A DNA stretch of 58,657 nucleotides, from positions 1 to 58,657 of the IMG/VR virus record IMGVR_UViG_3300042691_021605. One strand, 5' to 3'. The DNA is from a virus. Positions 1 to 58,657 of the stretch are shown here, one piece after another (the first letter of the stretch is position 1; each line of letters begins with the position of its first letter). The notes under the pieces were generated by a model. It searched no databases. It worked only from the letters and a program-made list of their open reading frames with translations, and was not told the DNA's origin. A program made the position numbers and the translations under genes.

Positions 1-3000
1 TACCTCAAGATTTAGCTAAAGAAATTAGTGGATTTAGAATAGTATATGTTGAAAGACAAGAAAATGATAAAACTAGATTTGGTACTGCTATTACTGGTGG
101 TATGCAAACTTTTGATAGAATAAACATTAATACTAATAGTCTTGGTATAAATTATACTATATCAATTATAGCAACTGTTGTATGTTATAAAATAGGTAAT
201 TATATAGATGATTTAGATGGAAATGCTGATCCATTTAAAATTAAAGAAAATATTAGAAAAAAAGTAATGTCAGCTGCTGCTGCTACTATTTGTAAAAAAT
301 TATTAAATATGCCCGCAGCTGCTCAACAAAGAGTAGTAAGTTCTGAAGATTTAGCTGATTTAGTTGATAGTGTTTTAGATGGAGCTACTAATAATGCAGG
401 AGGATTTTGGGGAGCATTAGTTGGTGGAGGTTCTTTACTTAAAGTAATATTTCCTAAAACTATTGAAAAAATTAAAGAATCCATTAAAGAAGATTTAAGA
501 AAATCATTAGCCTATAAAGTAGCTGGATTACATCCAAATGTATATTCTTTAGGTCAAATAGGATTAGCAAATTCTGAAGTAGCTAGTTCTTCTTTAGCTC
601 ATATAGGTTACACAATATCTCCTAATGTTGATTTTAATAAATATGAATTTAAGCAAGGAGATTATTTAAAACCTATTAATATTTTTAAAGAAAATAATAA
701 ACTTATATATGAACTACATAGAGATTCTTCAGTTGGTCTTTACAATATACTAGATAGTTCATCTTATCTAAGAAAATGGTATAAAGGAACTACTATTTCT
801 TGGGATCAAATATCTGATAGTGATGCTAGAAGAATATATATTAATAATCAAAAAACACTTATACCCGGTGAATTATTAGGATCTGGTTTTGATAATATAC
901 TTAATAGTCAAAATGCTGAAAGTGTAGATTTAGATTTTTTAATATCTAATAGTTATATATCTTCAATACCTCAATCTAATAAAAGAGGAGAAATTATAGG
1001 ACCATTAGAGGGACAGTTAAATGCAGGAGATGTATTAGAAGCTGTTCAAGAAGGAATTGAATCTGTTGGTGGAACTTATGTTTACACTAATAGTGAAGAT
1101 TTTTTAAACAAATTAATAAGACCTCATACTGTATTAGGTATAGGAGATAAAAAACACATGATTATTACTACTTCTGTATTTGGAAGTAATGGTGTACCTT
1201 TAGACACTCCTTGGGCTGATAACCCAAATCATTATGAAGATGAATCTCATAAAAATGCTCTTTTAGCTGATGGGTTTTTTCAGTCAAAAAATGCTCTTAG
1301 AAGAAAAGATTATAGTGGAGATTATTCAGTAACTTATTGTAGACCTATAAGTATTAATCAATATGGAGGAGTAGGATATAGTAGTAGAGCTAATAATGAA
1401 TATATACCAGCAAGTGATTTTTATTCTCATACAAATAATTCAGCATCTAGATTAAGTATTAAAGCTAATCTAGGTGATACTTATTTAGGAGTATATGATT
1501 CAGTTAACTATTGTTATTATTATAATCAAGTAAGACCTGCTGGTTATCAAGATCCTATTAGAACTAAAAAAGGAATGTATGAAATATTTCCTTGTGAAGC
1601 TAGTTTTAACTTTACTTTAAGAGAAGGTAATCATCCAATTGTTAGTTTATCTCCAGATGATTTAAAAGAAAATTCTGATTTTAAAACTGAAAGTATTAGT
1701 AATCCTGATCAAAGTAAATTATTTAACTTTTTAAAAAAACCAGATAATATAAAAAAAGTTGCACTAGGAGCAGCAGTAGTTGGATTGGGAGTAGGAACAG
1801 CCGGAGCTGGATTAGCAGTTGCAGCATTAGCTAATAGAGCAATTAAAAATAATTTTTTTAAACGTGTACACAAAAATGGTCCAGATACTGCTAATTTAGT
1901 ATTAAGAAATGAAAGATTCTTATTATCTGAATTTAAATACAATGATGTATTTCATCAAAAATATAATATACAAAAGTATTTTCCACCAAGTATGTTTTTT
2001 GATAATGAGGTAGATGAGTACACTAATAGAATATGGCACTCTAAACCTAAAATAGATGGTGAGGTAATTGATAGTTGGAGAAATTTTCAATTTGTAGATT
2101 ATCTAGATGTTGAAGGAACTCAAGGTCCTATTATTGAAATAGTTGTTAATAAGAATAAAATATTCTTTTACCAAACTAATGGTGTAGGAATTGCTAGTAG
2201 TAATGAAAGAGGAACTATTCAAGGTTCTGATGGTAGTATAACTTTAAGTAATAATAAAGTATTATTAAGATATGATTACATTACTAAAGAAACTGGTACA
2301 TCACATCAGTATGGAGTTATTAATACTAATAGTGCAATATATCATTATGATGATAATCTTAAAAAAATATTTGAAGTAAATGAAGGATTAGAATGTATAT
2401 CTGATAACTTAGGTTTATTTAGTAAATTACAAAGTGTAAATAATAACATTAATAAATTATTTAATGGTGTTCATGGTGTATATGATACAGAATATCAAAC
2501 AGTATATTTTACATTCTTAGACTCAGTTAATTCTGAAAATAGTTTTACATTAGGATATAATGAAAAATTAAAAGCATTTGAAAGTTTTTATAGTTTTAAA
2601 CCTAAAATTTACTTTAAATTGAATACTAAAGTATTTAGTAGTTTAAGTAATAATGAATGTTATTGGCATAATAAAGGAAATTATGGACAGTTTTATGGAA
2701 CATATTATCCATCTTCTATAACTTTATTAAGTAATCAAGATCCTTTACAAACTAAGACTTGGGGTAATCAACAATTTCAAACTCAAGTTTATGATACTAA
2801 TAATGTTTTATTAAATTCAGAAACTATAACAAGTATAGAACATAAAACTGAAAATCAAGAAACAGGATTAATTAGTTTAACTCCTCAAGTTAATATTAAT
2901 AAAGTAGAAAGAGATTGGAAATTAGCAATTCAAAGAGATATTGCTAATGCTACTTATAGTACAATAAGTAAACCTAGATTAAGAGATATGTATTTAGAAA

Positions 3001-3083
3001 CTAAAATTAATTTTATTAATGTTGATAATAAAAGATTAATTTTACATCCTGTAATAACAACATATATAAATTCAATACATTAA
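1..3083 (+). CDS. Tail stabilization-like virion protein (5' end outside window)
   Basis: The reading frame is open from base 3 and continues without a stop through the first internal ATG at 102, so the gene begins upstream of the window and 1026 codons are visible. The C-terminal half reads like the crAss-phage tail stabilization protein: a pattern around codons 660-700 of the form NEVDEYTNRIWHSKP followed by WRNFQFVDYLDVEG, then alternating short beta-like segments. A glycine/alanine-rich hydrophobic stretch (about 1740-1860) could be membrane-active or a linker. It heads the virion gene block, and the next gene starts 3 bases after its stop. The role inferred is a structural protein at the portal-tail interface; family membership is by pattern recognition only. 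Confidence 0.65.
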   Translation, partial: PQDLAKEISGFRIVYVERQENDKTRFGTAITGGMQTFDRININTNSLGINYTISIIATVVCYKIGNYIDDLDGNADPFKIKENIRKKVMSAAAATICKKLLNMPAAAQQRVVSSEDLADLVDSVLDGATNNAGGFWGALVGGGSLLKVIFPKTIEKIKESIKEDLRKSLAYKVAGLHPNVYSLGQIGLANSEVASSSLAHIGYTISPNVDFNKYEFKQGDYLKPINIFKENNKLIYELHRDSSVGLYNILDSSSYLRKWYKGTTISWDQISDSDARRIYINNQKTLIPGELLGSGFDNILNSQNAESVDLDFLISNSYISSIPQSNKRGEIIGPLEGQLNAGDVLEAVQEGIESVGGTYVYTNSEDFLNKLIRPHTVLGIGDKKHMIITTSVFGSNGVPLDTPWADNPNHYEDESHKNALLADGFFQSKNALRRKDYSGDYSVTYCRPISINQYGGVGYSSRANNEYIPASDFYSHTNNSASRLSIKANLGDTYLGVYDSVNYCYYYNQVRPAGYQDPIRTKKGMYEIFPCEASFNFTLREGNHPIVSLSPDDLKENSDFKTESISNPDQSKLFNFLKKPDNIKKVALGAAVVGLGVGTAGAGLAVAALANRAIKNNFFKRVHKNGPDTANLVLRNERFLLSEFKYNDVFHQKYNIQKYFPPSMFFDNEVDEYTNRIWHSKPKIDGEVIDSWRNFQFVDYLDVEGTQGPIIEIVVNKNKIFFYQTNGVGIASSNERGTIQGSDGSITLSNNKVLLRYDYITKETGTSHQYGVINTNSAIYHYDDNLKKIFEVNEGLECISDNLGLFSKLQSVNNNINKLFNGVHGVYDTEYQTVYFTFLDSVNSENSFTLGYNEKLKAFESFYSFKPKIYFKLNTKVFSSLSNNECYWHNKGNYGQFYGTYYPSSITLLSNQDPLQTKTWGNQQFQTQVYDTNNVLLNSETITSIEHKTENQETGLISLTPQVNINKVERDWKLAIQRDIANATYSTISKPRLRDMYLETKINFINVDNKRLILHPVITTYINSIH

Positions 3084-3086
3084 GAT

Positions 3087-5606
3087 ATGCCTAAAGAAAA
3101 GATATATACTAATAAAAAAGAATTTGATAAAGCTAATAAAATGTATAATGATAGTTTAGCTTTATACAATCAAGGAGAAAATGCTCCTGGTAAATTATTA
3201 AAAAAAGGATTTGTTTTAGATAATAATGAATGGAATAATTTTAGTGATAAAGTTAAGATCAATGATAAGACAATAAAAGTAAAAGATAAAATTGGTTCTG
3301 ATTATTTAATTTTAGATAAAAGTGAAACTGGTAATAATAATATTAACTCCAGTATAAAACCAATTAAAGTTACACAATATACTAGAAAAGCAGAAAATAG
3401 ACCTATACTAGGAGATGATTATGGAAGTATGTTTGCATCAGGAGATGATTATTGGACAACTCCTAAATATAAAAAACCAACAACTAAACCTATCTATCAA
3501 CCAGATGTTAAACCAACTGAAACAGTTAAACCTAAAGTAATACCACAAAATCAAAGAAAACCTATTCAACCAGTTATACTTGAAGATAACCCTAAATTAA
3601 ATAAAATACAAAGTTTACCATTATCTACAATACCTGTAAATAATAAAACTAATATACAAATACCTACACAACAAGTTACTAAACCTACAACTAAAGCTGT
3701 TGATGTTAGAACTTATACTGCTGGTAAATATTTAAAAAGCCAAGGTAAATCTAGTGGTTATATTAATGAAGGAGATGGTACTGGAAGAAAAGAAGTTTAT
3801 GCTAATGGTGGATGGCTTGATTTTTTTAAACCTCCTACATCTAGAATAGAAGCTGAAACTAAATTAGATGCTTTAAATAATAGAAGTACAGCTGAAAAAT
3901 GGTTAGATGCTAGTAAGCCTATTATGAAAGAAGCTAATAACACTTCTGAAATATATCAATCTGGAGTTAATAAAGGTAAACCTACAGGTAAAGGTGCTTT
4001 AGAACCATCTTATCCTGAAATGATGTTAATGCCAGGTAGTTTACCTATTAAAGCTGCTAGTAAATTAGGTAAAGCTGCTGTATTTGCTGCTGAAGCATTA
4101 AATCCTATTGGAGGTATAAAGAATTTAAAAAGTAATCTAATTAATAAACCTACAAGTTCTGTTGTAGAAAATACTGCTAAGCAATTATCTAATTCTAATA
4201 ATATTGCTTCTGTTATAAATAGTATACCAAATTCTTGGTCTATGCAAGAACTTCCAGGATTACATTTAAAATCTACAATGACTGATGGTGCTATTTCTAA
4301 AATTATAGAACCAAAAACAGGTTTAATAAATACAGAACAGGCATTAGGTATTATAGGTAAAGAATCAGGCGGTGCTGATAAAGTAGCTTTAATTAAACAA
4401 GGATTAGGAGAAACGATTTCTAAAAAGATGGACTACAATGAATTTAGAAAAGTAGTACAAGATCAGCTTATTCCTTTAGAAAGACAGTTTGCTACAAATA
4501 AAAGTAATTATGGTATTGATAGACTTGGGTATAATTATGGTACAGTAGAAGAAAATATTGGAGGTACTTTTAATATTTATGGTAACCCTACAAAATTTAA
4601 GACAAGGCAAGAAGCTGAAGAATTTTTAAAACTTAATAGTCCTATAGAAAACCAAACTCTTATATTAGGTAACAAAAATAAATTTGGCAGAGGTTCTTCT
4701 GCTCACGGTAATCCAGATGAAACACTTGGACATATACATTTTTTAAGAGATGCTGAAACTCCTGATGTATTAACAATTACACAAATACAATCAGATGCCT
4801 TTCAAGGTACACATAGAATAATGCCTAAAAATGCTCCTGATGTTTCTAAAATAGAAAAGTCATTACAAAGGATGCAAGAACTTCAAGAAACAAATAAATC
4901 TGTTTTAAATAAAATGAAAACAGAAGGTGTAGATGAAGCAGGTTTGCCTGTACAACAATACCAAATAAAACAATTTGAAGATATAGTAAAAGCTCAAGAA
5001 CAATCTAATCTATTTAAAAAAGCAGAGATAGAAAACTTTACTCAAAAACAGTTGTTAGATAAAAACCATCAAGAAAGATATTTACAAGAACTTGTAGATT
5101 ATGCAGGTAAAAGAGGAGATGTAAATAAAGTGAGAGTGCCTACTTCTGAAACCGCTGCTAAAGTACAAGGTTATTCTCCAATTCAAGAATCAACATTAGG
5201 TCCTAAAACAAAAAAACAACTTGATGAATCATCTACATTTGAAGATTTTTTTGCACTAAAAAAAGATGAAATAGGTGACTATAAATTAAATAATGAGGAA
5301 TTTAATGCAATTAAAAAAATATACACTGATTATAAAACAGGTAATTTAGGAAAAGTATATGATCCAGCTCACACAACTATTCTTAAAAAATATTCAGAAC
5401 AACCTAAGACTATTAAAAAGTTATTTGGTGTAGAACCTAAAGTAGTAACTGATAGTAAAGGTAATACTTGGTATGAGTTTGATATACCTAAAAAATATAA
5501 AGAAGGTAAAGCAGAAATTAAAGCTTTAACAACTGTTGGAGCAGTATTAGGAGGAGCGGCTTTACAAAATAAAAAATCAAAAGGCGGTTGGTTAGATAAT
5601 CAATAA
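3087..5606 (+). CDS. Putative virion/cargo protein with EIQSD-type polyvalent domain
   Basis: The 839-aa protein has a Pro/Thr/Lys-rich low-complexity region (residues about 90-215), a GGWLD motif near residue 241 and a second GGWLD at the very C terminus. Around residues 545-575 the pattern GHIHFL...ITQIQSDAFQGTHR resembles the EIQSD domain of phage and plasmid polyvalent proteins. The later segments ELVDYAGKRG and LFGVEPKVV...WYEFDIP match the rest of that domain. Such domains occur in proteins delivered into cells with DNA, so a virion-packaged, possibly ejected effector is inferred; no enzymatic residues can be assigned. The N terminus shares the peptide MYNDSLAL with the next protein. 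It belongs to the same tightly packed + operon as its neighbours. Confidence 0.55.
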   Translation: MPKEKIYTNKKEFDKANKMYNDSLALYNQGENAPGKLLKKGFVLDNNEWNNFSDKVKINDKTIKVKDKIGSDYLILDKSETGNNNINSSIKPIKVTQYTRKAENRPILGDDYGSMFASGDDYWTTPKYKKPTTKPIYQPDVKPTETVKPKVIPQNQRKPIQPVILEDNPKLNKIQSLPLSTIPVNNKTNIQIPTQQVTKPTTKAVDVRTYTAGKYLKSQGKSSGYINEGDGTGRKEVYANGGWLDFFKPPTSRIEAETKLDALNNRSTAEKWLDASKPIMKEANNTSEIYQSGVNKGKPTGKGALEPSYPEMMLMPGSLPIKAASKLGKAAVFAAEALNPIGGIKNLKSNLINKPTSSVVENTAKQLSNSNNIASVINSIPNSWSMQELPGLHLKSTMTDGAISKIIEPKTGLINTEQALGIIGKESGGADKVALIKQGLGETISKKMDYNEFRKVVQDQLIPLERQFATNKSNYGIDRLGYNYGTVEENIGGTFNIYGNPTKFKTRQEAEEFLKLNSPIENQTLILGNKNKFGRGSSAHGNPDETLGHIHFLRDAETPDVLTITQIQSDAFQGTHRIMPKNAPDVSKIEKSLQRMQELQETNKSVLNKMKTEGVDEAGLPVQQYQIKQFEDIVKAQEQSNLFKKAEIENFTQKQLLDKNHQERYLQELVDYAGKRGDVNKVRVPTSETAAKVQGYSPIQESTLGPKTKKQLDESSTFEDFFALKKDEIGDYKLNNEEFNAIKKIYTDYKTGNLGKVYDPAHTTILKKYSEQPKTIKKLFGVEPKVVTDSKGNTWYEFDIPKKYKEGKAEIKALTTVGAVLGGAALQNKKSKGGWLDNQ

Positions 5607-5617
5607 ATATAAATAAT

Positions 5618-7963
5618 ATGTATAATAAAGCAGAAATATTAAAAAAATATAATTTATCAGAAGAGGAATTTTATAAAAAATTTCCTACTCCAGAAGATTA
5701 TCATAAATATGAAAATGGAGGTCAATTAGGTTTTAAAAAGAAATATATAACTGGTGGAGGTATAACTCCAATTTCATTTAAAATGCCTAGTAGTCTTACA
5801 ACTCCAATTAAAACTTTTACACCAGGAGTAAATGCACCAGCACCTACTTCAGAAAGTGGTTTTAAACTTCCTAATATATCTGGTCTTACTGGTGGAGGGC
5901 AACAACAAGCCCCTCAACAAGCTGGATCAGATCCTAATACACCTGTTAAAAAGAATACATTTAAAACTACAGGGAATTTTATTGGAGCAGGTTTAGGTAT
6001 AGGAGCAACTATTGCTACAGGTGGTGCAGCCTTACCATTAATTCCAACTTTAACAGGTATTGGAGGAGAAATTGGTGGATTTGCAGATAAAAAAGTTTTT
6101 GAAAATAAAATGGAAGACTACAGTGCTAATAAATCTAGTCAACAAAATGCAATGGCTTCTAACATACCTGGTAATTTTAATCCTAATGCACCAACTAAAC
6201 AATTTAAAAATGGTGGAAGTTTAAAAAAACAACAAAAAGCTTTTAATAAATCTGAACAAATGTATAATGATAGTTTAGCTTTATTTAATTCTGCTAATCT
6301 TGATAATCAATGGATGTCTAATATAGATAAGAATAATGTATCTAGACAAGATTTTAATACTCAAATGCAAACACAAGATAGAGATGCTTTACAAGATGCT
6401 TATGATAGGTTATTAAGAACTAATAATCAAGCTCCTGAAATATCTTCTGATACTCTTAATGTTTTAAGGTCTAATAGTCCTAGAGCAACTAAAGAGCTTA
6501 TATTAATGAATAATTATAAACAACCTACTAACCCTCCTTTAAATCCTAATAACTTTCCAACACAAAAAGAAAGAGATGCTCAAGATTTACAAGATATGAA
6601 TTTATATCAAAGATTTGAAAATGGTGGACCTCTTTCAGGATTAACAGAAAATAATAAATCAATTAATTTAAAAGGATTAACTCATGACCAAGGAGGAATA
6701 ACTTTAGCTAATGGAAAAGATGAAGTTCAAAATAAAGAAGTTATTGTAAAATATAAAGATGAAAATGGTCAAAAACAAAGTTTTGTACTTTCTCATGATA
6801 TTATGTATAATAAAAGACAATCATTAGCTGATAAAAGTAGAGCTGATGCAAAAAAATATTTTAGAGATAATGATCCAATAGATGCTAAAGCTAGAGAACT
6901 TGGAAATAAAAAATATATTGAATTAAATTTACTAGCACTTAATAATATGAAACTTAATAATAATAATATGAATTATAATAATTCTATGATGTATGGAGGT
7001 ATTTTAAAAAATAAATACCGATGGGGAGGAACAGGATTAAAAAAAAATAAATTTAATTTATCTAGAAGTGAAGATAGAGCTACTTCTATGTTATCAAATG
7101 ATTTAAAATTTGATACTAATTTTAATGCTAAACCTAATTTTCAAAATGATAATTTAGATGTATTACCAGGTTCTGATTTAAATATAAATAATAAAGTATT
7201 TGAGCCAACTATGGCTGCTACAGGAGATACTAAATCTAGAACTATACCTAACTTAATAGAAAATAATAATTTTAAAAATTATTCTTCTAGTCCTTCAAAA
7301 AAAATTAATTTTGATAATTTAGCTAGTTATGGTAACTTAGCTGGTCAATTAGTAGGAGATAGTTATAATGTATTACAAGGTTTAAAAGGAGGAGATCCAG
7401 TTAATTTTGATAGAATGAATACTAAATATCAATTTACTGATCCTAGAGGAGCTATGACTGCTGCTAATAGAGGAATAACATCTGCTTACAATTCAGCTAA
7501 AAATGCTGTTAGAAATACAACTACTAGTGCTGGTGAATATCTTGCTAATATGGGAAATTTAAGTAGTAAAGAAGGTATGGATAGAGCTACTGCTATGGCT
7601 AATATTAAAGGTCAATATGATGCAGGTAATATACAAGGTTTAAATCAAACTAATTTAACTAAAGATCAATATAATGCTCAAGTTCAAATGAAAGAATCTG
7701 ATGCTAGACAACAAGAACAAGATGCAGCTAGATCTGCTATTTCTAGAGGATTATCTGATATAGGTTCTAAAATAGGTTCATTTAATAATGAAAAAAGTTC
7801 TAGGAATAATCAAAATAATTTAATAAATTTGATGTCTAGTAATGGTTATAAATTAATAACAGGTAAAAATGGAGAATTATCATTTGAAAAAGATGGAAAA
7901 TTTGTTCCTTATCAAGTTGCAATTGCTTCAGTATTACAACCACAAACACCAACTAAAGAATAA
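5618..7963 (+). CDS. Putative virion/cargo protein with repeated NGGxL motifs
   Basis: The 781-aa protein is rich in Asn, Lys and Gln. NGG-hydrophobic motifs recur at residues about 33 (NGGQL), 198 (NGGSL), 335 (NGGPL) and about 459 (YGGIL). A glycine-rich hydrophobic stretch lies at about 125-155. The segment GLTHDQGGITLANGKDEV (about 353-370) followed by FVLSHDIMYNKR resembles a module found in proteins next to the RNA polymerase gene of gut crAss-like phages. The C-terminal 200 residues are predicted helical and Gln/Ala-rich, as in internal virion proteins. The peptide MYNDSLAL near residue 212 is shared with the upstream protein. No enzymatic signature is seen; the function is inferred from position. 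Confidence 0.5.
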   Translation: MYNKAEILKKYNLSEEEFYKKFPTPEDYHKYENGGQLGFKKKYITGGGITPISFKMPSSLTTPIKTFTPGVNAPAPTSESGFKLPNISGLTGGGQQQAPQQAGSDPNTPVKKNTFKTTGNFIGAGLGIGATIATGGAALPLIPTLTGIGGEIGGFADKKVFENKMEDYSANKSSQQNAMASNIPGNFNPNAPTKQFKNGGSLKKQQKAFNKSEQMYNDSLALFNSANLDNQWMSNIDKNNVSRQDFNTQMQTQDRDALQDAYDRLLRTNNQAPEISSDTLNVLRSNSPRATKELILMNNYKQPTNPPLNPNNFPTQKERDAQDLQDMNLYQRFENGGPLSGLTENNKSINLKGLTHDQGGITLANGKDEVQNKEVIVKYKDENGQKQSFVLSHDIMYNKRQSLADKSRADAKKYFRDNDPIDAKARELGNKKYIELNLLALNNMKLNNNNMNYNNSMMYGGILKNKYRWGGTGLKKNKFNLSRSEDRATSMLSNDLKFDTNFNAKPNFQNDNLDVLPGSDLNINNKVFEPTMAATGDTKSRTIPNLIENNNFKNYSSSPSKKINFDNLASYGNLAGQLVGDSYNVLQGLKGGDPVNFDRMNTKYQFTDPRGAMTAANRGITSAYNSAKNAVRNTTTSAGEYLANMGNLSSKEGMDRATAMANIKGQYDAGNIQGLNQTNLTKDQYNAQVQMKESDARQQEQDAARSAISRGLSDIGSKIGSFNNEKSSRNNQNNLINLMSSNGYKLITGKNGELSFEKDGKFVPYQVAIASVLQPQTPTKE

Positions 7964-7968
7964 TAAAA

Positions 7969-10143
7969 ATGAGATATTTTAACGCAAGTAGTCAACCTTA
8001 TATATCAGATTTTGTTCCTCAAGATATGAACATGATATATAAAATGCAACAAGATTTAATTAAAGAAGATGAAGCTGCTAATCTAGATTTAGAAAAAAAT
8101 AAAGTAGCCTTTGATATTAAAGGAGGTTATGGAACAAGTGAAGCTGCTCAAAGATTAAGTAAACAATATAATGATGAAACTGATAAAATAGCTGCTGAAT
8201 TAGCTTCTGGAAATTTAAAAGCTAGAGATGCTTCATTTAGAGCTAAAACTTTATTACATCATTTTGCAACTAATCCAGAAGTTAATTTTGTTAAAGCTGA
8301 TTATGCAATGATGCCTAAAGTAGATCAAATGAAAAAAGAGAATCCTGGATTTATGGAAACTGGATTAGCTGAAGGTTGGAATCCTCAAACTAAAACTTGG
8401 AATCAAATGACTTCTATTAAAAATCAATCTGAATTAGATCAATATTATAATGGAATAACTCATCCTGGGTATGTAGTTGACCATAAACAATTTTATGATG
8501 ATTTAAAAGCAGATTTACTTAAAACTAAAGATGAACATAATTGGACTACTATTGACGATGGTAATGGTAATTTAATTAAAAGAGATACAGTTTATGGAAA
8601 ATCTATTAAACAACTAAATGAAGAAAAAGTTAGAAAAGCTGCTTTAAATTATTTAAATAATGATAGTGGAGCTTGGAATAAAAAATCTGTTATGTATGAT
8701 CAGTTAAAACATGAACTTGAATTTCCTGGTTTCAAATTAAGTGCTGTAGATATAGCTGAAAATATGACTAAAGCATTTTCTGGTTATTTTACAGAAGAAA
8801 ATGAATCATCAAAAGGTAGTCAAGATATTGTTATTCCTGGAAAAGGAAAAAAATCAGGACAAGGAACTGAAACTGATTCAGGAAATACTCTTAATCCATT
8901 TATTGACATGGTTAGTCCACAAACTACAGCAGTTTCAGATGAAAACTTAGATGGAGTATTTAGAAAAAATACTGATGGAAGTCATCAAATTCCAATTGAA
9001 GGTGCAATAACTAATTTTGCAAAAACATCAGGGGCTGATCCAGAAACTCAAAAAATTAATACTTTTGGTATGAGTATTAATAAAATAAAAGATAAATATG
9101 GGTATAATGACAATCCAGCAACAATTGTAAGTTCTTTAGAAAACAATGATCCTGAAAATAATAAAAATGGATATAATCCAGATACTAATCCAAAATTTGA
9201 TTATTTTATAAGAGGTTATGGATTAAATGATTATGTATATAAAAAAGAACGTAAAACAGGAATAGAAACAAATGTTGGAACAGCTAGAGAAATGATAGAT
9301 AAGGAAGTAAAAAATACTCCTGAATATGCAATACTAAAAGAACAAGCAAAAGAACAAGGAGTTGATATAACTACTGAAAATTTTAATAAAAAATATAAAG
9401 AAAGTTTAGGTAACTATTCAGAACAAATTCAAGGTGAAATTGGTAAAATATTAGAAATTGGAGGAGAAGGTAAATTTGTAGTAGATCCTGGAAATAATAA
9501 AGTAAATGTAGATGATAATGTGTTTATTTCTGGAAAAGTAGTTATGACTAAAAAAGAATGGAATGCAAGATTTGAAGCTGTAGGTAAAGATAATAGAGAG
9601 AGTAATACACCATCTCCATTTACTGATGAATGGGAAGAAATATATTTAGAACCAGGAGGTGCTGGATATGGAGTTATAAAATTCTATGCTGGGGGAGATT
9701 CTGATGAAAATGATTTATATTCTGTTGATATTAAAAAACAAATTCCAGTAGAAAGAACTATTGCTAGATCATATAATAAAGCTGCATTTGGTGAATCATT
9801 TAATTCTAAAGTAGATACTGAATTAAATAATAGTTTTAATGAATTTAAAATTAATCAAATTGATAATAAAAGAAGTAAAATATATAGTAACATCTATGAC
9901 AGTAATCCAAATAAGTTTAAAGAATCTATAGTAGCAGATGTAAAATCTTTAGATGAAAATTCTAAAGTAGTAATATCAAATTTAATTACTGAAATTGATG
10001 CTGAAAAAGATGCTATTAAAAAGAAACAAGGATATATAGAATTAAAAAAGTTACTACAAAATAAAGAAGAACTTCCAATATTTATAGAGCAACTAATTAG
10101 AAACAAAACTATGGGAAAGCCGAAAGCAGGGCAGAGAAAGTAG
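7969..10143 (+). CDS. Putative internal virion protein; donor of a -1 frameshift fusion
   Basis: The 724-aa product terminates at TAG (10141-10143), unlike most genes here, which use TAA. It is mostly charged and helical, with an N-terminal coiled-coil-like region (residues about 20-110) and no recognised catalytic motif. Its place between putative cargo proteins and the giant RNA polymerase-like gene argues for a virion protein. Near the end, codons GGA AAG (residues 716-717) form the slippery heptamer G GGA AAG followed by a strong stem. A fraction of ribosomes should therefore shift to the -1 frame and make a fusion of about 1238 aa with the next frame. The unshifted protein ends seven residues after the slip site. 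Confidence 0.6.
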   Translation: MRYFNASSQPYISDFVPQDMNMIYKMQQDLIKEDEAANLDLEKNKVAFDIKGGYGTSEAAQRLSKQYNDETDKIAAELASGNLKARDASFRAKTLLHHFATNPEVNFVKADYAMMPKVDQMKKENPGFMETGLAEGWNPQTKTWNQMTSIKNQSELDQYYNGITHPGYVVDHKQFYDDLKADLLKTKDEHNWTTIDDGNGNLIKRDTVYGKSIKQLNEEKVRKAALNYLNNDSGAWNKKSVMYDQLKHELEFPGFKLSAVDIAENMTKAFSGYFTEENESSKGSQDIVIPGKGKKSGQGTETDSGNTLNPFIDMVSPQTTAVSDENLDGVFRKNTDGSHQIPIEGAITNFAKTSGADPETQKINTFGMSINKIKDKYGYNDNPATIVSSLENNDPENNKNGYNPDTNPKFDYFIRGYGLNDYVYKKERKTGIETNVGTAREMIDKEVKNTPEYAILKEQAKEQGVDITTENFNKKYKESLGNYSEQIQGEIGKILEIGGEGKFVVDPGNNKVNVDDNVFISGKVVMTKKEWNARFEAVGKDNRESNTPSPFTDEWEEIYLEPGGAGYGVIKFYAGGDSDENDLYSVDIKKQIPVERTIARSYNKAAFGESFNSKVDTELNNSFNEFKINQIDNKRSKIYSNIYDSNPNKFKESIVADVKSLDENSKVVISNLITEIDAEKDAIKKKQGYIELKKLLQNKEELPIFIEQLIRNKTMGKPKAGQRK

Positions 10144-10157
10144 TTAATCCCCCTGCT
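10113..10157 (+). promoter_or_regulatory. Programmed -1 ribosomal frameshift element
   Basis: The slippery heptamer GGGAAAG (10113-10119) is in the correct phase (G GGA AAG) and is identical to that of the lambda G/GT tail assembly genes. A 5-nt spacer CCGAA follows. Then AGCAGGG (10125-10131) pairs perfectly with CCCTGCT (10151-10157) across a 19-nt loop that contains the zero-frame TAG. The stem is strikingly GC-rich in an AT-rich genome. The -1 frame is open from 10101 to 11681 but has no ATG or GTG near its beginning. All three elements of a classical frameshift site are thus seen directly; frameshifting itself is inferred. Confidence 0.85.
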
Positions 10158-11684
10158 AAAGTATCAACTACAACTACAACTACAAGTAATAATAAATTTG
10201 AACCTATACCAAGTAGATTTATTGTTTCACCAACAGCAGAATTTAAAGAAGCATTACCTAATGTTATTAAAGCTTTAAATGAGTTGCCAGAAACAATTAA
10301 TCCAATTATAACATCTTCAAGAAGGAGTGAAAGTAATCCAGCTAAAAGTAGATTTAGTAAACCTGGATATAATCCTCATGTTGAAGGTAAGTCATTAGAT
10401 TTAGCTGATGATGAAAAAACATTAAAACTTTGGAATTGGATTGATACATTAGAAGGACAAAAATGGAAAAAAGATAATAATGTAACAATATTAAAAGAAG
10501 ATGATCATTATCATGTTCAATTTAATAATACACCAGCAAAACAATCTATAAAAACAGAAACTAAACCAGCACCTATTATCCCTGTTGTTAAACAAGAACC
10601 TCCAAAAACAACAAAAGAAATAGTTAAAAGTATAAATGTTCCTAAAAAAGCTGAAATAAAAATTACTAAAAGCACAGAAGAAAATACTACAGATAAAGTA
10701 GTTGATTATGTTAAAAAAGCTCCTTGGACAGAACCTTCTAAAATAGTTGATTATTTTACAACTATATATGATACTAAACAAAGAAGTCAAGGTGAAAATT
10801 TAAAAGAAGAACCTAAAATTAAAACTCCAGTTGTAAATATAACTAATAAAGATAAAGTAAAATTAGGAACTAGTTATAAAGATTCTAATGGTTTAGTATA
10901 TGGTAAAAGTGTTGTTGATATGTCAAATGGAATAAATGTTACTTATCAACCTAGAAATGAAAAATCTAAAAATAGAACTGATATAAATAATGCAATTATG
11001 ATTTCTGATTATTTATATGATATGGATTTTACAGATAATACAAATCATGAACATGCTCAAAATAATTTAAATAAATTAAAATCAGGTAAAACAACTCAAA
11101 AATTTGTTACAGTAAGAGAACCTTCTAAAACTAAAGGAGAATTTATAGTTAAAGTTAAAAAAGTATCTGATTTAACAGATAAAGACTTTAAAGATAATAA
11201 TATATATAGACAGTCTTATGCTAAATTAAGTGATTTAGATATTTCAAAAGATGGTAAAAAAATTAAATTAACTAATTATGCTAAAAAATTAAAAGCAGCT
11301 TTATTTGTTAATCAAGGATTACCTTTCTTTGGAGAAGGAGATAACAATTTAAGATTACCTGGTGGAAAAGGTAATTATGGAAAATATCAAAACTTATCAG
11401 AATTAAAACAGTTTGGACCTTATTTAGGGGGAACTGTAACTATTATATCAGATGATGGTAAAATAGTTAAAAAAATTACTGGAGGAGTTGGAGATATTGT
11501 AGAAGAAGCTCAAAGAATTAAAAAGCAAACAGGAGGTAAAGAAGTATATTTTTTACAATCTGATGCTGGTAGTATGAATGTTAAAGCATTTGCTAAAAAT
11601 AATAAAATAAGTAAAAGTCAATTAGGAATACTTAGAAATTTAGAACCTCAAGCTGGGGCAGCTGAAATTCTATTAAATAAATAA
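10119..11684 (+). CDS. -1 frame extension with M15-type peptidase domain (frameshift product)
   Basis: This frame adds 521 codons to the 724-aa protein by the -1 shift at 10119. The only internal start candidate, TTG at 10284, would cut into the domain, because coding-like sequence (PSRFIVSPTAEFKEALP) lies before it. The domain has TSSRRS, then H804-x2-G-x3-D811 and H847-Y-H849 (fusion numbering), the Zn-ligand layout of M15/VanY-type D,D- or L,D-peptidases. A virion-associated peptidoglycan hydrolase is therefore inferred. A Thr-rich linker (six Thr) joins it to the carrier. The C-terminal 250 residues (motifs LPGGKGNYGKY, YFLQSDAGSMN) are unassigned. If no frameshift occurs, a 466-aa protein from TTG would be the alternative. 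Confidence 0.7.
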   Translation, partial: AESRAEKVVNPPAKVSTTTTTTSNNKFEPIPSRFIVSPTAEFKEALPNVIKALNELPETINPIITSSRRSESNPAKSRFSKPGYNPHVEGKSLDLADDEKTLKLWNWIDTLEGQKWKKDNNVTILKEDDHYHVQFNNTPAKQSIKTETKPAPIIPVVKQEPPKTTKEIVKSINVPKKAEIKITKSTEENTTDKVVDYVKKAPWTEPSKIVDYFTTIYDTKQRSQGENLKEEPKIKTPVVNITNKDKVKLGTSYKDSNGLVYGKSVVDMSNGINVTYQPRNEKSKNRTDINNAIMISDYLYDMDFTDNTNHEHAQNNLNKLKSGKTTQKFVTVREPSKTKGEFIVKVKKVSDLTDKDFKDNNIYRQSYAKLSDLDISKDGKKIKLTNYAKKLKAALFVNQGLPFFGEGDNNLRLPGGKGNYGKYQNLSELKQFGPYLGGTVTIISDDGKIVKKITGGVGDIVEEAQRIKKQTGGKEVYFLQSDAGSMNVKAFAKNNKISKSQLGILRNLEPQAGAAEILLNK

Positions 11685-11701
11685 TAATTAATTAAAATAA
11701 T

Positions 11702-14700
11702 ATGCCTGATAATAAATTAGATTTTTTATTAAATTATAAAAAACCAATTAGTCAATCAAATTCTAATATTGATTTATTAATAAATAGAAATCAATCTCAA
11801 CAAAAAGTTAATCAAGCTGTTGATGAATTACCTGTATTTCTTAATAATAGAGAAGATCTAACATTAGATCCAAATAAATATGAAACTAGATTTCAAACAG
11901 AATTTACAGATGCTGTTAATTCTTTTAGAAGAGGTATAGATCAAACACAAATATCAAATTATCAAGGTAAATTAGATGCTCATCAAGAAGTTATTGATGA
12001 TAATGTAGATAAAAAAAATAAATTAATTGATTTACATAAACAAGGTAAAATAAATAGTTTAATACTAGGAGCAGAACTTCAAAAAATTGAACAAGAAAAT
12101 AATAAAGCTTTTACTGAAATAAGTAAATATCAATCTGATATTGAAGATAATAAATTAGAAATGCAGGATGAATATGTTTCTAAAATGTATCAGATGAAAG
12201 AAGCTCTTGTTCAAGCTAAAGGTGGAGATGCAGGTTTATGGGAATCTATTAAATATACAATGCCTTCTACTGCTGGTAGTTCAGCTAGTTTAATGGGACA
12301 ACAAATAGCAGCTACTTGGGGTACAGGATTAATTAAAAAAATTATTACATCAGCTGGAGCTGGAGCTATTGGGGGTCCATTAGGAGAAGCAATTGCTGTT
12401 GGTGGAACTATATTAACAACTGCTGCTTTAATAGGTAATAGTAGATACCAAGAAACAATGGCTGAAATTGGAGGTCAATTAGAACAAAACCAACAAAAAT
12501 TATTAGAAAACTGGCAAGAACAAAATCCAGGATTAGAACCTGATGAAGAAGTTTTAAGACAAATTAGAATGGCGGCTAGAAAAGGTAAGGATGAAATGTT
12601 CAAAGAACAAATGATGCTTGGTTTTTGGGATGGTGCTCAAGCTTTATTAGCTCCAGGTTCTAAAGTTTTAGGAGCTTTTAAAACTGGTAGAAAATTAGAA
12701 AAAGCTGTTGAAAAAATTACTGATTATAACAAATATACAAGAGCTGGTAGTACATTAGGTAAATTCTATATAGGACAAAAATCAGAAGGTTTTGAAGAAG
12801 GTTTTCAATATGCTACTAGTAAAAGACAAGAAGATGCTGCTTTAGGATTAGGTTTATATGAGAATAAAGATTTCATGACTAATTTATTAACAGATAGTTA
12901 TGATACAGTTAGTTCTATGGATTTTGGACCATTTAAAGGAGATGGTAGATATGCTGATGATAAAGAATTTCAATTTTCTGTTAAATCTGGTGAGTTATTA
13001 TCAATGTTACCAGGAGCAGTTGCTACTGCTAAAAGTATGTATGATGATATAAGTACTTATAGAAAAACTAATAAAGAACTTCAGCAATCAGGAATAGCTA
13101 ATCCAGAAGATAAGTTTTTTAAATTAAAAGATCAAATATATGTTAGACATTTTGATAATAATACTGTTTCTTATCTATTAGAAGGAGTTAGAAATTTAGG
13201 TAATCAAAAAAATGAAAAAGGTATTCCTTATTTAAATGAAACTGAAGTACAAGCTGAAACTAAAAATATTCAAGAAGCTTTTGATAAGTATTTAGAAGTA
13301 TCAAAACATATAGAAGATATTATACCAGAAGGTAGATTTAATATTAAATATTCACCAGAACAAGTTGTAAAAATAGCAGCATTAAAATCAGAGTTATTTC
13401 ATAGTTCTATGAATTTAACAAGATATGCTCATAAGTTTCCAACTATAGAAACTGTAAGTAATATTAATAACCTTATAAAACATAATGAAAATTTAATTAA
13501 AGAAATACAAAGTACTTTAAATTCAGATTATACTTTAAGAAATGTTTATCATTTAAATGATAGATTATCTTTAGCTCAAAATAAGTTAACAGAATTAAAT
13601 GATTTAAAAAAACAATTTTTAGAAGGTTCTAATTTAGAAGAAAAAGATATTCCTGAAATTAATTCAGTTGAAGAATCTAATAAAAATAAAGAATATGTAA
13701 TTAATGATTTAAATTTATCTGAAGAGAAAAAAAAATATGAAGAATTATTAAAAGTTAAAGATAATGAAACATTAGATATATGGTTTGATAATTTTATTAA
13801 AAAACAAAAAACTAAAAAGAAAGAAATAACTAAACAAGAATCTAAAATTAAATTAGCTCAAGAAACTGATGTTAATTTATTTGCTCAAGATGTTTTTAAT
13901 AAAGTTAAAGATCCAGCAGCTGAAGAAAATATTGAATTTTATAATGCTAATAAAGAAGCTATTGATAAACAAATAGCAATTTTACAAGCAGCAAAAGATA
14001 AAAAAGCAGTTAAAGATGTATTTGGAGATCCTATTGATGAAGAAGAACCAGAAGATTTTGATAACATAGATTATAATAAAGTAGCTAAAGTTAAATCTGA
14101 TGAAAAAGAAGGTAAGAAAGCTGAAACAGTTAATAAAACTGAATTAGGTTGGGATGGAGATATATTTATTATTCAAGGAGAAAAATATGGTATTGTAGAT
14201 TTAAATGGTGATGTTTATACTTTAAAAAATATTAAGACTAATTTTGAAATCTATGTTAAAGCTAAAGATTTAAATTATTTTAAAGGAATAGCTCAATATC
14301 CTTCACAAGAAAGATTATTTAGATTTACTGAAAACTCTGATAATATAGAAGATTATGAATTAGCTGCTATAACTAAAAGAAATAATCCTGAATTATATAA
14401 TGAATTATTAGATTTACAAGAAAATGAATTAAATAAAGATGGATTAAATGCTAGACAAACTGATGAAGAAGATTCTATTTACTTTGTTTTAGTTGATAAA
14501 AATCATAATCCTGTATTAGTAGATGGTGTTAAGTTATTTTCTTATATGACTAGACCTGAAAGATATACTAAGAAAGAATTAAATGTTACTGAAGAAGATG
14601 TTGAAAAACTAAAAGAAAATAGAGAATTAATTTTAAATAGTAATGATATATTATTTTTTAATGTTATAGATAAATCTGATGGTACTTTAGGATTTGAAAG

Positions 14701-17700
14701 TAAAGATGATAATGAAAGAGTATCTAAACCTGTTGTAGGAACTATTTATGATAATATTAATGAAGTAGAGTTAGAAGTAGTAACTTTAAATGCTAGTACT
14801 AATCCAGAAAATACTTATGGATTTTTAAGTAAATTACCTGGCAAGATAGCTTCTTTAGGTAGATTATATGCTATATTTAAAAATCAAGCTGTAGATTTAA
14901 TTCCTAGAACATTAAATGATAAAGAAATAAATAAAATAGCTGAATTACTTTTAGATAAATTAAATAATAAACCGGATATTTCCAAAGAAATAGAAAAATT
15001 AATATTCTTTGGTTATGGTAGAAAAGAAGAAAATCCTACTAGAGTTGCTGTATCAAAAGGTATTTTATATTTAGGTAATGATATTACTATGAATAAAAAT
15101 AACTTTGATATAGAAGTTGTTAAACAATTTTTAAAAGATTCTGGTAAAAAAGTTACTGTTAATAAATCATATTTAGAATCTAATAAAAAGTTTAAAGATA
15201 TATTTGGTGTAGAACATAAATCTTATCAAAGTTATTTATTAACTGGAGAAAATAGATTATATGGAACAGATTTAAAAGATAAAGGAGAAGGTCAATTATT
15301 AAATCAATATTTAATTTATAATCCTACTCCTAATAAGAATATGAATAAATTAACTTCTAGTTTACCTGAAGTTAATACTGAAGCTAAAGAAGATTCTACT
15401 GATGTTTTAAATACACCTAGTCAGGTTAATCCTGACAGTTCTACTACAGAAGATAAAAAAACTGATATAAAAAGAAAATTAGATATAGCTAATAATGAAT
15501 ATGATTTAATTAATTATGCTCGTCCAGGAGCTCCTAATAGAACACTAGATGAACAAATTGAAATTATAAAAAATCTAAATAAAGAATTAGCTGCTTTAGA
15601 AACTAAAGATGGATCATATACAGCAAATGCTAAAGCTGTAATTGAAGCTGCTAAAAGTAAAACTGCTGAAGAAAAACCTGCTAAAAAAACTTTTGAAAAC
15701 AAAAAAGATACTGAAGGTTTAACAAGATTAGCTTCTATATCAAAAGATAAAAGAGAATTAACTAAAGAAGAAATTGATTGGTTTGTAAGTAAATTTCCTA
15801 ATATTCCTATTGAAATAGTTAAAGGATTAATTGAAGCTAAATCATTAGGTCAATTTTTACAATCAGGTAAAGTATTATTATCTGATAAAGCTACTTATGG
15901 TACTTTATATCATGAGGCTTTCCACGTTGTTACTCAATTATATTTAACTAAAAAAGAAATTGATAATTTATATGCTGAAGCTTTAAAGAATAATCCTGGT
16001 AAAACTAGATTAGAATTAGAAGAAATATTAGCTGAAGATTTTATTAATTATAAAGAAACAGGACAAGTACTAAAAGGTGCTCCTACAAGAAATACTTTAT
16101 TTAGAAGACTTGTAAATTTTGTAAAAGATTTATTACAACTTTCAGCTAAAGATATTAAAGATGTTTATAGAAGAATTGATACAGGTTATTACACTAATAA
16201 AAAAAGAATTAATAATCAAGAATTTGGAACATTAAATAAACTTGCTGATAAAACAGAACAAGAAACTAAAGAAATATTAGATGGTTTTACAGCTATGTTT
16301 TTTAAAATATTAAAAACTAATGAGAAAACAACTTTAGATGCTTATAAATATAAAGATGCTGTTTTAAATGTAATTTTTAATAGATTTAATGCTTTATATA
16401 AAGATAATCCTGAGAATGAAACTTTTTATTATATATTAGATAATTTTGAAACAATAGCTAATACTTGGGTTAAGAAAATGAATTCATTAGGAGCTGGATT
16501 AAAAGAATACAATGTTATAATTGAAAATAAAACTATTAGTGAAGAAGATGAAGGAACTGATACTAGTGTTGTTTCTGAAGAAGAAAAATCTAGACAAGAT
16601 AATGGTTATACAGAAGCTAACTTAACTTCAGTTAAATCTAAAATGTTTAATTCAACTAAATTTCTTATTAGAGGTTTAGTTCAAGTAGATAAAGAGGGTT
16701 CTGAAAAATTATCTTCAATAGGTTTACCTATTCCTGTAGATTTTGATAAAACATATTCATACTTATTAAAAAACTTAGTTGGATTAGGAAATGATTATGA
16801 AGTTTATTATAATAAACTAACTGAATTAGCTAAAGAAAAACCAGAACTTAATCAATTAAAAGATGTTTTAAAAGCTCCTAATCAAATAGAAAATTTACAT
16901 ACTGTACTTCAACAAACTCAATTTGTTCAAGATTTTAATAAAAATAAAGTAGTAAGTTATATTACTCTTATTGAAGAAGAAGGTAAAAAGATTTATTTAA
17001 TAGATGCTACAAAACAAGCTGTTTCTGAAGGAATTAAAGATAAATGGGCAGCTAATTTAAAAAGTATAAGTAAACAAAATAATGAAGGTAAATTAATTAT
17101 AAATTTAGAGTCTTTAAAAGGTTCAAATAACGTAGAATATTTAGCTAAATTAGGATTAGTATTTTCACCTGAAACAATAAAAAAAATAGAGAAATCTGAA
17201 GATTTTAATAATGCTGTTCAAGCTGTAAGAAATTATTTAATTAAAAATAATGGAAATGTAACTACATTATTTGAAGATAGAGATATTAAGAATAGAATTA
17301 ATACCTTAGCTTTCCTAGAATCTGAATTTACTCCAGATACTATTGAATTAAGTTATATGAATTCTGAAAATAAAACTGTTTATAGTATTGCTTATAATAA
17401 CTATTTATCAGCTTTAAAAAATAAAATAAATAATTCAGATAACTTAGCTGATTTATATGCTAAAGTTCCACACTTACAATCAGTAACTTCAGAAAATTCT
17501 TATTGGATAAGTAAGTTATTTGATGCTAATGGTAAAAGAGATAAATCTGTTAATATAGATTTAAATCTACAAGATGGTTTAAAGAATAAAGATACTGAAA
17601 CAGGAACTAGTACTTCTGGTTTAACTATTGGAGATAAATTAGTTCAAGAAATTAATAGTACTTTATTAAATGGATTAACTAGTTTTATTAGAGCTTCTGA

Positions 17701-20700
17701 TAAAGCTACTGAACATACAATTAGTTTATCTGGAGTTAATAAATTACCTATTGATTTAGATGAGTTTAAAGATGGTTTTGATATTGATGAACTTAAAGAA
17801 ATATTTCAAGGTTATTTTCAATCTGAATTTAAAAGAATTGCTTTATTTAAAATTAATAAATTAGGTTCTGATATTGACCAATATAATAAATCTGGAGATA
17901 AATGGACTACATTTAGTTTCATTAGTTCTGAATTAAAAGATAAACTTAAAGAAGAAATTAATAAAATAAAATCAGAAGATTTAGATACTGAACAATTAAA
18001 TGATAGATTAAATACTGTAGCTGAAACTTATTATGATGATATAGATGCTGAAGTTATTGAATTTTTTAATAACTATTTAATTAAACAAAAAGCTCAATTA
18101 GCAGAAAATAAAATAACTTTAGATTCAGGTATTTCATCTGAATTGAAAGGAGCTAAAATAACTAAGTTAGAACAAGAATTAGAAAATGCTGAATTAAATG
18201 GTTTTGAAACTTTATCAATTTCTAAAAGATTAGATAATGAAAAAGCTAAAAGATTAGATCAATTATTAAGAGCTCTTATAGTTACAGATTTAATTAATAG
18301 TATTGAACAAACTAAAATCTTTACTGGTGATATGGCTTTCTATAAAGATTTATTTAAAAGAATGTCAGGTTTAACTGGAGGTAAAGAGTTTTGTAGAAAT
18401 GATGAATTTTTAAATAACTTCTTAAATAAAAATAATAAAAGATTAGATAAAAAATTAGCTGATGGAAATATTAATGTTACTGTTTTTAGTGATGTTAATT
18501 TACAATCTAATTATTTAAAAACTTATCAAAAAGCTTTAGAAACTTCTGGATTAACTCCTAAAGAAGCTAGTGATTTAATGAAAGCTTATACTGAAATGGA
18601 AGAAGGAGATGGACAAGGTTGGATTACAATGGATGAGTATAGAGAGTTTATGATTAGATTAGGAGATTGGGATAATTTAAAAGAATCTACTTGGGAAAAA
18701 CTTCAAAGAAATGAACCTATAACTTCTGAAGAAATGGTTTATTTTATCTCTAAGAAAGCTCAATACTTTGGTCCTCAAGAATATGATAACCAATTATTTG
18801 CTCCAACTTTTCATAAGTTTTCTTTAATGCCTTTAATTCCAAGTTTAATTAAAGGAACTAATATGGAAGTTCTATTAGAAACTATGCAGAAACCTGAAAA
18901 TCAAACAGGTTATGCTTTATTTAAATCAGGTACTAAAGTAGGAGCAAAAGTAGATAGTAAAGGTGAACCTACTAAATTTTATACTAATACAAATGAAGGA
19001 GAAATTAATACTAAAGATTGGATTAAACAAGTTATTAGTTATGAATACTTAGGATTACAACAAAAATCATCAAAACCGCATGATACAGTAATTTTTGGTA
19101 CTCAGTTTAGAAAATTAGTTTTAAGTAATTTATTTGAATCAGGAGTTGTTAATGAAAATTTTTCAGAAGCTAAAGAATTATTAGAAGAATATAATAAAAT
19201 TATTAATGATTTAATTACTAAAGAGAAAGATAAATTAGTTAAAGAATTAGGATTAAATCCAGCTTTAAATTATGTTTCTGAAGATGCTACTAAATTAGTT
19301 GAGTTATTAAAATCAGAAGCTGAAAACAGAGCTTTACCTGCTAATCTTATAGATAGTTTACAAGTAACTCAAGATACTAAAACTTTAAGATATAAGTTTG
19401 ATAGTATGGTTAATAAAGCTAAGATAGATTCTATGCTTATGTCTATTATTAATTCAAGATTAATTAGACAAAAAATGAATGGTGATGCTTTAATTCAAGG
19501 AGCTTCTTCAGGATTTGAACCTAGAGGTGTTAGAATTAAAGAAGATAATACTTTAAAGTTTTATACTCAAGAGGGACCTGATGGTATAACTACTCATGCT
19601 GAAGTTATGATAGCAATGAATGATAATTATAGACCTTTACTAAATAAATACAATGGAGATTTAGATGCTTTAAATAAAGCTATTGAAGGAGGTAAAGTAG
19701 ATAAAAGATTATTACAAATGATTGGTTATAGAATTCCTACTCAAGGATTAAATTCTATGGATATGCTTCAAGTTAAAAAGTTTCTTCCAGAATCTTCAGC
19801 TACTCTAATAATATTACCAACAGATATAGTTGCTAAATCAGGAGGTGACTATGATATTGATAAAATGAATGTTTTTAGATTTAGTATGTATTTAGATGAA
19901 AAAACAAATGAAGTTAAAATATATAAAAATTCAACTAAAACTACAGAAGAATTATTTACTGATATACAAAATGAAAAATCAAATCTTTCTGAATTAATTA
20001 GAGAAAAAAATGTAATTCTTGATATAGAATATAGTAAAATACAAACTATTAGAGAAAGATTAGCTAAAATAAAAGATTATAAAAAAGCAGATTTAAATGT
20101 ATTATTTAGAGAAAAAGAATATGCTCAGATAGAATTTAATATATTAAAAGATGAAATTTATAGTTTAGTTGAACAATCAAAATTATTAGATAATCCAAAA
20201 TTAATAAATGAAAAAAATAAACTTCTTTTAAAAGAATTAAATATAAAAATACTAAAAAATTTATACAATTCAAATGAATATAATCAAGAATTTATAAAAG
20301 ATATTAGCCAAGAAAAAATAGAAGAAATTAATAATAAGTTAAAAGAATTATTTGAAAAAATGACTCTTTTAAGTAATATTAAAAGTACAATTAATGATAA
20401 ATTAATAACATTTAATTTAGAAAAAACAGCTAAAAAAATTAAAACAAGAGAAATAAAAGAAAAAACTCTTGAAAAATTATTAGATTTTTCTGAAAGAATA
20501 AATGAATCTTTACAAAGAAAAGAAGATTTATATAGAGATATGTTTAATTGGAAAGAAGGTAAAACTAATAGATTAATTGAAATATCAACTAAAATATTAC
20601 AACATCCAAGTAATTTTAATGCTTTAACTATTCCTAATAGTACTAAGATATTAACAGATTTAGTTGCTGAAATTAGATGGATAGAACATGTTAATGACAA

Positions 20701-23700
20701 ACCTGAATATAAAGGAACTATTGAAGATTATGAAAAATCTACAAAAAATGAATTAAAAAATATTAAATATATAGAACAATTAATGCTATCAACTAAAACC
20801 AAACAATTTCAAAAGCTTATGTTAGCTAAAGATATGATTGGTGTAGCTGCTGTTCAAAATACAGCTCATATAATTGCTCAATTAGCTGGATTAACTTTAA
20901 ATAAAACTTATATTGTTAAAACTAAAGAAGGTAAAAAAATAGAAAAAAATAGACATATAAGTTTTAAACATCATACAGGTCCAAATAATACAATGGATTT
21001 AGGTAAAACTTTTGATGTTAATGGTAAAAATAAAATATCAGAAGTTATATCTCAGATTATAAATGCTACTGTAGATGCTGCTAGAGATCCGTTTTTAATT
21101 GATTTAAATATGGATTTAACTACTTTAGGAACTTATGCTTATTTAATAAGAATAGGAGTTCCTTTTGATACAGTTGTTTATTTTATGAAACAACCTATTA
21201 TATCTAAATATTTAAAATCTTTGTCTATTAATCAATCTGAATTTTTAGGTTTAAATAATCAAGAAGCTAAAGGTAAAGCTTTAGCAGAAGCTAAAAATGA
21301 ATTTATATTAGATGATGCAGAATATGGTAATGAATATCTAGAAACTAAAGTTTATGAAAATGAAGAATTAAAATCTTATTTATCTAAAGATAAACAAGTA
21401 GGAGATGATTTTAAAGCTAATCAATTACATATTTTAAATAAGTTTTTAGAATATCAAGATCAAGCTTCAATGTTATCTGATTCTATTAAAGCTAATAATC
21501 ATGATACTGCTGGATTAGGTAAAAGTTTATATACAAGTTTTATGAAAAGAACTTTAAATGCTAAAGTTAGAGAAGATAATTTTGTAAATAACTTAGAGAA
21601 TTTAGTTAATACTCCTATTGCAGGATTTAATCAAATTGATTTTAGTATAGATGCTTTTAGTCAATTCTATGATAGTTATAGTAATAGAACAATTAAAAAT
21701 AATATTGATAAGATATTAAATAATTTAAAATTATTTAAAGATGAAGATATTATTAAAACTAGAAATTTAATTGAAAATGATTTTATTAATTATGTAGTTC
21801 AAAATTATGGTTATGATAATATTTCTAAATATTCAGAAGAATTATTTAAATCACAATCAGTTGCTAAACAATTATTAAAAATAAAAAATAATCCTGAAAC
21901 AACTTATGAAATTGCTTTATCTAATAATATGTTAGTTAAAGAGTTATTTCCACTAATTAATAAAGTAGGAGATAATAAAGATAACATTAAGATTTATTCT
22001 AGAAAATATGATACTTTTACAGCAGATCAATTAACTGAAGCTTTTAAAGAATTAGAAGAATTAGGTCAACAAGAAAATCAAAGATTATTTGAAGAATCAG
22101 GTAATATAGAAGATTTAAATAAACCTACTTTAGCTAAACAAATAATGGATGTAGGTATTATTCAATCTGGATTAAATAACTCACCTATAACTTATTTAGG
22201 TATTATTCCTTTTGAATATTATAATGAACTTGTAAAAGAAAGTTTTGATAATTTTTATAAAAAAAATGGGGCCCAGGAAATGTATAAATTTGAACAATTA
22301 TTTCAAAGAGAAAATCCTGGAGGTAAACCTAAGAAAGGTTGGATTTATGGAAAGAATTATGATATTAATAGTAAACAAGAATATCAAGTTCCTACAGTTA
22401 TTAATGAACCTGTAGTTACACAAACTAATGAAACAACAGATAATTTTAAAAATAGTTTTGAGTATAATAATTTAAAAGTTGAAACTGATTTTCAATTGTC
22501 AGAAGATCAAGATAATGCTTTAAGACAATTAATAGATTTTATTAAAGATAGAAATAAATCTGTAGTTACATTAGAAGGAGCCGCTGGAACTGGTAAAACA
22601 TCTATTATAGGTTATTTACAAAAATACTTAGGTAGAAGTAATTCATTTGCTTATTTAGCTCCTACACATGCAGCTACTGTTCAATTAGCTTTTAATACAG
22701 CTAAAATAGGAAATAAAGATTTTCCTGCTACATTAGCTAGTGCTATTTCAATAGATCCTAAAACAGGTAGAAATAAATTTAGTGTTAAAATTCAAAAAAG
22801 ATTAGGATTAAATCCTGTTATAGTTGTTGATGAGTCTTCAATGATAGATAATTCTGATATTGATAAATTATTAGAAGCTATTGAAGATATTGGAGGTAAA
22901 TTAATACTAATGGGAGATGAAAAACAAATTCCTAAAGTTAGTATTGTTGATTCATTAACTAAACAATTATCTGGAGCTTTTACAAGATTTGAAAAAATTA
23001 AATTATCTAAAGTTCATAGACAATCAAATAATAAACTTTTAAATATTTTAAATAAAATGAGAGAGCAAATCTCATTTAAATTATTTAAAACTGCTAATTC
23101 AGAAGCTGTTAAATTTGTAAATAAAAGAGAATATAATGAATTATTAGTTAATGATTTATTGACTGATCCTGAAAATACAATGGTTATTAGTTATACAAAT
23201 GACGGTGTTAAAGGAATTAATAACCAAGCTAGAAAAGTTTTAGGAAGAGAAGGAGAAACTCAAGTTGGAGATATTATTGTAGGTTATTTAGGTTATGCTA
23301 GTAAACAAGTTGAAAAATCTGATATTGCTAATAGTATAAATTACACTATAACAAAAATAGAAGCCGATGGTCCTACTAAAATTATAACTGCTAAATCAGA
23401 TAAATTAAATGAATTAGTTAAATTAGGTATAAAAGGTGTAACTAATACTGCAACTACTACTTATTATCAAATGGATGGTAATGATAGTTTACAGTTTGAT
23501 GATTTAACACAAGAAGAATTTGAAATGAATAATGATTTAGTTTCTAATTATTTTAGAGATATAAATAAAGCTAATATAGATTATGCTAATAAACAAATAA
23601 CTTATTTTAGTTATCAAACAATTATAGCTAGTATTTCTGAATCTTTAAGAAAAGTATCTGTAGGTCAAGATTATATTTATAATCCAGAAACAGATAGAAT

Positions 23701-25855
23701 GGAAATTTTAGATGCAAAGAAACATTCAAAAATAAAACAAAATGGTCAAGGTTCTTTAAAAATGAATAAAGATATTGATTATGGTCATGCTATAACTATA
23801 CATAAATCTCAAGGTTCAACTATAAATAATGTTTATTTTGATACTAGTTCATTAAATCCTGAAAGAGATATTAAGATATTAGATGAAAATGGAATTCAAA
23901 TAACTACTGAAAAAATGGCTTTAGCTTATGTAGCTATGAGTAGAAGTAAAAATAAATTAGTTGTTTATGAACATAATTTAGATTTTGAATTACTAGAAGA
24001 TACTCCAGAAACACCTACACAAGTAGTAGATAATGAAATAGATACAAGAGAATATACTCCTGAAAATATAACCTCCTTAAAACCTAATGAAGTGTTTGTA
24101 TTTGGTAGTAATGCGGAAGGAGCTCATGGTAAAGGAGCAGCTTTAATAGCTAAACAAAAATTTGGAGCTATTCAAGGACAGGCTGAAGGATTACAAGGAC
24201 AATCTTATGCTATTATTACTAAAAAAGATTGGAGAGTAGAAAAATCATCTACTTTAACTGAAATTGGTAATGATATAATGAAATTTGTATCTTTTGCTTC
24301 AGTAAATCCTGAAAAAAAGTTTTATGTTACAAAAATTGGAAGTTCTTTAGCCGGATATAGTATAGCAGAAATTAAAAATCTATGGAAACAAGTAAATGAA
24401 GTATGGAAACATGATATGTTTTTTGATATACCAGATAATATAATTTTACCTAAAGAATTTGAAGTAAGACAAGAACTTAAACCTAATGTAGTAGATAATT
24501 TAGAAAATATTAAAATAAATAATCCAGCAGAATATACTAATCACTCTGGTGGTGCTAAATTATCTGATGCCGCTTGGGATATTATAGGTAGAGAATTTGG
24601 TGTAACACAACATAGACATTATAGAGAACCAGGACAAACAACTGTAGATAGTTTAGAATTACAAAAAGCAGGAGTAAAAGCTACTCCTTTAGATGAAACT
24701 ACATATAATGAAGGTCAACCTAAAGCAACTGTAGCTGCTAGACAAATGGGAAGAATTGAACCTAATTTTCAAATTAGAAGTAATTATATAATTAGAAATT
24801 GGGCTCAAGTTAAAAATGCAGATGCAATATTTGCTATTGGTACTATTATACCTAAAGGAACTTTAATGAGTAACAATAAAACAGCTTTAATAGAGCAAGT
24901 AAAAGGTGGTACAGGTTATGCTGTACAAATGGCTATTAATGAAGGTAAACCTGTATTTGTTTATGATGGTACAAAAAATAGTTGGTTTAAATGGAATGGA
25001 AAAACTTTTGAAAAAACTATTACACCTACATTAACTAAAAACTTTGCAGGAATTGGAAGCAGAAGTTTAAGTACACAAGAAGTAATAGATAAATCTTATC
25101 AAGCTATCAGAGATGTATATGAAAATACATTTAAAGCTACTACTCAACTATCTACTAGTGTTAAAGTAATACCTTTAAATGAATCACAAAGATTTACTAG
25201 AGAATCAGCTGAAAAAGATACAGAGTATATGTATTTATTTACTGATAATGCTGGTAGAACTTCAGGTTCAGGAATTATTGACCCTAATAGTTGGTATGCT
25301 AAAAAATATGGTGCAGATAAAAAATATGCAAGTAAAACACAAGCTGTAGCAAGAGGACTTAACAATGTTTATCCTATTACTACAATGGTAGATGATAAAA
25401 GAACACAATGGACAGATGCTCAATTTGATACTTATAAGAAGATTATTGATGATGAAATAAAAACTATTAAACAAGCATCTAGTAAATATAAAGGTATTAA
25501 GTTTGGTGGAGAAATGCCTTTTGGTCAAGGTGCTATATCTAACATGAAAGATACTGCTCCTAAAATATGGAATTATCTTAATACAAAACTTGCTGAAATA
25601 GGTATTGACAATACAGGAAATACTCCTAAAGTAATAACTAATTCAGAAAATATTTCACAATCTGAAGAAAATTCAGTATCTTTGCAAGATAATTCAATTG
25701 TAAGTAAATTCAAAATAGACTTATTAGATATGATTAATCAAAGTTTTGTTGATGAAGATATGAAGAATAAAGCAATTGATTTAGTTAATAATACTAAAGT
25801 AAATACAGAAAAAGATATGGGTGATTTACAAAATAAAATATGTAATTTATTATAA
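11702..25855 (+). CDS. Giant RNA polymerase-like polyprotein (4717 aa) with zincin, RecD-like helicase and SLOG/macro-like modules
   Basis: Modules in order: coiled N terminus; hydrophobic Gly/Ala-rich stretch about 180-245; zincin motif HEAFH (1404-1408). Next is a long polymerase-like region with YRIPTQGLNSM (about 2676) and SGGDYDIDKM, whose D2716-x-D2718-x-D2720 is the metal-binding signature of double-psi beta-barrel RNA polymerases such as crAss phage phi14:2 gp66. An SF1 RecD-like helicase follows, with Walker A GAAGTGKT (3626-3633), VDESS (about 3710), HKSQGST (about 4034) and YVAMSRSKNKL. The C terminus has FVFGSN...GKGAAL (about 4132), a Rossmann-like module starting HSGGAKLSDAAW (about 4280) with GGTGYAV, and a last module with GIGSRS and YLFTDN. 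It is probably packaged and ejected for early transcription. Its stop overlaps the next start. Whether it is proteolytically processed cannot be seen. Confidence 0.75.
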   Translation: MPDNKLDFLLNYKKPISQSNSNIDLLINRNQSQQKVNQAVDELPVFLNNREDLTLDPNKYETRFQTEFTDAVNSFRRGIDQTQISNYQGKLDAHQEVIDDNVDKKNKLIDLHKQGKINSLILGAELQKIEQENNKAFTEISKYQSDIEDNKLEMQDEYVSKMYQMKEALVQAKGGDAGLWESIKYTMPSTAGSSASLMGQQIAATWGTGLIKKIITSAGAGAIGGPLGEAIAVGGTILTTAALIGNSRYQETMAEIGGQLEQNQQKLLENWQEQNPGLEPDEEVLRQIRMAARKGKDEMFKEQMMLGFWDGAQALLAPGSKVLGAFKTGRKLEKAVEKITDYNKYTRAGSTLGKFYIGQKSEGFEEGFQYATSKRQEDAALGLGLYENKDFMTNLLTDSYDTVSSMDFGPFKGDGRYADDKEFQFSVKSGELLSMLPGAVATAKSMYDDISTYRKTNKELQQSGIANPEDKFFKLKDQIYVRHFDNNTVSYLLEGVRNLGNQKNEKGIPYLNETEVQAETKNIQEAFDKYLEVSKHIEDIIPEGRFNIKYSPEQVVKIAALKSELFHSSMNLTRYAHKFPTIETVSNINNLIKHNENLIKEIQSTLNSDYTLRNVYHLNDRLSLAQNKLTELNDLKKQFLEGSNLEEKDIPEINSVEESNKNKEYVINDLNLSEEKKKYEELLKVKDNETLDIWFDNFIKKQKTKKKEITKQESKIKLAQETDVNLFAQDVFNKVKDPAAEENIEFYNANKEAIDKQIAILQAAKDKKAVKDVFGDPIDEEEPEDFDNIDYNKVAKVKSDEKEGKKAETVNKTELGWDGDIFIIQGEKYGIVDLNGDVYTLKNIKTNFEIYVKAKDLNYFKGIAQYPSQERLFRFTENSDNIEDYELAAITKRNNPELYNELLDLQENELNKDGLNARQTDEEDSIYFVLVDKNHNPVLVDGVKLFSYMTRPERYTKKELNVTEEDVEKLKENRELILNSNDILFFNVIDKSDGTLGFESKDDNERVSKPVVGTIYDNINEVELEVVTLNASTNPENTYGFLSKLPGKIASLGRLYAIFKNQAVDLIPRTLNDKEINKIAELLLDKLNNKPDISKEIEKLIFFGYGRKEENPTRVAVSKGILYLGNDITMNKNNFDIEVVKQFLKDSGKKVTVNKSYLESNKKFKDIFGVEHKSYQSYLLTGENRLYGTDLKDKGEGQLLNQYLIYNPTPNKNMNKLTSSLPEVNTEAKEDSTDVLNTPSQVNPDSSTTEDKKTDIKRKLDIANNEYDLINYARPGAPNRTLDEQIEIIKNLNKELAALETKDGSYTANAKAVIEAAKSKTAEEKPAKKTFENKKDTEGLTRLASISKDKRELTKEEIDWFVSKFPNIPIEIVKGLIEAKSLGQFLQSGKVLLSDKATYGTLYHEAFHVVTQLYLTKKEIDNLYAEALKNNPGKTRLELEEILAEDFINYKETGQVLKGAPTRNTLFRRLVNFVKDLLQLSAKDIKDVYRRIDTGYYTNKKRINNQEFGTLNKLADKTEQETKEILDGFTAMFFKILKTNEKTTLDAYKYKDAVLNVIFNRFNALYKDNPENETFYYILDNFETIANTWVKKMNSLGAGLKEYNVIIENKTISEEDEGTDTSVVSEEEKSRQDNGYTEANLTSVKSKMFNSTKFLIRGLVQVDKEGSEKLSSIGLPIPVDFDKTYSYLLKNLVGLGNDYEVYYNKLTELAKEKPELNQLKDVLKAPNQIENLHTVLQQTQFVQDFNKNKVVSYITLIEEEGKKIYLIDATKQAVSEGIKDKWAANLKSISKQNNEGKLIINLESLKGSNNVEYLAKLGLVFSPETIKKIEKSEDFNNAVQAVRNYLIKNNGNVTTLFEDRDIKNRINTLAFLESEFTPDTIELSYMNSENKTVYSIAYNNYLSALKNKINNSDNLADLYAKVPHLQSVTSENSYWISKLFDANGKRDKSVNIDLNLQDGLKNKDTETGTSTSGLTIGDKLVQEINSTLLNGLTSFIRASDKATEHTISLSGVNKLPIDLDEFKDGFDIDELKEIFQGYFQSEFKRIALFKINKLGSDIDQYNKSGDKWTTFSFISSELKDKLKEEINKIKSEDLDTEQLNDRLNTVAETYYDDIDAEVIEFFNNYLIKQKAQLAENKITLDSGISSELKGAKITKLEQELENAELNGFETLSISKRLDNEKAKRLDQLLRALIVTDLINSIEQTKIFTGDMAFYKDLFKRMSGLTGGKEFCRNDEFLNNFLNKNNKRLDKKLADGNINVTVFSDVNLQSNYLKTYQKALETSGLTPKEASDLMKAYTEMEEGDGQGWITMDEYREFMIRLGDWDNLKESTWEKLQRNEPITSEEMVYFISKKAQYFGPQEYDNQLFAPTFHKFSLMPLIPSLIKGTNMEVLLETMQKPENQTGYALFKSGTKVGAKVDSKGEPTKFYTNTNEGEINTKDWIKQVISYEYLGLQQKSSKPHDTVIFGTQFRKLVLSNLFESGVVNENFSEAKELLEEYNKIINDLITKEKDKLVKELGLNPALNYVSEDATKLVELLKSEAENRALPANLIDSLQVTQDTKTLRYKFDSMVNKAKIDSMLMSIINSRLIRQKMNGDALIQGASSGFEPRGVRIKEDNTLKFYTQEGPDGITTHAEVMIAMNDNYRPLLNKYNGDLDALNKAIEGGKVDKRLLQMIGYRIPTQGLNSMDMLQVKKFLPESSATLIILPTDIVAKSGGDYDIDKMNVFRFSMYLDEKTNEVKIYKNSTKTTEELFTDIQNEKSNLSELIREKNVILDIEYSKIQTIRERLAKIKDYKKADLNVLFREKEYAQIEFNILKDEIYSLVEQSKLLDNPKLINEKNKLLLKELNIKILKNLYNSNEYNQEFIKDISQEKIEEINNKLKELFEKMTLLSNIKSTINDKLITFNLEKTAKKIKTREIKEKTLEKLLDFSERINESLQRKEDLYRDMFNWKEGKTNRLIEISTKILQHPSNFNALTIPNSTKILTDLVAEIRWIEHVNDKPEYKGTIEDYEKSTKNELKNIKYIEQLMLSTKTKQFQKLMLAKDMIGVAAVQNTAHIIAQLAGLTLNKTYIVKTKEGKKIEKNRHISFKHHTGPNNTMDLGKTFDVNGKNKISEVISQIINATVDAARDPFLIDLNMDLTTLGTYAYLIRIGVPFDTVVYFMKQPIISKYLKSLSINQSEFLGLNNQEAKGKALAEAKNEFILDDAEYGNEYLETKVYENEELKSYLSKDKQVGDDFKANQLHILNKFLEYQDQASMLSDSIKANNHDTAGLGKSLYTSFMKRTLNAKVREDNFVNNLENLVNTPIAGFNQIDFSIDAFSQFYDSYSNRTIKNNIDKILNNLKLFKDEDIIKTRNLIENDFINYVVQNYGYDNISKYSEELFKSQSVAKQLLKIKNNPETTYEIALSNNMLVKELFPLINKVGDNKDNIKIYSRKYDTFTADQLTEAFKELEELGQQENQRLFEESGNIEDLNKPTLAKQIMDVGIIQSGLNNSPITYLGIIPFEYYNELVKESFDNFYKKNGAQEMYKFEQLFQRENPGGKPKKGWIYGKNYDINSKQEYQVPTVINEPVVTQTNETTDNFKNSFEYNNLKVETDFQLSEDQDNALRQLIDFIKDRNKSVVTLEGAAGTGKTSIIGYLQKYLGRSNSFAYLAPTHAATVQLAFNTAKIGNKDFPATLASAISIDPKTGRNKFSVKIQKRLGLNPVIVVDESSMIDNSDIDKLLEAIEDIGGKLILMGDEKQIPKVSIVDSLTKQLSGAFTRFEKIKLSKVHRQSNNKLLNILNKMREQISFKLFKTANSEAVKFVNKREYNELLVNDLLTDPENTMVISYTNDGVKGINNQARKVLGREGETQVGDIIVGYLGYASKQVEKSDIANSINYTITKIEADGPTKIITAKSDKLNELVKLGIKGVTNTATTTYYQMDGNDSLQFDDLTQEEFEMNNDLVSNYFRDINKANIDYANKQITYFSYQTIIASISESLRKVSVGQDYIYNPETDRMEILDAKKHSKIKQNGQGSLKMNKDIDYGHAITIHKSQGSTINNVYFDTSSLNPERDIKILDENGIQITTEKMALAYVAMSRSKNKLVVYEHNLDFELLEDTPETPTQVVDNEIDTREYTPENITSLKPNEVFVFGSNAEGAHGKGAALIAKQKFGAIQGQAEGLQGQSYAIITKKDWRVEKSSTLTEIGNDIMKFVSFASVNPEKKFYVTKIGSSLAGYSIAEIKNLWKQVNEVWKHDMFFDIPDNIILPKEFEVRQELKPNVVDNLENIKINNPAEYTNHSGGAKLSDAAWDIIGREFGVTQHRHYREPGQTTVDSLELQKAGVKATPLDETTYNEGQPKATVAARQMGRIEPNFQIRSNYIIRNWAQVKNADAIFAIGTIIPKGTLMSNNKTALIEQVKGGTGYAVQMAINEGKPVFVYDGTKNSWFKWNGKTFEKTITPTLTKNFAGIGSRSLSTQEVIDKSYQAIRDVYENTFKATTQLSTSVKVIPLNESQRFTRESAEKDTEYMYLFTDNAGRTSGSGIIDPNSWYAKKYGADKKYASKTQAVARGLNNVYPITTMVDDKRTQWTDAQFDTYKKIIDDEIKTIKQASSKYKGIKFGGEMPFGQGAISNMKDTAPKIWNYLNTKLAEIGIDNTGNTPKVITNSENISQSEENSVSLQDNSIVSKFKIDLLDMINQSFVDEDMKNKAIDLVNNTKVNTEKDMGDLQNKICNLL

Positions 25856-28800
25856 TGAAAGCAACTTGTCCAAATAAAAAAGGAGTACTATATAAAGAAC
25901 TTATGTCATTAAATGGTAATGATGAAGGATTAAGTACTTATCAACATAATATTATAACAGATCTAATGGATCAAGGGTTAATAACTGAAACAAGATATAA
26001 AACTCCTAAAGGTAATTTTGTTTACAAAATACCTAAATTAATGACTGAAGCTAGTATAGCTAAGAATTTAAGAAGTTCTAGTGCTTATCAAATAGATTTA
26101 GGTAAAAAACAAAGACTAGATAAATATATTAGTGATAACCAAATAAACTTTATTAAAACAGAAATTACTAATTCTGGTAATGCTATTTATGTTAATTTAT
26201 CTAAGGTTAATAATATTACTTTTGAAAAACCTAAAAATAATCCTGGTCCAGGAATACAAGGTAATTTGTTTGAAAAAATAAATATAGTTGTTGAAAATAT
26301 TAAAAATGCTATTAAAAGTAATTTACCTGTAGAAATTTTTAATGCTGTAGAAGTGTTAGATAAAGTACCTTTAAATATATTAGGTAGAGATGATTTATTT
26401 CTATCAATGAAAGATACTTTAGAGGAAAAAGGAATCACGGATCCATTTTTAATTAATTGGTTAGGTATTAATTTATCCTCTAATTTATCAAGAAAACAAG
26501 CTATTAATAGTATTACTACTAAAGAGCAAATAGAAAAAATGGCTAATAGTAGTTATAATAAATTATTAAAGCTAGATGACCCTATTTTAAAAAACAAAGA
26601 CATTAAAGAAAGTTTTGATAAATGGGTTAAAGCTTTAGAGAATTATCCTATTGTGTTTAAAGATTTAATGTTAAAACACGCTATTAAGCATTTAAGAAAT
26701 CCTGAAAGAAGATCAAAGTTTGTATTACAATTATCTTCAGTAGCATTACAACAAACTTATGGAATAGCTGTAAATAAACCTCATGAACTTAATAGAATAG
26801 GTAAGTTATATGATTCAGAAGTACTTAAAACTGTTTCTGATGCAGTAGGACATGAACCTTCTGCAAGTGGTAAAGGTTATTGGGTACATATTCCTAGAAC
26901 TGAAAAGTCTTTAAGTGATGAAGATTTTGTTAGATTTTCTGAACTAATTAATATGTTTAAAAATCCAATTACTATAAGTAAGACTTTTGGATATAAAAAT
27001 ACAAGATATTTTGTTGAGGATGGTAAAATTAAAAAATTATCTAGTGGATTAACATTAAGTACTTCTGAAATAGATAATATTATTAAAGATATAGAAAAAG
27101 AACTTGAAAAAAGAGATAATAATGCACAATTTAAAGTAAATGTAGAACTTCTTAAAAAATTATCCCCTTCTTCTTGGTGTACAGCATCAGGAATGGCTAG
27201 TCATTATGTAGAAAATTATGATAATTATTTATTAATTGTTGATGGAGTAACAGTTGCTGGTATAGAAGCATATCCAGCACCAGCTATAGAAGATAGAGAA
27301 ACTCTTTTAAGAAAACTTAATAAAATAGAGTTAAATATTCAAAATGGGGTTGCTGGTCCTGATGAATATAATAGAAGGGATGAAATTGAAAAACTTTTAT
27401 CTGGAGAAATCCCAGAAATAAAAGTAAAAGAAATAACATCAAGAGGTAATAATGGAGTAGCATCTATTGACCATTTAGATGACACAATAGCTTTTTTTAA
27501 AAAGCATAATTTAGATTTAGATAATAATACTATTAAAAGAGCAATCTCATTTAGAAATGAAGGTAAATCTGATGATGTAGTATTTAGAGATGAAGATCAA
27601 ATGGGAGCATGGCATCAAATGATGGATGAAGAATGGGAGAGAGAAAGATGGGCTATAGATGAACACAACGGAGAGCATGAGTATGATCCACCTGAATATG
27701 ATTACCAAAACAACGAAGATAATGAAACAGATAGAGCAATAGTAGCTTCTATGACTACTGTAGAAGAAGTAAAAGCAAGTCTTACGTTAGTGGTAGAAAA
27801 TTTTGATGTATTAAGTCAAAATCTTAGAAATAATGAAGAAATAGCTAGAGAAGCTGTAGATTATAGTGGTTATAATATAGTTCATATAAATGAAAACTTA
27901 CCTTTTTATATTGAACTTGTTAAAATAGCTGTAACAAACAAACCTGATGTATTTCAATATTTACCTCCTAATGTAAAAGAAATAAGACCAGATTTAAAAA
28001 AAATATACGATGATAATATAGAAGCAGAAAGAATAAGAATTGCTAATTTAACTCCTGAACAACTTAGAGCTGAAAATAGACAAGCAGATGGTACATTAAA
28101 TGATGATTTACCTTTTTCTAAAACAAATTCTAATTTAATAGAAGGATATTATGATGCTAAAAATGATAAAGTAGTAGTAGTAGCTTCTAATGTTTCTGAA
28201 GAAGATGCTCCTAAAGTAGCAATACATGAAGTTGCTCATAGAGGTATGCTTAGAATGGCTAAAGATTTAGGAGGAGAAAAAGAATTATTTAATGCTTTAA
28301 AATCTGCTGAAAAACAGTTAATGGAGAAATTACCTGAACTATTAAAAAGAACAGGTCATAAATCATTAGAAAGTTTAATGCTTGATTATGGATTTGATAA
28401 AAATTCACAAGAAGGTAAATTTAAATTATTACAAGAATTAGCTGCAAGATGGGCTGAAACACTAATAGGTAAACCTAAACCTACTTGGTGGAAAAAACTA
28501 TTACAAAATATTAAAAATTGGATAAAACAATTTACAGGACAAGTATTAACTGAAAAACAAGTAGATGAATTAGTTGGAGGATTTGTAAGATATGGTACAG
28601 AACAATTAGGTAAATCTAAAACAAATAATGAAATTCAATTTAGTAAAAAAGAAGATGAAGAAACAATTAATGTCCAAACTTCTAATTTTAAAGCATTAGA
28701 AAAAGGTACTAAATCTATTTCAGTTAGAACTACAGGTAAACATAATTATAAGAAAGGTCAAATACTAACTGTTAAAGTTAATGGTAAAGAAACTGAAACT

Positions 28801-31491
28801 AAAGTTAGAATTTCTTCAATTAAAACTGTAGAAGATTTTACTAAATTATCTAAATTAGAGAAAGATGAATTTGCTAGAAGTATTGGTAGTTATATTGATT
28901 TTGAAGATTTTTTAAAATCTGATGATTATATAAGTAGTGAGAAATCAGAAGTATTTACTGATATGATTGATTTTATTAATGGTAAAATATCCGGTGATAT
29001 AATTAGATATTCAGTTACTCAAAAATCAATTGTTGATCAAGAATCTCCTTATAAAAAACAACAGATTTATTTAACTAGAAGAATTAAAGAACTAGAAAAA
29101 GAAAGAGAAGGAATGAATCAAAATACAACTGCTTATGATGATAAAGTTGAAGAAATTAAGAGAAAAAGAAGTAAGTTAATTTTATTAGGTACTTCTGAAT
29201 CTGATTATGATATTTATAAAGAATTAGGACAAGAGTATTTAGATGAAGTACAAGATGCTTTAGATAGTTTTGATGATAAAGAACCTACTACTGAAGAATT
29301 AACTTATTTAAAAGAGATATTAGATATATGGTCTGATTTTAAAGGATTAGAAAAACAAGGTAAAGAATTATTTGAAAGATATAGAGTTTTATTAAGTGAA
29401 CATACTATAAAGACACTTAATCAACATTCATCTAAAACTATAACTAAAGATGATGTAGATGCTAATACTAAAGATATTAGATCTTTTACTAAAGGTACAG
29501 GTTCTTTATTAGATAGTCCTAATATTATAGCTGGAACAATAGGTAGAATTATTAGAGCTGCTCAAAATATAATTAATACTAAAGATAAAAAACTAGCTTT
29601 AGAAATTCAAGAAGAAGTAAATTTATTGTATGAGTATGCTAAAAAAAATGGGGCTAAATTAAATGATATATATAATCTATTTATACAAGATTATAAAGGG
29701 ACCACAAAATTAACTACAGAGTATTTTGATAATAAAAAACCAAATCCTAATTATAAAACTATTCAAGATTCACCAGAGTTAAGTAGATTCTATGATTTCT
29801 ATCAAACTAAAATGATGGAGTTTGAAAAAAGTACTGATAATACTTTTGGTAAATACTTTATTCCTAATATTGCTAAATCTAAATTATTAGATGGTTTAAA
29901 TCCTATTAAAACTAGAAAAGTAGGATTTAGTTTTGATCAAGAAAATGTTAGTGATATATTAGAAACTAAATATAATAATTATTTACCTGCTAGTGAGAAA
30001 GAAACTAATTTAGGTGAGATATTACTTAAATATGGTATGTATGCTAATAATTATGAAAAGATGTCTTCAATATTACCTGAAGTTAGATTACTTCAAGAAC
30101 AATTAACATATAAGATTAATAGTAAAGGTGAAATTATTGAAAGAAGATTTATAAATGCTTCAGATCCTGCTACTTCTGTTTTGGGTAAAGATTCTAATAT
30201 TTGGCAACAAGTAAATCAATTTATTGATATGCAAGTTAAAGGTAATATGAAAAATACTAAACAAGGTAAATATAGAATTTTAACTACTAAATATGATAAA
30301 GATGGAAATCCTACTGAAGAAAAATATATAGATGTTGTATCTGTTTTTGATACTTTATTAAAATATAATAGTTTATTAAGAATAGGTTTAAGTCCTATAA
30401 CTTCATTAAGCAATGTTATATTTGGAGATTTTTCTAACTTATTTGAAGCTATTGGAGGACAATTCTTTAATATTAGACAATTAACTAGTGCTAGTAATAT
30501 CTTTATTAAACAAAATTTAGATAAACAGTCTTTATTAAATGAATTATTGTTAGAGTTAAATCCTTTACAAGAACTAGATTCTTATGAATATATGGAACAA
30601 GTTAAATTAACAGGTAAAACTGTTAAGATGTCTAAAGAGAAAGCTCAAGAATATATTTATAGTATGCAGAAATCAGGTGAAAAATGGTTACAAAGTAGAA
30701 CTATGTTAGCTATTATGATTCATGATGGATATATGACTCCTTCTGGTAAATTAACTGAAGATGGAGAAAAGATGATGAAATCTGAATCTTTAAAAAATGC
30801 TTTAACTGATAAAATACAAAGACTTAATCAAGTAATTCATGGTAGATATACTACTAAAGAAGCTGCTATTTGGCAACAACATATTGGTTACAGATTAATA
30901 TCTCAATTTAGAAAATGGATTCCTACAGGTATTGAAAATAGATTTGGAGGGTATAGATTTGATGAAAGGCTTCAAACTGAAGTTGAAGGTAGATATATAA
31001 CTTTAAAGAATTTAGTTATTAATTTACAAGATACTTTAGCTAGAGTTAAAGAAGGTAAATTAACTGAACTAGAAAAATATAATATTAGAAAAACAATAGC
31101 TGAAGTAGTTGTTCTATTAGCTACAATAATATTATTTGCTGGATTAAAAGGTGGAGATGATGATAAAAAAAGATTAAAAAATCCTTGGGTTAAAACATCT
31201 TTAACTTTATTAAATAGAGCAGCAGGTGATATTGGTTATTTCTTTAATCCTAAATCAGGAATTGATTTATTAAGAAATGCTGTTCCTTTAGCTAAAACTT
31301 TAGAAGGATTATTAAAAGTTGTTGAATATTTACCTTATAGTATGTACTTAGGTGATTATGAAATTAAACAAGGCTCTTTTAAAGGAGATAATAAATTTTA
31401 TAGTCAAGTTCAAAAACAAATTCCTGTAATAAAATCTGTTAAGGATATTATGAGATTAGCCAGTAAATCGTCTTTAGAGGAATTAAGATAA
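25855..31491 (+). CDS. Giant ejected-type polyvalent protein (1878 aa) with zincin and ASCH-like domains
   Basis: The start ATG overlaps the preceding stop (TAATG), implying translational coupling to the RNA polymerase-like polyprotein. Residues about 430-470 contain SPSSWCTASGMASHYV, reminiscent of the WCT motif of PcfJ-like polyvalent domains. A zincin motif HEVAH occupies 791-795, with a downstream helix LLQELAARWAE. Residues about 940-1055 (KGTKSISVRT, KKGQILTV, VRISSIKTV) look like an ASCH-type RNA-binding beta barrel. The long C-terminal part is helical, with one transmembrane-like segment (VVVLLATIILFAGL, about 1755) and the pattern NRAAGDIGYFFNP, typical of the end of gut-phage giant polyproteins. 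It is likely a virion-ejected protein; the individual activities are inferred. Confidence 0.65.
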   Translation: MKATCPNKKGVLYKELMSLNGNDEGLSTYQHNIITDLMDQGLITETRYKTPKGNFVYKIPKLMTEASIAKNLRSSSAYQIDLGKKQRLDKYISDNQINFIKTEITNSGNAIYVNLSKVNNITFEKPKNNPGPGIQGNLFEKINIVVENIKNAIKSNLPVEIFNAVEVLDKVPLNILGRDDLFLSMKDTLEEKGITDPFLINWLGINLSSNLSRKQAINSITTKEQIEKMANSSYNKLLKLDDPILKNKDIKESFDKWVKALENYPIVFKDLMLKHAIKHLRNPERRSKFVLQLSSVALQQTYGIAVNKPHELNRIGKLYDSEVLKTVSDAVGHEPSASGKGYWVHIPRTEKSLSDEDFVRFSELINMFKNPITISKTFGYKNTRYFVEDGKIKKLSSGLTLSTSEIDNIIKDIEKELEKRDNNAQFKVNVELLKKLSPSSWCTASGMASHYVENYDNYLLIVDGVTVAGIEAYPAPAIEDRETLLRKLNKIELNIQNGVAGPDEYNRRDEIEKLLSGEIPEIKVKEITSRGNNGVASIDHLDDTIAFFKKHNLDLDNNTIKRAISFRNEGKSDDVVFRDEDQMGAWHQMMDEEWERERWAIDEHNGEHEYDPPEYDYQNNEDNETDRAIVASMTTVEEVKASLTLVVENFDVLSQNLRNNEEIAREAVDYSGYNIVHINENLPFYIELVKIAVTNKPDVFQYLPPNVKEIRPDLKKIYDDNIEAERIRIANLTPEQLRAENRQADGTLNDDLPFSKTNSNLIEGYYDAKNDKVVVVASNVSEEDAPKVAIHEVAHRGMLRMAKDLGGEKELFNALKSAEKQLMEKLPELLKRTGHKSLESLMLDYGFDKNSQEGKFKLLQELAARWAETLIGKPKPTWWKKLLQNIKNWIKQFTGQVLTEKQVDELVGGFVRYGTEQLGKSKTNNEIQFSKKEDEETINVQTSNFKALEKGTKSISVRTTGKHNYKKGQILTVKVNGKETETKVRISSIKTVEDFTKLSKLEKDEFARSIGSYIDFEDFLKSDDYISSEKSEVFTDMIDFINGKISGDIIRYSVTQKSIVDQESPYKKQQIYLTRRIKELEKEREGMNQNTTAYDDKVEEIKRKRSKLILLGTSESDYDIYKELGQEYLDEVQDALDSFDDKEPTTEELTYLKEILDIWSDFKGLEKQGKELFERYRVLLSEHTIKTLNQHSSKTITKDDVDANTKDIRSFTKGTGSLLDSPNIIAGTIGRIIRAAQNIINTKDKKLALEIQEEVNLLYEYAKKNGAKLNDIYNLFIQDYKGTTKLTTEYFDNKKPNPNYKTIQDSPELSRFYDFYQTKMMEFEKSTDNTFGKYFIPNIAKSKLLDGLNPIKTRKVGFSFDQENVSDILETKYNNYLPASEKETNLGEILLKYGMYANNYEKMSSILPEVRLLQEQLTYKINSKGEIIERRFINASDPATSVLGKDSNIWQQVNQFIDMQVKGNMKNTKQGKYRILTTKYDKDGNPTEEKYIDVVSVFDTLLKYNSLLRIGLSPITSLSNVIFGDFSNLFEAIGGQFFNIRQLTSASNIFIKQNLDKQSLLNELLLELNPLQELDSYEYMEQVKLTGKTVKMSKEKAQEYIYSMQKSGEKWLQSRTMLAIMIHDGYMTPSGKLTEDGEKMMKSESLKNALTDKIQRLNQVIHGRYTTKEAAIWQQHIGYRLISQFRKWIPTGIENRFGGYRFDERLQTEVEGRYITLKNLVINLQDTLARVKEGKLTELEKYNIRKTIAEVVVLLATIILFAGLKGGDDDKKRLKNPWVKTSLTLLNRAAGDIGYFFNPKSGIDLLRNAVPLAKTLEGLLKVVEYLPYSMYLGDYEIKQGSFKGDNKFYSQVQKQIPVIKSVKDIMRLASKSSLEELR

Positions 31492-31517
31492 CCTAGCTAT
31501 AAAAACTAGGTTATCTT
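31485..31517. terminator. Bidirectional terminator between the two arms
   Basis: AAGATAACCTAG (31485-31496) and CTAGGTTATCTT (31506-31517) form a perfect 12-bp stem with a 9-nt A-rich loop. It overlaps the last codons of the 1878-aa gene and lies 12 bases before the 3' end of dut. T-rich sequence follows on the + side and A-rich sequence precedes it, so it can stop both converging transcripts. Confidence 0.85.
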
Positions 31518-31528
31518 ATTATTAATTT

Positions 31529-31993
31529 TTAGTTTCCTGTGGAACCATATCCACCTGTATTTCTTTCAGTAACAGATAATTCTTCTACTTCTTCAAATTC
31601 TATTGGTATAACTTCTTCAAGATAAACTTGACCAATTCTATCTCCTACTTTATAAGGAAATTCTGGATATTCTAAATCTCCATTACCTCTTATATAACCA
31701 AGTACTTTTATAGGTAAAGCTCTAAATCTATACTGATATTCACCTTTAAAATCTTGATCTCCTAATCCAGGAGTGTTTTGTAAAATCCATTTAGTTTTAG
31801 TTAAAGAACTTCTAGGTACAAGAGTTAATTTATATCCTTCAGGTAATTCTAAAGCAAATCCTAATTTACAAATTACAAAATCATCTTCTACTTGTTCTAT
31901 CTCTGTTGCTGTAACATCCCAACCTCCTGCAAATTCTGTAGCTTGTTTAGGAAATTGAGCATCTTTATGTAATCTTTTAAATTTTATTATCAT
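31529..31993 (-). CDS. dut: Trimeric dUTPase
   Basis: It hydrolyses dUTP to dUMP and pyrophosphate, keeping uracil out of phage DNA and feeding dTMP synthesis. All five family motifs are visible in the 154 aa: AGGWDVTA (22-29), PRSS (60-63), NTPGLGDQDFKGEY (73-86, with the catalytic Asp region), GDRIGQV (117-123) and the C-terminal RNTGGYGSTG (144-153), whose Tyr replaces the usual stacking Phe. The length is normal for a homotrimeric dUTPase. It is the last gene of the minus-strand nucleotide operon, just before the shared terminator and 4 bases after the dNTP pyrophosphohydrolase. Confidence 0.95.
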   Translation of the reverse strand: MIIKFKRLHKDAQFPKQATEFAGGWDVTATEIEQVEDDFVICKLGFALELPEGYKLTLVPRSSLTKTKWILQNTPGLGDQDFKGEYQYRFRALPIKVLGYIRGNGDLEYPEFPYKVGDRIGQVYLEEVIPIEFEEVEELSVTERNTGGYGSTGN

Positions 31994-31997
31994 TATT

Positions 31998-32303
31998 TTA
32001 TTGTTTTCTTAATTGTATTTCTAATTCCGCCATTAAATTCCAAACTGCATGTTTTAAATGTAATAATTTACTTCCTTCATCAAATTTATTTTTTTCAAAA
32101 TAATGTCTAAAGAAAGCATCTGATAATCTTTGTTCAGCATTTTCTAAATTTAAAAAATTTAACCAATCATTATCACCTAAATTATATTTTTCATGTCCAT
32201 ATTGAGAACATTCAGCAAGAGCTTTTATAGCATTAGGAAATTGTTTAGTTACAACTATACCTAATGGTAATTTATTACCGTCATCTTTTAATCCTTCTTT
32301 CAT
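31998..32303 (-). CDS. MazG-like dATP/dGTP pyrophosphohydrolase-type protein (DUF5664-like)
   Basis: The 101-aa all-helical protein shows the pattern GNKLPLG, AECSQYGHEKYNLGDNDW, RLSDAFFRHYFEKN, then LLHLKHAVWNLMAELE. This matches phage DUF5664/MazG-like proteins annotated as dATP/dGTP diphosphohydrolases, with acidic and His residues placed for Mg-NTP binding. It sits between dut and a zinc-ribbon gene in the nucleotide operon, which supports a dNTP-pool role. The exact substrate cannot be told from sequence. In some phages such enzymes remove canonical purine dNTPs to allow base modification, but no modification genes are seen here. Confidence 0.7.
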   Translation of the reverse strand: MKEGLKDDGNKLPLGIVVTKQFPNAIKALAECSQYGHEKYNLGDNDWLNFLNLENAEQRLSDAFFRHYFEKNKFDEGSKLLHLKHAVWNLMAELEIQLRKQ

Positions 32304-32546
32304 TTATTGACTTTTAAAAAATTGTTTTATTATATTATACCAAGTTAATTTTAATTTTAAAATATAAAATTTATTAGTTATAAAATTAAATCTAACTACT
32401 TCTCCATTAAAATCTTTAAACTGTTTAGCTGTACAAAATCTACAACTAACAGTTTTACCTTTATCTGAAGCTATTTTATGTTTAGTATGATTAGTATAAA
32501 ATAGAAATAATGGTAAATTAAATTCACATCTATAACATTTTTTCAT
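32304..32546 (-). CDS. Small zinc-ribbon-like protein
   Basis: The 80-aa basic protein has CYRC near the N terminus (residues 4-7) and CRFC (about 35-38), a CxxC...CxxC pair expected to bind one zinc ion. The C terminus is Lys/Phe-rich. It abuts the pyrophosphohydrolase start with no gap and ends 2 bases after phoH. The architecture resembles small HNH-like or DNA-binding zinc ribbons of phages, but no HNH histidines are evident, so no function is assigned. Confidence 0.55.
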   Translation of the reverse strand: MKKCYRCEFNLPLFLFYTNHTKHKIASDKGKTVSCRFCTAKQFKDFNGEVVRFNFITNKFYILKLKLTWYNIIKQFFKSQ

Positions 32547-32548
32547 TA

Positions 32549-33211
32549 TTAAACTTTACCATTTTCATAATCTAATATTTTACCTACTAAATCACTTCTA
32601 TGATTTTCTTTTAATTTTATCCATTTAATTTCATCAATTTTTTTAGATAATTCAATTACATAAGATAAACCATTTAAAGATTCTTTAGTATCTTGTTGTT
32701 CATTATCACCATTAATAACAATTTTACCTGTTTTACCTAATCTAGTAAGAATAGCCAACATTTCAGCTTTAGTAGTATTTTGACTTTCTTCCACAATTAA
32801 TATATCATCAACAGTTTTACCTCTAATAAACTGAATAGGTAAAGCTTTTAGTTTATTTTCTTTTAATAAATTATCAACTTCTTCTTTATTAGTACAACAT
32901 TTATTTAAATTTTCTAAAAATGCTTCCATATAAGGATCAAATTTATCATTTAATTCGCCAGGAAGATAGCCAAGAGATTTACCAACTTCAATAGCAGCTC
33001 TAGTATTCCAAATACAATCAACTTCTTTTTTCTTTAAAAAATCTAAAGCAGCTTGAGCACAAACTAAAGATTTTCCAGAACCTGCTCTACCTGTTATAAC
33101 TACTATTTGATTTTCAATAATTAATCTTTTAGCTTCTTTTTGTTCATCATTTAATTGAATAGCATTAATAGCTTTAATTTCTCCTTTTCTTTGTTTATTA
33201 GGTTCTCTCAT
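32549..33211 (-). CDS. phoH: PhoH-like ATPase
   Basis: A P-loop ATPase of 220 aa, common in phages and probably involved in RNA metabolism or stress; its biochemical role is unsettled. Walker A is TGRAGSGKS (40-48), Walker B is ILIVEESQN (137-145) and the sensor-like motif is VINGDNEQQD. The arrangement and length fit the PhoH core without the N-terminal PIN domain of PhoH2. It lies directly downstream of nrdJ (5-base gap) in the same minus-strand operon, a frequent pairing in phage nucleotide clusters. Confidence 0.9.
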   Translation of the reverse strand: MREPNKQRKGEIKAINAIQLNDEQKEAKRLIIENQIVVITGRAGSGKSLVCAQAALDFLKKKEVDCIWNTRAAIEVGKSLGYLPGELNDKFDPYMEAFLENLNKCCTNKEEVDNLLKENKLKALPIQFIRGKTVDDILIVEESQNTTKAEMLAILTRLGKTGKIVINGDNEQQDTKESLNGLSYVIELSKKIDEIKWIKLKENHRSDLVGKILDYENGKV

Positions 33212-33216
33212 ATTAG

Positions 33217-35154
33217 TTATTTAATTTCACAATTATCACCTGAACATGCTAGTTCATCAGTTAGAGTAGTATTATCATCAACTTCAATAACTTTAGTTAA
33301 GTCTATACTAGATAAATGATTAATCATTTCTTCATATTGTTCTTTACTAATATTTTCAAAAGGTGCTTGAATATAACTACCTCCATCATAAGGTAATACA
33401 GATAATCCATTAAAGAAATCTCTATTATTCCACATCCATTCTCCAACTCTAGTCCACTCATTACAACCATAAGTATTAGTTACACCATCATACTGAGGTA
33501 AATCATAATAACCTCTAGATTTGTCAATACTTACAGTAGCTGAAATATTATGAGAATTATCTCCTTTTATATGACCAGGTTTAACCCAAGTTTGATAAAA
33601 GTGTTTAACTCTTTCTAATAGATCTAAAGCACTTTCTTTATCTCTAAGAATAGAATTATCAGGAGCTTTAATAGGAACCTCTATAACAGCTGAATTAGGC
33701 ATTAAAATCATATCCTTAATTAATTCAGGATGATATATTTTAAAGTAAGTATATAAAGCTTCAGACTTATTAACTTGCATTCTTCTAATGTAGTAATCAT
33801 TATGCCAAGCATGAATACCTGAACTAGTACCTAATACTAAGCTTGTAGTTCCACTTGGTTTAATACAAGTAGTTCTAGCAGCTTGATTAATACCAATAAA
33901 TGCACTAAGCTTTTTATTTTCTTCAATTACTATATCAGTAGCTTCAGTTAAGTTTAATTTCTCTAACTTATTACTTCCTATACCTGTAATACCTATACCA
34001 ATTAAAGCATCTTTTTCAGTAGTTTTTTGCCATATAGGTCTTAGATAATGGAAATTAGTAAAACCTGCTTGTAATGTACCAAAGAATGAGGCTACTCTAG
34101 CTCTTTGATTTAAATCTTCTTGAGATTCAATATTATCAGCATTAATTTCACATAAATTGCAAAATTGATAAGGTCTTAAAGCTATCTCTACACAAGGATT
34201 TGTACCCCAATCTGGATTATTAGTAAAATATATTCCAGGTTCACCTGAATTACTAGCTTCTATTTTAGCCCATAAGTTTAAGAAAAATTCTTTAGATATT
34301 TTATGTCTAACTAATACAGCTGAATTATTAGCTCTACCTCTTTGAGGATTAGTTTCCCACCAATTACCAAATTTACAAGTAAGCATAGCTTCACTATTAG
34401 CACTAAATAAACAAATTAATGCAGCTCTTCTTATTCCTCCTGCCAAAACTGCATCAGCTTCATGACATATAATATCATGAACTTCAACATCAGTTAGTTT
34501 TTCTCCATCTTTCTTTCTTTCAAGTATTTGTTCTATTTCAAACAAACATCTTCTAAGAGGTTCTGGACCAGGAGCTTTACCACCGGCAGTAATTAATCTA
34601 GCTCCTTTAGGTCTAATATCTGAAAAATCAAATTTAGGTTTAGTATTTCTTAATCCAAAATAACTAGCCATAAGATGTCTTATAGCATCAGCCCAACCTT
34701 CTACACTATCTCCAACTAAATATTTTTGCTCTTTATTAGGTTTTCTAATTTCAGGTAACTTATCTATATGATTAGTTTGTACAGAATAACCTACTCCAGT
34801 ACCTCCTAATAATAAAAACATTACTTCACTAAAAGCTCTATAATCATCTATTGGTAAATAACAACAATTATATATCCTAGATTCAGTTTTCTCAATAGCT
34901 TGTCCAGCAAATTGTAAAGCCCTCATACTAGGTAAAACTTTTTTATCATAAATAAACTTACTATTACTTCTAATTTCAGAGTTTAATTTAGGATACCTTT
35001 TAAGCATCATAGTAGTATATCTACCTATAATTTCTTCATAAGTTTCTCTTCTCTGTAATTTAGGTATATATTTAGCATATTTATTAAATACTACAACATT
35101 ACTTAAAATATCTATTGACTCAGTTTTACCAATCTTTTTCTCTTCTTTATTCAT
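33217..35154 (-). CDS. nrdJ: Class II (adenosylcobalamin-dependent) ribonucleotide reductase
   Basis: It makes deoxyribonucleotides from ribonucleotides with a B12-derived radical and needs neither oxygen nor a second subunit. The 645-aa length and motifs fit the monomeric RTPR type. RIYNCCYLPID and FLLLGGTGVGYSV (about 100-130) are in the N-terminal half. GTNPCVEIAL (about 315-324) carries the loop Cys. CxxxxC-type thiols for re-reduction are at the C terminus (ACSGDNCEIK). No intein or truncation is seen. A Bacteroidota-type promoter-like site lies 30 bases upstream, so nrdJ probably leads the nrdJ-phoH-zinc ribbon-pyrophosphohydrolase-dut operon. B12 dependence suits an anaerobic gut host. 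Confidence 0.92.
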   Translation of the reverse strand: MNKEEKKIGKTESIDILSNVVVFNKYAKYIPKLQRRETYEEIIGRYTTMMLKRYPKLNSEIRSNSKFIYDKKVLPSMRALQFAGQAIEKTESRIYNCCYLPIDDYRAFSEVMFLLLGGTGVGYSVQTNHIDKLPEIRKPNKEQKYLVGDSVEGWADAIRHLMASYFGLRNTKPKFDFSDIRPKGARLITAGGKAPGPEPLRRCLFEIEQILERKKDGEKLTDVEVHDIICHEADAVLAGGIRRAALICLFSANSEAMLTCKFGNWWETNPQRGRANNSAVLVRHKISKEFFLNLWAKIEASNSGEPGIYFTNNPDWGTNPCVEIALRPYQFCNLCEINADNIESQEDLNQRARVASFFGTLQAGFTNFHYLRPIWQKTTEKDALIGIGITGIGSNKLEKLNLTEATDIVIEENKKLSAFIGINQAARTTCIKPSGTTSLVLGTSSGIHAWHNDYYIRRMQVNKSEALYTYFKIYHPELIKDMILMPNSAVIEVPIKAPDNSILRDKESALDLLERVKHFYQTWVKPGHIKGDNSHNISATVSIDKSRGYYDLPQYDGVTNTYGCNEWTRVGEWMWNNRDFFNGLSVLPYDGGSYIQAPFENISKEQYEEMINHLSSIDLTKVIEVDDNTTLTDELACSGDNCEIK

Positions 35155-35183
35155 ATATTATTAAATTTTGTATTTGTAAAATA

Positions 35184-35191
35184 CAAAGATA
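35184..35191 (-). promoter_or_regulatory. Bacteroidota-type -7 promoter element upstream of nrdJ
   Basis: On the minus strand this reads TATCTTTG, an exact match to TAnnTTTG. A weaker TTTT block lies about 20 bases upstream where the -33 TTTG is expected. A short hairpin (GTATTT/AAATAC) follows in the leader. The 155-base gene-free stretch 35155-35309 holds this element, a small ACCTT/AAGGT hairpin and nothing else that I recognise. Confidence 0.55.
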
Positions 35192-35309
35192 AGTATTAAT
35201 TTGTTATTCTAAAACATTTAAAAGAATAATTAGATTAATTTTTAGTTACCTTAAAAAGGTTTAATCTTTGTTAAATTTAGTTATTTATTTATATTAAAAG
35301 CATCAAACT

Positions 35310-35576
35310 TTATTTTTTTGATTTTTCAAAATATTTCATTACTATATAGTGCATACTTATAGAACCTATAACAGCTCCAACTAAATAAGTTAACATTAAT
35401 TGCCAACTATTTAAATTAAGAACAACTTCTCTAATAACTAATAACCAAATTCCATTACTTAAAACTGAAGCTATTGTATGATAAATTAATGAATTACTAT
35501 TTCTAGCTCTACTTACTAAAGTAAAACTTGCATTTTGAAGAATCACTAACCCTAACATTTTTAAAATATCTATCAT
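35310..35576 (-). CDS. Small integral membrane protein
   Basis: The 88-aa protein has two or three hydrophobic segments (residues about 5-20, 33-55, 57-80), with the motif NASFTLVSRARNSNSLIYH between the first two. This arrangement recurs in small membrane proteins of unknown function in many large phages. A basic tail (KYFEKSKK) follows the last helix. It overlaps the metallophosphoesterase gene by 4 bases, so the two are co-translated. A holin role is possible but nothing here proves it. Confidence 0.65.
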   Translation of the reverse strand: MIDILKMLGLVILQNASFTLVSRARNSNSLIYHTIASVLSNGIWLLVIREVVLNLNSWQLMLTYLVGAVIGSISMHYIVMKYFEKSKK

Positions 35577-36520
35577 AAAAACATTGGAATATTTATAGGC
35601 ATTTTACCATTAATAACAACTCCACAACTTAATACAGGTTTTCTAGTATTTTCTTTACCATAAGCAAAAGCATATTTACTATGATCTATACCACAACCAA
35701 CACTCATACCAAATATTAAATCTTTATGACTAGCTAAAAATCTAGTATTACAAACTGTATGTAAATGTCCTATTACAGTTGATTGTCTATTTTCTCTGGC
35801 AGCATTTATAGCAGCCATTTCTCCAGATAATCCTGTACCATGTTGAAAAATAACTCCATTCAATTTATGAACAAAATCCCATTTCCAACCTTTAGGACTA
35901 TTAAACATTTCTTGATAAGATTTTAACCAATTTTTAGGTAATCCTGCTGTAAAAGCTTTTCTAAAAGGTAATCTATCATGATTTCCTATACATATAAATA
36001 CTTCAGGAAAAGCTTTATACCATTTATCACAATTATCTAAAGCTAACTTAAATTCATCACCAGGACTTCTCCCATCAGGATCATGATCATGATAACTAAC
36101 TGCATGATTATCAACTAAATCTCCTATATGAACAACTGTACCACAATTATATTCTATTTGAACTCTTTTACAAAACTCTAAATAACCTTCTTTACAAAAT
36201 GGTTCATGTGTATCCCCAATTATTAAACTATTATTTTTATTTAAATTATTAATTAAAATATTAACAGGTTGTATAATAACTTGTTTATTTTCATCAATAG
36301 TATTAAAATTTTTATTAACTTTCTTTTTAAAGCTAGTTAAAGTAGGTTTAATGTTATTTTGTTTAAATTGTTGTTTGGCTTCAATATAAGCTTTTTCAAA
36401 CATATATTTTCCACCAAAAGTACATGATACAGGAGCATGGTTAAAAGCTGCTTTCCAAGACTTTTTAAAATAACCTGGTCTTTCTAAAAGCCAGGTTATT
36501 ATGTTTTCTTTTTTTGTCAT
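35573..36520 (-). CDS. Metallophosphoesterase (calcineurin-like)
   Basis: The 315-aa protein shows the binuclear-metal phosphoesterase motifs: GDTHEP (about 80-85), HIGDLVDNH (about 111-119), CIGNHDR (about 157-163) and GHLHTV near residue 250. The first 75 residues are a basic helical extension (LERPGYFKKSWKAAF) that may bind DNA. The neighbouring genes are an exonuclease and a resolvase, so a nuclease or a 2',3'-cyclic phosphodiesterase is plausible. The family alone does not define the substrate. Confidence 0.85.
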   Translation of the reverse strand: MTKKENIITWLLERPGYFKKSWKAAFNHAPVSCTFGGKYMFEKAYIEAKQQFKQNNIKPTLTSFKKKVNKNFNTIDENKQVIIQPVNILINNLNKNNSLIIGDTHEPFCKEGYLEFCKRVQIEYNCGTVVHIGDLVDNHAVSYHDHDPDGRSPGDEFKLALDNCDKWYKAFPEVFICIGNHDRLPFRKAFTAGLPKNWLKSYQEMFNSPKGWKWDFVHKLNGVIFQHGTGLSGEMAAINAARENRQSTVIGHLHTVCNTRFLASHKDLIFGMSVGCGIDHSKYAFAYGKENTRKPVLSCGVVINGKMPINIPMFL

Positions 36521-36529
36521 AATATTTAT

Positions 36530-37171
36530 TTAATTTCCATCATCTTCTATAAAAGATCTTTTAACTTGACCTAAATCAAATTTATATTCTTTAAACTCTT
36601 CTCTAAAATATTCTACTTCTTCAAAATTAGGAATAGAACTAGCTTCTTGATCTCTAGGAATTTTAACCTCATATTGTTTTTCCATTTCTAAAAATAAATC
36701 TTCAGTTTTATATAAAACTTTATATAATCTGCTATTAGAATTAAATCCATAAAATTTCAACATGTGGTCTTTATATTCTTGACTAAATTGAGAAGGTTTC
36801 CATTCTTTAAATTTATTATAATCAGATTCCCATTTTAAAGGCACATTAAATACATACATTGTATGAAGTCTATCAACTTCATAATTAGTAACATATTCTA
36901 CATGTCTAGTTAACATTCTTTCTAAATGTCTATATTCAAGTTTACCAGAAAATCTATATCTCAATAAAATTTTATTTTGATTAATTTCATCATTTTCAGG
37001 AAGAGTTCTATCTCCTATAAAACAATTTTGAAATAAACTACTATATGAATCTCCCTTAAAATCGGATTCATAAGTTCCTAACATCGGTAATAAATAAACT
37101 GTTGATTTATTTAAACCTTTTTTATCTCCTTTAATAAAATCTTCTATAATTTTATTATTTATTTCTACCAT
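36530..37171 (-). CDS. Conserved-looking protein of unknown function
   Basis: The 213-aa acidic protein begins with a short helix and has the basic segment RYRFSGKLEYRHLERMLTR (residues about 70-88); its C terminus is rich in Glu and Asp. No catalytic motif is recognised. It overlaps the FEN-type exonuclease gene by 7 bases, so a replication or repair partner role is inferred only from co-translation. Confidence 0.5.
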   Translation of the reverse strand: MVEINNKIIEDFIKGDKKGLNKSTVYLLPMLGTYESDFKGDSYSSLFQNCFIGDRTLPENDEINQNKILLRYRFSGKLEYRHLERMLTRHVEYVTNYEVDRLHTMYVFNVPLKWESDYNKFKEWKPSQFSQEYKDHMLKFYGFNSNSRLYKVLYKTEDLFLEMEKQYEVKIPRDQEASSIPNFEEVEYFREEFKEYKFDLGQVKRSFIEDDGN

Positions 37172-37938
37172 ATTTCTCTTAATTTATAATTACTAATATC
37201 AAATCCATCTATAAATTCAAGAGTCTTACAACAAATATAATTTTGATAAAATTGTTTTATTCCTTCATGTTCTCCAAAATGATCTATATAACAAGATAAT
37301 ACTTCTCCTGGTTCAATAGGATCTTTTTGAAATCTATTTTCAACAAACTTAATACCTTTACCTGGAATACCTTTAGTATTATTATGAGTTCCTGTAATAA
37401 CAGAACTCCATAATTTATAATCAGCTTCTTGTTTAGTTGAAGTAACCCAAATATTCTTTCTCCAATTATAATGTTCTCCTTCTAATGATAATAAATCTGA
37501 ATCTATTGCACAAATATGGCTATTAGGTAAGTTTAATCTAGTTACATTAACATAATCATCTACTTCAGCTCCATTAGCTTCATATATTCCATGTTTTTCA
37601 ATTAAATAAGTTTTAACAAAATTCCAAAATTTAGGACTTTCTTTAGATCTATTAGATTTATATTCAGGTAAAATTTCTCTTTTATAATCAATAGTTTTTG
37701 TTCCTTTAACAAAACCAATATAATGAGTAAACTCTCCTCTTCTCATAATATCTTTAATAATATTATCAGCAGATTCTTCTAATTCTTGTTCAGTTTTTTC
37801 AATATATTGAAACACCATATTACCAGATTGAGATAATACTTTAACAGGTTTACCATCAGAATCTAAAACTTTATTACCATTAAAAATACTGAAACAAACT
37901 GAGTCCATATCTATGATTGCTATTTTCTCTTTAATCAT
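37165..37938 (-). CDS. 5'-3' exonuclease / flap endonuclease family
   Basis: The 257-aa protein has the metal-binding acid pattern of PIN-like FEN nucleases: IIDMDS (about 8-13), NGAEVDDY (about 136-143) and AIDSDLL (about 158-164). The H3TH DNA-binding motif appears as ITGTHNNTKGIPGKG (about 193-207). It would trim RNA primers and 5' flaps during replication, a job done by the N-terminal domain of bacterial Pol I; the phage polymerase here lacks that domain. It overlaps the RusA-like gene by 4 bases. Confidence 0.85.
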   Translation of the reverse strand: MIKEKIAIIDMDSVCFSIFNGNKVLDSDGKPVKVLSQSGNMVFQYIEKTEQELEESADNIIKDIMRRGEFTHYIGFVKGTKTIDYKREILPEYKSNRSKESPKFWNFVKTYLIEKHGIYEANGAEVDDYVNVTRLNLPNSHICAIDSDLLSLEGEHYNWRKNIWVTSTKQEADYKLWSSVITGTHNNTKGIPGKGIKFVENRFQKDPIEPGEVLSCYIDHFGEHEGIKQFYQNYICCKTLEFIDGFDISNYKLREIW

Positions 37939-38591
37939 AATTCTATAATTTTATTATTAATAAGTTCATAACCTGGTTTATATTTCCAAAATCTAATATA
38001 AAGTTGTCTTTCTTCTGGATTAGTTATAGGAATAAATTCTGAAGATATTTTTCTAATAAAAGTAAGTTTATCATCAACTATTTTACCTAATCTAGTTAAT
38101 AAATCTAATGAGCATTTTTCATAAGCAAAACGAAGGTTGTCAATATCTTGGCTTTGAATTTTCTTATTTCCTTTTTTACCAGTAGTTTTATCATTCATTT
38201 CATCAAAATAAACAAACTCTACTCTTAGAGGATAATCTAATAAATTAAATTTTTTTAATTTGTTAAAGTATTTTAAGAAATCTCCTTTAATAGATTCAAC
38301 TACTTTTAGTCTTGTAAATTCACTTGCAAAACCTGCATAAAAATTATTCCCTTTAATTGGAATAGTTCTTTCAGTACCAACTGTTTGAGTATTTTTAATT
38401 ACTGGTAAATTTGTCTTTTTATCAAATATTACTAATTTAGAACTTTTTAGTCTAAATTCATAATTTGAAGTTTGATATTTTTTAGGTATAGTTTTTCCTT
38501 TTTCATAATAAGTTGCTCTTCTTGCATCAGCTAATTTAGTTCTATTTATGTATTTGTATATTATTGTTTCTTGTAGTAATCTTTCTTTCAT
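37935..38591 (-). CDS. RusA-like Holliday junction resolvase (putative)
   Basis: In the 218-aa protein the C-terminal half carries SQDIDNLRFAYEKC, then LLTRLGKIVDDKLTFI, then a beta strand RQLYIRFW. This D-x-D-N ... DD arrangement is that of RusA-family endonucleases, which resolve branched DNA before packaging. The N-terminal 100 residues are basic and longer than in E. coli RusA (120 aa), so an extra DNA-binding part is possible. Context (exonuclease, metallophosphoesterase) agrees. Confidence is moderate because the match rests on few residues. Confidence 0.55.
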   Translation of the reverse strand: MKERLLQETIIYKYINRTKLADARRATYYEKGKTIPKKYQTSNYEFRLKSSKLVIFDKKTNLPVIKNTQTVGTERTIPIKGNNFYAGFASEFTRLKVVESIKGDFLKYFNKLKKFNLLDYPLRVEFVYFDEMNDKTTGKKGNKKIQSQDIDNLRFAYEKCSLDLLTRLGKIVDDKLTFIRKISSEFIPITNPEERQLYIRFWKYKPGYELINNKIIEL

Positions 38592-38608
38592 TTATAAATA
38601 GAATTTTA

Positions 38609-38683
38609 AAATATACTTGCAGAGCTTTTCACACCTGCATCAAGAGCATGAGCCCTTCTCTATTCTTGAGCTAAAGTATATTT
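38609..38683 (-). ncRNA. Small cloverleaf-like structured RNA candidate
   Basis: AAATATACTT (38609-38618) and AAGTATATTT (38674-38683) form a perfect 10-bp closing helix around unusually GC-rich sequence in the 109-base gap 38592-38700. Read on the minus strand, inside the helix come TA-GCTC...GAG (D-arm-like, at tRNA positions 8-13), a 5-pair arm AAGGG/CTCTT whose loop contains CAT, and an arm GCAGG/TCTGC directly before the closing helix. The last loop is 10 nt and lacks TTCnAnn, so it is not a standard tRNA; no CCA is encoded. A degenerate tRNA or other structured RNA is possible. Confidence 0.4.
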
Positions 38684-38700
38684 ATTTTTTTAAAACTAAA

Positions 38701-38943
38701 TTAAGCGTGAGCCATTTCTCCAGGATGAGTAACAAGAACTTCTTCTGACATATCATCTATTGGATTAATTACATAAGTAGGCTCAACTACTTTTTTACTT
38801 CTAACAGCTTTCATTCCAAAGCCAACTAATACCTCATTCATTTCTTTAGTAGTAATTCCAAACTTTTCAGCCATGAAATCTACATCTTTACCTACACCTC
38901 TGTAAGCAGCTACTGTGCTTTTTTTAATTACAATTGTTGTCAT
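38701..38943 (-). CDS. Small protein of unknown function
   Basis: The 80-aa protein begins with a beta-like TTIVIKKS and continues with a helix-turn-helix-like segment, DFMAEKFGITTKEMNEVLVGF (residues about 23-43), that could read DNA. A negatively charged C terminus ends in HPGEMAHA. Codon use is somewhat richer in GC than the neighbours. It is not recognised; a transcription-factor-like role would be a guess. Confidence 0.55.
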   Translation of the reverse strand: MTTIVIKKSTVAAYRGVGKDVDFMAEKFGITTKEMNEVLVGFGMKAVRSKKVVEPTYVINPIDDMSEEVLVTHPGEMAHA

Positions 38944-38948
38944 ATATT

Positions 38949-39335
38949 TTATTTATTATATTTTGTTTTTAATATTTTCATAATATCATCAACTGATGTA
39001 CTATCTATTGTTGCTAAAATAATATCATTTTTAATATCATTTTTTGAAATTTGTTTTTCAGAAATTTTTATAACTTTTTCAAAACTCCAATCTTCACAAT
39101 AATCTTCAAAGGTATCTGTTCTACGCAAAGTAGCTGCATAACTTTTGTTTAAATTAATTTCAATTTTATCTAACCAAAGATTTTCTTTTAATAATTTAAT
39201 TCCTTTTTCATAATTAGCTTTATATTTAGCTAATTGTTTTATTTTATCAGCTTCAATTTTTTCAGATAATTTCTCTTTAATTTCATTATAAAATTTATCA
39301 GCTAAAGCATCTATTTGTGTTTTATTTAAATTCAT
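38949..39335 (-). CDS. Unknown protein, helical
   Basis: The 128-aa Lys/Ile-rich protein looks largely alpha-helical with coiled-coil periodicity in residues 1-55. No motif is recognised. It overlaps the first member of the YLIK-tailed small-gene island by 4 bases but does not itself carry that tail. Confidence 0.5.
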   Translation of the reverse strand: MNLNKTQIDALADKFYNEIKEKLSEKIEADKIKQLAKYKANYEKGIKLLKENLWLDKIEINLNKSYAATLRRTDTFEDYCEDWSFEKVIKISEKQISKNDIKNDIILATIDSTSVDDIMKILKTKYNK

Positions 39336-39625
39336 TTTATTTTTAATTTCTTTAAATACTTAATTAAATATTTATAATTAGTATCTTTTTTTACTTTAGG
39401 TTCATTACTTATATATCCTTTTGGATAAGATATTATTTCAGCAAATTCACCATTATAATATAAATATCCTTTACCAGTACCAGCATCAATATGTTTACTA
39501 CTATAAATATTATATAATCCTCTTTCTTCATCTAATGTATAAGTACAATTATCATAAGGACTTTTAATAGTAGAACCAAATGGATATCTTTTTTTACATT
39601 CAGCTTGTATTTCTTCAATATTCAT
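39332..39625 (-). CDS. YLIK-tail family small protein (A1)
   Basis: The 97-aa protein pairs with the one at 49044-49319: both show EIQAE/EILIE, R-(Y/F)-P-(F/I)-G-T/S at the N terminus, a YYN/YKN-x-x-(F/W)-AEII core and the C-terminal tail NYKYLIK followed by KK-x-KIK. The body may be a small beta barrel. Function is unknown. It overlaps both neighbours by 4 bases in the island. Confidence 0.6.
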   Translation of the reverse strand: MNIEEIQAECKKRYPFGSTIKSPYDNCTYTLDEERGLYNIYSSKHIDAGTGKGYLYYNGEFAEIISYPKGYISNEPKVKKDTNYKYLIKYLKKLKIK

Positions 39626-40164
39626 TTTATATTTAATTTACTTAAAAAATTAATTAAATATACATAATTATCATAATCTATTATTGTATTTTTTAACACA
39701 TATTTTTTAAATTGATCAAATGTAATTTCAGTATAATTGTTTTTTGGTTGTGTTGTTCCACCTACATAAGTTAAACCTTCATAATAACCATAATATCCCT
39801 GTTTAGCATGAGTATTATCTATTGATGTTTTAAATAATTTATTATTCCAATCATAGTATTCTTGATGTTCCATTTTAATACACCATTTTTCAGGTAATAT
39901 AAAATCATTAAAATCAACATCTTCAAATTGAATAATTGTTTGATTAATATCTTTATGTCTTAAAGGATTAAAATTAGTTCCTGTTTTAGAACACCAAACA
40001 ATATAAGGAAAATCTGGACCTGTAGTAGGATTAAATTCTTCAATTTTAAATGTACTACAATTCCATAAATACTTACCAACTTTTCTTAATTCATATAAAT
40101 CATAACATTGAATAACTAAATCAGGATCATCAATAAATTGTTCTATATTATATTTTTTATTCAT
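39622..40164 (-). CDS. YLIK-tail family protein with WCI and TFDQF modules (B1)
   Basis: The 180-aa protein is the longest of its type. The module LPEKWCIKMEHQEYY (residues about 93-107) is followed by YTEITFDQFKKYVL (about 147-160) and the tail YVYLINFLSKLNIK. The same three blocks recur in the proteins at 40894, 41211 and 45648. The first 85 residues appear to be an extra copy of the body without the tail. Function is unknown. Confidence 0.6.
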   Translation of the reverse strand: MNKKYNIEQFIDDPDLVIQCYDLYELRKVGKYLWNCSTFKIEEFNPTTGPDFPYIVWCSKTGTNFNPLRHKDINQTIIQFEDVDFNDFILPEKWCIKMEHQEYYDWNNKLFKTSIDNTHAKQGYYGYYEGLTYVGGTTQPKNNYTEITFDQFKKYVLKNTIIDYDNYVYLINFLSKLNIK

Positions 40165-40442
40165 TTTATATTTAGTTTATTTAGAAATTTAATTAAGTAG
40201 AATAAGTTTTCTTTTTTAATTTTTTTACTTTTAAATATAATACCTTCTTGTATATTAAATGCTTCTAAAGTTGAAGGTCTAAAATGTTTATAATTATTTC
40301 CTGACCAACCATTTTTTTCACCTTTATCATCTATAAAGTTTTCAATATCTTCTAAATTTTGTGGATTTAAACATTTATAAATTTTACCAAAAGTAAAACA
40401 ATCATAATCTGTAGTATGAAAACATTCATAATATTCTGTCAT
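40161..40442 (-). CDS. YLIK-tail family small protein, different body
   Basis: In this 93-aa protein the body (ECFHTTDYDCFTFGKIYKC at residues 6-24, with three Cys) is unlike the WCI/TFDQF type, yet the tail FYLIKFLNKLNIK is the same. It is thus evidence that the tail is attached to different bodies. Function is unknown. Confidence 0.55.
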   Translation of the reverse strand: MTEYYECFHTTDYDCFTFGKIYKCLNPQNLEDIENFIDDKGEKNGWSGNNYKHFRPSTLEAFNIQEGIIFKSKKIKKENLFYLIKFLNKLNIK

Positions 40443-40444
40443 AA

Positions 40445-40897
40445 TTAACTAAAAAGTTTTTCTAACCAAATATTTAATTCAGGAGAAGTTAATTTGATTA
40501 ATGGTTCTATCTCTTTAACAGGAATAGAACCATTATATCTTACATAACCTCCAGCATTTTTAGTAGCTTTATTAGCTCCAATTCTTAAATCTAATCCAAA
40601 TTCTGTTGCACAATTTTTAAGTAATTTATCTCCTGTATAATTTAAAAAATAATGTGCTCCTCCTGATTTAGTATAATAATTAAAAGATCTTCCTAATTCT
40701 ACATTTATATTAAAAGGTATATGATCAAATCCACATTTACCATTTTTATTATCTACATCAAGAATTATTTGTTTTTCATTTGTAGGACAAATAGCTAAAG
40801 CATAACCTTCAGGAATAGTCCCTTCATAAAATGTATTATCAGGTAATAATGAAAATTTAATTATAGGATGTCCTGATTTTAATAAAAATGATTTCAT
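40445..40897 (-). CDS. Stand-alone AEP PrimPol-type domain protein
   Basis: The 150-aa protein matches the catalytic core of bifunctional primase-polymerases (archaeo-eukaryotic primase superfamily). A DVDNKNGKCGF block (residues about 48-58) gives the D-x-D metal pair. TKSGGAHYFLNY (about 76-87) gives the sxH motif. LDLRIGA...GGYVRYNG (about 102-122) gives the hD motif. The usual C-terminal helicase is absent. The 86-aa protein at 41524 resembles the helical segment that follows such domains in fused proteins. It would make primers or fill gaps, alongside the DnaG-like primase at 46261. It lies inside the small-gene island. Confidence 0.7.
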   Translation of the reverse strand: MKSFLLKSGHPIIKFSLLPDNTFYEGTIPEGYALAICPTNEKQIILDVDNKNGKCGFDHIPFNINVELGRSFNYYTKSGGAHYFLNYTGDKLLKNCATEFGLDLRIGANKATKNAGGYVRYNGSIPVKEIEPLIKLTSPELNIWLEKLFS

Positions 40898-41214
40898 AAT
40901 TTTTCTAATATTTTAATTAAATAAGTATAATCTTTTTTTGTTTTAGGTTCTTTAGATTTTTCATTTAAATCATTTAAAACATATTGTTGAAATTGTTCAA
41001 AAGTAATTTCAATATAATCTTCTCTAATAATAGAACTAAAATCCCAAGATTTTGTATTTTCAATATCTAAATTATAATAAAATAAATTACTATCTAATCC
41101 AGACACATTTATTGTATTTTCTTTATTTTTAGTATCCCATTTAGAAATCCATAAATGAAAATTATAACATCCTCTAATACACCATTTTTCAGGCAAAACA
41201 AATTCTTCTTTCAT
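40894..41214 (-). CDS. YLIK-tail family protein (B2)
   Basis: The 106-aa protein has LPEKWCIRGC at residues 6-15, YIEITFEQFQQYVLND at about 69-84 and the tail YTYLIKILEKL. It is a clear paralogue of the proteins at 39622, 41211 and 45648. The body between the two blocks is highly divergent, as if the ends are constrained and the middle is not. Function is unknown. Confidence 0.6.
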   Translation of the reverse strand: MKEEFVLPEKWCIRGCYNFHLWISKWDTKNKENTINVSGLDSNLFYYNLDIENTKSWDFSSIIREDYIEITFEQFQQYVLNDLNEKSKEPKTKKDYTYLIKILEKL

Positions 41215-41519
41215 ATATTATTTAAAAATTTAATTAAATATTGATAATCTTCTTTAATATGTTCAGTTTTATTTAAGATAAATTCTTTAAATTGATCAAA
41301 TGTAATTTCAATTTTATTTTCAGGTTTATTTATATAAAAAGTCCATTTATCATTTATTAAAAAATAAAAATTATGTTTACTTTTTCCTGACATAGAAGTA
41401 ACACTGTTAGATAATAAATTAGGATTAAATACTTTTGATCTTTTAGAAACACCTATTTCTTCAAAATATTCTCCTAATTCTTCAGAACCTCTTAAACACC
41501 AATTATCAGGAATATTCAT
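41211..41519 (-). CDS. YLIK-tail family protein (B3)
   Basis: The 102-aa protein shows IPDNWCLRGSEELGEYF at residues 3-19, KIEITFDQFKEFILNK at about 72-87 and the tail YQYLIKFLNNI. Gene order and 4-base overlaps are as in the rest of the island. Function is unknown. Confidence 0.6.
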   Translation of the reverse strand: MNIPDNWCLRGSEELGEYFEEIGVSKRSKVFNPNLLSNSVTSMSGKSKHNFYFLINDKWTFYINKPENKIEITFDQFKEFILNKTEHIKEDYQYLIKFLNNI

Positions 41520-41523
41520 TTAA

Positions 41524-41784
41524 TTAAAATTTATATTGCTTTTTAGCTTCTTTTGAAGACCAAAATTTACCATAATTATTTTTTAAACAATATGCAAATA
41601 ATCTATCTATTTCATCTAATATAAATCCATCTTCTTTAATTTCTGGTTGAAGTTCTGCTTCTAATTCTGCTTGTGTTAAACCTAAATGTAAAGCATAACC
41701 TATTATAGTTACACAACTTGTATTTCTTGATCCTTCAACAAAACTTAAACTATTTTCTTTTATAAATTCTCTTATTTTACTCAT
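41524..41784 (-). CDS. Primase-associated helical domain protein (putative)
   Basis: In the 86-aa protein the pattern SFVEGSRNTSCVTIIGYALHLG (split here as SFVEGSRNT and IIGYALHLG), then LDEIDRLFAYCLKNNYG, resembles the helical domain that follows AEP primase cores in phage and plasmid primases, where a GSRN motif precedes a helix bundle. With the PrimPol-type protein at 40445 it would form a split primase. The call is an inference from motif and proximity. Confidence 0.4.
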   Translation of the reverse strand: MSKIREFIKENSLSFVEGSRNTSCVTIIGYALHLGLTQAELEAELQPEIKEDGFILDEIDRLFAYCLKNNYGKFWSSKEAKKQYKF

Positions 41785-41794
41785 ATTTTTAATA

Positions 41795-41980
41795 TTAAAT
41801 ATTACTATAAGGATTATCGCTGATAAACTTATCTAGCTCTTTTTGTGAACTAAATCCTAAAGAACTAAAATGTTCTCCTGATCCAATTCTAGACCATAAG
41901 TCTTTTGTGTTTTTAATTGAGTTATCTGAACCTGAATTCATAGATTTTAACTCATTTAATAATTTTTCAATTTCATTCAT
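41795..41980 (-). CDS. Short protein of unknown function
   Basis: The 61-aa protein has a Leu/Ser-rich N-terminal helix and the segment GSGEHFSSLGFSSQKELDKF. It is located in the overlapping small-gene island (8-base overlap with the next gene), which supports its being real. No motif is recognised. Confidence 0.45.
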   Translation of the reverse strand: MNEIEKLLNELKSMNSGSDNSIKNTKDLWSRIGSGEHFSSLGFSSQKELDKFISDNPYSNI

Positions 41981-42281
41981 TTGTTATTTGTTTTAATAAT
42001 GATTTAAGATGTTCATAATCATCTTTTGTTTGTATTTGAGTTGATAATTTATCTGGATGACCATCTGGTAAAAATTGATCTATAATAGATAAATCTGTAA
42101 TTAAAGAAGAATTATCCCACCAAGTAGTATTAGTTATTTGTGATGTATTATAAAAACCTCTGCTAATTGTATCAGTATGTGCTATTGTTTTTGAATCTAG
42201 CCATCCATTAAATTTAAAATAATAATTATCATCTATATTTGTATTATACCATTTACCTATAATAAAATCTTTTTTATTCAT
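41973..42281 (-). CDS. Small protein with divergent YLIK-like tail
   Basis: The 102-aa protein has an aromatic and Asn-rich body (IIGKWYNTNIDDNYYFKF at residues 7-24) and ends in DDYEHLKSLLKQITNE, a weak version of the island tail. It overlaps the nucleotidyltransferase gene by 1 base. Function is unknown. Confidence 0.5.
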   Translation of the reverse strand: MNKKDFIIGKWYNTNIDDNYYFKFNGWLDSKTIAHTDTISRGFYNTSQITNTTWWDNSSLITDLSIIDQFLPDGHPDKLSTQIQTKDDYEHLKSLLKQITNE

Positions 42282-43033
42282 TAAATTTCTTTAATTTTTT
42301 GTTGTAAAATTAAAAGTGCTTCTTCAGTTATTTCATGTGTAGCTAACCAAGTTTCACAAATCTTTTTTACAATTAAAGTATTTTCTTGTGTAATTTTTAG
42401 TTTTTCATTAAATAATTCAGAAGAAAATATATTTTCAAATGCTTGTAATCTATCAATTAATTCTAAATATTTAATTACTATTTTATCAGTATTATAACCT
42501 CTTTTATGATATTTAAAACATCTTTCTAATTGCCTAAGTATTCGTGAAATAGCCCATAATTCTGTAGAATTAAAAGCAGGATTCCATCTATTATAATCAG
42601 CTATTTTACCAGGATTAGTTGTTAAATCTAAATATTGTTTAGATTTTAAATCATAGCCTTTTGCAATAATATTTAAATCAAAAGTTGAAATAACACTAAA
42701 TATATTAGAACAGTTTTTTTTATAAACTATATTTACATTAATACAAGTATTATATGTAAATTTTAATGTTGTTATACCTGTATGATGTTTATTAAATTGC
42801 TCTCTATTCATAAATTGTTCAGATTTCCATTTTTCCATAGGATCTAGAATAGTAAACATTTTATTATGATAAAGTTCATAAAATAATTTAGTGAATGATT
42901 TTTCTGTATAACAAAATACATCTATATCTTGATGAGAATCTTCAAAATATCCTAAGAAACATGAACCAGTTATACAACCATCAACATCTCTTTCTTGCAT
43001 ATATTTCAATGCTTCTTCAAATTGTTCTTTCAT
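42281..43033 (-). CDS. Nucleotidyltransferase-like protein
   Basis: In the 250-aa protein the motif ITGSCFLGYFEDSHQDIDVF (residues 21-40) is the GS...D-x-D signature of the Pol beta nucleotidyltransferase superfamily, here D36-I-D38. A helical C-terminal half follows. A HEPN-like R-x4-6-H was not found. It could modify an RNA or protein, or a host tRNA, as in MNT-type toxins, but the target is unknown. It is the first gene after a strong terminator, so it needs its own promoter in the 66 bases upstream; none is clear. Confidence 0.6.
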   Translation of the reverse strand: MKEQFEEALKYMQERDVDGCITGSCFLGYFEDSHQDIDVFCYTEKSFTKLFYELYHNKMFTILDPMEKWKSEQFMNREQFNKHHTGITTLKFTYNTCINVNIVYKKNCSNIFSVISTFDLNIIAKGYDLKSKQYLDLTTNPGKIADYNRWNPAFNSTELWAISRILRQLERCFKYHKRGYNTDKIVIKYLELIDRLQAFENIFSSELFNEKLKITQENTLIVKKICETWLATHEITEEALLILQQKIKEI

Positions 43034-43045
43034 AAATGTAAATAA

Positions 43046-43079
43046 AAAACCCTTACTAAACTTAATTAGTAAGGGTTTT
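43046..43079 (-). terminator. Rho-independent terminator after the 162-aa gene
   Basis: AAAACCCTTACTAA (43046-43059) and TTAGTAAGGGTTTT (43066-43079) form a 14-bp perfect stem with a 6-nt loop. On the minus strand the stem is followed by a T-rich run. It ends transcription of 43100-43588 before the nucleotidyltransferase gene. Confidence 0.9.
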
Positions 43080-43099
43080 GTGAATAATTAATTAATTGA

Positions 43100-43588
43100 T
43101 TATCCTAAAAGTTCAATAGTTGATTGAACAGCTGATAGAATCTCAGAAATAGAATAAATTTTATTTAATTTAACTACTCCTTCTGTAAAATATTCTCCTA
43201 CAGTTTCAACATCATTAATTTTATTAAATTGTTGCATGAACTCATTAACTTTAGAAGCACCTTCTTTAGCTGTTTCATAGTTAACAAAATCTAAAGCAAA
43301 TTTAACCATTTCATCATTAACAGCACTTGTAGGTTTAGCTGGTGCAGCTACATAAGAATGACTAGTATCTGCCATAGCAGCTCTTACAGAAGCTTTGATA
43401 GCATCTAAATTATCTACTTTACCTGCTTTAAAAGTTTTACCTGCTGTTGCAGCTGCTAGTCTTACTATGTAATCTGCTGCTCTTTGTTGATTAACAAATT
43501 CTACATGGTTAACTGGTTTACCATCAGTAGATACTAAATAATTTGCTGGGTTTAGTGACAGCTCACTTAATTTTAAAAATGAATTCAT
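43100..43588 (-). CDS. Alanine-rich protein of unknown function, separate transcript
   Basis: The 162-aa protein has a composition unlike its neighbours: many Ala and Val, few runs of Asn/Lys, GC-richer codons. Helical segments dominate (QQRAADYIVRLAAATAGK, residues about 34-51). It is flanked by a strong terminator 21 bases downstream and, upstream, a 94-base gap with (TTTA) repeats and an AGATTA/TAATCT hairpin at 43650-43664. This isolation plus composition suggests an abundantly made protein, possibly DNA-binding; no motif is recognised. Confidence 0.6.
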   Translation of the reverse strand: MNSFLKLSELSLNPANYLVSTDGKPVNHVEFVNQQRAADYIVRLAAATAGKTFKAGKVDNLDAIKASVRAAMADTSHSYVAAPAKPTSAVNDEMVKFALDFVNYETAKEGASKVNEFMQQFNKINDVETVGEYFTEGVVKLNKIYSISEILSAVQSTIELLG

Positions 43589-43682
43589 TTTGTTTTGTTT
43601 TTAATTGTTATTATTTATTTATTTATTTATTTTAATTTATTGCTTCTAAAGATTATTATAATCTACTATAAAAATTTAATTA

Positions 43683-44624
43683 TTAAGATAAAGTTTTAAC
43701 CCAATCAGCTACTTTAGTAGTAGTTTTAGGTTTTAACATTCTACAATATCCTGCTAATTCTGTTGTACTATGAGTATGTAGACTAAATAAGTTTTCTACT
43801 TCAAAATTACAAACTACTTGTCTACTATTAATATAACCTGAAGGGCTATCATTATCTCCAAAACATATAACTGTGTTATATTCTTTCTTCTTATTAATAA
43901 TAGCTGCAAACATTTCACCTTCATTGTTTCTACCAGCTTTTTCAGCTAGTTTAACAAAATCTGTATCAGGAACCTCATCATAATCTACAAAGTAAGTTCT
44001 TCCACCTGTAATTATAACATCAGCATAAAACTTCTTAGACATTAATTTAGCTAAGTGAGTAATTGATACTACAATACTATTAGGAATACTACCAGAAACA
44101 TCTAATATAAGTAAATTCTTCATATTATGTTTAGTGCTTCCAGCTCCAATACTTAATCCTAATTGCTTATTAAAAGCTGTTGGATCAAATTGAACTTCAT
44201 CAACAATATTTACTTGAACAGATTCTTTAATATCATCTAACCATTTAGGTAATATTTTTAGTTCAGATAACTTATCAAAATCAACTATGAACTTTTCTTC
44301 AATAAAAGTTTCAATAGGAATTACTGCATGACCTTCAGCTCCAGCAGTTGTATAAGTTCCTCCTGAATTTAAAGTAACTGTTCTACTAGAAGAAGTTTTA
44401 TAACCTAATCTAGTTAAAATATCTAACCATTGTAATGGCAATTTAGTTCTTAAACAACTTCTATAAATTGTTTGGAACTCTAAATACATTGTGATAAAAG
44501 ACAATTCTTTCTGAGTTCCTATAATATAAGGAATTCCTTTAGGAAGTTGTCTAAAATCATCTTCATTTTCAACTAAGAAGATCGGCGGTAGCTGAACTCT
44601 TCTGCTTGTGATTTTTGTTAACAT
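43683..44624 (-). CDS. VWA-domain protein (partner of MoxR ATPase)
   Basis: In the 313-aa protein LLILDVSGSIPNS (about 172-184) is the D-x-S-x-S metal-ion-dependent adhesion site of a von Willebrand A domain. VIITGGRTYFVDYD and VICFGDND supply later strands and acidic ligands. The gene overlaps the MoxR ATPase gene by 56 bases. MoxR-VWA pairs act as chaperone-like machines that remodel metal-containing or membrane complexes; CobS/CobT-like pairs are known in phages. The client here is unknown. Confidence 0.75.
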   Translation of the reverse strand: MLTKITSRRVQLPPIFLVENEDDFRQLPKGIPYIIGTQKELSFITMYLEFQTIYRSCLRTKLPLQWLDILTRLGYKTSSSRTVTLNSGGTYTTAGAEGHAVIPIETFIEEKFIVDFDKLSELKILPKWLDDIKESVQVNIVDEVQFDPTAFNKQLGLSIGAGSTKHNMKNLLILDVSGSIPNSIVVSITHLAKLMSKKFYADVIITGGRTYFVDYDEVPDTDFVKLAEKAGRNNEGEMFAAIINKKKEYNTVICFGDNDSPSGYINSRQVVCNFEVENLFSLHTHSTTELAGYCRMLKPKTTTKVADWVKTLS

Positions 44625-45651
44625 CTATTTTTTTATTTTGGTTTTGTATTATTATTTTTAAAAGACTTAAAAATTCTACTTCTTCATCTTTTTTAACATT
44701 CAATGCTTCTAAATCCATAGGCATTGGAATTTTAGTTTTCAATATAGGTAAAAGTTCATCATCATAAGGACTGTGTAAATCACAAGCTATTTGATTAATT
44801 GCTTTTTCTATTGACCTAGGAGTCAAATAGTTCCATATAGTAGACTCAAATTTTTCTTTGTTTACTAAGGTACATAAATTCTTTGATATATCAAAAGGAA
44901 TTCCATACTTTTCTTTCAAATATTCTTGAAATTCACTGTTATTAAATGTTAAATCATATCTAATAAATCTTTCTTTAATTTGAGGAGTTAGATTAATTAA
45001 TCCTTGAGGATTACTAGCTCCAATTATAAGAACATCAGCTAATGGTTTACCAGAAGGTAATATTCTATCTTCTATAAAATTTAAAAAAGCATCTAAAGTT
45101 TGTTTTAAAGTACCATTAAATACTTCATCAAAAAATAGAATATCTCCATCTTTTAAATTATACAATTCTTCACTATCAAAATATTCCCAAAGTTTAGTTT
45201 TAGGATTAGGCATTAAACCACCTACAACTTCATTAGGCATTCTAGTAGATAAAGTTATCTTTTTAAATTTTACTTTTTTACTTTCAGCAAACTCTTTTAT
45301 TATTTGACTTTTACCAATTCCAGGATTTGACATAAATAAAGGTACTGTTGTTCTTCTTAAATTTATATTGTCATAAGTTTTATTTACAACATTTAAAATT
45401 AATTCTCTCATTGTTTTATTGTTTGTTTCTATTATTATATTTTCTTTTATTAACCATTCTTGAAATGTGTAAAAAATTACTTCATCTTGATTATTAGTTC
45501 TATAAACTTCATTACCTGCATTATCTTCCCATAAAAATAAATAAGGATAAAGTTCCCATGAGTAATCATGTCTTTTAAAATTAAATTTATTTTTTATGAA
45601 ATTACATTCAAAATCAGAAGATACTTTTACAGCTATTTTTTCTATTTTCAT
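44569..45651 (-). CDS. MoxR/CobS-type AAA+ ATPase
   Basis: In the 360-aa protein Walker A is MSNPGIGKS (about 107-115), Walker B is ILFFDEV (about 170-176), sensor 1 is GASNPQG and the arginine region is IKERFIR. This is the MoxR lineage of AAA+ ATPases. An extra N-terminal part of about 75 residues contains VIFYTFQEWLIKENI, similar to the TFDQF block of the island proteins; the small domain seems to have been fused to the ATPase. It is coupled to the VWA gene by a long overlap. Confidence 0.8.
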   Translation of the reverse strand: MKIEKIAVKVSSDFECNFIKNKFNFKRHDYSWELYPYLFLWEDNAGNEVYRTNNQDEVIFYTFQEWLIKENIIIETNNKTMRELILNVVNKTYDNINLRRTTVPLFMSNPGIGKSQIIKEFAESKKVKFKKITLSTRMPNEVVGGLMPNPKTKLWEYFDSEELYNLKDGDILFFDEVFNGTLKQTLDAFLNFIEDRILPSGKPLADVLIIGASNPQGLINLTPQIKERFIRYDLTFNNSEFQEYLKEKYGIPFDISKNLCTLVNKEKFESTIWNYLTPRSIEKAINQIACDLHSPYDDELLPILKTKIPMPMDLEALNVKKDEEVEFLSLLKIIIQNQNKKIDVNKNHKQKSSATADLLS

Positions 45652-45944
45652 CTTATTCCTAATTTACGAAAAAACTTAATTAAATATTTCATATTTTCAT
45701 CTTTAAGTCCATCTATATTTAATACAAATTTTTTAAAATCTTGAAATGTAACTTCAGTATATCCTTCATATACTTTTTCTTTAGCATAACCTATATCTCC
45801 TTGATAATGAGAATGTAAATAATAATCTATTAGTTCTACTGGTTTACATTTAATGCTTCTCCATTCTAATAAAACTTCAGCATTTTCTTCAGTACATTTA
45901 ATAGCATATTTTTCAGGAAATGTTTCTTTAGTATATCTAATCAT
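45648..45944 (-). CDS. YLIK-tail family protein (B4)
   Basis: The 98-aa protein has FPEKYAIKCTEENAEVLLEW (residues 9-28), YTEVTFQDFKKFVLN at about 61-75 and the tail MKYLIKFFRKLGIR. The Trp-Cys of the first block is Tyr-Ala here. Its stop overlaps the AAA+ gene start by 4 bases. Function is unknown. Confidence 0.6.
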   Translation of the reverse strand: MIRYTKETFPEKYAIKCTEENAEVLLEWRSIKCKPVELIDYYLHSHYQGDIGYAKEKVYEGYTEVTFQDFKKFVLNIDGLKDENMKYLIKFFRKLGIR

Positions 45945-46264
45945 TTTATTCCTAATTTTTTAAAGAAAGATATTAAGTATTTTACATTTTTAGAAGTATT
46001 TATAGGATTATCTTTATGATTTTTATTTACTTTATATAACCAATCATTAAATAGAATTATAACATATTCACCTTTTTTAACTTGGTTATAATGATATAAA
46101 ACTCCGCAATCATTTAATTCAATTTCAAATCCATATTTTTTAATATTATCATCAGTTAAATCTACTCTAAGTTCTTTAATTCTAAAATGACATTTAGTTT
46201 TTTCTTTTAGAAATTCTAATTGATCAATATTATCACAAACTATAACTTCTATTTTATCCTTCAT
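45941..46264 (-). CDS. YLIK-tail family protein, divergent body
   Basis: The 107-aa protein has beta-rich EVIVCDNIDQLEFLKEKT at the N terminus, a block EYVIILFNDWLYKVN aligning with the TFDQF block, and the tail VKYLISFFKKLGIK. It is the neighbour and probable tandem duplicate of the previous gene. Its N terminus resembles that of the MoxR ATPase (VKVSSDFECNFIKNKF). Confidence 0.55.
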   Translation of the reverse strand: MKDKIEVIVCDNIDQLEFLKEKTKCHFRIKELRVDLTDDNIKKYGFEIELNDCGVLYHYNQVKKGEYVIILFNDWLYKVNKNHKDNPINTSKNVKYLISFFKKLGIK

Positions 46265-47217
46265 ATTATATTTTCATGTTTTAGAAATTTAGTTAAATCT
46301 TCTTTTTGATTATTTTTAATAACATCACTTGGATCTTTGTTTAATACTAAAGGATTAACTATCCATCTTAAATTATACTTTTCTTCATATTGTTTACTAG
46401 CATTAATACCAGGTAAATCATTATTTAAATAAACTATAATTTCTTTAAATCTAGATTTTAAATGTTCTATAATAATTTCAGGAATAATTGTTGATTCAGA
46501 TTTAGGTGCTACACAATTAAGATTATAGTTTTCATCTAAACAACAAACATCTTTTAAACTAGAAGTTATTATTAACTTATCTCCTTCTTCAGGAAGTTGA
46601 TGATAACCTTGTAAATCATTTATTCCTGTATTACTAATCCATTTAAATTCTTTAGGTTTATTAGGAAATAATAATTGATATTTATAGTTATAAAAATCAT
46701 AAGCAAAACCTATTTCATTAAGTAATTTAAATCTTGATTTATTAATCCAATAACTATCTAATTGTTTAATCTCATATTTAATTAAAGTCTTTTGAGTAAT
46801 TAAATATTGATTCCAATAATCTAAACCTTCAATAGTAAATTTTTTAGATTTAATTTTAATTTCAGTTTGTTTATTTATATAAGTTTTAGGAGTTATACCA
46901 AATACAATAGGTGTAAAATCTATATTTGGGTCTATTTTAATATTAAAATCATTAGAAATAATTCTTAAACTTTCAGAAAAAGTACAGCCATATTTCATCA
47001 TAACTAAATCAAAACAACTTCCTTTTTTTCCTGAAGAAAAACAACTAAAAAATAAATTAGAATAGACTACACAACTAGGAGTTTTTTCATTAGTAAAAGG
47101 ACTTTTAAACTTCTTTTTTATTTCTTTAAACTCACTATATCTGCTAAATATATCTAATTCACTAATACTTTTTAATATATTTTCTTTAGAAACTCTTTGT
47201 TGATTTTTGACTTCCAT
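46261..47217 (-). CDS. DnaG-like primase with degenerate zinc and TOPRIM motifs
   Basis: The 318-aa protein follows DnaG/T7-type layout. The zinc-domain block FKSPFTNEKTPSCVVY and CFSSGKKGSCFDLVM (residues about 37-72) keeps the NEKTPS signature, but the usual Cys/His ligands (CPFH, CxxC) are mostly replaced. In the TOPRIM part, IITSSLKDVCCL replaces the EG motif and VYLNNDLPG replaces D-x-D, leaving fewer metal ligands than normal. It probably primes replication with the DnaB-like helicase. Activity may need a partner, perhaps the AEP protein. A terminator separates it from the next gene upstream. Confidence 0.65.
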   Translation of the reverse strand: MEVKNQQRVSKENILKSISELDIFSRYSEFKEIKKKFKSPFTNEKTPSCVVYSNLFFSCFSSGKKGSCFDLVMMKYGCTFSESLRIISNDFNIKIDPNIDFTPIVFGITPKTYINKQTEIKIKSKKFTIEGLDYWNQYLITQKTLIKYEIKQLDSYWINKSRFKLLNEIGFAYDFYNYKYQLLFPNKPKEFKWISNTGINDLQGYHQLPEEGDKLIITSSLKDVCCLDENYNLNCVAPKSESTIIPEIIIEHLKSRFKEIIVYLNNDLPGINASKQYEEKYNLRWIVNPLVLNKDPSDVIKNNQKEDLTKFLKHENII

Positions 47218-47226
47218 ATAAATAAA

Positions 47227-47258
47227 AATAGCTACACCTATTTCTAAGTGTAGCTATT
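47227..47258 (-). terminator. Rho-independent terminator after the 271-aa gene
   Basis: AATAGCTACAC (47227-47237) and GTGTAGCTATT (47248-47258) make an 11-bp perfect stem with a 10-nt loop. On the minus strand TTTTATT follows. It lies between the putative SSB gene and the primase gene. Confidence 0.85.
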
Positions 47259-47275
47259 AAATTAAAATTATTTTT

Positions 47276-48091
47276 TTACCAATCTGATTTTACTGTTTGT
47301 GCAGCATCAGCTTTTGGTGTACTTGTTCCTGTATATAGTTGAAACTTCAAACTATCTTGATAATCAAAATTATTTGGAGTATAATCAGCTAAAGCTTTTT
47401 CAAACATTTTAGTTTGTTTATTAGTAGCTGTCTGAATATGTTTAGTATATAAAGTAGAATACATTTTACCTTCTGGTGTTGTTTTAACTCCTTGTAAGAA
47501 AGTAACTCCATTACCAGATTTAAATGCTTGAGTAATATAGCCTCTTAATTCAGTTAAATTACCATTTAATATTTCAGCCCAAGTAGTTTTAAATTTAACT
47601 TCATCAGCTGATTTCTCTTTAGAACCTAAAGATAAACCACATAAAGTTCTAAATAAAACTAATAGATCTACTTCTCCTTCTTTAGCTACTCTAATGTTAT
47701 GATTTTTACTAAACCATTCCATTCTTTCATTACTCATTAAAGTTTCTAAATCTGTACTCCAACTATGTTGTAATAAATCATTAACAATCATAACTTTACC
47801 TGTAGAACTCCCTTGATTTCCAGGTTTAAGAAAAATACTGTGTTTATTAACTAATTTACCGCTATTAACTAGAGCACCATTTTCTAGATAATCCATACCA
47901 GAAGCATTTTCTAACATAAAATCTAATCTTAATCCTCCATCATCTGTTGTATAAACAGGTTCTTGAGTTAAGTAAGTATAACCTAACTTATGTAACTCTT
48001 CTAATGTTGGATTTAATGCTACAATTCTGTAAGGAATTATACCAGTAAATCTTTTAATTTCTTCAATTTTTTCTTGTTTTTTAATTTCCAT
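47276..48091 (-). CDS. Putative single-stranded DNA-binding/recombination protein
   Basis: The 271-aa protein has aromatic, beta-rich segments (YTYLTQEPVYTTDDGGLRLDF split over residues 34-54) and ends in the acidic-aromatic tail KSDW, as many SSBs end in an acidic tip with an aromatic residue. It lies directly downstream of a Sak4-like ATPase, which in phages often pairs with an SSB. No OB-fold signature is certain. The terminator after it suggests high expression. The call is an inference. Confidence 0.45.
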   Translation of the reverse strand: MEIKKQEKIEEIKRFTGIIPYRIVALNPTLEELHKLGYTYLTQEPVYTTDDGGLRLDFMLENASGMDYLENGALVNSGKLVNKHSIFLKPGNQGSSTGKVMIVNDLLQHSWSTDLETLMSNERMEWFSKNHNIRVAKEGEVDLLVLFRTLCGLSLGSKEKSADEVKFKTTWAEILNGNLTELRGYITQAFKSGNGVTFLQGVKTTPEGKMYSTLYTKHIQTATNKQTKMFEKALADYTPNNFDYQDSLKFQLYTGTSTPKADAAQTVKSDW

Positions 48092-48104
48092 ATTCTATTT
48101 TTAT

Positions 48105-48749
48105 TTATTTTACAAATTCTTCAATTTTATTATTTATCATTTGAATATCATTATCAACTTTCATAACATCTGGTCCAAATATATCTGGAGGACATTTAGC
48201 TGATAATCCTTCACCTGCTAATAAATAATGATAATTAGCTTTACCTTTATCATCAAATTTACTATCAGCATACAATACTATTGTATAATCTTTTTCAATT
48301 ACACCTTCATGTTGCTTACCTTTAACTTTAACTCTTTTTTCCATTGAACTTTCAATGTTTAAAATCTCATAATGAGCTGTTGCATATAATTCTTTTTCTG
48401 CTCTTTTAACATAAGCATTAAACATGTCAACTTGGTCATTATATTTGTTCCAAATTTCAAAACCTTTTTGAGTTTTTTTAGCTTCAGCTAAAGCCATATC
48501 CATATAAGCACTAAAACTATCTATACAAATAGCTTTTATTTCTGGATTAGTAGCATATTCTTTAATAGCTTCTAAAACCTCTGTAGTTGTATTAGGTTTT
48601 TTATGATACTTAAAGTTATTTTTAAAAGGCAAAGGCTTGTTTTCTACATTAATAAATCCAGTAGTTAAAGGATCACAATTTCTAAAAGAATATGTTTTAC
48701 CTTTACCTGATTGACCTACTAATAATACTTTATAATAATCTCTATTCAT
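48105..48749 (-). CDS. Sak4-like RecA-type ATPase (single-strand annealing)
   Basis: In the 214-aa protein Walker A is LLVGQSGKGKTYS (residues 9-21) with the following segment FRNCDP, and the Walker B-like strand is IKAICIDSFSAYMD (about 74-87). The small size and lone RecA core fit phage ATP-binding proteins of the Sak4/AAA_24 group, which promote annealing together with an SSB. A late region GKQHEGVIEKDYTIVLYAD is typical of this group. It overlaps the following 95-aa gene by 1 base. Confidence 0.75.
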   Translation of the reverse strand: MNRDYYKVLLVGQSGKGKTYSFRNCDPLTTGFINVENKPLPFKNNFKYHKKPNTTTEVLEAIKEYATNPEIKAICIDSFSAYMDMALAEAKKTQKGFEIWNKYNDQVDMFNAYVKRAEKELYATAHYEILNIESSMEKRVKVKGKQHEGVIEKDYTIVLYADSKFDDKGKANYHYLLAGEGLSAKCPPDIFGPDVMKVDNDIQMINNKIEEFVK

Positions 48750-49036
48750 TATTCTGTAGTTTCTGTTAATTCTAATTTAGTTTGAGCTGGATCTTCTTTT
48801 GGTTCTTCTTTAGCTTTCAAATCAGGATAAATTACACATAATTCATTTAAAACTCTTGATTTTAATACTTCTACTTCTTGGTTATTCAATAAACTAATTT
48901 CAAAATTACCATTAGGTTGTTCTGTTGGTCTTCCTTTAACCATAGTTTGTGAAAACTTAGGAATTTTGATTGTTGTATTTATTACATTAAGTAATAAATT
49001 AATCTTGTTTTTTGATTCTTCTTGTTCTTGTGTCAT
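48749..49036 (-). CDS. Small protein with acidic tail
   Basis: The 95-aa protein has a helical N terminus, a middle FSQTMVKGRPTEQPNG and a Glu/Thr-rich tail. It is unknown; it sits immediately upstream of the Sak4-like gene and may regulate it or be part of the recombination module. Confidence 0.5.
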   Translation of the reverse strand: MTQEQEESKNKINLLLNVINTTIKIPKFSQTMVKGRPTEQPNGNFEISLLNNQEVEVLKSRVLNELCVIYPDLKAKEEPKEDPAQTKLELTETTE

Positions 49037-49043
49037 ATATTAT

Positions 49044-49319
49044 TTATTTTATTTTATATTTCTTAAATATTTTAATTAGGTATTTATAATTAGTATTAGA
49101 TTTAGGTTTATCAATTATTTCAGCCCATCTATTTTTATAAAAACAATAATATGTTCCATGCCCATAAGCTAAAATTCCTAAATGATCTTTATAACATGTT
49201 ATTTCTCTATCAATAGTTAAAATTTCATCTACTTTATTACCTTGATAATCAAATCCTTTAAATTTAGTACCTATTGGAAAACGTGCTTTAGCTTCAATTA
49301 ATATTTCATTTACAGTCAT
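49044..49319 (-). CDS. YLIK-tail family small protein (A2)
   Basis: The 91-aa protein is a paralogue of the one at 39332-39625, about 10 kb away: RFPIGTKFKG near the N terminus, then KNRWAEIIDKPK and the tail TNYKYLIKIFKKYKIK. The distance shows the family is dispersed, not only tandem. Function is unknown. Confidence 0.6.
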   Translation of the reverse strand: MTVNEILIEAKARFPIGTKFKGFDYQGNKVDEILTIDREITCYKDHLGILAYGHGTYYCFYKNRWAEIIDKPKSNTNYKYLIKIFKKYKIK

Positions 49320-49600
49320 ATTAACATTGGTATTAAGTAATTATAATTAATATCTTTTAAAAATTCTTGTTTTTCTTCATAAAAAATAAAATCTCTATCT
49401 AATAAATAACCTTCTAAATTTTTAGTGTGTAATCTAAATCCTCCTTCACTAAAAGAATTAGGTGTATGAGAAACCCAATCTTCATTTTCTCCATAAGGTT
49501 GATGAACTTTAGTTACTGTTATAATATCATTAAAATGTTTTCCTGGAATTTTAACTTGTAATTTATCACCAATTTTTATTTGTCTATTTGTAGAGTTCAT
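49316..49600 (-). CDS. Small protein with short YLI tail
   Basis: The 94-aa protein has a beta-barrel-like N terminus (IKIGDKLQVKIPGKHFNDII, about 9-28) and a tail INYNYLIPMLI that is a truncated form of the island tail. It overlaps the DnaB-like helicase start by 17 bases. Function is unknown. Confidence 0.5.
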   Translation of the reverse strand: MNSTNRQIKIGDKLQVKIPGKHFNDIITVTKVHQPYGENEDWVSHTPNSFSEGGFRLHTKNLEGYLLDRDFIFYEEKQEFLKDINYNYLIPMLI

Positions 49601-50615
49601 AATTTATTTTATCAGGAGATTCTAATTCTTTAAAATGACCGGCAGCAAAATTTACATATAACCCTTTAGCAATATTATCTTTTGATAATCTATTTTTAAT
49701 TATTTTAAACATAATAAATTTATCTCTAAGTTTTTTAATATTATAACCTAAACAAGTTTCCATGTCAAGCTTAAATGGATTCATTAAACCTATACATAAA
49801 TCTGAATCAGAAAAAGGATTAGTTGAATCTCTAAAAGAAGATTGTTCAGGAGCTAAATCAGCACCTTTAAATTTTAATCTTTCTACTGATGATAAGCTTT
49901 GATTAAATTGTTGTAAATTAATAAAACTCCAACCAAATAATCTAGCTAATTCTACTTGATATTCAGAGAATTTATCTATGTTTCTTTTTAAATCAAATTC
50001 TCTTTCTTTCTTTAAAAGATAAAAATGATCTGTAACCATTAGATTATATTCATCAGGATTATTATTTTTATAACCTACTTTTTTCTTTTTAATTTTACCA
50101 TCAATATCAGTATAATCTTCTTCAATAAATTTACCTCTAGATTCCATAAATTTCCAACACTTATTATATAAACCTGTAGGATTTTCTGGTTTAAATTGCC
50201 AATTAATTTTATTAAACATAGTTTCAACAGATTCTATTTCAGAATCAACTAATAATTGTTGATCTTTATTTAATCTATTTTTACCAAAACCTTTAATTAG
50301 TTCCGGTGGAATAATAATATTATATTTTTGATAAATTTGAACAGATAACCAATTACACATTTTAGTAAGTCTATCAATCTCAAAACTATTATAAAATATA
50401 TTTAAAGTAATTCCTTTAGCTTCTGCATCTTGAATAGCATGTTGAATCATAAAATCTAATAAACTTGATTTTCCAGTTCCACTTTGCCCTCCTATTAACA
50501 TAATTATACCTCTTTGAATACCAAAAATATAATCATTAATAGTTTGAAATCCGTTAGCTAATCCTTCATATTTACCTTCTAATCCATCAGAAATTCTTTT
50601 TTTTAATTCACTCAT
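49584..50615 (-). CDS. DnaB-like replicative helicase
   Basis: The 343-aa RecA-fold ATPase corresponds to the C-terminal domain of DnaB. Walker A is LIGGQSGTGKSS (about 40-51); the Walker B-like strand is NLMVTDHFYLL (about 188-198); the motif with INLQQFNQSLSS (about 230-241) and the switch SFRDSTNPFSDSD complete the pattern. The N-terminal domain of bacterial DnaB is absent, as in many phage helicases. It would form hexamers and unwind ahead of the polymerase. It sits with a putative loader (overlap of 1 base). Confidence 0.85.
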   Translation of the reverse strand: MSELKKRISDGLEGKYEGLANGFQTINDYIFGIQRGIIMLIGGQSGTGKSSLLDFMIQHAIQDAEAKGITLNIFYNSFEIDRLTKMCNWLSVQIYQKYNIIIPPELIKGFGKNRLNKDQQLLVDSEIESVETMFNKINWQFKPENPTGLYNKCWKFMESRGKFIEEDYTDIDGKIKKKKVGYKNNNPDEYNLMVTDHFYLLKKEREFDLKRNIDKFSEYQVELARLFGWSFINLQQFNQSLSSVERLKFKGADLAPEQSSFRDSTNPFSDSDLCIGLMNPFKLDMETCLGYNIKKLRDKFIMFKIIKNRLSKDNIAKGLYVNFAAGHFKELESPDKINYELYK

Positions 50616-51211
50616 TATATTCTTTCTGTTTTTTCTTCTGAAATATCATTAATTATTTCTTCATCTAAATATTTTTCATGTAAAGCTTGATTTATAAAAA
50701 CTTCTATACCAACTACATAAGTCATCTTGTTTCTCATATTATTTAAATATCCGGTTAAACCTTTAATTATTTTAGTATGAGTTCCAGCTACTTTTATTAA
50801 TTGTATATATTTTTTCTTTAATTCTAAAGCTTGTTTAGTATCAGAATCTTTAGATCTTAATATTCTATAAGAACCTCTTCCATCAGGAACTTTAAGTGGA
50901 TACATATTCCAAAAAGTTTCAAATAATCTATCAGGATTACTTAAATCTTCTTCAAATAAATCTAAAGCTTTAAGTTTTAAATATATTAAAGTTAAATCTC
51001 CTACTACAGAAACAATACCTTTAGTATCTTTAACAAAACCTTTAAGTTCTAATCCTTTAATTAAATCACTTATTAAAATTGTAGATTCTTCACAATTAAA
51101 AACATCAAATAATTCAAAATAATTTTTTTTATATAAAGAATAGAGTATAAAATATTCATCTAAAGTTAATTCATTTTTAATTAATTCTTTAGTATCAATT
51201 GTTATCTTCAT
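50615..51211 (-). CDS. Putative helicase loader / replication initiation protein
   Basis: The 198-aa protein has an N-terminal winged-helix-like region (DEYFILYSLYKKNYFELFD, about 19-37) and a C-terminal block FWNMYPLKV followed by helices with the rhythm LKKKYIQLI ... IIKGLTGYLNNM. This is a pattern of phage proteins that sit beside DnaB-like helicases and load them. Its stop overlaps the helicase start. The assignment rests on position plus weak similarity. Confidence 0.5.
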   Translation of the reverse strand: MKITIDTKELIKNELTLDEYFILYSLYKKNYFELFDVFNCEESTILISDLIKGLELKGFVKDTKGIVSVVGDLTLIYLKLKALDLFEEDLSNPDRLFETFWNMYPLKVPDGRGSYRILRSKDSDTKQALELKKKYIQLIKVAGTHTKIIKGLTGYLNNMRNKMTYVVGIEVFINQALHEKYLDEEIINDISEEKTERI

Positions 51212-51371
51212 CTATTTCCTCCTCTTCTAAAGTATCTTCTTGTTTTTCATCTTGAATTAGTCCTAAGTCTTTAACTTGAGGATCATGATTACATTCAATG
51301 TATTCTTCTCCATTAAAAACTTGATCAGTGTCAAAACAAATTAAACATTTATAATTTTCTTTATTTACCAT
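51195..51371 (-). CDS. Small Cys-rich acidic protein (58 aa)
   Basis: Found by eye: ATG at 51371 to TGA at 51195, overlapping the start of the putative loader by 17 bases. It has CLIC near residues 9-12 and a later Cys-Asn-His (27-29), enough for a zinc site, then a Glu/Asp-rich tail (QEDTLEEEEIDEDNN). It fits the packed gene order and otherwise empty space, which supports it. Function is unknown. Confidence 0.55.
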   Translation of the reverse strand: MVNKENYKCLICFDTDQVFNGEEYIECNHDPQVKDLGLIQDEKQEDTLEEEEIDEDNN

Positions 51372-51562
51372 AATTTTACTTTTTTACTATAAGAAATTTT
51401 ATTTTCAAAACCTGTATATTTATCTACCTCAAATTTACTATAATAAATTATAATTTCAAAGTTCTTTTTACTAAAATTACAAGTTATTTTTTCAGTACTT
51501 AATAAAAATAAAATAAAAATTATAATTAAAAAAGCAATTAATAAATTAATTATTAAATCCAT
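51365..51562 (-). CDS. Single-pass membrane protein
   Basis: The 65-aa protein has one long hydrophobic helix at residues 2-22 (LIINLLIAFLIIIFILFLL), followed by a basic soluble part. It overlaps the genes on both sides by a few bases. It may anchor a partner at the inner membrane; no family is recognised. Confidence 0.55.
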   Translation of the reverse strand: MDLIINLLIAFLIIIFILFLLSTEKITCNFSKKNFEIIIYYSKFEVDKYTGFENKISYSKKVKLW

Positions 51563-51735
51563 TATACACCTCCTATATTTTTTAAAGTTAAATAATTATC
51601 TATTGCATCCCATTGAATTTCTTGTTCCATAGCTTTAAAAGCTTTTTTATCAAAATACCTTGAAGGAAGCTTTTCTTGTTTAACAACAACTTTAGCTATC
51701 CCAATTTGCTTATTAACTCTCATTTTTCTATTCAT
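51562..51735 (-). CDS. Small basic protein (57 aa)
   Basis: Found by eye: ATG at 51735 to TAA at 51562, overlapping the helicase stop and the next start (TAATG). The N terminus MNRKMRVNKQIGIAK is basic and the middle (FDKKAFKAMEQEIQWDAID) helical. A good AGGAGG-like stretch lies near its 3' end for the next gene. Function is unknown. Confidence 0.5.
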   Translation of the reverse strand: MNRKMRVNKQIGIAKVVVKQEKLPSRYFDKKAFKAMEQEIQWDAIDNYLTLKNIGGV

Positions 51736-52859
51736 AATTCTTTATAGTTTATATGGTTAATTTTATCAATAGGAATCCAATTTAAGGATTTCTTACACCA
51801 GTTTTCATCAACTGTATTATCTAAAACAAATATCCAAATATCTGCTATTTTATCAGCATAATCTAAATTAAGAGCTCTAGCTAATATTTGACTTGTAGTT
51901 TCTTCATTAGAATTTAATTGCTGTATAACTAAAGTATTTAATCTAGGAATTGTTATACCTACTGAAATCATTTTACAACAACTTAAATGGTTAAACTTAT
52001 TATTCTTAAAATCTTCTAACTCTGTACCTTCAGATTTACTATGATAACTATAAGTACTTAATCTATTAGCTACTTCTGTATTAGCAGTAAATATTAAAAG
52101 TTTATCTTTTTTTCTTTGCTTAATAAATTTATTAACTATATTTATTTTAGTTTCAGAATTATAAATAAACCTCATTCTTTTACCTGAATAAATTTCTTTT
52201 AAAGCAAAGAATTTATCATCTCCAAAAGAAAGAAACTTAAATCTTTCAAATTGAGCAGATAAATAATTATAATGCCCTAATTCAGTAGTATAAACAGGTT
52301 TAAGTTTAGTACCAGATAAAACATTTTTATTAACATTATCTAATTGACAATGAACTAAATTTACTTTAAAATTAGCAATAATACCATCTTTAACAGCTTG
52401 AAATATAGAATATTCATAAGATACTTTAAGTTTTAATTTATTTCTTAAATCCCATTTAGTTTCTGAACTTAAAGTTCCTGTTAATCCTAAACAGTATTTA
52501 GCTTTTTTAAAATTATTTAATTGAGATTCTGATAATAAATGGACTTCATCAATAACTTGAAAATTATTATTAAAATTCTTTTCTTTATTAATAGATATAT
52601 GAGTTTTAAAAACTATATTTTTAGGAACAGATCCAATCCATTTAATTAATTCAGGTTTCCAAGTATCTTCAATTAAATTAACAAAAGGAACATATATATC
52701 AATTATATCATCAGGAAACATATATAAATATTTCATAATAATATTGCAAGTAATTTTGCTTTTACCCACTCTCTGACTAATAAGCAATATACTGTTCCAA
52801 TCACTATTATAAAAAGCTAATTCAGCTTCTGATTGTATCTGTTGTCTAGTTTTATTCAT
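51732..52859 (-). CDS. SF2 DEAD/DEAH-type helicase
   Basis: In the 375-aa protein motif I is the divergent LLISQRVGKSKI (about 22-33), motif II is VIDEVHLL (about 102-109), motif III is LGLTGTLS (about 123-130), and the C-terminal RecA-like domain has LLIFTANTEVANRL, CKMISVGITIP and QILARALNLD (motif VI-like). It probably unwinds or remodels DNA/RNA in replication or repair, like the UvsW- or SNF2-type helicases of phages. The Walker A glycine pattern is QRVGKS rather than GxxGxGKT, so check it for activity. Confidence 0.75.
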   Translation of the reverse strand: MNKTRQQIQSEAELAFYNSDWNSILLISQRVGKSKITCNIIMKYLYMFPDDIIDIYVPFVNLIEDTWKPELIKWIGSVPKNIVFKTHISINKEKNFNNNFQVIDEVHLLSESQLNNFKKAKYCLGLTGTLSSETKWDLRNKLKLKVSYEYSIFQAVKDGIIANFKVNLVHCQLDNVNKNVLSGTKLKPVYTTELGHYNYLSAQFERFKFLSFGDDKFFALKEIYSGKRMRFIYNSETKINIVNKFIKQRKKDKLLIFTANTEVANRLSTYSYHSKSEGTELEDFKNNKFNHLSCCKMISVGITIPRLNTLVIQQLNSNEETTSQILARALNLDYADKIADIWIFVLDNTVDENWCKKSLNWIPIDKINHINYKEL

Positions 52860-53043
52860 TTACATTAGAACCATTAATAATATTATTTTCATAATCATAA
52901 TCAAAGTTATTAACAATAGTATTTTCTTCATCTACATATTCTTTCATAGCAAAGTATTCTTGTTCACCTGAATTAGATAACCAACTCATAAATTCTTGAG
53001 CTTGTTCTTCAGTTTCAAATTTAATTAATACTTCTTTACTCAT
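52852..53043 (-). CDS. Small acidic protein
   Basis: The 63-aa protein opens with the pattern VLIKFETEEQAQEFMSWLSNSGEQEYF (here split as VLIKFETEEQ and EFMSWLSNSGEQEYF), seen in short phage proteins of unknown function, then an Asn/Asp-rich tail. It overlaps the SF2 helicase start by 8 bases. Confidence 0.5.
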   Translation of the reverse strand: MSKEVLIKFETEEQAQEFMSWLSNSGEQEYFAMKEYVDEENTIVNNFDYDYENNIINGSNVNE

Positions 53044-53780
53044 AATTTAGATTTTACTAATTTTTTTAATTCTGTAATATTCCAAGATTTAATACTTAAT
53101 AAATCTAATTCTTTAATAGATATACAAGGTTTATTCATAATAATATAATGTTCAGCTTCTTCTTTATAAAAAAAATATTTTACTTCTTTTCTATTTAAAG
53201 ATATTCCATGTTTATTACATATATTTGGTATTATTTGATAATTTTCTAAAACAGAATAATATCTATTACCTTCAGCAATATCAACACCCTCTTCAGTTGT
53301 AAATAAAGGGGGTTTAATTTTTTCTATTACTGTAATATTACATCCTTTTTTATTATAATAAGATATATCAAATCCAGGATTTAAAGATACACATAAATGA
53401 TTTGATAATACATTAAACTCTTTAATAGTATCTTGTGTTTTAGTCAACTTTACTTTTACATAATCACCAATAGAAAATATTTCACCATCTGACAGTCTTT
53501 TAACTTTAGTAATTATACTTCTATTATCTGATAATAATCTAAATTCATCCATATTAAAAAAGTTATCAGAATCATAAGTACCTTTTTGATTTTTAATAGC
53601 TATACAACCTGAATATTTAGAAGTAAATTCTAATATTTCATAATCTTTTTCAACTACTTTTTCCCAAAATTCAGGATAATTAGTATAATTATATATAATA
53701 CCTAAAAATACATTATTTGTATCTACAATTGTTCCTAAAGGAGCTGAACCAGGAAAAGTTTTTATTAATTTATATTTCAT
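53040..53780 (-). CDS. Protein with repeated small beta-domains, unknown function
   Basis: The 246-aa protein has three short modules in order: KTFPGSAPLGTIVD then YPEFWEKV (residues about 8-45), DGEIFSIGDYVKVKL (about 97-111) and FTTEEGVDIAEGNRYYSV (about 160-177). Each looks like a small barrel of the kind found singly in other Bacteroidota-phage small proteins. It may be a serial fusion of such domains. No catalytic residues are recognised. Confidence 0.5.
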   Translation of the reverse strand: MKYKLIKTFPGSAPLGTIVDTNNVFLGIIYNYTNYPEFWEKVVEKDYEILEFTSKYSGCIAIKNQKGTYDSDNFFNMDEFRLLSDNRSIITKVKRLSDGEIFSIGDYVKVKLTKTQDTIKEFNVLSNHLCVSLNPGFDISYYNKKGCNITVIEKIKPPLFTTEEGVDIAEGNRYYSVLENYQIIPNICNKHGISLNRKEVKYFFYKEEAEHYIIMNKPCISIKELDLLSIKSWNITELKKLVKSKL

Positions 53781-53783
53781 ATT

Positions 53784-53981
53784 TTAATTTTTTAATTCAT
53801 TTAAATCATTTTCACAAATTATATATAATAATTTAGCATATTCTATATTTAATTTTACATCTCCAAATACTAATTCTTCATCTTTATTTAAATCAGCTTG
53901 TTCAATTAACTTTTTTAATTCATCAAGTTCTTCTTTTGTTATGTCTTTATAATCCATAATTATTTGTTTTATTTTTGCCAA
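53784..53981 (-). CDS. Small acidic helical protein
   Basis: The 65-aa Glu/Leu-rich protein is mostly helical (ITKEELDELKKLIEQADLNK), with possible coiled-coil periodicity. It overlaps the DNA polymerase start by 13 bases and is therefore co-translated; an accessory factor for the polymerase is possible but unproven. Confidence 0.5.
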   Translation of the reverse strand: MAKIKQIIMDYKDITKEELDELKKLIEQADLNKDEELVFGDVKLNIEYAKLLYIICENDLNELKN

Positions 53982-55837
53982 CAGTTCGATATAGTTATTT
54001 CAGATAATACTGGTATATCTGTATTAGTAATAATTTCACTTCCAGCTCTTTCCATTAGACTTTTTTGAATTAAAGACCATTCTTCAGCATAATCTTCATC
54101 AACTTCACAATCTATTTGATCATGAACAGTCATAATTATTTTAACTTTATTAGATAAATTATATAGTTTTATATAATCTCTAACTAAAACTAAAGCTCTT
54201 TTGCACATTTGACCTCCAGAACTTTGAATTGGTGTATTCATAGAAGCTCTTTCTATTTCTCCTTTATCTTTAAAATCTAAATTTGGTTTCCATTTAGGAA
54301 ATAATCTTTTAATTCTGTAAGGAGAATAGCTTCTAATATAACCATTAGTAATACCAAAAGTTCTCATTGATTGTAACCAGTTATTTAATTGTGGAGTAGC
54401 TTTAAAATAATTTTTAATAATAATATCAGCTTCATCTACAGGAATATTTAAAGTATCAGCTAACTTAAATTTAGACATTCCATAAACTAAACCAAAATTA
54501 ACAGTTTTAGCTGCATCTCTATAAGATTTACCTCTTAAAAAATCTGGTTTATCTCTAACATTTTCTAAAGGTATTTTAAAAACCATAGCAGCTACATTTG
54601 AATGTAAATCTTCATTATTTTTAAAAGCATTTATCCAAAGTTTTTCTTCTGAAGCAAAAGCAGTTAATCTTAATTCTTGACCACTAAAATCACAACTAAC
54701 TATTTTTTTACCTTTTGAAGGTATAAAACAATTTCTATAAGAATTATTAGCTGGAATATTTTGCATATTAGGAGTATTATCTTTTTTACTTCCACTACTA
54801 ACTCTTGAAGTATCTTTTATTTGCCAAAAAGAAGTATGTATTTTACCTGTATGTTCATTAACATAATTTAAAAACTTTTTACCATAAGTAGTTACTAGTT
54901 TAGCTTGTTTTTTATAATCAATATACTTTTTAATAATAGGAAAATCAGTTTGATATTTTGTTAAAAATCTTTCACCAACTCCTTCATCTAAAGGTATATT
55001 TAATTTTTTAAATACTTGCTCTACTTGTAAGGGACTAGACCATTTAATATTAATATCTCTAATGTGTATTTCTTCAAACATACTAGTTTGTACATATTTA
55101 GCTACAAAATCTTTTAATCTTATATCTGTTCTTACAAATTGATCTAATTCTTCAGTATAAAAAGTTGTATTGTTTTTAGCTGTTTTAGCTAATTCTAGCC
55201 ATTTATCTTTATCTAAACCTATACCATTATATTCTATATCAGCTAAAGCTAAACAAGCATCACATTCATTATAAAACCAATTTAATAAATCTTGTTCTTC
55301 TAATGCTATTAGTTGTTTAGTTTTTATATCAGTTAAACATTCAACATCTTGAACACCATAAAATATTTGTTTTTCAGTAAAAGGTTTACCATTTAATCCA
55401 ATAAATTGGCTTCTAACAGATTTATCTAATATTTTATTACTATATTTTTTAGCTAATTTGTCTAAAGATAATTCTCTATTTTTTAAACCATTAGTTAAAC
55501 AACATTCAGCTAAAAAAGTATCATAAATATTATTTAATTCAATTCCATAAAATTTTAAAAATTTATAATCAAATTTTAGATTTTGTCCTACTACTAATAT
55601 ATTTTCTAATTTTGTTAAAGCTTTAATATTTATATATCTAACATCAATGACATAAGTTATGTTTTTCCAATTTAATTGAAGCATAACTATTTTATTACAA
55701 TGATTAAACATACCTTCAGTTTCAGTATCTAAATTTACTTCTTTTAAAGTATTTAACCATTCTAAACATTCATTTAAAGTAGATTTTTCATATAAAGTAC
55801 TTTTATACAATTCGTTATTTCCTATAAACTTTATCAT
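53969..55837 (-). CDS. Family A DNA polymerase with 3'-5' exonuclease
   Basis: The 622-aa protein has a proofreading domain with exo I LDTETEG (36-42), exo II GQNLKFDYKFL and exo III YGVQD (about 160). The polymerase domain has motif A SCDFSGQELRL (about 380), motif B RDAAKTVNFGLVYGM (about 436-450) and motif C VHDQIDCEV (571-579). The 5' nuclease domain is missing, consistent with the separate FEN-type gene at 37165. It is the probable replicative polymerase of the phage and co-located with the helicase, loader and SSB genes. Confidence 0.95.
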   Translation of the reverse strand: MIKFIGNNELYKSTLYEKSTLNECLEWLNTLKEVNLDTETEGMFNHCNKIVMLQLNWKNITYVIDVRYINIKALTKLENILVVGQNLKFDYKFLKFYGIELNNIYDTFLAECCLTNGLKNRELSLDKLAKKYSNKILDKSVRSQFIGLNGKPFTEKQIFYGVQDVECLTDIKTKQLIALEEQDLLNWFYNECDACLALADIEYNGIGLDKDKWLELAKTAKNNTTFYTEELDQFVRTDIRLKDFVAKYVQTSMFEEIHIRDINIKWSSPLQVEQVFKKLNIPLDEGVGERFLTKYQTDFPIIKKYIDYKKQAKLVTTYGKKFLNYVNEHTGKIHTSFWQIKDTSRVSSGSKKDNTPNMQNIPANNSYRNCFIPSKGKKIVSCDFSGQELRLTAFASEEKLWINAFKNNEDLHSNVAAMVFKIPLENVRDKPDFLRGKSYRDAAKTVNFGLVYGMSKFKLADTLNIPVDEADIIIKNYFKATPQLNNWLQSMRTFGITNGYIRSYSPYRIKRLFPKWKPNLDFKDKGEIERASMNTPIQSSGGQMCKRALVLVRDYIKLYNLSNKVKIIMTVHDQIDCEVDEDYAEEWSLIQKSLMERAGSEIITNTDIPVLSEITISNCWQK

Positions 55838-56076
55838 TCTTTATATTTTTCTTTAAAAAAAGCTTCTGAAATAAAAAACATTTTATTGTATAACATAAAA
55901 TTAGTAGGTAATCCCATTTTAATATGAAATACTATATCATTTTCATTAGGAGGAATTATATTTTTTAAATAAATTCCTTTCTTTTCAAAAATATATTGAT
56001 TGATAAGTTCACAACCTTCTTCTAATGTAATTACTTCTTTAACTAAAATTTCTTTTATAAACTTTTCATTTTTCAT
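55834..56076 (-). CDS. Small protein of unknown function upstream of DNA polymerase
   Basis: The 80-aa protein has the pattern NDIVFHIKMGLPTNFMLYNK in its second half. It overlaps the polymerase start by 4 bases, so it leads that operon after the noncoding region. It may be a polymerase accessory; no motif is recognised. Confidence 0.5.
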   Translation of the reverse strand: MKNEKFIKEILVKEVITLEEGCELINQYIFEKKGIYLKNIIPPNENDIVFHIKMGLPTNFMLYNKMFFISEAFFKEKYKE

Positions 56077-56692
56077 TTATTTTAAATTTAAAAATACCCT
56101 CGACTTTTACCCAGGGATTAGTATAAACATTACTTGAAATAATTTTATACAGGTAAGCTAGAATTAGAATATTACACGTCTAGCGAACTTCAGTTTCATT
56201 TAGAGGTATTTTATGAGGTTGCAAGTCATAAACTGGGACACATAAAGAGGAGTTACTGGTACATTATTTTTAATTAAATTTAAAGAAAGTTTTTTACCCT
56301 TTTATACTTTCTTTTATCCTGCTTATCTATAACAACCATTGATACTATCTTTGGAATACATATTTCTATGGTTAATAATACGAGTTTACATTAAGTAAAG
56401 TCTCCCTATAAGATATTTCTATCTAAACCTACGAGAAGTGTTAATTAGTCTGTCTTATTCTTAATTTCAAGGGTACAGGAATAAAATACTAAAGTTGTCA
56501 AGTTCAACTACACCAACTAAAGTTTTTTCATTTAAGTTGCAAGATGTTGGATTCCCTTTAACTTGAGTCTTGTTATTTTTATTAGTATTTTAATGTCTTT
56601 CCATTAAGTCATAAGTTTGATTGCTACTTAAAACTGTTCCTTAATCTTCAAAGACAAATAGCACCCTCTTTATACTTGTGGGTACACCAAGA
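56077..56692 (-). ncRNA. Large structured noncoding RNA candidate (about 600 nt)
   Basis: This is the only long gene-free stretch. Base composition is visibly richer in G and C than the genes. Perfect stems visible: AAAGAAAGT/ACTTTCTTT (56282-56290 with 56306-56314), TTTATGA/TCATAAA (56210-56216 with 56226-56232), GTATAAA/TTTATAC (56121-56127 with 56144-56150), TTTAC/GTAAA (56385-56399). A long-range stem AAAATACTAA/TTAGTATTTT pairs 56483-56492 with 56582-56591. On the minus strand two hairpins, AGATA-GAAA-TATCT (56411-56424) and CATA-GAAA-TATG (56359-56370), carry GNRA tetraloops. An 8-mer GTTGCAAG occurs at 56218 and 56536. Size fits large phage RNAs such as ROOL or GOLLD, but I cannot match a family. 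Strand is inferred from the GAAA loops. Confidence 0.6.
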
Positions 56693-56827
56693 TTATTTTT
56701 TACCAGGAATATAAATTGAATAATCTCTATCTTCTAACCATTCTTTAAAAGACATTACAAAATTACCATCTGAATCTAAACAATCTAGAAGGTATTCTTC
56801 ATAAACTTCATCAACTGATGTAACCAT
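56693..56827 (-). CDS. Small acidic protein (44 aa)
   Basis: Found by eye: ATG at 56827 overlapping the stop of the next gene upstream (TAATG), ending TAA at 56693. Acidic, with VDEVYEEYLLDCLDSDGNF and SFKEWLEDRDYS. The TAATG coupling supports it. Function is unknown; it precedes the structured RNA region. Confidence 0.55.
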   Translation of the reverse strand: MVTSVDEVYEEYLLDCLDSDGNFVMSFKEWLEDRDYSIYIPGKK

Positions 56828-57066
56828 TATTCAAATATTCTATTAATTTTATTAATAACTTTATTATGTTGATCTTTTAAATCATTTAACATAATTAATT
56901 CAGAACTTAATTTATCAATTTCTTCTTGTTTTAATGTTGCTTCTGTATCAATAGTATCATTTAATATTGATAAATTTTCTACTGTTTTAGTAAAAATGTC
57001 TAATACAGATTTACTTTTAGTTTGAATTGCTTTAGTTTTGTTTGTGTTAAATAGTGTATCTATCAT
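56827..57066 (-). CDS. Coiled-coil-like small protein
   Basis: The 79-aa helical protein has heptad-like spacing from residue 25 to the end (VENLSILNDTIDTEATLKQ). It is translationally coupled to the 44-aa protein. Function is unknown. Confidence 0.5.
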   Translation of the reverse strand: MIDTLFNTNKTKAIQTKSKSVLDIFTKTVENLSILNDTIDTEATLKQEEIDKLSSELIMLNDLKDQHNKVINKINRIFE

Positions 57067-57069
57067 TTT

Positions 57070-57279
57070 TTATTTATTTAATTTGTTAATATATGTGTGT
57101 AAATCTTTATTATTTTTCATTTTTATGATTTTTTCATTGTCTATTCCATTAAAATAATTAACCATTTGTTCTCTTGGAAAAGCTGACCATAATTCAGTAA
57201 TTGAATTATAATGAAATAAATAATTATAAGAATTATCTAATTCTTTTTGTTTAGGTTGTTTAATTGTTTCTGTTTTCAT
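57070..57279 (-). CDS. Small protein of unknown function
   Basis: The 69-aa protein has a basic N-terminal part (TETIKQPKQKELD) and YLFHYNSITELWSAFPRE in the middle. It overlaps the next gene by 4 bases. No motif is recognised. Confidence 0.5.
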   Translation of the reverse strand: MKTETIKQPKQKELDNSYNYLFHYNSITELWSAFPREQMVNYFNGIDNEKIIKMKNNKDLHTYINKLNK

Positions 57280-57527
57280 TTAATATTAAATTTAAATAGT
57301 TCTATTGATTCTTTTAAATCTCCATTTTCTATATAGAGATAAATATCTGATAATATTTTTTGATTTTGTTTAATAGGATTATCTATATAACTATCAAAAA
57401 CTGTTGTATCAGTTAATAATTCTAATTCAGGTCTATATTTAAATGTATGATAAAAATTCATAATACAATTAATACAATTATTTCTAGAATTACAATTAGT
57501 TAAAATGTAATTTATAATGTTACTCAT
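57276..57527 (-). CDS. Small protein with CxnC cysteines
   Basis: The 83-aa protein has Cys residues at about 12, 18 and 21 (NCNSRNNCINCIMNF), which could bind a metal. The rest is helical and acidic. Overlaps both neighbours by 4 bases. Function is unknown. Confidence 0.5.
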   Translation of the reverse strand: MSNIINYILTNCNSRNNCINCIMNFYHTFKYRPELELLTDTTVFDSYIDNPIKQNQKILSDIYLYIENGDLKESIELFKFNIK

Positions 57528-57706
57528 AATGATTTTTTATAAATGTTTTTATCTTGTATTTTTAAAAAATAATCACATTCATTTGCTGTTTTATTTGGTG
57601 GCGTAATAAAATAAGATTGTCCAAATTCATTTGGCTTAGCTTTATATCTATAACATAAAGTTGCTAATTTACAATTATTTCCTGAACACATTGATATATC
57701 TGGCAT
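57524..57706 (-). CDS. Small Cys-rich protein, probably zinc-binding
   Basis: The 60-aa protein has four Cys: ISMCSGNNCKLATLCYRY near the N terminus (C7, C12, C18) and NECDYF (about C44). The layout MPDISMC...CYRYKA is a recurrent small-protein pattern of Bacteroidota phages. A zinc ribbon is likely; function is unknown. Confidence 0.6.
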   Translation of the reverse strand: MPDISMCSGNNCKLATLCYRYKAKPNEFGQSYFITPPNKTANECDYFLKIQDKNIYKKSL

Positions 57707-57714
57707 AATTTTAA

Positions 57715-58053
57715 TTATTTATTTAATATATAAAAGTTAAAACAACTATATAATACAACTATTATAATATAAAGTATAATTAAAGATATAATATTTTCTA
57801 CTAAAACACTTCTATATTTCTTTTTAAATAATTCAGATAAATAACATTCACTAACATGATGAATCTCTTTAATCTTAATTCTTATTTTATAAATATTAGC
57901 ATCTAAATCAAGTGAACAAGCTATTAATCCAAATATACTTTTTTTAATTGTACTAGTATCACCTGTAATTAAATCTAAATAAAATATTTCATATTCAAAT
58001 ACTATTGTAATAAATAGTATAAATGTAATTAGGAATAAGTATAAGAATATCAT
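57715..58053 (-). CDS. Two-pass membrane protein
   Basis: In the 112-aa protein a hydrophobic helix at about 2-24 and another at about 90-108 flank a basic, Lys/Glu-rich soluble part (IYKIRIKIKEIHHVSECY). It sits 3' of two lipoprotein genes and so may work with them at the envelope (immunity, exclusion or lysis). No family is assigned. Confidence 0.55.
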   Translation of the reverse strand: MIFLYLFLITFILFITIVFEYEIFYLDLITGDTSTIKKSIFGLIACSLDLDANIYKIRIKIKEIHHVSECYLSELFKKKYRSVLVENIISLIILYIIIVVLYSCFNFYILNK

Positions 58054-58313
58054 TTTATTAATTTAATTGATTTAACATAACATGTACTTTGAAAATCTAG
58101 TAATTTAGTTTCATAAAATACACAGCCTTCAAAAGGTTGAAGAGCTTGTCCTGGAGCTTTAGTTATTTGATACAAAGTATCTTTAGTATTATCCCAATAA
58201 GTTACTTCATAATTATTGTATGTCTTTGTACAACTACATAAAAACATACATAATAAAGGTATTAATAGCATAATCCATACTATTGTGTGTTGTTGTTTGT
58301 CTTGTTTATTCAT
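58050..58313 (-). CDS. Lipoprotein of unknown function
   Basis: The 87-aa protein has an N-terminal signal with basic start (NKQDKQQH), hydrophobic stretch and lipobox-like LCSC at about 24-27, so Cys27 is the probable lipidation site. The mature part has two or three Cys (FEGCVFYE, STCYVKS) that may form disulfides. Overlaps both neighbours by 4 bases. Candidate superinfection-exclusion or outer-membrane-type protein; inference. Confidence 0.65.
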   Translation of the reverse strand: MNKQDKQQHTIVWIMLLIPLLCMFLCSCTKTYNNYEVTYWDNTKDTLYQITKAPGQALQPFEGCVFYETKLLDFQSTCYVKSIKLIK

Positions 58314-58552
58314 TTTATTTTAACTCTAGTGTAAGTATCTCCACCACAATATCTTGATTCAGCTATATAGTGATAAATAGAACTATCTTCTATAACAATG
58401 TAATTAAAAGCATCTACAGAATAAACTGTATTATTGCTATTTTGTAATTTCATTATACAAGTTTTAGTTCCTGCATCACCACAACTACTAAATAATAGTA
58501 TTGTAATTAATATTGTTAATATTTGTTTCATTTTTAGTATTGATAAGTTCAT
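58310..58552 (-). CDS. Lipoprotein, start uncertain
   Basis: The signal MKQILTILITILLFSSCG fits a type II signal peptide with Cys near residue 17, so the start is more likely the second ATG at 58531 than the one at 58552. The frame is nonetheless open for 35 codons upstream of 58552 to the window edge. The mature part is Tyr/Thr-rich (SRYCGGDTYTRVKIK at the end). It overlaps the next lipoprotein gene by 4 bases. Function is unknown. Confidence 0.55.
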   Translation of the reverse strand: MNLSILKMKQILTILITILLFSSCGDAGTKTCIMKLQNSNNTVYSVDAFNYIVIEDSSIYHYIAESRYCGGDTYTRVKIK

Positions 58553-58657
58553 ATATATTTTTTCTTTTTTATTAATTTTAAATTTAATTTTTTCTTTTAT
58601 TCTTTTATAATTCCATGAATATAATTCTTTTTTATAAGTGCAAGAAGATAAAGTAAA

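Follow-up and report, generated by a model that had tools for sequence, protein, structure and literature searches.

The gene for a putative cargo protein of a crAss-like phage very probably ends in a site of -1 programmed ribosomal frameshifting, at positions 10113-10119 of the window, by which we mean the whole stretch analysed, a 58.7-kb IMG/VR virus record of 58,657 nucleotides. We consider it likely that the result is a frameshift-made fusion with a hydrolase-type extension, encoded in the cargo/ejection block of the phage. In the proposed mechanism, most ribosomes would end at the TAG codon at 10141-10143 and make a 724-aa protein, and a minority would slip by -1 on G GGA AAG, aided by the stem at 10125-10157, and make a fusion of ~1,238 aa. 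The C-terminal extension borne by this fusion would start with a domain that is probably a peptidoglycan-cutting module, lysozyme-like in relatives and with an M15-like motif in the window. Slippage, its rate, the place of the products in the virion and the activity of the enzyme are what we infer from the DNA; the strongest evidence for the site is that its layout is kept in three relatives.

The site and its gene

The window opens inside a muzzle gene whose crAss_MUZ domains (PF25731, 4.1e-73; PF25729, 7.9e-17; Pfam) place the phage among the Crassvirales, in agreement with an earlier sequence-only reading of this DNA. The + strand ORFs that follow the muzzle gene encode 839, 781 and 724 aa, and then, past the -1 frame, 4717 and 1878 aa. 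The 4717-aa protein has a Dda-like helicase segment and a DprA-like segment, comparable to those of the giant cargo-block proteins of other crassviruses. The 724-aa ORF (7969-10143, + strand, stop TAG) lies between the muzzle block and this giant gene, and its product is probably a virion cargo/ejection-block protein, a role that we deduce from its position. Indeed, the label rests on gene order because no homologue of the protein was detected in the described crassviruses: profile comparison of its family stayed short of significance, with E 0.48 for crAss001 gp46 and E 0.03 for the Suoliviridae counterpart, the latter over 74 N-terminal columns only. Relatives were found by muzzle-based searches of IMG/VR (the C-terminal parts of their muzzle proteins are ~76-80% identical to that of the window), and the matching genes of four of them are homologous to the N-terminal part of the 724-aa protein. 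None was found by searching IMG/VR directly with the 724-aa protein, INPHARED phages with either half (the lysozyme half returned unrelated hydrolases only), or genome contigs with the C-terminal domain or the muzzle.

The heptamer G GGA AAG (10113-10119, + strand) occupies codons 716-717 of the 724-aa frame, in phase and 28 nt upstream of the stop, and GGGAAAG occurs only this once in the whole window. It is followed by a 5-nt spacer (10120-10124, + strand) and by a perfect 7-bp stem with five G-C pairs, formed by AGCAGGG (10125-10131, + strand) and CCCTGCT (10151-10157, + strand), whose 19-nt loop contains the 0-frame TAG (10141-10143, + strand). The -1 frame (10101-11684, + strand) is open from 10101 to 11681, where a TAA follows, and runs for 513 codons beyond the TAG. 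It has no GTG; its first TTG is at 10284, ~140 nt past the stop, and its first ATG 779 nt past it. The sequence-only reading had described just this: an in-phase heptamer, a 5-nt spacer and a perfect, GC-rich 7-bp stem that join the 724-aa frame to an open -1 frame with no ATG or GTG start, and the coordinates bear it out. The predicted fusion consists of residues 1-717 followed by 521 aa, and its junction would be spanned by the peptide NKTMGKAESR.

Such a site is rare in its own genome. Among the + strand genes of the window, GGGAAAG or AAAAAAG is found in phase at 3 of 10,179 codon sites, and a heptamer of any X XXY YYZ form, mainly TTTAAAN, at 1.5% of codon positions. A stem with at least seven Watson-Crick pairs, at least four of them G-C, at a spacing of 3-9 nt occurs at none of 9,794 background positions, and the 45 nt downstream of the heptamer fold more stably than 99.7% of background stretches. 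The GC stem is conspicuous because the genome is AT-rich; compared with local shuffles of the same 61 nt it is unremarkable (z -1.3, a weak value), and the case therefore rests on the relatives.

Relatives and the downstream frame

In three relatives (L002, IMGVR_UViG_3300042509_001112; L024, 3300028394_000002; L025, 3300008259_000098), a -1 frame comes after the homologous gene. The gene ends in GGA AAA AAG TAG in all three, so that the heptamer A AAA AAG directly abuts the stop; like that of the window, it is of the form X XXY YYZ, in the 0-frame phase and within the overlap of the two frames. After 4-6 nt comes a stem of 9-11 bp (CTYCAGTAG...CTRCTGGAG) that differs from the window stem. Placed as they are, these stems and the 7-bp stem of the window at 5 nt are candidate stimulatory structures, which are sought 5-9 nt downstream of a slippery heptamer. 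Nine stem pairs compared in the three relatives are paired in 27 of 27 cells, as against 11-48% when the partner is slid along, and the two varying positions keep pairing by one-sided change. With three close sequences and no compensatory change, this pairing is consistency rather than proof of covariation. In L002, a CTACTGG upstream of the heptamer (L002:5539-5566) can pair with the CCAGTAG part of the 5' arm, a possible competing hairpin that is weaker in L024.

The 0-frame stop at the site is TAG in four of four genomes, yet TAG ends only 3 of the 45 genes counted in the window. Readthrough of this codon was considered and rejected, as the 0 frame closes after 3 codons in the relatives and after 44 in the window and TAG serves as a stop; no tRNA gene was found in the window. 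A +1 shift was rejected as well, the +1 frame closing within 1-6 codons. In L002, L024 and L025, both the 0 and the +1 frame close within 3-6 codons of the TAG and the -1 frame runs for 513-543 codons. Predicted products are alike in the four genomes, ~680-724 aa for the short form and ~1,200-1,240 aa for the fused one (computed lengths 1,238, 1,201, 1,220 and 1,209 aa), and the junction peptide predicted for L025 is TTGKKVEPPVETK.

Could the frame break be a sequencing or assembly error, or the decay of a pseudogene? Each genome is a single metagenome assembly, which leaves room for such an explanation. However, four separate assemblies break at the same place of the gene, always towards -1, and those with A AAA AAG differ by 5-20% in sequence around the site. 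Moreover, changes in the -1 frame fall mostly at third positions, with dN/dS of 0.16 between L024 and L025 and of 0.29-0.34 in the pairs with L002; by this measure the -1 frames of the relatives are under purifying selection. We regard error or decay as extremely improbable.

Past the TAG, a non-AUG or internal start could also open a gene of its own, translated by initiation or reinitiation; candidates for such a start are TTG 10284 of the window and, in L002, an ATG that lies 89 nt beyond the stop. But the ATG of L002 lies inside the lysozyme-like domain and the TTG of the window inside the first domain of the extension, while 650 nt pass in L024 and L025 without an ATG, and 473-665 nt without a GTG or TTG, yet their lysozyme-like domain begins within ~16 codons of the heptamer. 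A separate gene would, besides, leave the in-phase heptamers and the stems unexplained, and we judge it very unlikely. The run of six A in the relatives brings to mind transcriptional rather than ribosomal slippage as the maker of the fusion. Six A are short for transcriptional slippage. The GGGAAAG of the window has three A only, and a codon-phased heptamer with spacer and stem is typical of the ribosomal process, all of which makes the transcriptional one very improbable. Programmed ribosomal frameshifting, the preferred reading, gains from relatives whose -1 layout is the same although they use a different canonical heptamer and stem. In the three relatives we looked for a pair of separate genes, each with an evident start and with neither heptamer nor stem, and did not find such a pair. 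The sequence-only reading had proposed conservation of GGGAAAG and of the stem as a check; it is the layout that is conserved, the heptamer being A AAA AAG in the relatives and the stem a different one.

We scanned 21 crAss-like loci, namely the window, six members of its clade and fourteen further ones (crAss001, phi14:2, DAC15, cr118, cr50, cr85, cr53, cr126, cr125, cr128, cr115, cr60, bajarodcaudo virus 1 and MT835473), for -1 extensions of at least 60 aa with no ATG within 60 nt. Only the window, L002, L024 and L025 combine such an extension with a heptamer in the overlap, and no heptamer-bearing site of the kind was found in the fourteen others. In the annotated references that span the region, the gene before the giant cargo gene adjoins it, at a distance of roughly -1 to 20 nt. 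Likewise, in L013 (3300011113_000265; L013:15679-17614) the upstream gene encodes 638 aa, the extension is absent, and 18 nt separate the stop from the giant cargo gene; the extension is therefore optional, or dispensable. Only four genomes, then, carry the site. The heptamer and stem of the window have no counterpart in any relative, and the three copies of A AAA AAG, clearly of one recent extension lineage, add barely more than a single independent case to that of the window. Two -1 open frames of another sort, with no nearby ATG and no heptamer, were seen in L054 (cr60_1; 3689-5452 and 11936-12436) and are possibly assembly frameshifts, and a small, HNH-like-looking ORF is inserted between the two genes after the muzzle of the relative L021 (L021:14460-15056).

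Domains and apparent exchange of the extension

The extension of the window starts with a variable domain (10188-10535, + strand) in which the motif H-V-E-G-K-S-L-D ... D-D-H-Y-H (H-x2-G..D..HxH) can be read by eye, with H at 10377, D at 10398 and HYH at 10506-10514. We take this to resemble the zinc-binding motif of M15/LAS peptidases; the resemblance is one of motif, since no M15/LAS profile or fold match was found for the domain in Pfam, NCBIfam or the PDB. AlphaFold models are poor (pLDDT 50 for the first domain and 33 for the C-terminal one), and the PDB fold search of the first domain came back empty. WD40 matches obtained for it with phmmer were discarded as a short match multiplied by repeats. 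The relatives lack the M15-like stretch and carry, in its place, a lysozyme-like domain (KARPxGVTRAExNNNPGNLxGWD... in L002, L024 and L025). This domain has no match in Pfam and does match hydrolase-family profiles in PHROG, where that of L025 hits phrog_873 (endolysin, 3.2e-14) and phrog_2276 (tape measure, 8e-13). The C-terminal domain (10644-11681, + strand, ~345 aa) belongs to no recognised family; it is 87% identical to that of L002 and 28-29% identical to those of L024 and L025, and an IMG/VR search with the domain of these two returned L024 and L025 only.

What the extension would do is a question apart from how it is made. We lean, if slightly, towards a role in dosage, in which a few enzyme-bearing copies would stand beside many plain copies of a protein packed in or ejected from the virion, and would open the wall locally during DNA entry. 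The frameshift could be real and the extension serve another purpose, such as lysis timing or host binding, since the large C-terminal domain, with no recognised family, could be the functional end. Against this, three of the four extensions open with a lysozyme-like domain and the fourth with a peptidase-like motif, and the gene stands where other crassviruses have their virion cargo genes; another purpose thus seems possible and rather unlikely.

Comparison of the genomes points to exchange. The upstream proteins of L024 and L025 are 31% identical over their first ~290 residues and their extensions 81% identical. At the DNA level the two genomes are ~30% identical up to a point ~10-15 nt before the heptamer, after which identity is 80% or more, with 100% across the heptamer; the slippery site and the stem thus seem to be carried along with the extension. 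Between the window and L002, the last ~345 residues are 87% identical while the first domain of the extension, the heptamer and the stem all differ, as would be expected if the front of the cassette had been exchanged as a whole, together with its signal. It seems, then, that signal and extension pass as one cassette from one divergent upstream protein to another. A broader proposal, for and against which we find the case evenly balanced, is that a self-contained cassette of heptamer, stem, wall-cutting domain and C-terminal domain recombines between divergent crAss-like phages and, lodged at the 3' end of a cargo/ejection gene, would turn a small, fixed fraction of the protein into an enzyme-bearing form, with different hydrolase domains coming with different slippery sites.

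Two further observations concern the neighbourhood. Next to the frameshift cassette, the first ~450 residues of the giant cargo protein share only 16-25% identity in phages whose muzzle proteins share ~75%, and this segment (window 11702-13100; L002:7149-8520; L013:17614-19020) is hypervariable or exchanged. Also, the gene after the muzzle in L014 (L014:10060-13005) and L022 (L022:7053-9245) starts with extra domains that look, by eye, of NlpC/P60 and lysozyme type; muralytic domains may occupy different cargo genes in different members of the clade.

Comparison with known systems

Programmed frameshifting in tailed phages is known chiefly from tail-assembly chaperones and a few capsid genes. 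Our searches of the open-access literature returned no account of such frameshifting for crAss-like phages or for a virion hydrolase; where frameshifts are mentioned for crAss-like phages, they are mutations or assembly artefacts. The sequence-only reading, which knew of no earlier description, agrees with this. Our results suggest phage -1 frameshifting in a new place. If this is true, frameshifting in the crAss-like cargo block would dose a wall-degrading domain in the particle, and the data suggest that a recoding signal may travel with the domain that it serves. Gene callers split or lose such extensions (in the window there is no standard start within 140 nt of the stop), and virion hydrolases of this kind would therefore be missed or mis-called.

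The heptamer G GGA AAG is that of lambda G/GT, and the two cases would have in common that ribosomes slip by -1 close to the 3' end of a structural-block gene and so make a short protein often and an extended one rarely. The sequence-only reading saw here exactly the design of lambda; this stands for the heptamer and not for the gene and its products, which are not tail-assembly chaperones. G/GT sites lie just upstream of the tape-measure gene of long-tailed phages. The neighbours of the gene studied here are the muzzle block on one side and, on the other, a giant cargo gene with helicase- and DprA-like segments, and this different context sets it outside the G/GT family. Unlike lambda G/GT, it also has an extension of ~520 aa with an enzyme-like domain and is followed by a strong GC stem. 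Heptamers that differ between relatives are common to both, as phiCbK-like phages swap those of their chaperones (AAAAAAC in phiCbK, GGGAAAC in Colossus; PMC3556154).

A likeness in outcome is offered by gene 10A/10B of T7 and K1F, where a -1 shift at the 3' end gives a minority of the capsid subunits an extra domain, and this minor capsid protein becomes part of the particle (PMC13370021). The minority form and the manner of its making are alike; the T7/K1F protein is a capsid protein with no enzyme, and ours a cargo-block protein. Within the crassviruses, the cargo genes gp45 and gp46 of crAss001 hold the same position, the order being muzzle, cargo genes and then a giant RNA-polymerase-related or helicase cargo gene, and gp46 is a virion component with an expected part in forming the ejection channel (PMC10172136). 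By gene order, a correspondence of position only, the 724-aa protein is the counterpart of gp46. Both crAss001 genes are single frames with no extension, and no sequence homology of either to the 724-aa protein was detected. In virion-associated peptidoglycan hydrolases of the kind fused to tape-measure or ejection proteins, the muralytic domain is in frame and so present in every copy. The crAss-like case would share with them a muralytic domain on a protein that enters with the DNA, and would differ in that the domain is added only after a frameshift.
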